From Pseudomonadota bacterium (GTDB taxonomy: Bacteria; Pseudomonadota; Gammaproteobacteria; Acidiferrobacterales; Acidiferrobacteraceae): 47,609 nt of DNA. Below the pieces are notes generated by a model. It had not been told where the DNA came from and did not search any database. It was given only the letters and a program-made list of their open reading frames with translations. Within the stretch, counting starts at the first letter, position 1; each line of letters starts with the position of its first letter. The position numbers and the translations under genes were made by a program. The DNA is taken from NCBI GenBank assembly GCA_021777335.1, contig JAJYDT010000014.1, forward strand, positions 1 through 47,609, given 5' to 3'. This document shows positions 1-47,609 of this stretch, piece by piece.

Positions 1-375
<375 letters not shown>

Positions 376-398
<23 letters not shown>

Positions 399-630
399 GA
401 CGACCTCCATGACTGGATTGCTGTGAACGGTTGTTGCGTGTAAGGGTATGCAGGACACCATTTAATCGCTCGGCTTCTCCCGGATGTCCATGGCGAAGAG
501 CGGACCAGGCGGCTGCGGCCAGGCGGCATGCCTCCTCTTTGTGATCGCTCCTGCCGAGCGCAAGGAGCGCGTCGATGAAGATAAGGTTGAGCGCCGACAG
601 CTCGTCGGTAGCCGCGCGCCACTCACTCAT
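376..630 (-). CDS. small conserved-context hypothetical protein
   Basis: An 84-residue product that I do not recognise. The first 65 residues look like two or three amphipathic helices rich in Ala, Leu and Glu (positions about 8-63). The tail is polar and Arg/Asn/His-rich and extends over the start of the next gene. The ATG at 630 overlaps the SufT-like stop by 8 bp, and the stop overlaps the DUF2249 gene start by 23 bp, so it sits tightly inside the operon. A GGA about 8 nt upstream supports this start over the ATG at 639. Its position suggests a partner of the SufT-like or DUF2249 proteins. Confidence 0.6.
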
Positions 631-952
631 GGGGATCATCCGGGATATCGAAATACGTCCGGGCGGCCGGCACCATTTTCACGGGGGACCAGCGTGGCTC
701 CCACACAAGCGTGACATCCACGTCCTTGACGCCGGGAATCCGCAACCCGCGCTCGCATACGGCCATCATGATGTAATCCTGCGCAGGGCAGCCGGGCGTG
801 GTCATGGTCATAGTGATGTGGACGATGCTGTCGGCAACCTTGAGCGCATAGACAAGCCCGAGATCCACGATGTTGTAGCCAAGTTCCGGGTCGATCACAT
901 CCCGCAAGGCCTCTAGCACGATGTCTCGGGACGGTTGCATGATGTCGTCCAT
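623..952 (-). CDS. MIP18/SufT-like (DUF59) iron-sulfur assembly protein
   Basis: A 109-residue DUF59 (MIP18/PaaD/SufT) protein. The core VLEALRDVIDPELGYNIVDLGLVY and MTMTTPGCPAQDYI contain the conserved DPE and the single Cys (in TTPGCP) that characterise metal-sulfur-cluster assembly factors. Related proteins help load Fe-S clusters onto target enzymes; the client here is unknown. The ATG at 952 lies 3 bp after the stop of the tandem DUF2249 gene, and the 3' end overlaps the following small ORF. In this operon it may mature the ferredoxin or the many-clustered oxidoreductases encoded further right (inference). Confidence 0.9.
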   Translation of the reverse strand: MDDIMQPSRDIVLEALRDVIDPELGYNIVDLGLVYALKVADSIVHITMTMTTPGCPAQDYIMMAVCERGLRIPGVKDVDVTLVWEPRWSPVKMVPAARTYFDIPDDPHE

Positions 953-955
953 GGC

Positions 956-1471
956 TTAGAGACCGCGGCGGACCAGCAGGTGCACGCCGTCCGCACGCCG
1001 GTCGACCCGGATCCCGGCGCCCCGCTCCTCGAGCTGCGGATACAGGAACTGGGGTTCGCGTTCGTTGATGGCCTCAAGAACCTCTCCCGGCTGAAGGTGT
1101 TCGAGCGCGTCGAGAATCCGGATCATCGGCTCAGGAGGCTGCAGGCCACGATTGTCGAGCAGCGTACCCGCAGGGGGCCATGCCCCATCGTCGGTCGCAA
1201 GAGACAGCCTCTTACTGGGCAGTTTTTCCGCCGAAGCGGCGCCGGGCGTGAACAGCACCTCCCAGTCACCCTCTCCGCGCCGCGTCGCTTCATGGAGAAA
1301 ACCTTTTTTACCGAGGACCGCATAGAGCGGCAGCGGCTCAAAAATGGTAAGCAACCGCAGAGACTGCCCAGGCGCAAGGTTCGCGACCTCCTCGAGTATC
1401 TGCGGCAGGGGTTCTCCGCCCCGACGCAGTTCATCCCGCAGATCAAGTGTTCGTGGTTCACGGATGGCCAT
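956..1471 (-). CDS. tandem DUF2249 domain protein
   Basis: A 171-residue protein with two DUF2249 copies joined by a short linker. Copy one (about residues 4-78) has LDLRDELRRGG, then LAPGQSLRLLTIFEPLPLY and GDWEVLF. Copy two (about residues 100-171) has PPEPMIRILDALEHLQPGE, then INEREPQFLYPQLEERG. The second copy is more divergent and lacks the usual terminal Trp. I chose the ATG at 1471, with GAGAGG about 9 nt upstream, over the longer open frame to 1642. It overlaps the upstream membrane-protein gene by 14 bp. The function of the domain is not established. Confidence 0.88.
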   Translation of the reverse strand: MAIREPRTLDLRDELRRGGEPLPQILEEVANLAPGQSLRLLTIFEPLPLYAVLGKKGFLHEATRRGEGDWEVLFTPGAASAEKLPSKRLSLATDDGAWPPAGTLLDNRGLQPPEPMIRILDALEHLQPGEVLEAINEREPQFLYPQLEERGAGIRVDRRADGVHLLVRRGL

Positions 1472-2822
1472 GACGCAAATCCTCTCTTTGGATGGTGGGT
1501 GCATGCGATGAAACCGCGGGCGGGAGCCTGACATAGGTACCACGCCACGCGCGCCAGTACTCACGACTGAGTCCGAGCGTCGCGAGGGTGCTGAGCGCCG
1601 CACCCCCGCGCATTGGCAAGGGTGTTTCGATGGCGGCGCCAACTACGGTCAGCCAGACACCCGCGAAGTAAAGGAAGAACCACAGCGCGGCACAGGGCTC
1701 GCAGACAAGGTCCTGTACCCGGGGAACCCAGCCGCGCCCGATCATTTTCCCGAACCGCGTGAGCCACGAGAGAAACGGGATCACCTTGTAGAGCTGCGTG
1801 AGCCCAAGGCCGCCCAGCCATCCAAGAAGGGCAAGCACGACAAGTGGCGGAGCCACGCGCGCTGCCCGTCCGCTTATGACGAGGATGGCAGCAGTCACCA
1901 GCGCAGCCGCGAGACTTATGAATGCACCCGCTGCCGCGCGGTTGTGAAGCTCGATCCGCCGACGCTTGCGGGCACGATAAAGACGAACGAGGTCCGCGAG
2001 ATATGCGCTGATCGAGGCACCGATGAGCAGCCAGCCGGCGCGCTCCGCAAGGATCATCACGGATCCGTGCCACACGAGATCCAGAAGACCGGCGGCCACG
2101 GTCAATCCGAATCCCGTGATTCCGAGCCCGAGAACCACTTCACCCAGGACACCCCGCTCCTCGGGTGCCAACATGAACATGGACAGAAGCTTGTAGCTCA
2201 CGCCCATCGCCGTGAGCGTAAGCCAGCCGCCGACGCCGGCGATCGCGTGATACCCCACCCCGCTCGCGAGGTGCAGCAACGGCCCATGGCTCGATACAGA
2301 CGCTCGGAGCGTGAACGCAAACAGCAACCCCAGGGACATCGTGACAATGAGAAAGAGAAACCCGGCTCGCACGAAACGGCCCGGAAGCGGGAGCGGCCGG
2401 GTCCTCAGAAGCGGTGTTGCGAGATTCACGAGTGCAAGGACCACACCGGCACACACGGATAAGCCGCCCACCACAAGACACCAAGCGCATGGCGCGCGCG
2501 CCATGTCGCGCGTGACAAACCCGGTAACCATGCCAACGAGGCCCACCTCGATCAGGACAAGTGCCGCGGCCGAGAGTCGCTGATCGAGGAGCGCTCGCGA
2601 GGTAATGACCGGTACAAACTGCGACAGCGCACCCAGCATGAGCAACGTGAGCCAGCCGATTGTGACAAGATGTACCGCGGCAAGAGTCGCGCCGCCCGTG
2701 AGCGCGGCTGAAGGCCAGGTGAAGCCCAGCACGATGAGCGCCTGAGCAAGCAGGAAATTTGCGAGCGCGCAGGCAAACGTGATCAGCGTCCATCGGGAGA
2801 GACGCTCTGTCAGCGGGGCCAT
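1458..2822 (-). CDS. heme-copper oxidase subunit I-like multi-span membrane protein
   Basis: A 454-residue integral membrane protein with about twelve hydrophobic segments. The stretches HLVTIGWLTLLMLGALSQF (about residue 50) and GGWLTLTAMGVSYKLLSMF match the family of cytochrome-oxidase-subunit-I-like or NnrS-like proteins found beside DUF2249 and Fnr/Dnr genes; several His within helices could ligate heme. I did not find the full active-site His set of a genuine oxidase, so catalysis is uncertain. The ATG at 2822 has GGAGG 4 nt upstream. It is the first gene of the leftward operon, downstream of the FNR/Dnr-type box at 2954-2967. Confidence 0.75.
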   Translation of the reverse strand: MAPLTERLSRWTLITFACALANFLLAQALIVLGFTWPSAALTGGATLAAVHLVTIGWLTLLMLGALSQFVPVITSRALLDQRLSAAALVLIEVGLVGMVTGFVTRDMARAPCAWCLVVGGLSVCAGVVLALVNLATPLLRTRPLPLPGRFVRAGFLFLIVTMSLGLLFAFTLRASVSSHGPLLHLASGVGYHAIAGVGGWLTLTAMGVSYKLLSMFMLAPEERGVLGEVVLGLGITGFGLTVAAGLLDLVWHGSVMILAERAGWLLIGASISAYLADLVRLYRARKRRRIELHNRAAAGAFISLAAALVTAAILVISGRAARVAPPLVVLALLGWLGGLGLTQLYKVIPFLSWLTRFGKMIGRGWVPRVQDLVCEPCAALWFFLYFAGVWLTVVGAAIETPLPMRGGAALSTLATLGLSREYWRAWRGTYVRLPPAVSSHAPTIQREDLRHGHP

Positions 2823-2953
2823 CGATCCTCCGGTGAGCAAGGTCTTGCCGCCCCGGGCGCGCACGATCCACAATCGCGTAACCAGGTGGCACTCATACAA
2901 GTCGCCGATATGCTCATGATGTCCTAGCATGCGGCCAAGGACCGGCGATACCC

Positions 2954-2967
2954 TTGATCCACGTCAA
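2954..2967. promoter_or_regulatory. FNR/Dnr-type operator between the DUF2249 operon and the regulator gene
   Basis: TTGATCCACGTCAA differs by one base from the FNR/Dnr consensus TTGAT-N4-ATCAA. It lies in the 244-bp divergent space, centred 138 bp upstream of the membrane-protein ATG and 106 bp upstream of the regulator GTG. The regulator carries the E-x2-SR recognition helix that reads TTGAT half-sites, so self-recognition is plausible. No good -10 lies at class II distance on either strand, so the exact promoter remains unassigned. Confidence 0.68.
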
Positions 2968-3054
2968 GCCTGAAAAAACAGACGCGCCGGGGGGCACCGC
3001 GCTGGTGATGTTCGAGGCCACGGCCAGCCTTGGTTCACACGCTTTCCGGCAGCG

Positions 3055-3060
3055 TATACT
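3055..3060 (+). promoter_or_regulatory. possible -10 element of the Crp/Fnr regulator gene
   Basis: TATACT lies only 7 bp before the GTG start and 16 bp before the in-frame ATG at 3076. If used, it would give an almost leaderless mRNA, which agrees with the lack of a convincing Shine-Dalgarno sequence. No strong -35 is visible. Confidence 0.35.
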
Positions 3061-3066
3061 GGTCCG

Positions 3067-3813
3067 GTGACCGACATGACTCCTGAAGCCCGGGATCCGG
3101 CGGAAAGCGACGAGACGCTCACGGATGTCCTGCGCCGGCATTTCCTGTTCAGCGCACTCGATGAACTACAGAAGACGCGCTTACTTGCGCACGTCCACCG
3201 GCGGCACTTTGATTCCGGAGAACATTTGTTCATGCAGGACAGCGAGGCGCGGGTATTTTTTCTCCTGCTGTCCGGCGCGATCAAACTGTATCGCGTCTCG
3301 GCCGACGGCCAGGAGAAGATCATGCGCTTTATCCGCCCGGGCCAGAGCTTCGCGGAGGGCGTGATGTTCATGGATAAACCGCGCTATCCGGTGCATGGAC
3401 AGGCGATCGAGCCAGGGACGCTGGCAAGCATCGAGAGTGCCGCGTTTCTGGACGTGCTGCGTGCGTCGTTCGATACCTGTCGCGCGGTGATGGCGCAGAT
3501 GACCCGGCGCATCCAGGATCATTGGGACGAAATTGAGGCGCTCACGCTGCAGAACAGCCGTTACCGGATGGTGCATTATCTGCTTGGGCTTGTGCCCGAG
3601 GGACGACGGGGGCGCGTGCGCGTGGAGCTGCCGACCTACAAGGCCATGATCGCTGCCCAACTCGCGATGACGCCTGAGACTTTTTCACGCGAACTGCGGG
3701 CACTGAGTGACGCCCATCTCATCGAGGTACACGGCCGGATGGTCGATATCGTTGACCCAGGCGCACTTCTGCAACACATGGCACACTGCACACCCGATGA
3801 ACGATCCCCCTGA
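3067..3813 (+). CDS. Crp/Fnr family transcription regulator, Dnr-like
   Basis: A 248-residue regulator with a cyclic-nucleotide-binding-like fold (about 25-150), a long dimerisation helix (about 150-175) and a C-terminal winged helix. The recognition helix MTPETFSRELRAL (201-213) holds E204, S207 and R208, the E-x2-S-R set that contacts TTGAT half-sites in FNR. The N-terminus lacks the Cys cluster of oxygen-sensing FNR, so it resembles the Dnr/NnrR branch, whose known members sense nitric oxide through heme; the signal here is unproven. The start is GTG 3067 or ATG 3076. Matching boxes lie at 2954 and 5729. Confidence 0.9.
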   Translation: MTDMTPEARDPAESDETLTDVLRRHFLFSALDELQKTRLLAHVHRRHFDSGEHLFMQDSEARVFFLLLSGAIKLYRVSADGQEKIMRFIRPGQSFAEGVMFMDKPRYPVHGQAIEPGTLASIESAAFLDVLRASFDTCRAVMAQMTRRIQDHWDEIEALTLQNSRYRMVHYLLGLVPEGRRGRVRVELPTYKAMIAAQLAMTPETFSRELRALSDAHLIEVHGRMVDIVDPGALLQHMAHCTPDERSP

Positions 3814-4316
3814 GGAACACTAAACTCCGAAGACACGTTTTTCTGGCGGATCGGGGCTCCCAAAAGATGAACACGAGGGGGTCCCCTGTACCCTTGATGG
3901 GATGGAACCGGGTGCGCCGGACCGTTGACGACACCCTATGTCCCGGCGAGGCGGCGTCAATGACGCCCCCCCACAACAGGCAACGACCGCCCCGGCCGCC
4001 ACTCCGTCCAGTACCAGTCTTACCTCAAGCGCTTCCGGGCGCCTACCCCGCTCTCGCTGAAACGGATACGCACAAGGCCCTGCTGCGCATGTCCCATGTA
4101 GTGCATATTGACGTCTGCGCTGCAGGAGTACCGTAGTTCGCGAACAGCGGAGGGGATCATGGTCGTTCCGAAGCCCGTTACCTCACCCGGCGGAGTGCGC
4201 CCACCACACCGAAGATCGCGGCGTGCCGGAAACGCCTGGCAACGAGGTCACACCAAACGGATAAATGCCGTCGTGATGCAGGCGCGGATCTGGATCCCAA
4301 GCATCCATGAAAGCCC
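3814..4316. other. 503-bp stretch without a supported gene
   Basis: This lies between the convergent regulator and HdrB-like genes. Short open frames exist on both strands (for example 3867-4136 plus) but are Pro/Arg-rich, lack ribosome sites and look like GC-driven chance frames. I see no clear terminator hairpin followed by a T-run, and no RNA gene. Confidence 0.5.
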
Positions 4317-5660
4317 TTAGGTCGGCGCAAGGTTGAGATGCTGGTTGACCGCCCGCTCCGGGTCGTACAGATAGTCGACACGCCCGGCCTCGACCTCCTT
4401 CAGGTATTCGTTGAAACGCTCCTTTGCCGCGACCCAATCGATACCCATCTTCTCGACCAGTTCCTCACAGGGCGAGGCATGCCACTGCAGCTGCACGATC
4501 CTGAGCGGATCCGCACCGCACGCAAGCGCGGCGAACTGCACGTCGGCCATGACGGGCATGCTGTAGTGCCGATCATGGGCCTTGCCAATCCACTGGTTCT
4601 TGTCCATGGTGGTGACGCACCCGGTATCGTGTGTCAACAGCACGTCGGCACGCGCTTCCTGGCGCGCCACGCGGATCTTCCGGTCCATGGTAAAAGATCG
4701 AACGAACTCCCGCTCGGAGATGATGTGCCGGAAACCAAACCCACAACAGTCATACCAGGTCGAATAGTCTATGACCTGGGCACCCAGCGACATGGCCACG
4801 GAGGTCGTGACCGCCACCCGGTTCCCACCGAGCACCTCAGGATCGTAGATCGCGTCTTCCGGAATCATCTTGTAGACATGGCAAGCGGGGTGTACCGCCA
4901 CGCGGAGGTGGGAGACGTCGACGCGCTGGAGCTCAGCCGCGATGCGCCGACGCATCACATGAAGCCACTCGCTGTAATGCACGATCTCTTCCGGGATGAC
5001 AATCTTGCCATCCACGAGGCGTCCGATCTTGCCGAGAATCTTTCTTACCTTGTCCCGCAGTTCGGCGGATTCGATGAGATATTTACGGATCTCCTTGTAG
5101 TTGCCAAACGACGTACCGCAGTGCACGAGCGGATAGAAGTGACCAAGATCGAAGCCATGCTGTTTTCCTGAAACATACGCCTGGTGGAAATTTCGGAGAA
5201 ACACGGCCGCAAGGGACTCGACATTGCCGATACCGGAACCGTGGTAGTTCCAGGCCGTGCAACTCGTCTGGTCCGTCTCGTCGAGATACTCTGTGCCAAA
5301 ACGGTTCATGACCCAGAGCAGACTCGTTGGATAGCCTGGGATGTTGCCGCACTGGCCACACGACTTGTGATGCCACAGACGGTTCGTCGGAATACGCTTG
5401 TTCCATCCGTAAAGCGTCTTCGTGTCCACCGGCTCATGCGCATCCGTAATCCTATGGACGATGACCTCCCCGTCTTTTTCGAGCTCCGCCAGATGCTCGC
5501 GGATATCGTCCATGCGCGCGCCAAGATCCATGGTCCTGCGGTCCACGTGCCGACGGACCCATTCCGTTGCCTGCTCCGCCTCGGCGGCAGACAGATGCGT
5601 TTCCCGGAAGAATGATCCGTGGCCCGCGATGCCGCGAGCGTTATGGTCACGAGTTTCCAT
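4317..5660 (-). CDS. HdrB-like CCG-domain iron-sulfur protein
   Basis: A 447-residue protein related to the heterodisulfide reductase B subunit, which reduces or forms disulfides at noncubane [4Fe-4S] clusters. Two CCG-like Cys regions are visible. The N-terminal one is altered: CGQCGNIPGYP, then SCTAWNYHG, then HCGTSFG. The C-terminal one is fuller: PACH, then 44 residues to YDCCGFGFRH, then 41 to TGCVTT, where the last Cys of CxxC is Thr. It is longer than methanogen HdrB (about 300) and fits the sulfur-oxidation branch better. AGAGG lies 9 nt before the ATG at 5660. An FNR-type box is 75 bp upstream and the fused flavoprotein gene precedes it, so electron transfer between the two products is a reasonable inference. 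Confidence 0.8.
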   Translation of the reverse strand: METRDHNARGIAGHGSFFRETHLSAAEAEQATEWVRRHVDRRTMDLGARMDDIREHLAELEKDGEVIVHRITDAHEPVDTKTLYGWNKRIPTNRLWHHKSCGQCGNIPGYPTSLLWVMNRFGTEYLDETDQTSCTAWNYHGSGIGNVESLAAVFLRNFHQAYVSGKQHGFDLGHFYPLVHCGTSFGNYKEIRKYLIESAELRDKVRKILGKIGRLVDGKIVIPEEIVHYSEWLHVMRRRIAAELQRVDVSHLRVAVHPACHVYKMIPEDAIYDPEVLGGNRVAVTTSVAMSLGAQVIDYSTWYDCCGFGFRHIISEREFVRSFTMDRKIRVARQEARADVLLTHDTGCVTTMDKNQWIGKAHDRHYSMPVMADVQFAALACGADPLRIVQLQWHASPCEELVEKMGIDWVAAKERFNEYLKEVEAGRVDYLYDPERAVNQHLNLAPT

Positions 5661-5699
5661 AGGGTTCGCCTCTTTAAGGTTTATGAAAACGAGGCGGTC

Positions 5700-5742
5700 A
5701 TTGTGGAACGTCCCCGGCCCGGATTGGCTTGATCTCGATCAA
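5700..5742 (-). promoter_or_regulatory. FNR/Dnr-dependent class II promoter of the HdrB-like gene
   Basis: A perfect palindrome TTGATCTCGATCAA occupies 5729-5742. On the minus strand a CACAAT -10 candidate follows at 5705-5700, which puts the start near 5693 and the box centre at about -42, the spacing of FNR class II activation. The site lies in the 123-bp gap between the flavoprotein stop and the HdrB-like ATG, so the downstream gene can be induced separately. Confidence 0.75.
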
Positions 5743-5783
5743 GCGCATAGTGTGCGCGGGAAGATCAGGATGTCACGATACCC

Positions 5784-8700
5784 TTAAGGTGGCACCGGGC
5801 GGTCGTCAGCGCAGGCAAGCACATAGGTGAGCCAGTCGCTCGATAACCTGTCCGAGAGACGGTTTTGGGCCTGGCGCGCTGCGAGGTTATCAAGATCAAC
5901 CCAGGCAAGCGGCTGATCCTGCCCTGCACACGAAAAAACGGCGCGCGTACGCCGCCCAGTTGCGGGATCGATCTGCCACTGCAGGCACTGAGCGCACACA
6001 CCTTTCAGCATGCACTGCATAGGGCTGCCCACGGTCGCGACTACCTCAAGCCCGGGCCTGAAAAATCGCGCGAAATCCCCTTTGAGGGCATGCTGGAAAA
6101 CCTTGAGCAGCCCGGTCGAACCCATCACCATCAGGCGATCCACCTCGGCAAGCGGGATTCGCGGGGACGCGGTTTCTTCCTGGCCGAGGACACGCAGCAC
6201 CTCCACCATGTCGACGGCCTGAAGCGAGCGGTCCTGTGGCCGTCGCGCCGTGATCAGTGGCCCGGCTGCGGTGCACCAGACAATCTGGTCGGCCGCCTGT
6301 TCGAGTTCGTCCTGCAGGTCGAGCTCCGCGGCGTTCGCCAGCGCCGCCACGTACAGCACCCGGTTGCCCTCGGCACGCAGCGCCGGACCAATGTCGAGCA
6401 TCACCGCTGCGCCCCAGCGGCCCGCGACGATTACGATCGTCTTGCCACGCGGTATGTCCGTGGGTGCGCCAGTCGGGCCCATGAGTACAAGTGGTGTCCC
6501 GGGTTCGAGACGTCCTGCAAGACGCGGTCCCGTGCCCCACTGCAGGACCATAAGACGGATCTGATCACCCTCGACACCGGCACCGCTTACTGTCAACAGC
6601 GGCACCTGCAAACGGGTGCCGGCCACTACCGGGCTTGTCGCCTCAAAGGTCTGTAAACGGAAGAACTGTCCGGGACGGAAGCGTCGCGCTGCCATCGGAG
6701 CACGCACCCACAGCTCCACCATGCCTGGGCGGCTGCGATCAACAGCAGCTACACGCGGCACAAAAAGATCTGCCATACGCGACTGGAACGCGGGCAGATC
6801 TTCCTTCGCCAGCGGCCGTGACTCGATCGTCGTCATCACGTGCGGCCATGCGGTCTTGGCCGAAGCGATGGCCTTCACCACGCTGCCATGGAACACCGGA
6901 TGTGTATCCCCGAGAAAGCTGACGCGGCGTCCGTCCCATCCATAAGACGTGAACGGCCCACTCTCCGGCGATTTGCAGTGTTCTGCCACCGCGACAGCCT
7001 GCAGACCACCGCCGTTGGCAACGTGCGCCTGAAAATGATTGTCGTCCATGACGAAGCTGCCTGGGTGTTCCTGCTCATAGATCGTATTTGGCGCGGAGCC
7101 TGCGGCAATGAAAACGGCACGCGCGGGCAGGTGTACCTCCTGTCCTTGTCCGACAAATCGCCCATCTACCTCGATCATCCGCTGCAGCACGAGCGCCTTC
7201 ACATGACCGTACTGGTCCAGTTCCGCGCGCACCGGGTCGAGCCCCTCCGCGTAATAGATCCCCTCCTCCGCAGCCTTCAGGAGTTCCTCGTGGTTGCGCG
7301 TGTATGCCGGAGCATTGTTCATACCCTTGCGATAGGCAAGCGTGACCCCACCCCAGGCGCGGATCAGCGGAATGAAATCCGGCAGCTCACCAGCGCGCTC
7401 GGCACGCGCACGTTCAGCACGTACCGCCCGCCCATGTTCAAGGAATTCCTCAAAGATGGCCGCATCCTCCTCAGACAGCGCCCTGGAAGCCGAGCGCGAG
7501 CCGGGTTGCGCGGACATCGCCTCGTGACGCATGAGCACCTTTTCCACCTGCTTCACGTAGTAGGCCTGTACTTCGGTTGCCGTGTCGACTGCGGTAAGAC
7601 CGCCACCGATAACGACGGCCGGGAGACGCACCTGCAGATTGGCGAGACTTGTATGTTTTCCGGCGCCGGTCAACTGCAACGCCATAAGAAAATCGCTCGC
7701 CTGGCGCATGCCGCGGGCAAGGCTATTGGTCATAGGGAGCACGCGGGGCAACCCCGCGCCGGTTGCGATCACCACATGGTCGAACCCGAGATCCCATGCG
7801 TCGGGAACCGTTACGGTGCCTCCAAAACGCACACCGCCAAATACCTGAAAACCCGGGCGGCGCGCGAGCGTGAGATAGATGAGTTTGAGGAAGTTCTTAT
7901 CCCAACGCACCGTGATCCCATATTCGGCCACACCACCGAATCCGAGCAGGATGCGTTCGTCCAGGTCTTCGACAAGGCGCGACCAGTCGCGGATCGGGGC
8001 GGTACACCAGGCAGATGGGAGCGGCTCGATCTTGAGCCCATCGATTCCCACCACTGCACACCCCTCCATCGTCAGATGATGCGCCATGGTGAACCCAGCG
8101 GGCCCGAGCCCGGCGATCAGGACCTTCCGGCCATTGTAGGGTTTCATGCGGTACTGGACACGCCGCAATGGATTCCAGCGTGCGAGGAGATCATAGATCT
8201 CGACCCCCCAGGGCAATGCCAGTACGTCAGTCAGTATCCGGGTCTCAGTCTGCGGAATGTCCACCGGATCCTGCTTCTGATAGATGCAGGCCTTCATGCA
8301 GTCGTTACAGATCCGGTGGCCCGTCGCAGGCAGCATGGGATTGTCGACCATGATCATGGCGAGCGGTGCAATGACGTGGCCTTCGCGCTTCAGGACATGC
8401 ATCTCGGAGATCTTCTGGTCGAGCGGGCAGCCAGTGAGCACGACTCCGAGTGGGTTCTTCTTGAGCCCGAGTTCTGGCACACCCTTTTTCTCAGGGAACC
8501 CGCGGGAACAGAAGTCGCCCTCATGGTCGTGGCAGTAGATGCAGTAATGCACCTCATCCTGAGCCCTACGGGCGTCCGCGCGCGGGTCAGTCAGGTGAAA
8601 ACCGTCCCGGCGCCGGTAGTGGTGTGCCTCCTGCATCTCGGTGCCATAGCGCTCAATGCGATCTAAAGGCACAAGGTGCGCATGATCGACCCGTTCGGGC

Positions 8701-9272
8701 AGATGGAAACTCACCCAGCCTGCCACACGTGAGTGACCCCCGGACATGCGCAACGCCAACACGCACCACTGCGTCAGCGCCTCTATGGATGCCACATGTA
8801 ACTCTGGCTGCGCGATCCAGTCTTCGCCAAGACGCGCGACAGCGCCCTCGCGATCCCGTGGATCAAGACGCGCGCGCGCAATCTCTTGGTCGAGCCACGC
8901 GTCAAGTTCATCGAAGGAGTGATTGATGTCGCCGGCATAACGCCGTGCGCGGCGCAAGACGTAGTGTTTCTTGAAACGCATGACAACATCGTGGGATCGC
9001 GTGGCCTCGCGCGCGGCGGTGACCTCGCGTTCGATACCGAAGAGACTCGCAACAAATAGCTCCACGTGGGGCGCGCAGGCAAGGAGCAGCTTGCTTATTT
9101 CGAGCGGTGAGGTCGGCGTGTTGCTGCCGCGATAGTCTTCAAGCGCGCGGGCGAGTAACGCGTCATGCCGCCCAAGCTCGGCCAGAAAGGCCCGGTCCAG
9201 GCGGTCCAGACCCTCCGCAGTGAGAATCTCGCTGAACACAAAACCCTTGAGATCAAGTCTTGAGTGATCCAT
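5784..9272 (-). CDS. giant fused flavoprotein: unknown N-domain, NfnL/GltD-like, NfnS/PyrK-like
   Basis: A 1162-residue cytoplasmic iron-sulfur flavoprotein in three parts. Residues 1 to about 235 match no family I recognise. Cys motifs C244-x2-C247-x7-C255 and C322-x2-C325-x3-C329 precede a GltD-like module with an FAD Rossmann motif GLGPAG (near 387) and an NAD(P)H-type motif VVIGGGLTAVD (near 554). From about 800 comes a ferredoxin-reductase/PyrK-like module with RPGQFFRLQ, MGPTGAP and a [2Fe-2S] set C1087-x5-C1093-x2-C1096-x18-C1115; its nucleotide-binding loop is degenerate (AGRWGAA). The order matches NfnL-NfnS of the electron-bifurcating ferredoxin:NADP reductase. I prefer the ATG at 9272, coupled to a 27-codon ORF; a TTG at 9290 is the alternative. 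Confidence 0.85.
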   Translation of the reverse strand: MDHSRLDLKGFVFSEILTAEGLDRLDRAFLAELGRHDALLARALEDYRGSNTPTSPLEISKLLLACAPHVELFVASLFGIEREVTAAREATRSHDVVMRFKKHYVLRRARRYAGDINHSFDELDAWLDQEIARARLDPRDREGAVARLGEDWIAQPELHVASIEALTQWCVLALRMSGGHSRVAGWVSFHLPERVDHAHLVPLDRIERYGTEMQEAHHYRRRDGFHLTDPRADARRAQDEVHYCIYCHDHEGDFCSRGFPEKKGVPELGLKKNPLGVVLTGCPLDQKISEMHVLKREGHVIAPLAMIMVDNPMLPATGHRICNDCMKACIYQKQDPVDIPQTETRILTDVLALPWGVEIYDLLARWNPLRRVQYRMKPYNGRKVLIAGLGPAGFTMAHHLTMEGCAVVGIDGLKIEPLPSAWCTAPIRDWSRLVEDLDERILLGFGGVAEYGITVRWDKNFLKLIYLTLARRPGFQVFGGVRFGGTVTVPDAWDLGFDHVVIATGAGLPRVLPMTNSLARGMRQASDFLMALQLTGAGKHTSLANLQVRLPAVVIGGGLTAVDTATEVQAYYVKQVEKVLMRHEAMSAQPGSRSASRALSEEDAAIFEEFLEHGRAVRAERARAERAGELPDFIPLIRAWGGVTLAYRKGMNNAPAYTRNHEELLKAAEEGIYYAEGLDPVRAELDQYGHVKALVLQRMIEVDGRFVGQGQEVHLPARAVFIAAGSAPNTIYEQEHPGSFVMDDNHFQAHVANGGGLQAVAVAEHCKSPESGPFTSYGWDGRRVSFLGDTHPVFHGSVVKAIASAKTAWPHVMTTIESRPLAKEDLPAFQSRMADLFVPRVAAVDRSRPGMVELWVRAPMAARRFRPGQFFRLQTFEATSPVVAGTRLQVPLLTVSGAGVEGDQIRLMVLQWGTGPRLAGRLEPGTPLVLMGPTGAPTDIPRGKTIVIVAGRWGAAVMLDIGPALRAEGNRVLYVAALANAAELDLQDELEQAADQIVWCTAAGPLITARRPQDRSLQAVDMVEVLRVLGQEETASPRIPLAEVDRLMVMGSTGLLKVFQHALKGDFARFFRPGLEVVATVGSPMQCMLKGVCAQCLQWQIDPATGRRTRAVFSCAGQDQPLAWVDLDNLAARQAQNRLSDRLSSDWLTYVLACADDRPVPP

Positions 9273-9355
9273 CAGTACCCGCCGCGGCAATACCGGAGAT
9301 TCACCCCGCGCTCATACCGCTTATCTGTACCTGAAACTCCCAGATTACCTGCCAT
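9272..9355 (-). CDS. 27-residue ORF translationally coupled to the flavoprotein
   Basis: An ATG at 9355 follows GGAGAGGAG, the strongest ribosome site in this region. The frame encodes 27 residues: MAGNLGVSG at the start, a charged middle, and a C-terminal NLRYCRGGY. Its TGA overlaps the flavoprotein ATG (TGATG). Whatever the peptide does, the arrangement suits translational coupling for a gene whose own ribosome site is weak. I know no family for it. It could be a leader or coupling ORF, or a genuine small protein with one Cys. Confidence 0.5.
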   Translation of the reverse strand: MAGNLGVSGTDKRYERGVNLRYCRGGY

Positions 9356-9959
9356 CAACTCCTCTCCAGTCCTATGATCGCCGCCTTGGGCCGCTATGAT
9401 ACACGTCGCGATGTCATTTCGGGTCAGGTGGGAAGGGGTTATCAGTAACCGCACCGGGTGGAAAAGAAACCCTCCGCCACAAATCAGGCCAAGTATCCCG
9501 GGAGACCTTCTTCCGCAGACGTGACATGGGTAACAATGGCCATGTTCCAAAAATCGAGGGCAACGCAACGGGGCCTGTGAGTATGACATGACCACGGCAC
9601 TTAAGTAGGTGCAACCCTTGGGATCGGCTCATTCCAGGGTTCTGGCGGGGCTGGTCGTGTGAACTCGCAGACGACCCGCAATGGCTGGGCGTCACGACCA
9701 CGCTCCTTACGCAATACAGCCGATCGAACGCAACTCCCGACAGCGCGGAGATGCGCCTGTCCAGACTCAACATCCATTAAAGATCTGCAAACCATGCAAA
9801 GTCGACCACTAGACTCATTCGGCAGCGGAGAACGGGGGCCGAACTCCCGGGACCGCGTGCCTTGTGTTCGATCTGCGACCGAACGACACACGGCGGCCGA
9901 CCCCCACAGCGCACCGACAACACCGCACCACAACTGCGTTTTCTTCAAAAACCCGGTGG
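9356..9959. other. long divergent intergenic region, no supported gene
   Basis: About 600 bp separate the 27-codon ORF from the promoter region of the LbpA-like gene. The LbpA reading frame stays open upstream to 9659, but that part is Arg/Thr/Pro-rich without a ribosome site and I do not accept it as coding. No FNR-type box was found here. The promoter of the flavoprotein unit must lie in this stretch but I cannot place it. Confidence 0.45.
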
Positions 9960-9965
9960 TATACT
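9960..9965 (+). promoter_or_regulatory. candidate -10 element of the LbpA-like gene
   Basis: TATACT at this position would start transcription about 30 nt before the ATG at 10004. The upstream -35 region is poor, which suggests an activator or a weak promoter. Confidence 0.35.
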
Positions 9966-10003
9966 GTGGTATCTGCCGGTTCAATCTCAATACTGGTGGC
10001 GAA

Positions 10004-10453
10004 ATGGCGGAATACCGCGGATGTGAATTGCCTGACGACCTGTTTTACGACCTCGATTACGTCTGGGCGCGCGCCGAAGGTGATGGACTGATTGTTCTCG
10101 GCATCACAGATGCTGCGCAGACTATGGCAGGTCGAGTGCAGAAAATCCGCATCAAGAAGGTTGGCACACACCTTGCGAAGGGCCGGCACGTGGCTACGCT
10201 TGAAAGCGGGAAATGGGCGGGTGGTATTCCATGTCCGTTCGAGGGAACCGTCGAGACCGTCAACGAACAGGTCCTGAACGACCCGCATCTCGTCAATATC
10301 GGTCCCTATACCGATGCCTGGCTGGCCAAGGTCCGGCCTACGGACCCGAGGCACGCCTTTGACGCACTGACAACGGGAATCGTGGCGATCGAGGCCCTGA
10401 AACGCTGGATCGAACGCTACGACGTGCAATGCATGCGCTGCGCCCAACCTTAG
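10004..10453 (+). CDS. lbpA: LbpA-like lipoate-binding (GcvH-type) protein
   Basis: A 149-residue H-protein fold. The lipoylation site is K70 in TLESGKWAGG; Gly before and Trp after the Lys are typical of the lipoate-binding proteins tied to Hdr-like sulfur oxidation, whereas glycine-cleavage GcvH usually has ESVKAAS. The core GITDAAQTMAGRVQKIRIKKVG and the closing NDPHLVNIGPYTDAWLAKV follow the family. In sHdr organisms LbpA carries sulfur intermediates on its lipoyl arm during oxidation to sulfite in the cytoplasm. The ATG at 10004 has GGTGG 5 nt upstream. An extra C-terminal helix ends in CMRCAQP, a CxxC that I cannot explain. It is divergent from the Nfn-like and HdrB-like genes. Confidence 0.85.
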   Translation: MAEYRGCELPDDLFYDLDYVWARAEGDGLIVLGITDAAQTMAGRVQKIRIKKVGTHLAKGRHVATLESGKWAGGIPCPFEGTVETVNEQVLNDPHLVNIGPYTDAWLAKVRPTDPRHAFDALTTGIVAIEALKRWIERYDVQCMRCAQP

Positions 10454-10488
10454 GCGACGCTCCGTCCGCGGCGCGGCGCGCAACGCCC

Positions 10489-10914
10489 TCAGGAAAGCAG
10501 GGCGGCTACCGATGGGGCATCGGCTCCAAGCAGTTCAGCGACGACCGGATACAGCTCCGCTTCCTCCTTTTCGTCGTGGTGTTTGAGAATCTGCGCAACC
10601 ACGCCCACCAAACCCTTTGCCTCATCGACATCTTGCCCCACAATGGCCTCGGCGATCTCGTCGAAAAATGCGCGCAGGTCCTTATGGCCTTTCCGCAATA
10701 TGCTGGTCAGCGGATTGTCGTTGCCATATTTCTTCTCATAGGCCGGGAAAATCCACGCCTCCTCGGTCTTCATGTGCCGCTCGATTGCCTCGCGAAATAT
10801 GGTAAAAGCCGATACACAATCGGCCCAATCGCCGCCGAGATCCTGTTCTGCCCTCTCGAACAGCGTGTCCAGACGGCGATGGTCTCGAGTGAACGCTTCC
10901 TGAATAGTGGTCAT
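10489..10914 (-). CDS. hemerythrin HHE domain protein
   Basis: A 141-residue single-domain hemerythrin. Diiron ligand motifs are in order: DHRRLD (H12), ERHMKTEE, GHKDLR and KHHDEKEEAELYP. Such bacterial proteins bind oxygen, NO or iron, or act in Fe-S repair. AGGAG just upstream supports the ATG at 10914. It converges on the LbpA-like gene, with 35 bp between stops and no T-run hairpin, and diverges from the thioredoxin-like gene. DUF2249 and hemerythrin genes commonly co-occur, so it may belong to the same nitrosative or oxygen response, though I see no FNR box upstream. Confidence 0.88.
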   Translation of the reverse strand: MTTIQEAFTRDHRRLDTLFERAEQDLGGDWADCVSAFTIFREAIERHMKTEEAWIFPAYEKKYGNDNPLTSILRKGHKDLRAFFDEIAEAIVGQDVDEAKGLVGVVAQILKHHDEKEEAELYPVVAELLGADAPSVAALLS

Positions 10915-11051
10915 GGTCTCCTGAATTTCCACACGCCCGGAACAGGTGCGGATGCCGCGGTAACGCCACCCCTGTATGTATGCGCGCGCCATGGATGCGC
11001 GAACCCGGGCCATTATGCCGCATCCGGTTTACTGACCGAAAGGAGCACGCT

Positions 11052-11306
11052 ATGGAAGTCCGATTGCTGGTTTCAAAATGGTGTCCGGTCTGTCCACAGG
11101 CGGAAGAGATCTGGAACCAAGTTGCGCAGCAACACCCGCTAGACTATCAGGCCATCGACATCACTGATCCCGTGGGACGGGCGCTGGTCAGCAACCTGCG
11201 GATCAAGACAGTACCCGCGCTCGTTATTGACGGCAAGCTCCGCGCAGTCGGAGTCCAGTCATTTGGTGATGCCGTCAAGATGGTGAACGAGGATGCCAAG
11301 ACGTGA
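11052..11306 (+). CDS. thioredoxin/glutaredoxin-like small disulfide protein
   Basis: An 84-residue minimal thioredoxin fold. It has the active site KWCPVCP (C-x2-C near residue 11), a cis-Pro region IKTVPALVIDG and the terminal helix SFGDAVKMVNE. It would act as a cytoplasmic thiol-disulfide exchange protein. AAAGGAGC lies 7 nt before the ATG at 11052. Its TGA overlaps the GTG of the following DUF488 gene, so the two are co-translated. The active-site residues resemble those of small archaeal-type glutaredoxin-like proteins; the partner is unknown. Confidence 0.85.
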   Translation: MEVRLLVSKWCPVCPQAEEIWNQVAQQHPLDYQAIDITDPVGRALVSNLRIKTVPALVIDGKLRAVGVQSFGDAVKMVNEDAKT

Positions 11307-11665
11307 TCTCGATCCGTCGGGTCTACGATCCCCCTATCCGCGGCGAAGGCCGCCGATTTCTTGTCGACCGGCTGTGGCCACGAGGCATCAGGAAAGAACA
11401 ACTTGGCCGCCATCGCTGGGTACCGGAAGTTGCGCCGAGCCCGGAATTACGCCTATGGTTCGGTCATAATCCGGCACGCTGGAGACAGTTCCAGCAACGG
11501 TACCTTGGGGAACTCAGAGGGTGTACCGATGCAACAGCGCCGCTGCTTGCAGCGGCCCGGAAAGGGCCGGTCGTACTGCTCTTTGCAGCAACGGATCGCG
11601 TGCACAATAATGCGGTGGTCCTGCGGGGTCATCTGGAACGGCGTCTTGCGCAGCCCCGACCGTGA
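11303..11665 (+). CDS. DUF488 family protein
   Basis: A 120-residue DUF488 protein, recognisable by the near-N-terminal RVYDPP and FLVDRLWPRGIRKE motifs, the mid WFGHNPARWRQFQQRY and the closing VVLLFAATDRVHNNAVVL. No activity is established for the family. The GTG start overlaps the thioredoxin-like stop by 4 bp, suggesting linked functions in redox stress. Confidence 0.85.
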   Translation: MISIRRVYDPPIRGEGRRFLVDRLWPRGIRKEQLGRHRWVPEVAPSPELRLWFGHNPARWRQFQQRYLGELRGCTDATAPLLAAARKGPVVLLFAATDRVHNNAVVLRGHLERRLAQPRP

Positions 11666-11834
11666 CCGCGCGCCCACAGATCTCTCCAATAAAACGTGCA
11701 ATTGCATGGGCACACGCATCGGTGTTGCGCGGGGGTACCTTGAGGCACGTATCAGGCGGCCAAGCCTCAGTCCGGATTTTCCGTCAGAAATAGATCCATA
11801 TAAATTTCAAATAGTTATCATTACAATAGAGCCC

Positions 11835-12020
11835 ATGATCATGTGCTCATCGTCAGATCTCAAACAAAAAATCCGGGCTGAAGAAATAGGTCAGTTCTCG
11901 ACCAACGACCTTGAAGGACCGCCGGACACCTCTCAACACCGAGCCTGGGCCCGGATACGCGCAAACATGCGCATGGATACCTCTCTGGTGGAAATTTCCG
12001 ATTTATTGAATGGGGGTTGA
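11835..12020 (+). CDS. possible small protein of unknown function
   Basis: A 61-residue ORF starting MIMCSSSDLKQKIRAEEIG and ending in an amphipathic SLVEISDLLNGG. Codon composition is less GC-extreme than its neighbours, and it follows an AT-rich stretch (11790-11830) that could hold a promoter. The ribosome site is weak (GAG 3 nt before the ATG). No family is recognised. The rest of 11666-12091 shows nothing I can name. Confidence 0.35.
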   Translation: MIMCSSSDLKQKIRAEEIGQFSTNDLEGPPDTSQHRAWARIRANMRMDTSLVEISDLLNGG

Positions 12021-12091
12021 ACAACGGCAGTCTCGCGGAACAGACATTCTCGGCGCGACCGATGAGGCACCAACCGGCACATGCCTCTTAA

Positions 12092-12541
12092 TCACGCGCC
12101 CACGGTCATGTGTGCAAGCAGGCGGTCTTCCAGTTCAATGCGTTCAGCAAGCGCGATACCGAGACGCGAAAGATCACCCGGAAGCTCGTTCAACCGCTCG
12201 CAATGGTCTTCACAGTCATATTTGTCATTAAAATCAATAGCGATATCGGTACAGTGACTAATCTGCGGATAGATGTTCGACGCGAGGTCTGCGAGCGGAC
12301 GCCGACGCTCCATCCCGTTCACGATCCGCTCATAGAGCAGGAAATGTGCTGCAGCGACGTAATCAACCAGCGTCTGGCAGAAAACCTGCAGAAGACCCTG
12401 GACATCGCTGTCAGGGCCAAACGGCTCGACGCCTGCAAGCCGGCAAAACTGCACCAGCATCTCCGTTCTTTGGGCACGCAATCGGTCCATGACGTTGCCA
12501 GCGCTGCGCCGTTCCCTGACGACGTTACCGGATGTAGCCAT
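12092..12541 (-). CDS. rsd: Rsd/AlgQ family anti-sigma-70 regulator
   Basis: A 149-residue Rsd/AlgQ protein, a gammaproteobacterial helical protein that binds region 4 of sigma-70 and frees core RNA polymerase for alternative sigmas. Recognisable pieces are QRTEMLVQFCRLAG, FCQTLVDYVAAAHFLLYERI and NDKYDCEDHCERLNELPGDLSRLG. AAGGGGAAG lies about 8 nt before the ATG at 12541. It lies 68 bp downstream of ffh on the same strand, with no terminator between, so readthrough is likely. Its presence supports the gammaproteobacterial assignment. Confidence 0.88.
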   Translation of the reverse strand: MATSGNVVRERRSAGNVMDRLRAQRTEMLVQFCRLAGVEPFGPDSDVQGLLQVFCQTLVDYVAAAHFLLYERIVNGMERRRPLADLASNIYPQISHCTDIAIDFNDKYDCEDHCERLNELPGDLSRLGIALAERIELEDRLLAHMTVGA

Positions 12542-12609
12542 AAACTTCTTCCCCTTGAGCCAATATAAATTGCTTCGATCGTTGGTGGTTGCCCGACAGG
12601 ATACCTGGA

Positions 12610-13965
12610 TCAGAACGGCGCGCCCGAAACACCTTTCAGGGCCCGGGCCAGGTTTCTCACACCGCCTTTCTTGCCGACCCGCTTCATCATCTTCTGCATC
12701 TGGGCAAACTGCTTCAGTAGCCGGTTGACCTCCTGCACCTTAGTCCCTGATCCGTTCGAGATACGCACCTTCCGGGAGCCACGGACAATATCCGGATATC
12801 GCCGCTCATGCGGCGTCATGGAATCAATTATAGCGACGATCTGCTTCGTTTGCTTGTCGTTGATCTGTTCCCGCGCATTGGCGGAAAGGGCAGCCGCCCC
12901 GGGTAACTTGTCCAGGATGGCGCTCAAGCCACCCATCTGGTTCATCTGCAGGATCTGGTCGCGGAAATCCTCCAGATCAAACCCCTTGCCCTTGCTCAAC
13001 TTCTGCGCGAGCTTCTGCGCCTGCTTCTGGTCGACTTTTCTCTGAGCCTCCTCGACCAATGTGAGGACATCACCCATACCAAGAATGCGGGACGCAAGAC
13101 GGTCAGGATGGAACGGTTCGAGCGCATCGGTGCGCTCCCCCATACCAATGAACTTGATCGGTTTTCCGGTCACGTGGCGCACGGACAAGGCAGCTCCTCC
13201 ACGCGCATCGCCATCCGCCTTGGTCAGCACCACGCCCGTGAGCGACAGAGCCGCGTTGAATGCCGCCGCTGCCTTGACTGCATCCTGCCCTGTCATGGCA
13301 TCGACAACGAATAAGGTCTCAATTGGCGATACCACGGCGTGTATCGCGCGGATCTCCGCCATCATCTCCTCGTCGACATGCAACCGCCCCGCGCTGTCAA
13401 CAATCAACACGTCCTGCACCTGTCTGCGCGCCTCTTCGAGTGCGGCACGGGCAATGTCGACAGGCGCCTGGCCCGCCGGGACAGAGAGACAGTTGGCGCC
13501 TACGTCGCGCGCCAGCTTTGCAAGCTGATCCATCGCCGCGGGACGGTAGATGTCAACACTTGCGAGCAGAACCTTCTTTCCGTGGCGTTCAATCAGGAAG
13601 CGCGCAAGCTTGGCCGTCGTCGTCGTCTTCCCGGAACCTTGGAGTCCCGCAAGCAGAATCACGGCCGGCGGACGCACACTCAGGTCCAGTGCGTCATTGC
13701 GCACACCCATGGCATCGACCAGCGCATCGTGAACAAGCTTGATCACCGCCTGCGCGGGTGAAAGACTCTGCAACACCTCCTGGCCTACGGCTTGCGTGCG
13801 GACCCGGTCCACAAACTGCTTCACGACCGGCAGCGCAACATCGGCCTCAAGCAGCGCGCGCCGTACGTCGCGCAACGCGTCGCTGATATTCTCCTCGGTG
13901 AAACGGCCCTCCCCGCGAAGACGGCGAAGGGTGGATTGCAATCGCTCGCTTAGGGTGTCAAACAT
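12610..13965 (-). CDS. ffh: signal recognition particle GTPase Ffh
   Basis: A 451-residue SRP54 homologue that, with 4.5S RNA, targets inner-membrane proteins to FtsY and the translocon. The N domain (1 to about 85) is followed by the G domain with P-loop GLQGSGKTTT, DSAGRLHVDEEMM, TKADGDARGGAALS and the GMGE motif, then the Met-rich M domain (LQMNQMGGLSAILDKLPG, the MTPHERR helix and RISNGSGT). Length is normal. AGGAG lies 7 nt before the ATG at 13965. The divergent CcsA-like and CorB-like genes beside it match the ffh-corE-corB neighbourhood of E. coli. Confidence 0.98.
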   Translation of the reverse strand: MFDTLSERLQSTLRRLRGEGRFTEENISDALRDVRRALLEADVALPVVKQFVDRVRTQAVGQEVLQSLSPAQAVIKLVHDALVDAMGVRNDALDLSVRPPAVILLAGLQGSGKTTTTAKLARFLIERHGKKVLLASVDIYRPAAMDQLAKLARDVGANCLSVPAGQAPVDIARAALEEARRQVQDVLIVDSAGRLHVDEEMMAEIRAIHAVVSPIETLFVVDAMTGQDAVKAAAAFNAALSLTGVVLTKADGDARGGAALSVRHVTGKPIKFIGMGERTDALEPFHPDRLASRILGMGDVLTLVEEAQRKVDQKQAQKLAQKLSKGKGFDLEDFRDQILQMNQMGGLSAILDKLPGAAALSANAREQINDKQTKQIVAIIDSMTPHERRYPDIVRGSRKVRISNGSGTKVQEVNRLLKQFAQMQKMMKRVGKKGGVRNLARALKGVSGAPF

Positions 13966-13993
13966 TTGCTGCTCCTCGTGGCGCCCGCATTTT

Positions 13994-14022
13994 ATTGTAC
14001 CCGCGCCGGCCTTGCCTGTCTT
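13994..14022 (-). promoter_or_regulatory. candidate sigma-70 promoter of ffh
   Basis: On the minus strand AAGACA (14022-14017), a 17-bp spacer and TACAAT (13999-13994) place the start about 20 nt before the ffh ATG, just upstream of its ribosome site. Confidence 0.5.
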
Positions 14023-14143
14023 TCGGTGATCATGAAACGGTACGCGGGGAATGATAGAATCTTACCCGCCACATCGGTCCGCCGGGCGGGCGGTGCCGCA
14101 AACGCCGAGAGTGGCCAGAGGTCAACACCGGCCAACAGGGGTC

Positions 14144-14971
14144 ATGGAAAACCAGCTTAAGGTCGCACTCCTCTATATCGCACCAATCGCGCTGTATCTT
14201 GCGCTAGGTGCCATTGTCTGGAGAAGACTTGCCGCCGGACGGCCGCCAATGGGGAGCGCCAAGGGGAAATTGCTCGTGCTGGGCATTCCCGCGCTCTGCC
14301 TGCACGCATGGCTGCTGTACGGCGATCTCTATCAGCATCATGGACTGAGCCTCGGGTTGACAAGCGTTACTTCGCTTGTCGCATGGGCAGTGACGTTTAT
14401 CTTCCTCGTGACCATGCTGCGCAAACCGATCGAGAATCTTGCCATATTCATCATGCCAACGGCCGCGGCGAGCATCCTGCTCGAGTGGTGGTGGCCGGGT
14501 CGCTCCGTCCCTACGCCACAGACTTCCGGCTGGCTGTTCGCGCATCTTGTGATCTCGATACTTGCTTACAGCCTGCTCAGCATCGCTGTGGTCCAGGGGC
14601 TCATGCTGGCCATCCAGGAACGCCGGCTCCATCAGAAACAGGCCGGAAAATTCCTTCATGTGCTGCCACCGATGCAAACCATGGAAACGCTGATGTTTCA
14701 GATGATCGCCGTCGGCTTTGCGCTGCTGACACTGACCCTTGTCAGTGGCATTTTTTTCTCCGAGCAGATATTCCACCGCCCGCTGGTCATGACGCATCAC
14801 ATTGTGCTTTCCCTCTTCGCATGGGTCGTGTTCGCGATCCTGCTCCTTGGCCGCTGGCGCTTTGGCTGGCGCGGCCGCAATGCGGTACGGTGGACGCTCG
14901 GCGGTTTCTTTCTTCTTCTTCTGGCGTATCTTGGCACCCGCTTCGTCTTGGAGATCGCCTTTGCACACTGA
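14144..14971 (+). CDS. CcsA/CorE-like cytochrome c assembly membrane protein
   Basis: A 275-residue protein with about eight transmembrane segments. It matches the CcsA/CcmC-type family (E. coli YpjD/CorE). The segment SGWLFAHLVISILAYSLLSIAV carries one conserved His, and HIVLSLFAWVVFAILLLGRWRFGWRGRNA another; the typical WWD motif of true heme-handling CcsA is not evident. E. coli CorE is linked to the magnesium/cobalt phenotype of CorB, encoded next to it. Here the CorB-like gene begins 58 bp downstream on the same strand. The ATG at 14144 follows AGGGG at short spacing; the frame is open further upstream but has no ribosome site. Confidence 0.82.
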   Translation: MENQLKVALLYIAPIALYLALGAIVWRRLAAGRPPMGSAKGKLLVLGIPALCLHAWLLYGDLYQHHGLSLGLTSVTSLVAWAVTFIFLVTMLRKPIENLAIFIMPTAAASILLEWWWPGRSVPTPQTSGWLFAHLVISILAYSLLSIAVVQGLMLAIQERRLHQKQAGKFLHVLPPMQTMETLMFQMIAVGFALLTLTLVSGIFFSEQIFHRPLVMTHHIVLSLFAWVVFAILLLGRWRFGWRGRNAVRWTLGGFFLLLLAYLGTRFVLEIAFAH

Positions 14972-15029
14972 ACACGACCCTGGTCCCGCCATGTGCGGGG
15001 CCTGAGGTTAATCAGGAGCATCTTTCGAC

Positions 15030-16298
15030 TTGAACCTTTCCACCGGCATCATGGCCGCCATAGTCGTCTTTCTGGTGCTGTTATCGGCATTTTTCTCCGC
15101 AGCCGAGATCGGCCTGATGACGCTGAACCGCTACCGTATGCGGCATCTTGCCGACTCAGGACATCGTCGTGCGCGCGTAGTCCGCCGCCTGCTCGACCGC
15201 CCGGACCGTCTGCTCGGACTGATCCTGTTCGGCAACAACTTCGCCAACATTGCAGCCTCGTCGGCCACCACCCTGCTCACCATCCGGCTGTTCGGCGCCA
15301 CGGCAGTCGGGATTGCCACACTGGTACTGACACTCGCGATCCTGGTATTCGCAGAGGTAGCACCAAAGACCTTAGCCGCACTCTACCCGGAACGCGTCGG
15401 GTTCTCGGTCGCGTATCCGCTACGGCTGCTCCTTTTTGTGTTTTACCCGCTGATCCTTATCATCAACACGCTCGCGAACCTGGTGCTGCGCGCGTTTGGT
15501 GTTCCGCTCAAGGGGCACAAGGAGCCGCTCGGAACAGAAGAACTGAAAGCGGTCATCAGTGAAGCCGCCACCCTGATCCCGAAAGGACATCAGGCAATGC
15601 TGATCGGCCTGCTTGATCTGGAAAAAGTGACCGTTGATGACGTGATGGTACCGCGTGGAGAAATAGAAGGGGTCAATCTGGATGCAGACTGGGACGAGAT
15701 CATGAGGCAGATCGCGAACTGCCACTACACCCGCCTGCCTGCTTACCATGGCACACCCGACAATATCGCCGGTATCCTTCATCTGCGCAAAGCCCTCAGC
15801 CTGAGTCTCGCCGGGCGGCTTGACCGAGAGACTCTGCTTCCACTCCTCATCGAACCTTATTTCATTCCCAGCGCCACCCCTCTGTACAAACAGCTCGTCA
15901 ATTTCAAGGCGTCACGGCAGAGGATGGGGCTTGTGGTCGATGAGTACGGGGATCTGATGGGACTTGTCACGCTCGAGGAAATCCTCGAGGAGATCGTTGG
16001 TGATTTCACACAGAATCCGGGACAACTGCCCGAGATCCGAATCCAGGAGGATGGCACGTATCTCGTCAACGGTAGCACAAATATACGTGACCTGAACCGC
16101 AGCCTCGGCTGGCATCTGCCGATCGACGGCCCCAAGACCATCAACGGCCTTATCGTGGAATATCTAGAGGATATCCCGGAGCCAGGCACGAGCCTGATAC
16201 TGGACGGGTATCTGGTCGAGATCGTCCGTACCCGCGGCACCGCAATCCAGGTGGTACGGATCAAACCGTACGAGCCCCCGCAGAAGCATCACGCCTGA
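15030..16298 (+). CDS. CorB/HlyC-CorC family CBS-domain transporter
   Basis: A 422-residue CNNM/CorB family inner-membrane protein. The N-terminal DUF21 domain (about 1-185) has three to four helices and the LFGNNFANIAAS motif. A tandem CBS pair (about 200-325) contains VPRGEIEGV and VVDEYGDLMGLVTLEEILEEIVGDF, and a CorC_HlyC domain closes the protein. Family members export Mg or are needed for Mg/Co homeostasis. The start is probably TTG 15030 after AGGAG at 15013-15017; spacing is long, and ATG 15051 has no ribosome site. Confidence 0.92.
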   Translation: MNLSTGIMAAIVVFLVLLSAFFSAAEIGLMTLNRYRMRHLADSGHRRARVVRRLLDRPDRLLGLILFGNNFANIAASSATTLLTIRLFGATAVGIATLVLTLAILVFAEVAPKTLAALYPERVGFSVAYPLRLLLFVFYPLILIINTLANLVLRAFGVPLKGHKEPLGTEELKAVISEAATLIPKGHQAMLIGLLDLEKVTVDDVMVPRGEIEGVNLDADWDEIMRQIANCHYTRLPAYHGTPDNIAGILHLRKALSLSLAGRLDRETLLPLLIEPYFIPSATPLYKQLVNFKASRQRMGLVVDEYGDLMGLVTLEEILEEIVGDFTQNPGQLPEIRIQEDGTYLVNGSTNIRDLNRSLGWHLPIDGPKTINGLIVEYLEDIPEPGTSLILDGYLVEIVRTRGTAIQVVRIKPYEPPQKHHA

Positions 16299-16473
16299 GT
16301 ACCGCACCGGCGGAAAAACCTTCTTCATTCGCCCAGACAGCAAGGCATCTCCGGGAAGTCACCCTGATGTAGAACGGTGCGCCTGATCGGTCCGGCAGCG
16401 TGATGCAGCCACCGTGCGGACGGGCCCGAGGTCCAGGGGCACCAGTCAAGGACGCTAGGGCAACAGGATCGCG

Positions 16474-18081
16474 TTAGCCTGACAGATGTCCGCGATCCAC
16501 AAGCCCGGTGTCGCGGTGCGTCGCGGGGGATATCTCGGCAAGATAGGCCCGTGCCCGCGCGATAAGCGGAGCGGGCAGTCCCCGGCGGCCGGCGATGGTG
16601 AGCCCATGGGAGATGCCGCTTGAGCCAATCTCAAGATGATAGGTCGGCACAAGGTGCTCGCCATCAAACTGCATGGCCGCATTGACCGCGTGCGCGTGCC
16701 GCTCGGCGTACCCCTTGAGCGGGGGCAGATGCGTGGTGATGAGGGCACGGACCCCACGGTCGGAAAGTTCATCAAGCACAGCCATCGCGAGCGCGGCCCC
16801 TTCCTCGGGATCGGTCCCTGTGCCAAGTTCGTCGAGCAGCACGAGCGTGTCCGGACCCGCCTCTTCCATCAGCCGCTTGAGCGTCTCCACATGCCCTGCA
16901 AAGGTTGAAAGGTGGTGATAGAGGTTCTGTGGATCACCAATCCCGACTATAACCTCACGGAATCCACCGATGGTGCACGGTCCCTCTGAGGGGAGATGTA
17001 GCCCGCACCGCGCCATGAGCGTCAGCACACCGACGGTCTTTAGGACCACGGTCTTCCCGCCGGTATTGGGCCCAGTGATGATCACAATCGGCTGTTCCGG
17101 GTTGAGCTGCAAGGACAAAGGTACCGGTCGCGGGCCCTGGTTCGCGGAGAACTGGAGCAGCAACCCCGGATGGAAGGCGTTCTCGAGGCGGATGACGGGT
17201 TCATCCACGAGCATGGGCGGCACCGCATTCATCTGGATGCTGAGCCGGGCACCCGCCGCGGCGAGATCGATCCAGGTGATCGCCCCGACGAGGCGGTCGA
17301 AGGCGGGCAGCTCGGCGCGCACGCGGTCCGTGAGCGCGCGGCGCACCGCGGCCTGCTCAGCCTCCTGCTGTCCCTGAGCGGACTCGAGCCTGTTATTGAG
17401 ACCCACGACCTCGATCGGTTCCACGATCTGTTCACGCCCGTTCGCCGAGCTGCCACGGTGCACGCCTTTGACGCGTTCCGCCGCCATAGGCGGCAGCGAC
17501 AGGGCACCGCGGCTGCCGGACCACACGATCCGGTCCGCCGCGTCCCTCGGTCCAATGTTCAGGAGCCGTGCGGCTTGCTCCTCCAGCACCTTGGCAACCT
17601 GCGCACGTAGGTCGCGCCATTGCCCATACAGTTGTGCAAGACGCGGACTCGCCTCCGGACGGAGCTGCCCATTTGGAGAAACCGACTGCTTGAGCGTCTC
17701 TCCCGCCGGCGCGACGGCGACGAGATCATGAGACACGGGGTAGAGCGCCGGTTCCAGATCCGCCAGCGGGTACAGCCGCTGCCCAAGGGTTACAATCAGC
17801 GAAAGATGGTGCAGGGCATTCCCCGAGAGGGCGCTGCCGGAAGGGGCCGCCTGACGCAATGCGGCGCGAACATCCGGCGTCCCCGGAAAGTGGAGCATCT
17901 CGCCGGATTCGATCAGGCGCCGCGCGACACTGACAGCCCGCTGCATGCGCAGCGCTTCGGCGATTGACGGAGCAGGGGCAAGCCCGTGCGCGGCATCGGC
18001 ACCATAGGGAGTGGAGGAGAGCCGCTCGAGGAGCCGCCGCACCACATCGAACTCAAGCGCCTTAAAATCGCTGTCCGCCAT
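16474..18081 (-). CDS. MutS2-like ATPase without Smr domain
   Basis: A 535-residue MutS-family protein starting DFKALEFDVVRRLLERLSSTPYG, as in MutS2. It has the core and clamp helices, then the ATPase domain with Walker A GPNTGGKT (near residue 337), LLDELGTGTDPEEGAAL and ITTHLPPLKGYA. It stops shortly after the ATPase (RAYLAEISPATHRD) and lacks the KOW and Smr nuclease domains of full MutS2 (about 780 residues). Its role is probably recombination control or ribosome rescue rather than classic mismatch repair, but that is unproven. It lies 18 bp downstream of tsaB on the same strand. Confidence 0.88.
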   Translation of the reverse strand: MADSDFKALEFDVVRRLLERLSSTPYGADAAHGLAPAPSIAEALRMQRAVSVARRLIESGEMLHFPGTPDVRAALRQAAPSGSALSGNALHHLSLIVTLGQRLYPLADLEPALYPVSHDLVAVAPAGETLKQSVSPNGQLRPEASPRLAQLYGQWRDLRAQVAKVLEEQAARLLNIGPRDAADRIVWSGSRGALSLPPMAAERVKGVHRGSSANGREQIVEPIEVVGLNNRLESAQGQQEAEQAAVRRALTDRVRAELPAFDRLVGAITWIDLAAAGARLSIQMNAVPPMLVDEPVIRLENAFHPGLLLQFSANQGPRPVPLSLQLNPEQPIVIITGPNTGGKTVVLKTVGVLTLMARCGLHLPSEGPCTIGGFREVIVGIGDPQNLYHHLSTFAGHVETLKRLMEEAGPDTLVLLDELGTGTDPEEGAALAMAVLDELSDRGVRALITTHLPPLKGYAERHAHAVNAAMQFDGEHLVPTYHLEIGSSGISHGLTIAGRRGLPAPLIARARAYLAEISPATHRDTGLVDRGHLSG

Positions 18082-18099
18082 CTTGTACCTCGGTCCCGT

Positions 18100-18786
18100 T
18101 CATTCTCGATCGCTCGATCGCTTCGCGACCTTGTTGCGTATATACACCGGCAACGCCTGCTCCGCGGGAAGCGCCACACCGCGCTGCCAGTAGGCTGATG
18201 CGATGGGAATCAGGTGACGTGCATCCGGAAGCAGGTCCGGGTGCCAAGTTCGAACACGTGGACCGAGATGAGGCAGCAGGCGATCCACATACCGGTCCCA
18301 CCCGCTTCCACCTCCCAGCCAATTGTCGTCACCTTCCGGGAGCCTCACCGCCTCAGGGGCAGTCACTTCCTCAGCGCCCACCAATTCGGGTACTCCGTCC
18401 GAATCCCGAACGTACGCTCCCCAGTACACCTGGTCCATCCGCGCGTCTATCGCGATAAGGCTGTGCGTGGCCTCGAGCGATTGCGCGAGCACCGCGAGCG
18501 TCGACACCGGCACAACCGGGCGATGGATCCCGAACGCAAGCCCCTGGACGACAGCGGCGGCAATGCGCAACCCCGTAAAGGAACCGGGACCCTGTCCATA
18601 CGCAAACGCATCGAGCGCGACAAGCCCGATACCTGCTTCGGCCAGTACTTCGTCAACCATCGGCAACAGTCGGGCCGCATGCCCCTGTGGCAGGCGTTCC
18701 CATCGACCGATGACGGCGCCCTCCATGCTGAGCGCGACTGAACACGCATTTTGGGAAGTCTCGAGGGCAAGCAGACAAGGCGTCAT
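18100..18786 (-). CDS. tsaB: tRNA t6A modification protein TsaB
   Basis: A 228-residue TsaB, the ASKHA-fold partner of TsaD and TsaE in making threonylcarbamoyl-adenosine 37 of ANN-decoding tRNAs. Diagnostic stretches are LLALETSQNACSVAL, LDAFAYGQGPGSFTGLRI and IDARMDQVYWGAY. GGAAGG lies about 8 nt before the ATG at 18786. The start overlaps the yoaA stop (ATGA). The yoaA-tsaB pair is conserved in E. coli. Confidence 0.95.
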   Translation of the reverse strand: MTPCLLALETSQNACSVALSMEGAVIGRWERLPQGHAARLLPMVDEVLAEAGIGLVALDAFAYGQGPGSFTGLRIAAAVVQGLAFGIHRPVVPVSTLAVLAQSLEATHSLIAIDARMDQVYWGAYVRDSDGVPELVGAEEVTAPEAVRLPEGDDNWLGGGSGWDRYVDRLLPHLGPRVRTWHPDLLPDARHLIPIASAYWQRGVALPAEQALPVYIRNKVAKRSSDRE

Positions 18787-20777
18787 GCAGCAGATCCTTC
18801 CTGTGCTGCAAAAAAACGCGCAACGTCGCCGATCTCGCGGCTGCGTGACATCGCAGGAAGACTGTCGAGGAACGTGCGACCATAACCGCGTGTGCGCAGA
18901 CGCGGGTCGCAAAGCACGAGAACACCGCAGTCGGACGCAGTCCGGATCAGCCGCCCTACCCCCTGCTTCAGGGCCACGACCGCCTGAGGCAATTGATGTT
19001 CGTGAAAACTGCTACCCCCACGCTCCTTGATCTGCCGCATACGCGCCTGTTCCACGGGATCGTCGGGCGGAGCAAATGGAAGTTTGTCGATAATGACACA
19101 CGAGAGCGCAGGACCTGCGACATCCACACCCTCCCAGAAACTGCCGGTGCCAAGCAGAACCCCGTTGCCAGATGACCGGAACCCATCAATCAGCTGGCTC
19201 CGTGATGCATCGCCCTGCGCAAAGATCGGGAACGGGAGCCGCGGGCGTAGCCGGTCACGGACATAAGCCAGACCACGGTGGGTAGTGAACAACACGAACG
19301 CCCGCCCCTTGCTCAACTCAAGCACGGGCACGATCGCCTTGATCATGCAGTCCCAGTAATCGGCGCCACCCGGGTCGGGAAGACCCGACGGCAAATACAG
19401 GAGCGCCTGCCGAGCGTAGTCAAACGGGCTCTCCCAACGGGCGGTCGAGGCATCCTCAATCGACAACATGCGCATAAAATGCGAAAAACTATTTCGGACA
19501 CATAATGTCGCCGAGACGAAGATCCATGCGCTATCGCGTCTGCGCCCGTCACCCTCGATCTGCCTCCTGAACTCAGGCCCGATCGTGCCTGGCGTGAGCC
19601 TCAGCGTAAACGCGCGAGACTGCGGCTCCACCCACGCAATCCATTCTCCTTGTTCGCCTGCGATGATCCTCTGGAGCCGTCCCAGCAGCTGCTGCCCCCG
19701 GCGCACCCCGCGCATGGTGCGCTCACCACGAGTGCCAACCTTTTCGAACAGGGACAGCAGGGCCGCAAGTGCGTGATCGAGCGCACAAAGCAACGCCCAT
19801 GCCGGAGGTGTCTGCCGAAGCGCCGCCAACAGGCAGCGGACACCCTGGGACAGCGAATCCGCAAACCTCGCAACCGCTGCATCCAGATCGTTCAGGCACG
19901 GCGCAAGTTCCTCAATCGCAAGATCCTCTTCGCGGCTGGCACGCCTTAGATCCCGAACGAGATCCAATAACTGGCCCGCAGTCACGCTCTCGCCGAAGAG
20001 CTCTGAGGCGAGCGCGGGAAGCTGGTGTGCCTCGTCGAAAATGAGGGTCTCCGCTTCCGGCAGGAGACGCCCGAAACCCTCCTCGCCAAGCGCGAGGTCT
20101 GCAAAAAACAGGTGATGATTCGCGATCACGAGGTCGGCTTCCTGGGCCTCGTGACGTGCACGCTGCACGTGACAGCGGCCGTACGATGGGCATGAAGCCC
20201 CGAGACACTCGTCCGCACCCACGGTCAACGATCGCCAGAGCCCGGCCTCCTCGGCAAGCCCAGGCGCCTCGCTCAAATCCCCTGTGCGCGTCTCCAGGGC
20301 CCATGCGCGGATCGCGGCCAGATTCGGTGTCCGCGCCCCGCGTTCAGTGGAAAACGATTCAAGCTGCTCCCAGCAGAGATAATTGGACCGGCCCTTCAGT
20401 AAAACGGCCCGCACCGGACTCTGCAGGATCTCTTTGGCAAGCGGCAGGTCCTTGCGGAAAAGCTGCTCCTGCAGGGCGCGCGTCCCTGTCGAGATGATCG
20501 TTTTGCGCCCGAGCATCAGCGCTGGCACGAGATAGGCCAATGTCTTGCCGGTACCGGTGCCGGACTCGCACAGCAGATGCTCGCCCTGCATGATCGCCTG
20601 TTCGATGCGCGCGCTCATCTCCACTTGTGCGGAACGCGCGACGAAACCCGGGACCTCTCGGTCAAACGGACCGCCCTTATCGAGCAACGACGCATTCCCA
20701 AATGTCTCGATGTCGGCCTCGGCACGCCGCGCCATCAATTCCTGAGAATCCCCAGTCATCCGTTCGCGCCCATCCAT
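18783..20777 (-). CDS. yoaA: DinG-family ATP-dependent DNA helicase YoaA
   Basis: A 664-residue XPD/DinG-type Fe-S superfamily 2 helicase, close to the length of E. coli YoaA. Motif I is ESGTGTGKT. A four-Cys cluster domain follows (YLCWEQ, then ECLGASCPSYGRCH), then ANHHLF, the DEAH box FDEAHQ, and the C-terminal helicase half with LLGTGSFWEGVD and KQGVGRLIRT. E. coli YoaA works with HolC in replication repair. AGG 7 nt upstream supports the ATG at 20777; ATG 20759 is possible. It heads a unit with tsaB and the MutS2-like gene. Confidence 0.93.
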   Translation of the reverse strand: MDGRERMTGDSQELMARRAEADIETFGNASLLDKGGPFDREVPGFVARSAQVEMSARIEQAIMQGEHLLCESGTGTGKTLAYLVPALMLGRKTIISTGTRALQEQLFRKDLPLAKEILQSPVRAVLLKGRSNYLCWEQLESFSTERGARTPNLAAIRAWALETRTGDLSEAPGLAEEAGLWRSLTVGADECLGASCPSYGRCHVQRARHEAQEADLVIANHHLFFADLALGEEGFGRLLPEAETLIFDEAHQLPALASELFGESVTAGQLLDLVRDLRRASREEDLAIEELAPCLNDLDAAVARFADSLSQGVRCLLAALRQTPPAWALLCALDHALAALLSLFEKVGTRGERTMRGVRRGQQLLGRLQRIIAGEQGEWIAWVEPQSRAFTLRLTPGTIGPEFRRQIEGDGRRRDSAWIFVSATLCVRNSFSHFMRMLSIEDASTARWESPFDYARQALLYLPSGLPDPGGADYWDCMIKAIVPVLELSKGRAFVLFTTHRGLAYVRDRLRPRLPFPIFAQGDASRSQLIDGFRSSGNGVLLGTGSFWEGVDVAGPALSCVIIDKLPFAPPDDPVEQARMRQIKERGGSSFHEHQLPQAVVALKQGVGRLIRTASDCGVLVLCDPRLRTRGYGRTFLDSLPAMSRSREIGDVARFFAAQEGSAA

Positions 20778-20947
20778 TTGATTACCTTGATACCTACTTT
20801 ATGACAGATAATGACCGCATTAACCGGATCCCTTCCTTTTAAAAACCCTGTCGGATTTCTTAATCATCACATATTATTAATAGGTTATGTGGTATTCCTC
20901 AAATCCTATCCAGATTAGTTTTTTTATATAAGATACTTACTCATGCT

Positions 20948-20961
20948 ACGATTTTTATCGT
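20948..20961. promoter_or_regulatory. perfect inverted repeat over the MarR gene start, candidate operator
   Basis: ACGAT-TTTT-ATCGT is a perfect 5-bp palindrome with a 4-bp spacer; its right arm runs into the GTG start codon of the MarR-family gene. It ends a conspicuously AT-rich stretch (about 20800-20947). A site here would let the regulator repress its own operon, as is common in this family. Confidence 0.5.
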
Positions 20962-21472
20962 GAACACCTTCTTTGAAGAATTTAAAACAACGCTGGATGC
21001 CGTCGCCCGCGAGATTCCGGAACTCCCGCGCCAAGAGGTCATTCTGACGCGTCTCCACTTCTTTTTGTTCCGCTCGCTGAACGAGGACATGAACCAGACA
21101 CTCTCCGGATTTGGCCTGAACACGACGAGCATGCTCGCGCTTGTGATCCTGTACGCGAACCCGGGTCCCATCAACCCATCGCGTCTCAGCTATGGGATGA
21201 TCTCCTCGCGCACCAATATTACCCGTCTGATTGATGAATGGGTAAACAAGGGCTGGGTGCAGAAAGAGGCATGCACACACGATCGGCGCAAAGTGTACGT
21301 TTCTCTCACCGAGAGCGGGCGGCAGCTGATCAAGCGGGCGCTTCCTGCCCAGTGGGCCCGGATCAAGTCGATCTGGGGCGTACTCACCCCAGGTGAGGCA
21401 GCATTGCTCGAGGAGCTGCTGCACCGCGTATGGCAACGGATCCTTGCGATCGACCTGCCCAATCTGAGATGA
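20960..21472 (+). CDS. MarR family regulator of the efflux operon
   Basis: A 170-residue MarR/EmrR-type repressor. A helical N-terminus (about 1-40) precedes the winged helix, with recognition region LSYGMISSRTNITRLIDEWVNKGWV and the beta-wing CTHDRRKVYVSLTESGRQL. It probably dissociates from DNA when bound by a toxic ligand. The start is GTG 20960 with no visible Shine-Dalgarno sequence, so the transcript may be leaderless. The TGA overlaps the start of the outer-membrane factor gene (ATGA), making it the first gene of a four-gene operon. Confidence 0.9.
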   Translation: MNTFFEEFKTTLDAVAREIPELPRQEVILTRLHFFLFRSLNEDMNQTLSGFGLNTTSMLALVILYANPGPINPSRLSYGMISSRTNITRLIDEWVNKGWVQKEACTHDRRKVYVSLTESGRQLIKRALPAQWARIKSIWGVLTPGEAALLEELLHRVWQRILAIDLPNLR

Positions 21473-22911
21473 AACACTACGCATACCGTCTTCTGCCCGC
21501 GCTCCTCGGGGCTGTACTCGCCGCGTGCGCCATTCCGCAACGTCTGACGCCCCCGCCAAAACCACGGCCGTTGCCGTCAATTTCAGCTAACGCGCGTACG
21601 GCGCTTAAAAACCATGTGGCGGCGGACATGCCATGGCCACACAGGCAATGGTGGCGCATGTTCAATGATCCTGAACTTGATAGGCTGGTGCGCCAGGCTC
21701 TACACAACAACCCCGATATGGCGCTCGCCGCTGCCCGTCTCGATATTGCCCGAACAGACGTTGCACGCGCCAAGGCAGAGCTCGGCACATCGTTCGCCCT
21801 CAACGGCGGCATCAATCGCCAGCGCCTCAGCACAAATGGACTGTTTCCGCCTCCAATCGGCGGAGAAACGGTAACAGAGGAACAGCTGTCGATCGACGCG
21901 CATCGCGAGATCGACTGGTGGCACCGTGACCGCGACCTGATACAGGCGGCGGTTAGCAACGAGCAGGCGCAGCGCGCGCAGAGGGCACAGGCCCGCCTGC
22001 TGCTCGAGCAGGCGCTCATCACGACCTACTTCCGGTTTGCACGCGACGAACGACAGGTGGCGCTCCTTCGGACACTCTACCACCATGATCAAAGCCTGCT
22101 CCGGATCGCGCAGACCGCATTGAACGCCGGAGCGACCAGCGCGATGCCTGTGGTGCGCGCCGAAGCCGGGCTCGCGGAGGCCCGTGAACAGGTGTTTTCA
22201 TATCAGGCAAGGAGCCGCATCGACCGCATCGCACTTGCGGCACTTGCGGGACGCGGACCAGACTGGGCGCGCCACCTGAAGGCGCCTGCGGCGTATTACA
22301 ACTCACCTGCACCCTTGCCGCGTCATCTTGCGCTGGATCTGCTGGCGCGCCGCCCGGACGTCGTCGTCCGCTACTGGCTGCTGCGGGCAGCGGCGGCGCG
22401 TGTCCATGCGGCCAAGGCGGGGTTCTATCCAAACATCAGTCTGACCGCGAGCGCCGGCCTTGACACCCTCACGCTTGCCAAACTGCTGGAGCCGTCAAGC
22501 CTGATGGCCTCAGCCGGTGCGGCGATTCACCTGCCGCTCTTCATGCCAGGCGCACTCAAAGCCGATCTCGGGCGTGCGCGGTCGCAGTATGATGCGGCGG
22601 TCGATCAGTACAACCGCACCGTCATCAATGCCGCCCGCGAGGTGGGCGAGCAACTCACCACGTTGCGTGCGCTCAAACGCGAGCTGGCGGCACAGTACCG
22701 AGTGATCGATGCACAAGCGCAGGAGCTGCGCATCGCGCGAACGCGTTACCAGGCCGGATCGGCCGGGATCGCAGCTCTGTTTCGATCCGAAAACCGCTGG
22801 ATCGAGAGCCAGCTTCAGACCAATGTGCTCGGTACGCGCCGGCTTGATGCAGTCGCGCGACTTATGGAGGCGCTGGGCGGGGGCTACCACGAGCACGAGA
22901 CACCGACATGA
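21469..22911 (+). CDS. TolC/NodT-type outer membrane efflux lipoprotein
   Basis: A 480-residue outer-membrane factor. The signal peptide ends in lipobox LAAC (Cys about residue 20), followed by a Pro-rich linker and two outer-membrane-efflux repeats: WWRMFNDPELDRLVRQALHNNPDM, and LAARR-type LDLLARRPDVVVRYWLLRAAAARVHAAKAGFYPNISL. It forms the exit duct for the EmrAB-type pump encoded next. The start overlaps the regulator stop, and the stop overlaps the EmrA-like start (ATGA). Confidence 0.93.
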   Translation: MKHYAYRLLPALLGAVLAACAIPQRLTPPPKPRPLPSISANARTALKNHVAADMPWPHRQWWRMFNDPELDRLVRQALHNNPDMALAAARLDIARTDVARAKAELGTSFALNGGINRQRLSTNGLFPPPIGGETVTEEQLSIDAHREIDWWHRDRDLIQAAVSNEQAQRAQRAQARLLLEQALITTYFRFARDERQVALLRTLYHHDQSLLRIAQTALNAGATSAMPVVRAEAGLAEAREQVFSYQARSRIDRIALAALAGRGPDWARHLKAPAAYYNSPAPLPRHLALDLLARRPDVVVRYWLLRAAAARVHAAKAGFYPNISLTASAGLDTLTLAKLLEPSSLMASAGAAIHLPLFMPGALKADLGRARSQYDAAVDQYNRTVINAAREVGEQLTTLRALKRELAAQYRVIDAQAQELRIARTRYQAGSAGIAALFRSENRWIESQLQTNVLGTRRLDAVARLMEALGGGYHEHETPT

Positions 22912-24068
22912 GCAACCCTGGAGCCGGATCAAACGGGCGTCGGCAGCGCCTTGTCGTCGGCCTGACCGTGGCCCTCGCGCTTGCGGCGGCGGCCTACGCG
23001 GTTTACTGGTTTATCGACGGCCGGTTTCACATCAGCACCGATGATGCTTATGTGGCCGGAAACCGTGTTGCCGTGATGACCGAGGTACCCGGGACCGTGA
23101 CTGAGATCATGGTCGATTCGACGGATGCCGTCCGCGCGGGTCAACCATTGGTCAAACTCGATCAGGCAAGCGCGCGAATCGCGCTTGGCCGGGCGGAGGC
23201 AGAACTCGCGATCGCGGTCCGGCGCGCACAGGATCTGTTCGGCGAGATCCCCGCACTGCGGGCGCAGAAACGTTCGGCTGTGGCCGCGCTCTGGCAGGCC
23301 CGGCGAAACTGGACGCGGGCGAAGCGGTTATTCCGGGGCAGAGCACTTGCGCGCGCCCGCCTTGAGCAGGCGCACACGGATCTCATCGAGGCAGCGGCGC
23401 ACGCCTCCGAAACAGCGGCAAAACTCGCGCAGACGCAGGATCTCGTCCACGGAACACAGGTGAACGACCATCCCTCGGTCCTCGCGGCAGAAGCGGCCGT
23501 ACGGCAGGCCTATATTACGCTGGACCGGAAAACCGTGCGTGCACCGGTATCCGGCTATGTCGCAAAACGCTCGGTCGAGCTCGGCGAGGAGGTCGTCCCG
23601 GGGCGCCCCCTCATGATCATCGTGCCACTTGCCGACGTCTGGGTTGACGCGAACTTCAAGGAACGCGAATTGCGCGACATCCGGATCGGGCAACCCGCGC
23701 GCGTCACCGCCGACTGGTATGGCGGCAGCGTTGTGTTCCATGGTCACGTCGCCGGCATCGATCCCGGCTCCGGGAGTGCCTTTTCACTGCTGCCCCCGGA
23801 GAACGCGAGCGGCAACTGGATCAAGGTCGTACAGCGTGTTCCGGTCCGTATCGCGATCGACGCATCAGCGCTCAACCAGCACCCTTTGCGCATCGGACTG
23901 TCCACGGAGGTCTCGATCTCGATCCGGCACCTCGCGGGAACGACACTGGCGCGCCACCCGCCCTCTGAACCGAGATATCGGACCGACATCTATGAAGGCC
24001 TGCTGCGGCGCGCCAACAAACTCGTTAAACGCATCGTGCTCGCCAACCTCCTCCCGGCGAGGCATTGA
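22908..24068 (+). CDS. emrA: EmrA-like membrane fusion protein
   Basis: A 386-residue HlyD/EmrA family periplasmic adaptor. It has a single N-terminal membrane anchor (about 13-35), the ISTDDAYVAGNRV strand typical of EmrA, an alpha-hairpin (about 90-190), a lipoyl half-motif TVRAPVSGYVAKRSVELGEEV, and beta-barrel residues VDANFKERELRDIRIGQPA. It connects the EmrB-like transporter to the outer-membrane factor. The start overlaps the previous stop by 4 bp, and the stop overlaps the next ATG (TGATG). Confidence 0.93.
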   Translation: MSNPGAGSNGRRQRLVVGLTVALALAAAAYAVYWFIDGRFHISTDDAYVAGNRVAVMTEVPGTVTEIMVDSTDAVRAGQPLVKLDQASARIALGRAEAELAIAVRRAQDLFGEIPALRAQKRSAVAALWQARRNWTRAKRLFRGRALARARLEQAHTDLIEAAAHASETAAKLAQTQDLVHGTQVNDHPSVLAAEAAVRQAYITLDRKTVRAPVSGYVAKRSVELGEEVVPGRPLMIIVPLADVWVDANFKERELRDIRIGQPARVTADWYGGSVVFHGHVAGIDPGSGSAFSLLPPENASGNWIKVVQRVPVRIAIDASALNQHPLRIGLSTEVSISIRHLAGTTLARHPPSEPRYRTDIYEGLLRRANKLVKRIVLANLLPARH

Positions 24069-25603
24069 TGGCGAGTCGGCCGCAGCTTGAGCCTGTCCCG
24101 CTTGCGTTGCTTACCCTGGGATTAAGTCTTGGCACTTTCATGCAGGTGCTCGACACGTCGATTGCGAACGTCTCAATTCCGGCCATTGCCGGCAATGTCG
24201 GGGTAAGCCCGGACCAGGGCACATGGGTCATTACATCATTCGCCGTGAGCAACGCCATCGCCCTGCCGCTGACCGGCTGGCTCGCCCGGCGTACCGGCGA
24301 AGTGCGGCTGTTTGTCGCGTCCGTGATCCTCTTTACCATTGCTTCCTGGCTTTGCGGACTCTCCTCTTCGTTCCCCGAACTGCTGACGTTCAGAGTGCTG
24401 CAAGGCGCTGTTGGCGGTCCCATGATCCCGCTCTCGCAGAGCCTGCTGCTGGCGAACTACCCGCCGCAACGCAAAGGACTTGCGCTCGCGCTCTGGTCCA
24501 TGACCGTGGTGGTGGCCCCCATTCTCGGGCCGATTCTCGGAGGCACGATCACCGACACCTACAGCTGGCCCTGGATCTTCTACATCAATATTCCGGTCGG
24601 CATCGTCTCATCCCTGCTCACATGGCAGCTCCTCAAGGACCGTGACACACCGACAAGGCGGACGCCGATCGACCTTGTAGGGCTCATTCTGCTCGTTGTT
24701 GGCGTAGGCGCCCTGCAGATCATGCTCGACCAGGGCAATGATCTGAACTGGTTCGGCTCACGCGAGATCATCGCGCTGGCAATCGTCGCGACAGCGGCAC
24801 TGGTGTATCTGGTGATCTGGGAGCTGACCGACCCGCATCCCGTCATAGACTTAAGACTGTTCGCCCGGCGCAACTTTGCGGTGGGAACAATCGTGACGAG
24901 CCTCGGATACCTCGCCTTTTTTGCGGGCGTGGTCATCTTTCCGTTATGGTTACAGACCGACATGGGCTACACCGCGGAGTGGGCAGGCTTTGCAGCGGCG
25001 CCCATCGGCATCCTGTCGGTGATCCTGAGCCCGGTCGTCGGCCAGAACATGCACCGATGGGATCTCAGGGCGATTGCCACCGTGAGCTTTATCATCTTTG
25101 CGATCGTCTCGTTCTGGACTGCCACGTTCACGACGACCACTGATTTCTTCCAGCTCATTGAACCGCGCCTGGTACAGGGAGCGGCCATGGCCACGTTCTT
25201 CGTCCCCATGGTCACGATCTCGCTGTCGAATCTTCCGCCAAGCGAGATCGCAAGCGCGGCGGGCCTGTCAAATTTCATACGTCTCGTCGCGGGGAGCTTC
25301 GGCACTTCGCTGAGCATCACCTTGTGGGTCCGGCGCACCACCTTTCACATGACGCGCCTCACGGAAGGGTTTTCCACCTCGAACCCTGTGTTCATGGGAC
25401 ATCTGGAGCACCTGCGATCACTCGGCATGACGCGGGAACAGGCAATTGGGTTCCTCGCACGGACAGTACACCTGCAATCGGTACTCCTCGCGACGAATGA
25501 CGTCTTTTGGGTGTCAGGCTGGCTGTTCCTCGGACTGATCGTGCTCGTTTGGCTCGCCAAGCCCCCTTTCTCCACACCGTCGGGGCCGGTCGCTGTCGAC
25601 TGA
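24068..25603 (+). CDS. emrB: EmrB-like DHA2 family MFS multidrug transporter
   Basis: A 511-residue, 14-helix major-facilitator drug:proton antiporter. It has the family motifs LGTFMQVLDTSIANVSIPAIAGNVG, WVITSFAVSNAIALPLTGWLARRTGE (motif A), and PILGPILGG (motif C). It would export hydrophobic toxicants through EmrA and the outer-membrane factor. I prefer ATG 24068 over the TTG one codon earlier. It ends the MarR-OMF-EmrA-EmrB operon. No clear terminator follows before the periplasmic gene. Confidence 0.94.
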   Translation: MASRPQLEPVPLALLTLGLSLGTFMQVLDTSIANVSIPAIAGNVGVSPDQGTWVITSFAVSNAIALPLTGWLARRTGEVRLFVASVILFTIASWLCGLSSSFPELLTFRVLQGAVGGPMIPLSQSLLLANYPPQRKGLALALWSMTVVVAPILGPILGGTITDTYSWPWIFYINIPVGIVSSLLTWQLLKDRDTPTRRTPIDLVGLILLVVGVGALQIMLDQGNDLNWFGSREIIALAIVATAALVYLVIWELTDPHPVIDLRLFARRNFAVGTIVTSLGYLAFFAGVVIFPLWLQTDMGYTAEWAGFAAAPIGILSVILSPVVGQNMHRWDLRAIATVSFIIFAIVSFWTATFTTTTDFFQLIEPRLVQGAAMATFFVPMVTISLSNLPPSEIASAAGLSNFIRLVAGSFGTSLSITLWVRRTTFHMTRLTEGFSTSNPVFMGHLEHLRSLGMTREQAIGFLARTVHLQSVLLATNDVFWVSGWLFLGLIVLVWLAKPPFSTPSGPVAVD

Positions 25604-25820
25604 ACCCGGCCGGCCGCTCTCGCACAAAATGGAGTGACCTACAAAATGCAGGGCCTTGGTGCCATCTCGCCAACCCGGATGCGTGCCAAGTCACTGTTTT
25701 TGCGAGGAGTCACGGCGTCAGGAGTTGGCCCGCCGTTTGCAGGAGCGAAGTGCCGAGGCAGCGTCCTCAGTGAAGTTATCAATCCCAAAAGTAGTTCTTC
25801 TTCGAAGGAGTCTTAAGCGT

Positions 25821-26207
25821 ATGTCAAAAACTGTGAAACCCCTGGTACTGGCCCTGATCGCGACGTTTGCTACTGCGGTGTGGGTTCCCGCACAGGCTGC
25901 CCCAAAACCCTATGCCCGCGAGACCCATGGCAATGTCCAGAAAGATCGCATGGATATCCATAAGGACATCGTGAACCTGCATAAGGCGTTTGCCGACCGC
26001 GCCAAGGATCGCCGCGCACTCGCAGCCGCCCGCCGCACACATAACAAGGCTGGCATTGCAAAGGCCGAGGCCGACCTGAGGAGCGACAACACCCACATCC
26101 GCGCGATGCGCACTGATCTTCGGAAGGATCGTATGGACCTTCGGAAGGACAACCGGGCGATGGCCAAGCATCCGATGGCGATGAAGCACACTGCCCCCAC
26201 CAAGTAA
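25821..26207 (+). CDS. small charged periplasmic protein with KDRMD repeats
   Basis: A 128-residue exported protein: a Sec signal (about 1-27, cleavage after AQA), then a very hydrophilic helical body rich in Asp, Lys, Arg and His. Near-repeats are QKDRMDIHKDI, LRKDRMDLRKD and NTHIRAMRTD, with many HxxK/D spacings, and the tail is His/Met-rich (KHPMAMKHT). No family is recognised. It could bind metal or buffer the periplasm, but that is a guess from composition. AGGAG lies 11 nt before the ATG at 25821, and a strong terminator follows. Confidence 0.75.
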   Translation: MSKTVKPLVLALIATFATAVWVPAQAAPKPYARETHGNVQKDRMDIHKDIVNLHKAFADRAKDRRALAAARRTHNKAGIAKAEADLRSDNTHIRAMRTDLRKDRMDLRKDNRAMAKHPMAMKHTAPTK

Positions 26208-26229
26208 CGCGCTGAGCTGAGGTATCCCG

Positions 26230-26258
26230 CGGCCCCTGCCCTGCAGGGGCCGTTTTTT
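26230..26258 (+). terminator. rho-independent terminator after the periplasmic protein gene
   Basis: A perfect 9-bp stem CGGCCCCTG/CAGGGGCCG with a 5-nt loop is followed directly by six T. It begins 23 bp after the stop codon. Confidence 0.92.
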
Positions 26259-26797
26259 GTGCCCAGCGGAGCGTGCGCCAGCCCCCCGCTGCCCGCAGAG
26301 ATATAAAACGGTATTGTCGCCGACCACCGGCGGATTGCCCATGAGCATACGCTCCACGGGACGGGCACCTGAGCGGGGCCCCCTGGTACACACATTCAGC
26401 ACGCAGACGAAGCGGTGTGATGATCGTGACGGTACTGCGTTCCCCATCAGCGTCCAGTCCTTTCGAAAGAGCCCCCTTGCCGCCGGCCAGCCCTGCCCGC
26501 TTCGCGCCGCAGCCATTGCAGCGCCTGCTCTGGGACTGAAAAGAAGGCATGATGGGCGCACCTCGTGCACGCCGTGCATCTACGCCCTGGGGGGCCAGGC
26601 CGTAGACATCCCCCGGGAACCGAACGTCAGCGGCATCATGGGGACATGTGCCATGGTCGCGAGCGATAGTCTGGTCAAACAGCGCACACCAACACCCCAA
26701 TCCTGAAACTAGACAGGGAAACCCGACCAGAAACCGGGCGCACTCCGATAGTCTATTCTTTTCCATAACAGCTCTCTGCCCGATAAAGAGGCCTTTT
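26259..26797. other. 539-bp stretch, no supported gene
   Basis: Open frames exist on both strands but none has a ribosome site or a recognisable product. The open frame of the downstream GGDEF/EAL gene extends back to 26648 through Pro/Asn/His-rich codons that I treat as non-coding. Confidence 0.45.
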
Positions 26798-29512
26798 TTG
26801 CAAAACATCGCTCCACCCGCGGGATCCGAGGAGGACGATCTCAGACGCGCCCGCCTTGCCCTGCGCGCGATGATCGCGCTGGTCGTGGTCGCGATGTCGA
26901 TTTTCGGGTACTACGCCTGGTACCGGGCCCAGGAACTCGCAATGCGACGGCTCGGCCACCTCGCCGATTTCGCGGCGCAGTCATCGGACCTGTTTCTCGG
27001 ACGCCTGGCAAACAATCTCGGCGGCCTGAGCCGTACGCTTCAGGTCTCCGCGACGCGCAACACCGGTCCGAAGAATGCGCAGATCAGGCTTGCGAGATTC
27101 CTGCGCGACAACCCGGGGATCGCGGTTGCGGCCATGGCCGCCCCCGACGGACACCTCATTGCGTCGGTGGCGGATCGGCACGGTATCAACCTTCTCAGGA
27201 GCGGCCGCGCAGACGCATTGCGTAAGCTCGAGACCTATTGCCAAAGCGACCGCTTTCTCTGCCTGGCCACACCCTGGGTGATTCACGGCGGCCACAGTGC
27301 GCTCCTCCCGCTGGTCTACGGCTCCCCCGCGGGTAAGGCAAATCATACGGGCCTGATCGTGCTGTTCCGCCTTGGGCATACGCGCGAGATCTGGGGTACC
27401 CCGTCGCTTCCGAAGCACTCGGCGATGGGTCTCGTGGAGGACAACCGCTACCTCATCCTGCGCCGCCCAAAAATACACCCTCTCAATCTCCGGCCATTCG
27501 GCGCGCTCATCAAGATGCTGCGGCGACATCCCGATTCCACAAGCGGTACCTATCGGGGTTATGTCGCGGTCGCCCATACGGACCGGATCGGGGTATACCG
27601 GAGACTCCCACACTATCCGCTGACCGTATTCATATCGATTCCGATGGCGAACATCCTCGGATACTGGGGATCCTACGTTGCGGTCCCGGCCATACTGGCG
27701 CTCACGCTGATCATTGGCTTCTATCTCATCTACTACTGGGGCCTGGAACAGCGCCGCAAGTGGCGACACCAGTCGCACCTCGCGGAGCGCAGGCTATCGG
27801 ACACCAGGGAACGGGCCCTGATCACACTGCAATCTATCCGCGACGCGGTGATCACCACGGATACGGATGGGCGCATCGACTATCTCAATCCTGCAGCCGT
27901 GGAACTGATCGGCTGCAGGGAAGGGGCGGTCGGCCAGCCACTGGCGTCGGTATACCGGCCGACCGATGTGCACGGAGGAATGCAACTGCCTGACCCTCTG
28001 GAGGTCTGCCTGCGCGGCGGCCACATCAAGGACGGTGATCAGGAAGGCCTGCTCGTCAGCCGCACGGGTGCGCGCTTCACCATCGAATACTCCGCTGCAC
28101 CCCTCCGGAATCTCGAAGGCATCATCACCGGGGTTGTGACGGTGTTCCGAGACATCACGGAGAAAAAGGCGCTGTCGGACCGGTTTGCCCACCGGGCAAC
28201 ACACGATCTCCTGACTGATCTGCCAAACCGCACCCTTTTTTACGAACACATGCAGCGCCTCATGGTGTCGAACCGTGAAGCATTTGCACTTATGTTTATC
28301 GAGGTCGACGGGCTCGATGCAATCAACGATAACTACGGGCACTACGTCGGCGATCGCGCGCTTGTCGCGGTCGCGCACCGGCTGCGCGGTCTCCTGCCTG
28401 GAAACACCCTGATCTTCCAGTACAGCGAGAATAAATTTTCCGTGGTTATGCCACATGCGGGCGATACCGGGAATGCGACCCGCCTGGCACAGCAATGCCT
28501 GGACGCGCTCAAAACACCGCTTTCGACCAATCCCGATGAGGTCTTCGTCAAGCCAAGTGCCGGTCTTGTGTTTCACCCGGGTCCCGCTGCCAATCTGGAC
28601 CTGCTCTACCGCGCGGCCGACGCGGCGCTGAAACAGGCAAAGAGGTCGGGCGGCGGCACATACCGCGTCTTTGATGCCGCGGCGACGGACGGCCATGCAC
28701 GCCCCCAGGTGGCAATTGACGCAGCCCTGAGGCATGCGCTGGAGCGCGACGAGTTCACCCTGGTCTACCAGCCCGAGATCGACCTCATGTCTGGGCGAAT
28801 CGTGGCTGCCGAGGCACTGATCCGCTGGAACCATCCGAGACTTGGCGCCGTTTCCCCGGCACAGTTCATACCCATCGCAGAAGACAACGGATTGATCATT
28901 CCGATCGGCGAATGGGTCTTGCGAACGGCATGCTGGCAGAACCGGGCGTGGCGCGACCGGCAGCTGCCTTCGGTCACAGTCGGGATCAACGTCTCTGGCC
29001 GCCAATGCTACGACGAGTCCATCCTCAAACTCGTGTCCGACGTGCTGTCTGAAACGAAACTGCCGTCAGATGCGCTGCAACTGGAGCTTACGGAGTCGCT
29101 GCTGATCCATGGAGATCAGCGGACCCTGAGGATCCTCGCTGCATGGCAGGAGCTCGGCGTGTCGCTCGCGATTGACGACTTCGGGACGGGATACTCGGCC
29201 CTCAGTTATCTGAAACACCTGCCGGTGGACACGCTCAAGATCGACCATTCGTTCATGGGGGGCGTACCGGAAAACGCGAGCGATAGCGCCCTCCTCAAGG
29301 CGATCATCGCCATTGGCCGCAGCCTGAACATGCTAACCGTCGCGGAGGGTGTTGAAACTGAGGCCCAGTGGGAGTTCCTGAGGTCCTTTGGATGTGATCT
29401 TGGTCAGGGGTTTGTGATCGCGCGACCCATGCCAGCCATCCAGTTCGAAGAACTTCTCAAGCAAGACCCGCGACTGCGCGTGCAGCGCAAACCGCCCCAT
29501 CGCAGGGCCTAG
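26798..29512 (+). CDS. sensor GGDEF-EAL protein, degenerate GGDEF, probable c-di-GMP phosphodiesterase
   Basis: A 904-residue inner-membrane sensor with TM1 (about 25-42), a periplasmic Cache-like region, TM2 (about 290-312), PAS (about 337-460), GGDEF-like (about 464-625) and EAL (about 645-890). The GGDEF signature is replaced by SENKF and the I-site by PGNT, so cyclase activity is unlikely. The EAL domain keeps EALIRW, N in NVS, ELTES, IDDFGTGYS, K in KIDHSF, AEGVE and GQGF, so hydrolysis of c-di-GMP is likely. The best start is TTG 26798 with AGAGG 7 nt upstream. Confidence 0.9.
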   Translation: MQNIAPPAGSEEDDLRRARLALRAMIALVVVAMSIFGYYAWYRAQELAMRRLGHLADFAAQSSDLFLGRLANNLGGLSRTLQVSATRNTGPKNAQIRLARFLRDNPGIAVAAMAAPDGHLIASVADRHGINLLRSGRADALRKLETYCQSDRFLCLATPWVIHGGHSALLPLVYGSPAGKANHTGLIVLFRLGHTREIWGTPSLPKHSAMGLVEDNRYLILRRPKIHPLNLRPFGALIKMLRRHPDSTSGTYRGYVAVAHTDRIGVYRRLPHYPLTVFISIPMANILGYWGSYVAVPAILALTLIIGFYLIYYWGLEQRRKWRHQSHLAERRLSDTRERALITLQSIRDAVITTDTDGRIDYLNPAAVELIGCREGAVGQPLASVYRPTDVHGGMQLPDPLEVCLRGGHIKDGDQEGLLVSRTGARFTIEYSAAPLRNLEGIITGVVTVFRDITEKKALSDRFAHRATHDLLTDLPNRTLFYEHMQRLMVSNREAFALMFIEVDGLDAINDNYGHYVGDRALVAVAHRLRGLLPGNTLIFQYSENKFSVVMPHAGDTGNATRLAQQCLDALKTPLSTNPDEVFVKPSAGLVFHPGPAANLDLLYRAADAALKQAKRSGGGTYRVFDAAATDGHARPQVAIDAALRHALERDEFTLVYQPEIDLMSGRIVAAEALIRWNHPRLGAVSPAQFIPIAEDNGLIIPIGEWVLRTACWQNRAWRDRQLPSVTVGINVSGRQCYDESILKLVSDVLSETKLPSDALQLELTESLLIHGDQRTLRILAAWQELGVSLAIDDFGTGYSALSYLKHLPVDTLKIDHSFMGGVPENASDSALLKAIIAIGRSLNMLTVAEGVETEAQWEFLRSFGCDLGQGFVIARPMPAIQFEELLKQDPRLRVQRKPPHRRA

Positions 29513-29724
29513 ACTGCCAGGACCCTATCAGCCATCCCGCAGGCAGGGATCGAAGCCGGCATCTACGCGCAATATACCGCTCATATTCGTGCCCATCCAA
29601 TCGCGCCAGTGCCGCGTTATCCCGGGGTATGCGCCCCCAGGCAGATGTCACAGACAAGTACGCTCCTGCGCGGTTGCACGTGTCACAGCGGAACACACGC
29701 GATGCCCGCGCCTCTGGTCATCCG

Positions 29725-31020
29725 TTACGCCCAAGGGGCAACGGCGGGTGAGCAGAGGTCCGGCGTCGGCTCGGGCTCGGATATGGCGGGTGCGCTGCGG
29801 ATCTCGATCAGGGTGATCTCCGGGGACGCGAACAGCCGTAGCGGAGGACCCCATGAGCCCGTGCCTCGGCTCACGTAAAGAAATGCCGTGCCAATCCGGA
29901 ACAGACCGGCATGCGCGGGGTAACGTATCCGGGTGAGCAGGCTGAACGGAAATATCTGTCCCTTGTGCGTATGCCCCGAGAGCTGCAGGTCAACGCGATC
30001 CGCGGACTCCGGGAGCATCTCCGGGCGATGCTTGAGCAGCAGGGTAAACCGGGCTGACGGACCAGACAGCAGCGCCTGCTCGTCAGCGGCCTTCCATCCG
30101 GCTGCAGGATCATCGAGGCCCGCGATCCTCAGACTCCCCGCACGCACCGAGCGGTTCCTGAGGAGGACAAAACCGCATTGCTCGATAAAACGGACCGATG
30201 CCGCAAGTCCCGCATAGCATTCATGGTTGCCAAGGACGGCAAACTTCCCGAACCTCGGGGTAAGCCTGCTGAACTCCCGCGCGATCTCCTCGCGCGCCTT
30301 GAGATGAGCGTCCACCAGATCGCCGGTCGAGACGATCACGTCTGGCTGACAGCGCACCAGGGCCTCAATGACGCGACGCACGCGCCGCCTCCCGCTCATG
30401 AGTCCGATGTGAACATCCGAGATCTGCGCGATGCGCACGACATCCTCACCACCGAGCATCTTGCTGGTGGGAAGCTGTACCTTCTCGATACGGATCCGGT
30501 TACGCTCAAGGAACGCGTACGGCACGAGGAACCCCGTGAACACGGCGCTCGCAAAAAATGGCGCGCGCGCGCCGGCCGAGACGAAGAGCGAATGCCGCGC
30601 GACCAATCCGAGCAGCCACCAGCATACCCTGATGAGCAACGAAACGGCCAAAAAAATGAATGTGCTTCCCATCCAGAGATAACTGATCCAGGCACCGATA
30701 CGCGCGGCCCGTTCGCGACCACGTCTTTCAAGGCGTCGCGCGACCAGCGGAAGCGGGATCATGGCGGCAAAGAACAATATGAGCGCGGTCTTTTGCCAAG
30801 TACTGAGCGGGATTGCCGCGGTGATGCACACGTACAGATACGCGTGCATCAGGGTATAAAGCGTGATAAACACCGGCACGAACATCAACAGTCGACTGAC
30901 TCCCGGCGCCGGTCCCGGCACCCTGAATCCACGGACATCATCGGGCCGGATGCCACTGGAGTTTTGCCGGTCTCGCCAGGGCCGGAATACAGATCGGCCC
31001 CCTTTCCAAACCCGAAACAT
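29725..31020 (-). CDS. membrane-anchored metallophosphoesterase
   Basis: A 431-residue YkuE/YaeI-like phosphoesterase. An N-terminal membrane domain of about four or five helices (about 45-190) precedes a calcineurin-like domain with all metal-binding motifs in order: ISDVH, STGDLVD, LGNHE, LLKHRPE and LSGHTHKGQ. Substrates in related proteins are nucleotides or UDP-sugars/lipids; here unknown. I prefer the ATG at 31020, with a TACAAT element 35-40 bp upstream. An in-frame ATG at 31095 would put it 5 bp from the divergent gene start. Confidence 0.88.
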   Translation of the reverse strand: MFRVWKGGRSVFRPWRDRQNSSGIRPDDVRGFRVPGPAPGVSRLLMFVPVFITLYTLMHAYLYVCITAAIPLSTWQKTALILFFAAMIPLPLVARRLERRGRERAARIGAWISYLWMGSTFIFLAVSLLIRVCWWLLGLVARHSLFVSAGARAPFFASAVFTGFLVPYAFLERNRIRIEKVQLPTSKMLGGEDVVRIAQISDVHIGLMSGRRRVRRVIEALVRCQPDVIVSTGDLVDAHLKAREEIAREFSRLTPRFGKFAVLGNHECYAGLAASVRFIEQCGFVLLRNRSVRAGSLRIAGLDDPAAGWKAADEQALLSGPSARFTLLLKHRPEMLPESADRVDLQLSGHTHKGQIFPFSLLTRIRYPAHAGLFRIGTAFLYVSRGTGSWGPPLRLFASPEITLIEIRSAPAISEPEPTPDLCSPAVAPWA

Positions 31021-31100
31021 GGCCAGTCTCGCCCAGCCCCACACTGCCTGCAATTGTACTATCCTAGGGTAAAAGAGTCTGATCCACGAGTCCATTTGCC

Positions 31101-32753
31101 ATGCCCCAGGCACACACCCATCGTACCCAGTGGAGCGAGGCCGACAAGTACACGCTCTTCGGTGCGTTATTTGGCCTGTGCTTCCCGATCGGATCGATCG
31201 CCTTCCTTTATGCGACGGGTGAGCTGCACTATACGCCGGGGCTCATCGGAATCCTCCGGGCCGCACACCGCAACCCGCTCCTTTATGTCATTGACACCGC
31301 CCCGCTCTTCCTCGGGCTGTTCGCACGCATCGCGGGGATACGTCAGGATGGGCTTCAGGCCGTGGCAACGTCGCTTGAGGAGCAGGTCGCGCATAAAACC
31401 GAATCGCTCAGACGTGCCCTGGAGGAAGCCAACCGCGCGAATGAAACGATCGCCCACATGGCGGAGCATGACACCCTGACCGGCCTGCTCAACCGGCGAC
31501 GTTTCCAGAAGGAACTCGACCGGTGGACCCTGTATGGGGCCCGCTTTCAGCGCCCGATATCCGTACTCTTCATCGACCTCGACCAGTTCAAGACTGTGAA
31601 CGACGCCTTCGGTCATGCCGCCGGGGATCATTATCTCGCCGAGGTTGGCAAGATACTTGCTCAGTGTACCCGCGCAACCGATATCGTCGCCCGCTGGGGC
31701 GGAGATGAGTTCGCTGCGCTGCTCCCGGAAACGGGTCGGCAAGGGGCGATCGAGGTCGCGGAGAAACTCATCAGGGCGGCAGCTGCCAAGCGGATTACCC
31801 TCAACGAACAGACACTGACACCATCGTTCAGCATCGGCATCGCGCTGTTTCCTGACCATGGCAGCCAGTTTGGCGACCTGATCATGCTCGCTGATGCCGC
31901 CATGTACCAGGCAAAACATCGCGGCAGCGGTCTTTGGCAGCTCTACTCGGCATCGCAAGAGGAGATGCAGCTGGTGCAGGAGCACGGGCGCTGGGAACGC
32001 CGCATCCGAAAGGCACTTGAGAACGACCAGTTCATCCTGTTCTATCAGCCACTGTTGGATCTGCGCAGCGGCAAGACATCGGGCTATGAGGCGCTCCTGC
32101 GCATGGAGGACCCGGATGGCCAGCTGATCAGTCCCGGTCTTTTCCTGGAGTCGGCGGAACGGTTCGGTCTCGCGATCCCGATTGACCGCATGGTGATCCG
32201 CAAGGCAATACGAAAGGTCCGGCTCCTGGGAACCGACGGATTGCAGATCTCACTCAACCTCTCGCAACAGGCACTGCAGGATGAAGGACTGGCCGATTAC
32301 ATCGCGGAGATGATGCAGGAGAAACAGTTCTCGGGGGGGCGGCTCGGCATCGAAATCACCGAGGCGGTCGCGCTGCAGAATCTTCACGCCACACGCGAGC
32401 TGTCCGTGCGGCTCAAGGGCCTCGGGATCACCGTCATTCTCGATGACTTCAGTATGGGCGCAGCCTCCCTTCGATATCTGGGAGAAGTGCCCATAGCACT
32501 GGTCAAGCTCGATGGTGCGCTCGCACGCAACCTGAAGGACGACGCCAGCACCACCAATAAAATACTGATCACAAATCTTGTGCGTCTCGCGCACGATTCT
32601 GGGATCGAAATCGCCGCAAAGCACATCGAGGATCCGGACCTGCTGTCAGTGCTCGCGAAACTCGGGGTGGACTACGCGCAGGGGTTTGCCGTCGGACGGC
32701 CTATGGAATCGATCGAGCAGATCCATGAGATAGAACGGCTCGCGGAATCCTAG
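31101..32753 (+). CDS. membrane GGDEF-EAL protein with intact GGDEF and I-site
   Basis: A 550-residue protein with two N-terminal transmembrane helices (about 19-40 and 62-80), a short coiled coil (about 85-115), GGDEF (about 118-280) and EAL (about 300-545). RATD-IVARW-GGDEF shows an intact product-inhibition site and catalytic motif, so it should make c-di-GMP. In the EAL half, metal and catalytic positions EALLRM, N in NLS, EITE, DDF, VKLD and HIED are present, but the loop-6 DFGTGYSS is DFSMGAAS, so phosphodiesterase activity is doubtful. Only a weak ACGAG ribosome site precedes the ATG at 31101. Confidence 0.9.
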   Translation: MPQAHTHRTQWSEADKYTLFGALFGLCFPIGSIAFLYATGELHYTPGLIGILRAAHRNPLLYVIDTAPLFLGLFARIAGIRQDGLQAVATSLEEQVAHKTESLRRALEEANRANETIAHMAEHDTLTGLLNRRRFQKELDRWTLYGARFQRPISVLFIDLDQFKTVNDAFGHAAGDHYLAEVGKILAQCTRATDIVARWGGDEFAALLPETGRQGAIEVAEKLIRAAAAKRITLNEQTLTPSFSIGIALFPDHGSQFGDLIMLADAAMYQAKHRGSGLWQLYSASQEEMQLVQEHGRWERRIRKALENDQFILFYQPLLDLRSGKTSGYEALLRMEDPDGQLISPGLFLESAERFGLAIPIDRMVIRKAIRKVRLLGTDGLQISLNLSQQALQDEGLADYIAEMMQEKQFSGGRLGIEITEAVALQNLHATRELSVRLKGLGITVILDDFSMGAASLRYLGEVPIALVKLDGALARNLKDDASTTNKILITNLVRLAHDSGIEIAAKHIEDPDLLSVLAKLGVDYAQGFAVGRPMESIEQIHEIERLAES

Positions 32754-33072
32754 TAATGCGTTGTCTCCAAGGCCAAGAACTTGCAGGCCTTGTTGCCCAT
32801 GCAGGACCCCATCGGGCAAGATCGACCCAGGCCTCGAGAGACTGTGTCTCGGCGGAGGCTGCATGGTCGATCCTTCCGTCATCTGCCATCCAGAAGGACC
32901 AGTGGCATCCGGGCATCCTTGCATCTTTGTCCCCAGATCCCGCCGTGCCTGCTGCGCCTTGCCATCGATCAGTCGTCCGGCATCGGCGGACAAACCGTTT
33001 TCAGCAGTGGGAGACCGGATCACCATCCCCTGCCGCGATGACGATCAAATCGGGAGGAGCAACGGACCGCCC
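32754..33072. other. 319-bp stretch without a supported gene
   Basis: This lies between the convergent GGDEF-EAL and srkA genes. The only structure noted is CAAGGCC...GGCCTTG (32768-32792), a 7-bp inverted repeat with an 11-nt loop followed by a TT only; it may be a weak bidirectional stop. Frames on both strands look like shadows. Confidence 0.4.
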
Positions 33073-34056
33073 TCAGGCCATCCCGACCGGTGGCGCTTCC
33101 ATGAGCGGGGTTTGCGCCCTGATCTCGGCGATCCGCTCAGCCCAGTATCCGCGGGTATTGAACCAGGGAAATGCCAGAGGAAATGCCGGATCATCCCAGC
33201 GTCGCGCGACCCATGCCGCATAGTGGATGAGTCTCAGTGTACGCAGCGCCTCAATGAGATAGAGCTCGCGACGGTCGAAATCGCAGAAGCGCTCATACCC
33301 CGACAAGAGTGCGCCGAGCTGCCGGGTCATCTCCGCGCGGTCCCCGGAGAGCAGCATCCAGAGATCCTGAACCGCCGGACCCATACGGCTGTCGTCAAAA
33401 TCGACAAAGTGCGGGCCATCATCGGTCCACAGGACGTTGCCGACGTGGCAATCACCGTGCAGCCGGATGGCGCGGAACGCCTCCGCACGGTCGAAACACT
33501 GACGCACACCCGTGAGCGCGTGCGCCACGGCGTCGCGATAGGATTCCGCGAGATCCTCCGGGATAAAACCATGCGACAGCAGAAAGGTGCTCGGCTCTTC
33601 TCCGAAATCCCGCACACTCAATGCCGGCCGGTGCCGGAAAGGCTTGTACGCACCGACTGCATGCAGCCGCCCCAGGAACCGGCCAAGCCATGCCAGCGTG
33701 TCCAGGGCGAGGAGTTCAGGCGAACGCCCGCCACGCCGCGGGAACGCTGTAAAACGGAATCCCGCAAACCTGTGCAGCGTCTCGCCGCGCCCCGACACGA
33801 TCGGCGGTACCGCCGGTATCTCGTGCCGCGCGAGCTCCCCCACGAAATCGTGCTCCTCAAGGATCATGGCGTCGGTCCAGCGGGCGGGTCTGTAGAACTT
33901 GACCACGATCGGCGGCCCGTCTTCGACCCCGATTTGGTAAACACGGTTTTCGTAGCTGTTCAGCGCGAGCAGTCGCCCGTCGCTCCGAAGTCCGATAGCG
34001 TCGACGGCGTTCAGGATGCAGTCAGGGCTGAGTGCAGCGAAAGGGGTGCTATCCAT
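33073..34056 (-). CDS. srkA: stress response kinase A (YihE family)
   Basis: A 327-residue aminoglycoside-phosphotransferase-fold kinase. SrkA hallmarks are ALNSYENRVYQIG (nucleotide loop), VVKFYRPARWTDAMILEEHDF, catalytic RLHGDCHVGNVLW and metal-binding FVDFDDSRMGPAVQDLWMLL. In E. coli SrkA protects against stress-induced programmed death downstream of Cpx. AGAGGG lies 8 nt before the ATG at 34056. It stands alone, 280 bp from ispF. Confidence 0.95.
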   Translation of the reverse strand: MDSTPFAALSPDCILNAVDAIGLRSDGRLLALNSYENRVYQIGVEDGPPIVVKFYRPARWTDAMILEEHDFVGELARHEIPAVPPIVSGRGETLHRFAGFRFTAFPRRGGRSPELLALDTLAWLGRFLGRLHAVGAYKPFRHRPALSVRDFGEEPSTFLLSHGFIPEDLAESYRDAVAHALTGVRQCFDRAEAFRAIRLHGDCHVGNVLWTDDGPHFVDFDDSRMGPAVQDLWMLLSGDRAEMTRQLGALLSGYERFCDFDRRELYLIEALRTLRLIHYAAWVARRWDDPAFPLAFPWFNTRGYWAERIAEIRAQTPLMEAPPVGMA

Positions 34057-34338
34057 GGCAACGCCCTCTGTGGGGCCACTGCGGATCCATGAATGCCGCC
34101 GGGCGGCACCTGGTGCGCGATGGATGTGACGCCTTGATCGGTGATGACCCTTGCCGTGCTGCCATGGGGACCGGGAATGCGGGTGTCATGGCAAGACTCT
34201 ACGACGGGGCGGGCGCCAAGACCAGCGCCGGTAATGGACATGACCCCGCGGGGGTGCGTCCGCGTAGCGGGGCTGCGCATCGGCGGATCGGTGCGGCGCC
34301 CGCCGGAACCGATGTGTCTCAAAAATCTTAACAATCCG

Positions 34339-34815
34339 CTACGAACGTCCGATCAGAACGACGGCCCGTACGGCAATGCCCTCCTCCCGTCCAATAAACC
34401 CCAGACCCTCGGTCGTGGCGGCCTTGACGTTCACTTGGTGAACCTCGATGCCAAGATCACTTGCCATGTGCGCCCCCATCAGGTCCACATAGGGGGCAAG
34501 CCTCGGTGCCTGTGCGATGATCGTGGCATCGAGGTTCACCACCGTCCAAGCATGTGCTGTGAGCAGGCTGCACACGTGGCGCAGGAGCATCCGGCTATCC
34601 GCATCACGGTAGCGCTCGTCGTTGTCAGGAAAATGATGGCCAATGTCGCCGAGTCCGGCCGCGCCCAGGCAGGCGTTGCAGACGGCATGCATGAGCGCGT
34701 CGGCATCCGAGTGGCCAAGCAGCCCGCGGTCGTGCGGTATGCGGACCCCGCCCAGGATAAGCGGGCGGCCCTCCACCAACCGGTGCACGTCATAGCCTTC
34801 ACCGACGCGGATCAC
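34339..34815 (-). CDS. ispF: 2-C-methyl-D-erythritol 2,4-cyclodiphosphate synthase IspF
   Basis: A 158-residue IspF, which makes the cyclodiphosphate in the MEP isoprenoid pathway. The zinc and substrate residues are visible: [30 protein letters not shown] and [17 protein letters not shown]. It starts at GTG 34815 and overlaps ispD by 4 bp (GTGA). Confidence 0.97.
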
Positions 34816-35498
34816 ACGCCCTCCCGCTCAAGCCGGCGCAGGACGACCGCGGCAAGCTCGAGATCCTCCGGATAGGTAATCTTGATATTGTCATTACGCC
34901 CGGCGACCAGCCACGGTCTCAGACCAAGGCGCTCCACCGCCGAGGACTCGTCGGTGACATCCGCGCCCACGGCAATGGCCTGTTCAAGCGCGGTGCGCAG
35001 CGTTCCCAGCATGAACAACTGGGGTGTGAATGCGCGCCACAATCCGGCGCGCGCAATGGTCTCAAGACAACGGTCGTCGCACCCCCGTTTGAGGGTATCA
35101 GCCACCGGTGCCGCCAGCAGCGCGCCGTCCGGTCCGCCAGCGGCAAGCAGGCGATCGAGGTCCGTACGGGCAAGGCAGGGACGTGCTGCATCATGCACCA
35201 GTACCCAGTCGCCTTCGGCAGCCCCAGGCAGCACCGCGAGACCCCGGAGCACCGTGGCGACGCGCTGGGCTCCTCCTTCATACGGATAGATCGCGGCCGA
35301 TAGGCCGGAAAGCGCATCCTGATACGGGCTGTCCGCAGCAACACCAACGGCCACGCCGGCAAGACCAGGGGCACATGCCACCCGCTGCACAGCGTGCCAT
35401 AGGACCGTACGGTCACCGAGCCGCTGGTACTGTTTGGGATGCTCCGCGCCAAAGCGCGCACCGCTCCCGGCCGCCGGCACAACCGCCCATAGAGCCAT
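34812..35498 (-). CDS. ispD: 2-C-methyl-D-erythritol 4-phosphate cytidylyltransferase IspD
   Basis: A 228-residue IspD, the CTP-dependent third step of the MEP pathway. It has the nucleotide-binding [32 protein letters not shown] and [10 protein letters not shown]. It lies 9 bp downstream of the CarD-family gene and overlaps ispF, giving carD-ispD-ispF order as in other proteobacteria. Confidence 0.97.
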
Positions 35499-35507
35499 GA
35501 GGAGCCG

Positions 35508-36008
35508 CTAGACGCCGGTCGCCACCTGATCGCGGATCCGATCAAGCGCGGTTTCCGGAGTAATGCCTTCGATCATGGAAATCTCGCGGGAGAGATAGGA
35601 GATCGCGGTTTCAAGCAGCCGCGCCTCCTCGAATGAAAGGCCATTGCGCTTCTTAAGCCGCATCAGGTCGCGTACTACTTCGCCAAGCTGCATGCAGGAT
35701 CCGCTGTTGATCTTGCGTTCCAGATCCTTGTAATGTTCCGTCCAGTTGCTGCCGGTACGCTCGCCGGTCTTGCCAGCAAGCACCTTGAAGAGATCCCGCA
35801 GCTTGTTACAGCTCAGCAGCGGGCGGATGCCGGTACGTTCGATGCTCATCTTCGGCATTTTTATCGTGAGCGGATTGTCGCAGATCCGGATGATGAAACA
35901 GGGCTGCCACGCGTCACCAAGGAAGATATCCTCCTCCGTTTCGATGGTACCTACGCCGGCGCCGGGGTAAAACACGTGATCGCCGATCTTGAATACGTGT
36001 TTCTTCAC
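35508..36008 (-). CDS. CarD family transcription regulator
   Basis: A 166-residue CarD/CdnL-type protein. The N-terminal RNA-polymerase-interacting Tudor-like domain begins KIGDHVFYPGAGVGTIE and the C-terminal helical domain has the W and EVVRDLMRLKKRNGLSFEEARLLETA. Such proteins stabilise the open complex, usually at rRNA and growth promoters. The start is GTG 36008 with GAGGAGGAG 2 nt upstream. An AT-rich promoter region lies at 36025-36055. It heads the ispD-ispF unit. Confidence 0.92.
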   Translation of the reverse strand: MKKHVFKIGDHVFYPGAGVGTIETEEDIFLGDAWQPCFIIRICDNPLTIKMPKMSIERTGIRPLLSCNKLRDLFKVLAGKTGERTGSNWTEHYKDLERKINSGSCMQLGEVVRDLMRLKKRNGLSFEEARLLETAISYLSREISMIEGITPETALDRIRDQVATGV

Positions 36009-36117
36009 GACTCCTCCTCGCGACGTTAAATTTTATTAATAAGTCTTTGAACCGGCGCTTATTCTAGGCCTGTGGCGGACGTTAACGCAACGACGCCCAG
36101 AGAACCTTCCGGCCGTC

Positions 36118-36144
36118 TTGACGGCGGACACCATTGCCGATAAT
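36118..36144 (+). promoter_or_regulatory. candidate promoter of the leu leader and leuA
   Basis: TTGACG (36118-36123) and GATAAT (36139-36144) are good hexamers but with a 15-bp spacer; TAATCT at 17 bp is the alternative. The start would fall only 5-7 nt before the leader ATG at 36156. Confidence 0.4.
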
Positions 36145-36155
36145 CTTTGGACACC

Positions 36156-36227
36156 ATGCATCAGCACACATTCCTGCCGTCCTTGATCGCCCGCTCCGGG
36201 CTGCTGCTGCGCCTGCGGCGCAGATAA
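36156..36227 (+). CDS. leuL: leucine leader peptide (attenuator) of leuA
   Basis: A 23-codon ORF 125 bp upstream of leuA. Its product contains six leucines, with three consecutive CTG codons (36201-36209) and a fourth CTG after one Arg, then Arg-Arg-Arg-stop. Runs of leucine codons near the end of a short ORF before leuA are the signature of attenuation: starved ribosomes stall there and change leader folding. A perfect hairpin CTGCGCC-TGC-GGCGCAG (36207-36223) overlaps the Leu/Arg codons; further hairpins ACCCG/CGGGT and GACGC-AGCGC/GCGCT-GCGTC lie before leuA. A canonical U-rich terminator is not clear. Confidence 0.7.
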   Translation: MHQHTFLPSLIARSGLLLRLRRR

Positions 36228-36352
36228 CCCTACTTTTTCCATCGTCGTACCTGTTCCTTTCCGGACCCGAAAAGACCGGGTTCTTGTGACGCGTAGCGCG
36301 CATCCCTGTCGGAAGCGCTGCGTCGACCATGCACACCGTGGAGATCCACGTG

Positions 36353-38095
36353 ATGATGAATCATCCCGAATCAAAATACCGGCCGTTTGCGCCGGTCCCG
36401 ATAATGTCGCGGCGCTGGCCAGAGCGCCGGATCACGGCCCCCCCGATCTGGATGAGCACGGATCTGCGCGACGGCAACCAGGCGCTCTTCGAGCCCATGG
36501 ATCACGCGCGCAAACTGCGGATGTTCGAGCTCCTGGTACGTCTCGGATTCAAGGAGATCGAGGTTGGCTTCCCCTCCGCCTCACAGATCGAATTCGACTT
36601 CGTCCGCACCCTTATCAAGGAGCGGCGCATCCCGGAAGACGTCACGATTGAGGTACTGACGCCGGCGCGCGAGGCGCTCATCCGCCGCACCATGGAATCG
36701 CTCCAGGGCGTGCCACGCGCCATCGTCCATCTTTACAACGCGACCGCGCCGGTGTTCCGGCGGGTCGTGTTCGGGCTCGACGTCGAGGGAGTAATCGATC
36801 TTGCCAGGCGCGGCGCGGGGCTCATCCGCGATCTCGCCGCGGAGCAGCCACAGACCGACTGGCGATTCGAATACAGTCCGGAGGCCTTTACAGCAACGGA
36901 GCTTGATGTGTCCCGTCGCGTCTGCGATGCCGTTGCGGCAGCGTGGAATGCAACCGCGCACCACAAAGTCATCATCAATCTGCCGGCAACGGTCGAGCTT
37001 GCCACACCCAATGTCTTTGCCGACCAGGTCGAATGGATGCATCAGCATCTCAGCTGCCGCGAGGCGATATGCTTGAGCGTGCATCCACACAATGACCGCG
37101 GCACTGCCGTGGCAGCCGCGGAGCTTGCGCTGATGGCAGGCGCTGACCGGGTTGAAGGCTGCCTGTTCGGCAACGGCGAGCGCACCGGCAATGTCGATCT
37201 GGTCACGCTTGCACTTAACCTTTACACGCAGGGGATCGATCCGGGGATTGATCTCTCGGACATTGGCGCAGTCGCGCGCATCTACGAAGAATGTACCGGC
37301 CTTACCGTGCATGCGCGACACCCTTACGCGGGCGACCTCGTCTTCACCGCCTTTGCCGGCTCGCATCAGGATGCTATTCGCAAGGGCTTCGCCGCAAAGA
37401 CACGCGACGCGTTCTGGGACGTACCCTATCTGCCGATCGATCCCGGGGACATCGGGCGCCGCTACGATTCGATCATTCGCGTGAACAGCCAGTCGGGCAA
37501 GGGGGGTGTCGCTTATCTGATCGAGCGGGACTATGGGCTCGCGCTCCCGCGGCGTCTGCAGATCGAGGTGGGAGCCGTGGTACAGGCCCTGACGGAACGG
37601 AAAGGAGAGGTCACCTCGGCCGACATCTGGGCGCTTATCGAGCACGAATACCTTGCACGATCAGAGCCACTCCGGTATGTCGGGCACGAACTGTCAGGTA
37701 CTGGAGACGCCCAGGGGCTCACGGTCGAGCTTGAGATCTACGGCCGAAGGATCATGCTCAAGGGGCATGGCAACGGACCCATCGATGCGCTCCTCGATGC
37801 ACTGTCCTTGCCGGTCACGATCCTTGGCTACGAAGAGCATGCGCTCAGCGCGGGTGCGAGCGCACAGGCCGCAGCATTTGTTGAGGTATCGGCAAGGGGC
37901 GCCAGCCGCTTCGGCATCGGCATCCACGCCAACCTTGTGACCGCTTCGTTGCTTGCGGTCATCAGCGGCATCAACCGTCTCTATCAGGGTCTCCCCATGG
38001 AGCCTGTCGGATCCGCTGAGGATGGAGACACACGACGGGCGCAGGCATTTGGCATCGAGCCGATCACATGCGAAGCAACGGTGACCCCCCCGTAA
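36353..38095 (+). CDS. leuA: 2-isopropylmalate synthase
   Basis: A 580-residue LeuA of the longer class (about 560-600 residues), which condenses acetyl-CoA with 2-oxoisovalerate in the first committed step of leucine synthesis. The TIM-barrel holds STDLRDGNQAL, EVGFPSAS and the metal motif SVHPHNDRGTAVA; GNGERTGNVDL follows, and the C-terminal leucine-sensing domain (about 430-565) is present. The start is ATG 36353, with GGAG 9 nt upstream. It is preceded by the leader peptide at 36156. Confidence 0.96.
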   Translation: MMNHPESKYRPFAPVPIMSRRWPERRITAPPIWMSTDLRDGNQALFEPMDHARKLRMFELLVRLGFKEIEVGFPSASQIEFDFVRTLIKERRIPEDVTIEVLTPAREALIRRTMESLQGVPRAIVHLYNATAPVFRRVVFGLDVEGVIDLARRGAGLIRDLAAEQPQTDWRFEYSPEAFTATELDVSRRVCDAVAAAWNATAHHKVIINLPATVELATPNVFADQVEWMHQHLSCREAICLSVHPHNDRGTAVAAAELALMAGADRVEGCLFGNGERTGNVDLVTLALNLYTQGIDPGIDLSDIGAVARIYEECTGLTVHARHPYAGDLVFTAFAGSHQDAIRKGFAAKTRDAFWDVPYLPIDPGDIGRRYDSIIRVNSQSGKGGVAYLIERDYGLALPRRLQIEVGAVVQALTERKGEVTSADIWALIEHEYLARSEPLRYVGHELSGTGDAQGLTVELEIYGRRIMLKGHGNGPIDALLDALSLPVTILGYEEHALSAGASAQAAAFVEVSARGASRFGIGIHANLVTASLLAVISGINRLYQGLPMEPVGSAEDGDTRRAQAFGIEPITCEATVTPP

Positions 38096-38125
38096 CGGAT
38101 AGTATGTGATGGGCAGATCCATCGG

Positions 38126-38150
38126 CAGGCTGCCCGCGCGGGGCAGCCTG
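38126..38150. terminator. strong hairpin downstream of leuA, no T-run
   Basis: A perfect 10-bp stem CAGGCTGCCC/GGGCAGCCTG with a 5-nt GCGCG loop begins 30 bp after the leuA stop. It is followed by TCTCCCC rather than a T-run, so it may be a 3'-end stabiliser or an imperfect terminator. Confidence 0.5.
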
Positions 38151-38375
38151 TCTCCCCGGCCCGTGGCGGAAACAGGCGTCCGGCACAGTCCTGCGGTGGG
38201 TACGAAAACACCCTCGGACGATGAGCACCGCCTGCGGATCATTTGCCACCGGTGACACCGATTCGCTAAGATACTATGCACATGAACGTCTCTATCCCTC
38301 GTGTTACCAGGGCGCAAGACGGCCACAACACCCGGCCGGTTCGGGAATAATCGCAAGCGGACGGCCTCAAGACGT

Positions 38376-41300
38376 ATGGCAAAATCCTCGATTGCACCTG
38401 CAGAGGTTGCCCGCACCTCACCGTTTGCTCCACCTCTCCCGGACGCGGGCACTCGGCTTGCCTGGCGCGGGCTTGAGGGAAGCGCACGCGGGCTTGCGCT
38501 TGCCCAGGCGGCACGGGCCCACGTGGGTCCGCTGCTTATCGTCACTGCTGACGCCCGCCATGCCCAGCAGCTGGAGGAAGAGATCCGGTTCTACGGTGGA
38601 TCGGGGCTCATTGTCCTGACGTTCCCCGACTGGGAATCACTGCCATATGACGCATTCTCACCCCACCATGAGATTGTTTCCGAACGACTGAGGGCGCTTG
38701 CGCTGCTGCCTACGCTTACGCACGGCGTGGTCATCGCAAGCACGAGTACGCTGATGCACCGGCTCCCTCCACGGCAACACCTTGAGGCCCATAGCTTCAG
38801 CCTCGCACAAGGCGGCCGTCTTGACCTGAACGAGTTCCGTAACCGGCTGACGCGTAATGGCTACGAAACGGTGAGCCAGGTATCACTGCCGGGCGAATTC
38901 GCTGTCCGCGGTGGAATCATTGATGTCTTCCCGATGGGTGCGCAGGCACCCCTGCGCGTCGAACTGTTCGACGACTCCATTGAGTCGCTGCGCTCATTTG
39001 ATCCGGAAACACAACGTTCCCTTGACTCGCTGACGCACCTCGATCTCCTGCCCGGGCGTGAATACCCGACGACTGAGGACGCGGTACATCGTTTCCGCGC
39101 CGCGTTCCGCGCTGCCTTCGAAGGTGACCCGCACAGGCACCCCCTGTACCGAGATGTCAGCAACGGGCTTCACCCAAGCGGCATCGAGTATTATCTGCCG
39201 CTCTTTTTTCCAGAGACCGCCGTGATCGCCGATTATCTCCCGCCCTCCACGCTGTGCGTGCTGGAAACAGGCGATGGCGATACCGCGGCACACTTTGAGG
39301 AAGAAACCAGGGCGCGGTACGAGGCTCTGCGACACGATCGTGAACGCCCGATCCTGCCACCTGATCGCATATTTCTTGCGGCCTCCGAGTTCGAGCGCAT
39401 GCTTGCGCCCTTTGCGCGCATCTTCCTCGAGACAGATGGCGCGGTGATCGGACCCGCGGTGACCTTTGCAAACCTGCCGCCGCCGGTACTGCCGCTGCAT
39501 CCAAAGGACGCAAGACCGTACCGTGCGCTCTTCGAGTATCTCGCCGGACACGTGGGCCGCGTGCTGCTGGTTGCCGAGACGACCGGGCGGCGTGAAGCAA
39601 TGCGCGCCGTGCTCGCCAGTGACCGTCTGGAACCGGACGACTGCAGCAGCTGGGACGACTTTCTCGCCAGCTCATCGCGGCTTGCGATCACCTGCGCCGC
39701 ACTCGACCGCGGCCTCGCACTCGAGGAACCGGCACTCGGGGTCCTCACGGAGTCACAGCTCTACGGGGAGCATGTGGTGCAACGCCGCCGCCGCTCAGGT
39801 GTGCGCGACACGGATACCGTGATCCGCAGTCTGGCGGAACTAAAACCAGGGGATCCGGTGGTTCACGAGGAACACGGGGTCGGCCGCTATCTCGGACTGC
39901 AGTACCTTGATGTCGGCGACGGGCGCGGAGAATTCCTCGCGCTCGAATATGCCGGCGGCGACAAGCTCTATGCACCGGTGACTGCACTGAACCTGATCCA
40001 CCGCTACACAGCCACCCATCCGGACCATGCACCACTTCACCGCCTTGGGGGCGAGATCTGGGACAAGGCCCGGGCACGCGCCCGGGAAAAGGCGCACGAC
40101 GCGGCCGCGGAACTGCTCGAATTGTACGCCAAGCGCGCGGCCCGCAAGGGACATGCGTTCCGCGCGCGTGACGACTACTACCGCGCCTTTGCCGCCGCAT
40201 TCCCGTTCGAAGAAACTCCCGACCAGACCCGGGCAATTGAAGCAGTCCTCACCGATATGGAATCGGACCGGCCCATGGACCGCCTGGTGTGCGGCGATGT
40301 CGGTTTCGGCAAGACCGAGGTCGCAATGCGCGCGGCGTTTCTGGCGGTCCAGGACCGACGGCAGGTCGCTGTGCTGGTGCCCACGACACTGCTTGTACAG
40401 CAGCATTTTGAAAACTTCCGGGACCGTTTCTCCGACACGGGTGCCCGGATCGAGGCGCTGTCGCGCTTCCGCTCTGCAACCGAACAGCGCGATGTCCTCG
40501 ACCGGCTCGCGGGCGGCTCGGTTGACCTCGTCATCGGCACCCACCGGCTGCTGCAGCAGGACGTGCGATTCAAGGATCTCGGGCTCGTGATCATCGATGA
40601 GGAACACCGGTTCGGGGTGCGCCAGAAAGAGCGCCTGAAAGCTCTGCGCAGCGAGGTCGATATCCTTACACTCACGGCCACGCCGGTACCAAGAACGCTC
40701 AATCTCGCGCTGGCCGCACTGCGCGACATCTCGCTGATATCGACCCCGCCTCAGGAACGCCTTTCAGTCAAGACCTTCGTCACACAACGGAACGATGCGC
40801 TCATCCGCGAGGCGTGTCTGCGAGAACTACGCCGCGGGGGCCAGATCTATTTTCTGCATAACGAGGTGAAAACGATCGCGCGCGCAGGGGAGCAGCTCAA
40901 ACGGCTCATTCCAGAGGCGGAAATCCGCATCGCACACGGACAGATGCCCGAGCGCGCGCTCGAGCGCGTGATGCTGGACTTCTACCATCAACGCTTCAAT
41001 ATCCTGCTCTGCAGTACAATCATCGAGACCGGCATCGATGTGCCGACCGCGAACACGATCCTCATTGAGCGTGCGGACAAGTTCGGGCTGGCGCAGATGC
41101 ACCAGTTGCGCGGGCGCGTGGGCCGCTCGCACCACCGGGCGTACGCCTACCTGCTGGTTCCTCCCGATCCCCTGTTGACCGCTGATGCGCGCAAGCGCCT
41201 TGATGCGATTGCTTCGCTCGAAGAACTCGGCGCGGGCTTCGCGCTCGCCTCGCACGATCTCGAAATCCGCGGCGCCGGGGAGCTCCTCGGAGAGACCCAG

Positions 41301-41843
41301 AGTGGCCAGATCGACGATATTGGTTTCACGCTCTATGCCGAGCTTCTGGAACGGGCGGTACGATCGCTGCAGTCAGGAGAGCCCGATGTGCGCCTTGACC
41401 CACGGACTACGGACATCAACCTGCATGCCCCGGCGCTGCTGCCTGAGGGCTATGTGCCGGACACCCATGTACGGCTCGTGCTGTACAAGCGCATCAGTAC
41501 GGCGCACACCGAGGACGATCTGACTGAACTTCAGGTGGAGCTGATCGACCGCTTCGGGCTGCTCCCGGCCGCTGCCAAGCTGCTGTTCCGGATTGCCTCG
41601 CTCAAGCTCAAGGCATCCCCTCTGCGCATCACGCGGATCGAGGCCGGCCCGAAGGGCATCCGGTTCGAGTTCGACCAACAGCCGGCCGTTGATCCCTCGC
41701 GCGTGATCGCGCTCATCCAGTCGGGCCCCGGGTATCGTCTTGATGGCCGGCATCTGCGCGTCAAGGCCGATCTGCCCTCGGCCGACGCGCGGGTCGAGAC
41801 GATCGAGAAGATCCTCTCAGCTTTGGCGGGGCGCGCCGCGTAG
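38376..41843 (+). CDS. mfd: transcription-repair coupling factor Mfd
   Basis: A 1155-residue Mfd, which removes stalled RNA polymerase and recruits UvrA. The UvrB-like N-terminal domains hold FPDWESLPYD and GEFAVRGGIIDVFP; the polymerase-interacting domain begins DPVVHEEHGVGRYLGL; the RecG-like motor has Walker A GDVGFGKT (640-647) and DEEH (741-744), then LTATPVPRTL and the TRG region HQLRGRVGRSHHRAYAYL. The C-terminal D7 domain is present. I chose ATG 38376, which gives normal length; the ribosome site is weak. The last 83 bp overlap the opposing GGDEF-EAL gene. Confidence 0.97.
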   Translation: MAKSSIAPAEVARTSPFAPPLPDAGTRLAWRGLEGSARGLALAQAARAHVGPLLIVTADARHAQQLEEEIRFYGGSGLIVLTFPDWESLPYDAFSPHHEIVSERLRALALLPTLTHGVVIASTSTLMHRLPPRQHLEAHSFSLAQGGRLDLNEFRNRLTRNGYETVSQVSLPGEFAVRGGIIDVFPMGAQAPLRVELFDDSIESLRSFDPETQRSLDSLTHLDLLPGREYPTTEDAVHRFRAAFRAAFEGDPHRHPLYRDVSNGLHPSGIEYYLPLFFPETAVIADYLPPSTLCVLETGDGDTAAHFEEETRARYEALRHDRERPILPPDRIFLAASEFERMLAPFARIFLETDGAVIGPAVTFANLPPPVLPLHPKDARPYRALFEYLAGHVGRVLLVAETTGRREAMRAVLASDRLEPDDCSSWDDFLASSSRLAITCAALDRGLALEEPALGVLTESQLYGEHVVQRRRRSGVRDTDTVIRSLAELKPGDPVVHEEHGVGRYLGLQYLDVGDGRGEFLALEYAGGDKLYAPVTALNLIHRYTATHPDHAPLHRLGGEIWDKARARAREKAHDAAAELLELYAKRAARKGHAFRARDDYYRAFAAAFPFEETPDQTRAIEAVLTDMESDRPMDRLVCGDVGFGKTEVAMRAAFLAVQDRRQVAVLVPTTLLVQQHFENFRDRFSDTGARIEALSRFRSATEQRDVLDRLAGGSVDLVIGTHRLLQQDVRFKDLGLVIIDEEHRFGVRQKERLKALRSEVDILTLTATPVPRTLNLALAALRDISLISTPPQERLSVKTFVTQRNDALIREACLRELRRGGQIYFLHNEVKTIARAGEQLKRLIPEAEIRIAHGQMPERALERVMLDFYHQRFNILLCSTIIETGIDVPTANTILIERADKFGLAQMHQLRGRVGRSHHRAYAYLLVPPDPLLTADARKRLDAIASLEELGAGFALASHDLEIRGAGELLGETQSGQIDDIGFTLYAELLERAVRSLQSGEPDVRLDPRTTDINLHAPALLPEGYVPDTHVRLVLYKRISTAHTEDDLTELQVELIDRFGLLPAAAKLLFRIASLKLKASPLRITRIEAGPKGIRFEFDQQPAVDPSRVIALIQSGPGYRLDGRHLRVKADLPSADARVETIEKILSALAGRAA

Positions 41844-44094
41844 CAAGCGGACGCGGCGTACGTCCGCGGGGCTCCCGGACCGGCCCCTTGCCGGCGGCAG
41901 GTGCCGCAGCCCTGGCACGGGGTCCTTTTTGGATACCAGGCGCCCAAGGAGAGTTGCGCAGCCACGCCCCGAGCGCGTCCGCCGGAAGCGGCCGGCTCAT
42001 ATGATAGCCCTGAGCCTCATCGCAGCCGGACGCAAACAACCGGTCCCAGGTCTCCGGATTCTCCACCCCCTCGGCGATCACCCGCAGGCCGAGATGATGG
42101 GCCATGTCGATCGTCGAACGGACGATTGTCGCATCGTCGCTGTCTCCAACCATATCCATGACAAAGGACTTGTCGATCTTGACCGCGTGGACCGGCAATT
42201 TCTTGAGATAGCTGAGCGAGGAATAACCGGTGCCGAAGTCGTCGATCGAAAGGCGCACACCCATCTTGTCCAGGCGCGCGAGCAGTGCCATCGCGTGCAC
42301 CGGATCGACCATCAGCATGCTTTCGGTGATTTCAAGTTCGAGCCATCGCGCCGCGAGCCCCGCATCCACCAGCGCCCGCACCACCTGGTCGGGCAGACTC
42401 TGGTCCTGGAGATTGCGCGCCGAGATGTTCACAGCGACTGAAAGGTCGAGCCCCTCCCGGTGCCAGGCGGCGCACTGGTGAAGCGCCGTGCGCAGCACCC
42501 AGAGCGTGAGCGGTTTTATGAAACCGCTATGCTCCGCCATCGGAATGAACTCGTCCGGCCCGATCAGTCCGAGATCATGATGCTGCCACCGCGCGAGCGC
42601 TTCCACCCCGAGCGTGCGGCCGGTCTTAAGATCCACCTTCGGCTGGTAGACAAGGAATATCTGGTTGCGGTCGAGCGCCTCACTGAGGGCATTCATGAGA
42701 GCCAGACGTCGCGGACTGTACGGGTCGCGTTCCGGCGCATAGACGAGAAACTTGTGGCTGGACTGCCGGGCGGCCTGCAACGCGACATCCGCGTGCTGCA
42801 TGAGCCGGCCGGGTTCGTTGCCATGGTCCGGGCAGAGTGCGATTCCGGCACTGACATCGACGTCGACAGTGACCTGTTCAAGCGCAAACGGCGGCGCGAG
42901 TACCTGCTGCGCCCTGCCCGTGACCTCACGCGCCTGCTCCTCGTCCGCCCCGGTCAACAGTAGCGCGAACACACCGCTGCCGGCGTAGGTAAGAACATCG
43001 TCGCCCCCGAGCAATGGGTGCAGACGGGGTCCGACCTGCTGGAGGAGGAGATCCCCGATCGGATGACCGAGCGTGTTGTTGATGTCCCTCAGGCGATCAA
43101 GACCGAGCATGATAAGCGCAAGAGGCGGCACAGGCGACCGTGTCAGCCGTTCCTTGATCCGTTCCGCCAGCAACACGCGGTTGGGCAACCCTGTCAGGAC
43201 GTCGTAGTAGGCCTGACGCCGGACGATCTCCACCAGGTGCAGGCGCTCGCTGATGTCACGCGCAATGACAACAAAACGATGTGCGCCTTCTGGCCCCATC
43301 CGGCTGACCGCGATCTCGAGCGGCACGGATTCGCCATCCCGGCGCTGGCCCCGGGCCTCACGCGTGCCGATCCTGAGCACGTCATGTTCCGACCCAGACG
43401 TCTGCCCGTGTGTCTCCGGCAATAACATCCCGACCGGCCGCCCGATGACCTCATCGGGCACGTAGCCGAAGACTTGCGCCACCCTGGGGTTGATGGATTC
43501 GACCGTACCCCCGGCATCGAGCGTGAGGATGACGCCCGCCACGTTGTCCAGAATCGCGCGCAGATGCGCCTCCTGATCCTTGAGCAACGTGTGCGACTGG
43601 TACAGCGACTGGACGACACCAAGTTCCCGCTCGACGCACGCGGCAAGGTCGTTCAGGACCTGCTGTCCGGCAGTATCCAGCTGCCGCGGGCGCGTGTCGA
43701 CGACACAGAAGGTTCCCAGACGGTTACCGTCCTCGTCTTCGAGGGTGCGGCCGGCGTAGAAGCGGACGAAGGGTTCGTGCGTCACAAGCGGGTTATCCGA
43801 GAAACGCGGATCGAGATGGGTGTCAGGGACGATCATGAGGCCACCCTGGACGATTGCATGGGCGCAGAACGAGATATCGCGCGGCGTCTCGCACACAGAA
43901 ACGCCCTGCCGGGATTTGAACCACTGGCGATCCGCATCAATGAGCGAGATGAACGAAACGGGCACATCGAACAGCTGTTTCGCAATGCGCGTAAACCGGT
44001 CGAAGCGCTCCTCGGGCGCGGTATCGAGCATATTCAGGCGACGCAACGCCGCGAGGCGCTCGCGTTCGCGGGGCAGCACGGCGGGCATCAGCAA
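41761..44094 (-). CDS. GAF-PAS-GGDEF-EAL protein, degenerate GGDEF
   Basis: A 777-residue soluble sensor with GAF (about 25-165, opening RLNMLDTAPEERFDRFTRIA), PAS (about 175-285), GGDEF-like (about 290-455) and EAL (about 465-715). The GGDEF site reads GSGVF and the I-site is GGDD, so cyclase activity is not expected. The EAL set is complete: VEALARW, N in NIS, LEITES, IDDFGTGYSS, KIDKSF, AEGVE. The last 60 residues are Arg/Pro/Ala-rich and are encoded partly antisense to mfd. The start is TTG 44094, with AGGAGG 6 nt upstream; ATG 44088 is less well spaced. Confidence 0.9.
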   Translation of the reverse strand: MLMPAVLPRERERLAALRRLNMLDTAPEERFDRFTRIAKQLFDVPVSFISLIDADRQWFKSRQGVSVCETPRDISFCAHAIVQGGLMIVPDTHLDPRFSDNPLVTHEPFVRFYAGRTLEDEDGNRLGTFCVVDTRPRQLDTAGQQVLNDLAACVERELGVVQSLYQSHTLLKDQEAHLRAILDNVAGVILTLDAGGTVESINPRVAQVFGYVPDEVIGRPVGMLLPETHGQTSGSEHDVLRIGTREARGQRRDGESVPLEIAVSRMGPEGAHRFVVIARDISERLHLVEIVRRQAYYDVLTGLPNRVLLAERIKERLTRSPVPPLALIMLGLDRLRDINNTLGHPIGDLLLQQVGPRLHPLLGGDDVLTYAGSGVFALLLTGADEEQAREVTGRAQQVLAPPFALEQVTVDVDVSAGIALCPDHGNEPGRLMQHADVALQAARQSSHKFLVYAPERDPYSPRRLALMNALSEALDRNQIFLVYQPKVDLKTGRTLGVEALARWQHHDLGLIGPDEFIPMAEHSGFIKPLTLWVLRTALHQCAAWHREGLDLSVAVNISARNLQDQSLPDQVVRALVDAGLAARWLELEITESMLMVDPVHAMALLARLDKMGVRLSIDDFGTGYSSLSYLKKLPVHAVKIDKSFVMDMVGDSDDATIVRSTIDMAHHLGLRVIAEGVENPETWDRLFASGCDEAQGYHMSRPLPADALGAWLRNSPWAPGIQKGPRARAAAPAAGKGPVREPRGRTPRPLATRRAPPKLRGSSRSSRPARRPRADRP

Positions 44095-44164
44095 AGGACG
44101 CCTCCTGGGAAGGTCGATAGCACTTGAGCGACGCCGGAACCCTCTGTCCCGGCATCTTCTCCGG

Positions 44165-44182
44165 TACCTTACTATAAAGGTA
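44165..44182. promoter_or_regulatory. palindrome centred on a candidate -10 of the GAF-EAL gene
   Basis: TACCTT-ACTATA-AAGGTA is a perfect 6-bp inverted repeat whose central 6 bp read TATAGT on the minus strand, a plausible -10 about 75 bp before the TTG start. A repressor bound here would block transcription. The -35 region is weak. Confidence 0.45.
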
Positions 44183-44204
44183 GAGTATAATTAGGGGCTT
44201 GCAA

Positions 44205-44227
44205 GGACGGGGTGGCTGTCCCCGTCC
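44205..44227 (-). terminator. hairpin downstream of def
   Basis: A perfect 8-bp stem GGACGGGG/CCCCGTCC with a 7-nt loop lies 14 bp past the def stop. On the minus strand only TT follows, so it is a weak intrinsic terminator at best. Confidence 0.45.
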
Positions 44228-44240
44228 GCCCGGCGTGCAC

Positions 44241-44771
44241 CTAATCCGAGAAACGCTGCCCCGGGAAGAGCACGTCCTCGAACCCGAAGGCGGTCAGATC
44301 CCGCAGACGCATGGGATAGAGGATGCCGTTCAAGTGGTCGAATTCATGCTGGAACACGCGGGCGTGGAATCCCCGCGCCTCATGCTTGATGCGCGCCCCG
44401 GCCACGCTGTAACCGGAATAGCGGATGTGCGTATACCGTGGAACGAGCCCGCGCAGACCGGGTACGCTGAGGCAGCCTTCCCAGCCGTCCTCAACACCAT
44501 CTCCGATCGGCTCCATATCCGGGTTCACCAGCACCGTGGTCGGCACCGGTTCAGCCTCTGGGTAGCGCGGATTGGCCGCGACACCGAACACAATCACCCT
44601 GAGCGCTACACCAATCTGCGGCGCGGCGAGACCGGCTCCATTTTCCGCAGCCATGGTATCGAAGAGATCGCCGACCAGCAGCTTGAGCTCGGGTGTATCG
44701 AACGCCGCAACCTCCCTGGCCCGCTGCATGAGCACGGGATCACCCATCCTGCGCACCGTACGCGCCGTCAT
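44241..44771 (-). CDS. def: peptide deformylase
   Basis: A 176-residue deformylase that removes the N-formyl group from nascent proteins. All three motifs are present: [18 protein letters not shown] and the metal site QHEFDHLNG. The C-terminus [13 protein letters not shown] is typical of the short Xanthomonas/Pseudomonas-like second paralogue group, not the fmt-linked copy, so another def may exist elsewhere. It starts at ATG 44771, divergent from the csiV-like gene. Confidence 0.95.
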
Positions 44772-44838
44772 GCTTTACCAACCCCCCGCTCTGCCGCCAT
44801 ACTTGCCACTATAGCTGCCTGCTCAATGAAGGAAAACC

Positions 44839-45528
44839 GTGCGTCCGTTCCTTTCCGCCCTGCTCGTCACGCTGCTGCCTCTTGTTCCATCAGTCGCGCT
44901 GGCGGCGGCTCAATCTGCTTCGGCCCCCGGCCCGACCCCCATCTATCAGGTGAACGTGATCGTATTTCGGAACCTGATGCCGTGGCTTGACGGCAATGAG
45001 CAGTGGGCCCAGGAGAAGGCCGCGCCGCTGCGCGGCCTGCGTCACGCGATCCTTCCGGTCACCGGGTTGAGCCGCACGTCGCCGCTTGCGCCTGCGCTCG
45101 CGAGACTCTCGTCGAATCCGGATTACAAGGTCCTGCTCGTCGCAAACTGGCTGCAGCCCGGCGTGGCGTATCAGCAGGTCACACCGACACGCATCGAGGA
45201 CGCCTCAGGCGACCTCGACGGGACCATTACCGTCTATAAACTCCTGTATCTGCATGCCAATATCGATCTCGCGTTTGCGCCACATGCCACCGTGGCCGGC
45301 ACACCGGCGGAACCCGTCGCGATCCCCGCAGCGGGGGATGGGGCTGCCCTGACGGTCCCGGCCGGTGACAACGGAACGAACACCAGCAACGCGCCGGGTG
45401 TCGCGACAGGGCCAGTTGTCTACCGGATGATCGAACATCGCCGTATCGGCGCGGAAGAAGTGGAGTATTTTGATCACCCGAAGTTCGGGGTGCTGCTTGA
45501 GGTAACGCGGCTCACGACCGCGCCGTGA
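44839..45528 (+). CDS. csiV: CsiV-like periplasmic protein
   Basis: A 229-residue exported protein. It has a Sec signal (about 1-24, cleavage after ALA), then YQVNVIVFRNLMP near the N-terminus and, at the C-terminus, RRIGAEEVEYFDHPKFGVLLEVTRL, both characteristic of the CsiV family (peptidoglycan-binding, found beside mfd in gammaproteobacteria). A low-complexity Ala/Gly/Thr/Asn linker (about 150-190) separates the halves. The start is GTG 44839 with AAGGAAAA upstream. It converges on the GGDEF-EAL-CZB gene with 7 bp between stops. Confidence 0.85.
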   Translation: MRPFLSALLVTLLPLVPSVALAAAQSASAPGPTPIYQVNVIVFRNLMPWLDGNEQWAQEKAAPLRGLRHAILPVTGLSRTSPLAPALARLSSNPDYKVLLVANWLQPGVAYQQVTPTRIEDASGDLDGTITVYKLLYLHANIDLAFAPHATVAGTPAEPVAIPAAGDGAALTVPAGDNGTNTSNAPGVATGPVVYRMIEHRRIGAEEVEYFDHPKFGVLLEVTRLTTAP

Positions 45529-45535
45529 TGCACGC

Positions 45536-47609
45536 CTAATAGGTCAGAAGCAGGCGGTCGAATTCGCGGCGCAGCCGCTGATCAAGCTCGCTCAGCCGCG
45601 CCATCCGTTCCTCGATCGACACACCCGACAGGACGGCCTGCAACAGACCCTGGACCTCGTCGCACAGGCGATGGTATGTCTCCCGGATCTCGGCAAAAAC
45701 CGGCAGGTGACCATACCTTGGCCGGCCCTCCCGCTCGTACCAGTCGTCGATGACACACTGGAAATCCTCCTGGCGCAGGGGTGGCGCCGCGGGATCCGCG
45801 AGTACCTGCGATAACGACGCGAGCAGCGTCCGCATCTGCTTGTCATGCTGCATGAGCAGCATGAGCAAACCGTAATCCTCGCTCGCATACGGATGCTGCG
45901 CCATGCGCACCCAGATCTTGTCCGGCTTCCAGGCACTTACCCACGACGCAACGGCGTCAGGCTCCATCGCCTTGGCAATCGCGTAACCCTGGGCAAGCGA
46001 CGAACCGAGCTTCAACAGGAGATTGCCGTGTTCGATGCTCTCCACACCCTCTGCGATCATCTCGATCCTGAGCAGCTTCACGACCCCGATAAGGCCGGCG
46101 ATGATGGCGATGTTCTTCGGGTCATCGAGCAGTCCGCGCACAAAACCCTGATCGATCTTGATCTGGTCGATAGGCAGCTTCTGGAGGTACGTGAGCGACG
46201 CGTACCCGGATCCGAAATCGTCTATTGAGATCCTTAACCCCAGGCGCCGGCATTCGTTCAGTACCTGCCCGGTCTGATTGAGGTCCCTGAGCGCATCCGT
46301 CTCGGTGACCTCAAGCGTCAGCTGGCGCGCGATCCCCGGGTACCGGGCAAGCACTTCTCTGATATCGTGCATGAACTCCGAGGAAAGCAGGTGACGCGCG
46401 CCGATGTTTACTGAGGCCACGAGATCGAGCCCCTCGCGTTGCCAGTCCTGTACCTTTCTGGCGCCCTCATCCAGCACGAAGCGCCCAAGTTCGCGTATGA
46501 ACTGGACGTCGTCCTCGATCACGCCGATGAACGCCGCAGGCATGAGCAGGCCACGCTCGGGATGCTGCCATCGCACGAGCGCTTCGACACCGAGCACCCG
46601 CCCATCGGACATGTCGACCTGCGGCTGATAGTGCACCACGAACTCGTGGCGCCGGAACGCGTGCTGCACCTCCGCGCGGGACCGGTGCTGCGCCAGCATC
46701 TCATCCTCGAGTGGCTGCTCGAAGAATGCATAGGTATTGCCACCAGCCTCCTTGGCACGATACAGCGCAAGATCCGCGTGCCGCATCAGGTTATGCGGGT
46801 CGGTGTCGTCAAACGGGTGGATCGCCACGCCGATACTGGCCGTCAGCGCAATGGTCTCGCCACCTTCAAGCGTCAGGGGCGCGGCAATGGCGCCGATGAT
46901 ACGCTGCAGGATGGTGATGATCTCCTGGATATTGTAGGCACTCCCGAGCACGATGCCGAACTCATCGCCCCCGAGCCTGGCAAGAGTATCGGTTTCGCGG
47001 ATCCAGCCGAGCATGCGGCGGCAGACCTGCTTCAGCGCCTCATCACCCGCGGCATGCCCCAGCCGGTCATTGATCTGCTTGAAGTCATCAAGGTCGATGA
47101 TGCCGACCGCCACCAGCCGGTCGTCACGGCGCGCGATCGCAAGCCCGAGACCCAGGCGGTCCATGAACAGCTGCCGGTTGGCAAGCCCCGTCAGTGTGTC
47201 ATGCAGCGCAAGACGGAGCAGCTCCTGCTGGCGGTCGAAGTCCTCGAGCGAGAACGAGATATCGAGCGCGAGCTCCTCCAGCAGCTGCACGAGCTCGGGT
47301 TCGAAGAAGTCCGCCGATCCCGCATACACGCAAAGCACCCCGACCACCTTGCCGTCGCGCTTGAACGGGAAGCTGCCGCAAGCGGCGAGACCGTGTGTCA
47401 AAGCACGTTCCTGCCAGAGCTCAAAGCTGCCTTCCGCGACCAGATTCCGGATGATCAATGTCTGCCCTGAACGGAATGCACGTCCGAACGGCCCCTGCCC
47501 CTCCGGCACATCAGGATCTGTGGAAACCCGGAGATCGCGTGCGTAGGCGTGCGCTGACCCGGATGCGGCGGCGACCGCCGCGTTCCCGTTGGGCTCGATG
47601 ATCCCGATC
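45536..47609 (-). CDS. GAF-GGDEF-EAL protein with C-terminal CZB-like domain, 5' end beyond window
   Basis: At least 690 residues; the frame is open to the window edge, and codons above 47509 still read as GAF (IGIIEPNGNAAVAAASGS), so the start lies outside. The GAF end is followed by GGDEF with intact RETD-TLARL-GGDEF, and a complete EAL set (VEALVRW, N in NIG, LEVTET, IDDFGSGYASL, KIDQGF, AEGVES). About 120 further residues contain H-x-D-K, then QCVIDDWYEREGRPRYGHLPVFAEI and ETYHRLCDE, matching the zinc-binding CZB domain (His-Cys-His visible; the last His position is Asp or Cys). E. coli DgcZ uses a CZB domain to sense zinc, so metal control of c-di-GMP is likely here. Confidence 0.88.
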   Translation of the reverse strand, partial: IGIIEPNGNAAVAAASGSAHAYARDLRVSTDPDVPEGQGPFGRAFRSGQTLIIRNLVAEGSFELWQERALTHGLAACGSFPFKRDGKVVGVLCVYAGSADFFEPELVQLLEELALDISFSLEDFDRQQELLRLALHDTLTGLANRQLFMDRLGLGLAIARRDDRLVAVGIIDLDDFKQINDRLGHAAGDEALKQVCRRMLGWIRETDTLARLGGDEFGIVLGSAYNIQEIITILQRIIGAIAAPLTLEGGETIALTASIGVAIHPFDDTDPHNLMRHADLALYRAKEAGGNTYAFFEQPLEDEMLAQHRSRAEVQHAFRRHEFVVHYQPQVDMSDGRVLGVEALVRWQHPERGLLMPAAFIGVIEDDVQFIRELGRFVLDEGARKVQDWQREGLDLVASVNIGARHLLSSEFMHDIREVLARYPGIARQLTLEVTETDALRDLNQTGQVLNECRRLGLRISIDDFGSGYASLTYLQKLPIDQIKIDQGFVRGLLDDPKNIAIIAGLIGVVKLLRIEMIAEGVESIEHGNLLLKLGSSLAQGYAIAKAMEPDAVASWVSAWKPDKIWVRMAQHPYASEDYGLLMLLMQHDKQMRTLLASLSQVLADPAAPPLRQEDFQCVIDDWYEREGRPRYGHLPVFAEIRETYHRLCDEVQGLLQAVLSGVSIEERMARLSELDQRLRREFDRLLLTY

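Follow-up and report, generated by a model that had tools for sequence, protein, structure and literature searches.

A conserved Nfn-type flavoprotein in a new three-part fused form, with a possible role in ferredoxin–NADP(H) electron exchange

Fused homologues of Nfn in related forms are already known, without a function, from a survey which reported no duplication of fused nfn and in which Nfn was thought to be almost absent from aerobes (PMC6405883). One of them, the Pattern C form, has reported proteobacterial members, with ADI67453 of Mobiluncus curtisii as its type member (PMC6405883). The clusters of NfnB that correspond to those considered below are ligated by seven Cys and one Glu, and a YRR motif holds the NADP phosphate (PMC7596348). 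The protein described here, encoded in a 47,609-nucleotide stretch of bacterial DNA (the window), represents a conserved uncharacterised family whose Nfn-type architecture is joined in three parts, a form new among the fused Nfn proteins.

The gene lies on the minus strand at 5784–9272, with its stop at 5784, and encodes 1162 amino acids. The reading frame is open from 9290, the first TTG, and the first ATG, at 9272, is the likely start; the upper end of 9355 given in the initial annotation is out of frame. With the coordinates corrected in this manner, the architecture proposed there, a fused NfnL-NfnS flavoprotein carrying an extra N-terminal domain, was confirmed. The Fer4_20, Pyr_redox_2, GltA and PyrK models all match the protein, as does GltD, and it matches both chains of Pyrococcus NfnI (5jca_L and 5jca_S). 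The AlphaFold model, with 42 family members, has a mean pLDDT of 87.5 and a pTM of 0.89.

In this model, residues 188–818 (6819–8711, minus strand) superpose on NfnL 5jfc_L with Z 26.2 and an rmsd of 2.6 over 441 residues at 28% identity. The double [4Fe-4S] region spans residues 244–343 (8244–8543, minus strand) and contains the two Cys clusters noticed earlier, C244, C247, C255 and C282 followed by C322, C325 and C329, kept in 119–121 of the 121 aligned homologues; C255 is present in 120 and the other six, together with Glu343, are invariant. An early reading, that the proximal cluster had lost its Glu ligand, was dropped: the ligand lies downstream, as this invariant Glu343, mapped through alignment to the NfnI chains. 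The NADP(H)-site motifs, GGG at 556–558 and Y-R-K/R at 647–649 (7326–7607, minus strand), are equally well kept, with GGG and Y647 invariant and R648 present in 120 of 121, and the two Rossmann motifs expected of a GltD/NfnL-like half are present and conserved. This half thus carries the seven Cys and one Glu predicted to hold two [4Fe-4S] clusters, and a putative NADP(H) site beside an FAD fold.

Fused behind it is a PyrK/NfnS-like half, residues 840–1162 (5784–6755, minus strand), as the initial annotation had it, recognised by the PyrK model and by its match to 5jca_S (E 9.1e-9 over 841–1004). It has an FAD fold and a predicted four-Cys [2Fe-2S] site, C1087, C1093, C1096 and C1115 (5928–6014, minus strand), kept in 119–121 of the 121 homologues. 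Its nucleotide loop, residues 950–956 (AGRWGAA, 6405–6425, minus strand; AGRWGAAV with the following residue), departs from the GGGxGxA pattern of an NAD(H) site. The degeneracy noted at first sight is real and also lineage-specific, and the hint that one NAD(P)H site has been lost is well founded. Altered loops occur in 81 of 121 sequences, all of one lineage that includes the window, whereas GGGLGNA is intact in the sister lineage (Methylococcales, Myxococcota, Acidobacteria, Nitrospirota and others). On a tree built from the NfnL half, so that the loop region itself was left out, two changes account for the distribution of loop states; one concerns a single near-intact sequence (L163), so there was essentially one change. 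Within the Acidithiobacillus/Ectothiorhodospiraceae part of the altered lineage GRWGAAVMLDIG is strongly conserved, and because the new motif is conserved, re-use of the loop rather than its decay is suggested. A very divergent, shortened fusion of 986 amino acids from a 1.0 Mb genome (L062, 7270–10230), still near FdxA and Grx4, is without the NfnS nucleotide loop region.

The N-terminal residues 1–187 (8712–9272, minus strand) form a separate domain, with ten helices making up residues 12–182. Modelled alone it is a confident all-helical prediction (pLDDT 88.6) for which no known relative was found: there was no consistent Pfam match across 41 family members, no significant match among PDB sequences, and nothing usable among PDB folds (Foldseek best E 3.1; VIA best Z 3.4), the missing fold match being no proof of a new fold. 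Of the roughly 235 residues that could not be placed initially, these 187 stand as structurally unrecognised, while 188–240 turn out to belong to the NfnL fold. The domain is nonetheless known to databases, since the family model NF005128/PRK06567 spans it (protein residues 17–697, E 4.9e-176). This coverage makes it a conserved part of the family and, together with the lack of a fold match, a structurally unrecognised domain that is not private to the window gene. The fusion scores 587.5 bits against a curated cut-off of 1072 and belongs near this uncharacterised model; a literature search for PRK06567 returned nothing, and no functional description of the fusion family was found in the literature searched. 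We suppose that the helical domain might dock a partner or hold a complex together.

The family is widespread. Of the 274 genomes sampled from the class, 52 encode a fusion, as do 56 of the 57 from the order. The genome collection yielded no fewer than 552 encoding places, with records from Acidithiobacillus, Nitrococcus, Halorhodospira, Methylococcus, Coxiella-like bacteria, Myxococcus, Corallococcus, Acidobacteria and Nitrospirota. The window's own genome (G000) has a second copy, 57% identical, on contig C49 at 38805–42275 (L043), adjoining moaB and moaC. Many genomes of the order share this moaB-moaC setting; the gene order moaB-moaC-DUF2892-fusion is kept, without every gene each time, in L059, L095–L099, L102 and L193–L196, often accompanied by a CRP-family gene. 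Clustering of neighbours from greedily called open reading frames was noisy owing to antisense frames, and was used only for identifiable genes.

In 14 of the 120 fusion loci the ferredoxin gene FdxA is close by. Five of these (L085, L087, L089, L093 and L132) have it directly upstream on the same strand, either overlapping the fusion, when the first possible start is used, or separated from it by about 20 bp. In Legionellales/Coxiella-type loci FdxA is divergent from the fusion, with Grx4 and sometimes BolA. FdxA is not adjacent to the fusion in the window itself; the window's genome has two FdxA genes and no match to Fpr (NF008178). With Fpr called by NF008178 at E 1e-30 across the 274 genomes, 85 have Fpr, and only four share it with the fusion where 16.1 would be expected (p 2e-5). 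Taking one genome per family, a rough correction which accounts for descent only partly, sharing remains at 2 against 9.0 expected (p 0.0016), and control genes are neutral with respect to the fusion (pntA, p 0.17; katG, p 0.62). Among the 18 genomes with HdrB1, Fpr occurs in six of the nine without the fusion and in none of the nine with it. Many of the 274 genomes have neither fusion nor Fpr, and the exclusion may in part reflect lineage.

With these considerations, we favour, with moderate confidence, a soluble single-chain descendant of Nfn acting mainly as an NADPH:ferredoxin oxidoreductase that replaces the missing Fpr. Electrons would pass through the fusion between NADPH and an FdxA-type ferredoxin in place of the Fpr reductase. 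The NfnL flavin would take a hydride from NADPH, and the [4Fe-4S] chain would carry single electrons out to ferredoxin. The NfnS flavin of the window's lineage perhaps no longer exchanges with NAD(H), serving instead another partner or an internal electron store. As fprA has been reported essential in Pseudomonas aeruginosa (PMC5302815), an enzyme that took over from Fpr would carry an important function.

The [2Fe-2S] half and the second flavin exceed the needs of a simple reductase, which leaves room for bifurcation or a third partner. Let us consider, then, a true bifurcating or confurcating enzyme in aerobes, where NADPH at the NfnL flavin would send a low-potential electron to ferredoxin and a high-potential electron via the [2Fe-2S] cluster and NfnS flavin to NAD+ in the sister lineage, with its intact loop, or to another acceptor in the window's lineage. 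The retention of every Nfn cofactor site on one chain, including the Glu-ligated [4Fe-4S] cluster, and the intact GGGLGNA in part of the family speak for such an enzyme; however, many hosts are aerobic, the NAD loop is altered in those 81 of 121 sequences, and the cluster region has a Cys-x2-Cys spacing in place of the longer Cys-x5-Cys, so that we hold it to be unlikely, if still worth serious attention. Slightly less likely still, in our estimate, is the most far-reaching version of these ideas. An Nfn-built enzyme widespread in aerobic bacteria would have replaced Fpr, adding a third kind to the known ferredoxin–NADP(H) enzymes, and one lineage would have swapped its NfnS NAD site for the conserved GRWGAAVMLDIG motif, which would bind another acceptor; the enzyme would then bifurcate in aerobes through a novel electron outlet, with the helical domain serving as a new docking module.

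The initial annotation, in view of the neighbouring HdrB-like and LbpA-like genes, had suggested a bifurcating or confurcating step that links NAD(P)H and ferredoxin to disulfide or lipoyl-bound sulfur. As to the enzyme class, the Nfn-like NAD(P)H/ferredoxin two-flavin assignment holds; the partnership with HdrB and LbpA is mostly unsupported. The HdrB gene (4317–5660, minus strand) is an extra, orphan paralogue of sHdrB1, sharing 77–79% identity with the sHdrB1 that the genome carries in its sHdr operon on contig C31 (L044), and it lies outside the fusion's conserved neighbourhood: HdrB adjoins the fusion in one of 120 loci, the window alone. It is preceded by a perfect FNR/DNR-type box, TTGATCGAGATCAA (5729–5742, minus strand), 68 bp upstream. 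No such box was found before the fusion in either the window copy or the C49 copy, and across 137 fusion genes a one-mismatch box precedes five; the idea that the fusion is regulated together with the HdrB and NnrS genes was accordingly rejected. In the class sHdrB1 occurs in 18 of 274 genomes (22 of 57 in the order), and the fusion is not consistently present with sHdr genes: 43 of its 52 genomes are without sHdrB1, the outcome named beforehand as the one that would count against the sulfur link, and nine of the 18 HdrB1 genomes are without the fusion. What remains of this link is an enrichment at the genome level (nine genomes with both against 3.4 expected, odds ratio 5, p 0.002; one genome per family, 6 against 1.9, p 0.004), which common ancestry may explain, and the presence of LbpA near the fusion. 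Among the 120 loci the latter was seen in the window and in L099, to which three further relatives (L193–L195) are added; all four relatives also have sHdr, and their LbpA is of the same subgroup as the window's. That the fusion partners HdrB and LbpA, feeding or draining electrons during the oxidation of lipoyl-bound sulfur or in disulfide chemistry, would accord with this enrichment, with the LbpA neighbours and with the adjacency in the window, but against the counts above, the fusion's place outside the regulon of HdrB's box, and family members in Methylococcus, Myxococcus, Acidobacteria and Coxiella-like bacteria, it seems to us very improbable.

The orphan sHdrB1 paralogues sit in nitric-oxide/denitrification clusters in the window (4317–5742), L184 (8275–9633), L185 (3564–4976) and L187 (7523–9345), the L184 cluster having NnrS-like, NorQ-, NorD- and NorE-like, Rrf2, DUF2249, DUF488 and hemerythrin genes and that of L187 a globin, a reductase and LbpA. 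Perfect FNR/DNR-type boxes precede HdrB at −68 in the window, −121 in L184 and −144 in L185, and the LbpA-HdrB pair at −68 in L187; none was found before three sHdr operons. The window's LbpA-like lipoyl protein (10004–10453, plus strand) belongs to a third subgroup with L099 (13524–14111), L193 (3231–3677) and L187 (7523–8035), being 65–74% identical to these copies and 35–44% to both LbpA types of sHdr operons, and genes of this subgroup adjoin either an orphan HdrB or a gene for a small thioredoxin-like protein. Elsewhere in the window, at 168–2967, DUF2249 genes form a block together with one PaaD-like and one NnrS-like gene; a perfect FNR/DNR-type box (2954–2967) stands 23 bp ahead of the NnrS-like gene. 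The orphan HdrB1 copies may be NO- or anoxia-induced Hdr parts. The boxes, the NO-cluster setting and the distinct LbpA subgroup together suggest that HdrB and LbpA form an NO-responsive module of their own, and that the window's fusion copy would lie next to it by chance.

Least probable of all is the role implied by database names, in which the protein would resemble the small subunit of glutamate synthase or be some other NADPH donor of GltD type that serves a separate synthase: GltD is the next-best and nearly equal fold match for residues 188–818 (Z 24.9 for 7mfm_I, 24.7 for 6s6t_E) and the NCBIfam name is glutamate synthase beta/2-polyprenylphenol hydroxylase, but identity to NfnL (27–28%) exceeds that to GltD (20–22%), no glutamate-synthase gene was noted among recurrent fusion neighbours, and GltD is not known to have a counterpart of the attached NfnS half and its [2Fe-2S] site.

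Returning to the reading we favour, an Nfn-type oxidoreductase in place of Fpr, hundreds of bacterial genomes carry this fusion enzyme of about 1200 residues under a misleading name. If bacteria lacking Fpr use it as their ferredoxin–NADP(H) enzyme, it would close a gap in how their iron-sulfur and ferredoxin metabolism is supplied with electrons. The natural series with intact and altered second nucleotide sites offers tests, in aerobes, of what flavin-based bifurcation requires.

Lastly, the fusion can be set against its nearest relatives. The PRK12779-like group, to which ADI67453 may belong, matches the fusion only partly (E 6.5e-16), and the likening to Pattern C may be made by description: a single chain, NfnS parts at the C-terminus, and a length some 200 amino acids beyond other fused Nfn. 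Unlike in the survey that defined that pattern (PMC6405883), the window's genome has two fusion copies. The alignment to NF005128/PRK06567 takes in the N-terminal domain as well as the NfnL half, and a piece of NfnS besides; the fusion, however, falls below the cut-off of that model, and the family's name is inherited from sequence similarity. DsrL, the NAD(P)H oxidoreductase of the reverse Dsr pathway (PMC7596348), shares the NfnL-like core with two [4Fe-4S] clusters, FAD and an NAD(P) site, but ends in a two-[4Fe-4S] ferredoxin domain where the fusion has a PyrK/NfnS half with one [2Fe-2S] motif. With Nfn itself (5jca, 5jfc, 4ylf) the fusion shares the NfnL fold over 188–818, the same cluster ligands and NADP(H) motif, and the NfnS-type flavin and [2Fe-2S] half. 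It differs from Nfn in being one chain in the order N-domain, L, S, with the extra helical domain, in a helical insertion around 570–640, in having Cys-x2-Cys in its cluster region where Nfn has Cys-x5-Cys, and, in the window's lineage, in the altered NfnS nucleotide loop.
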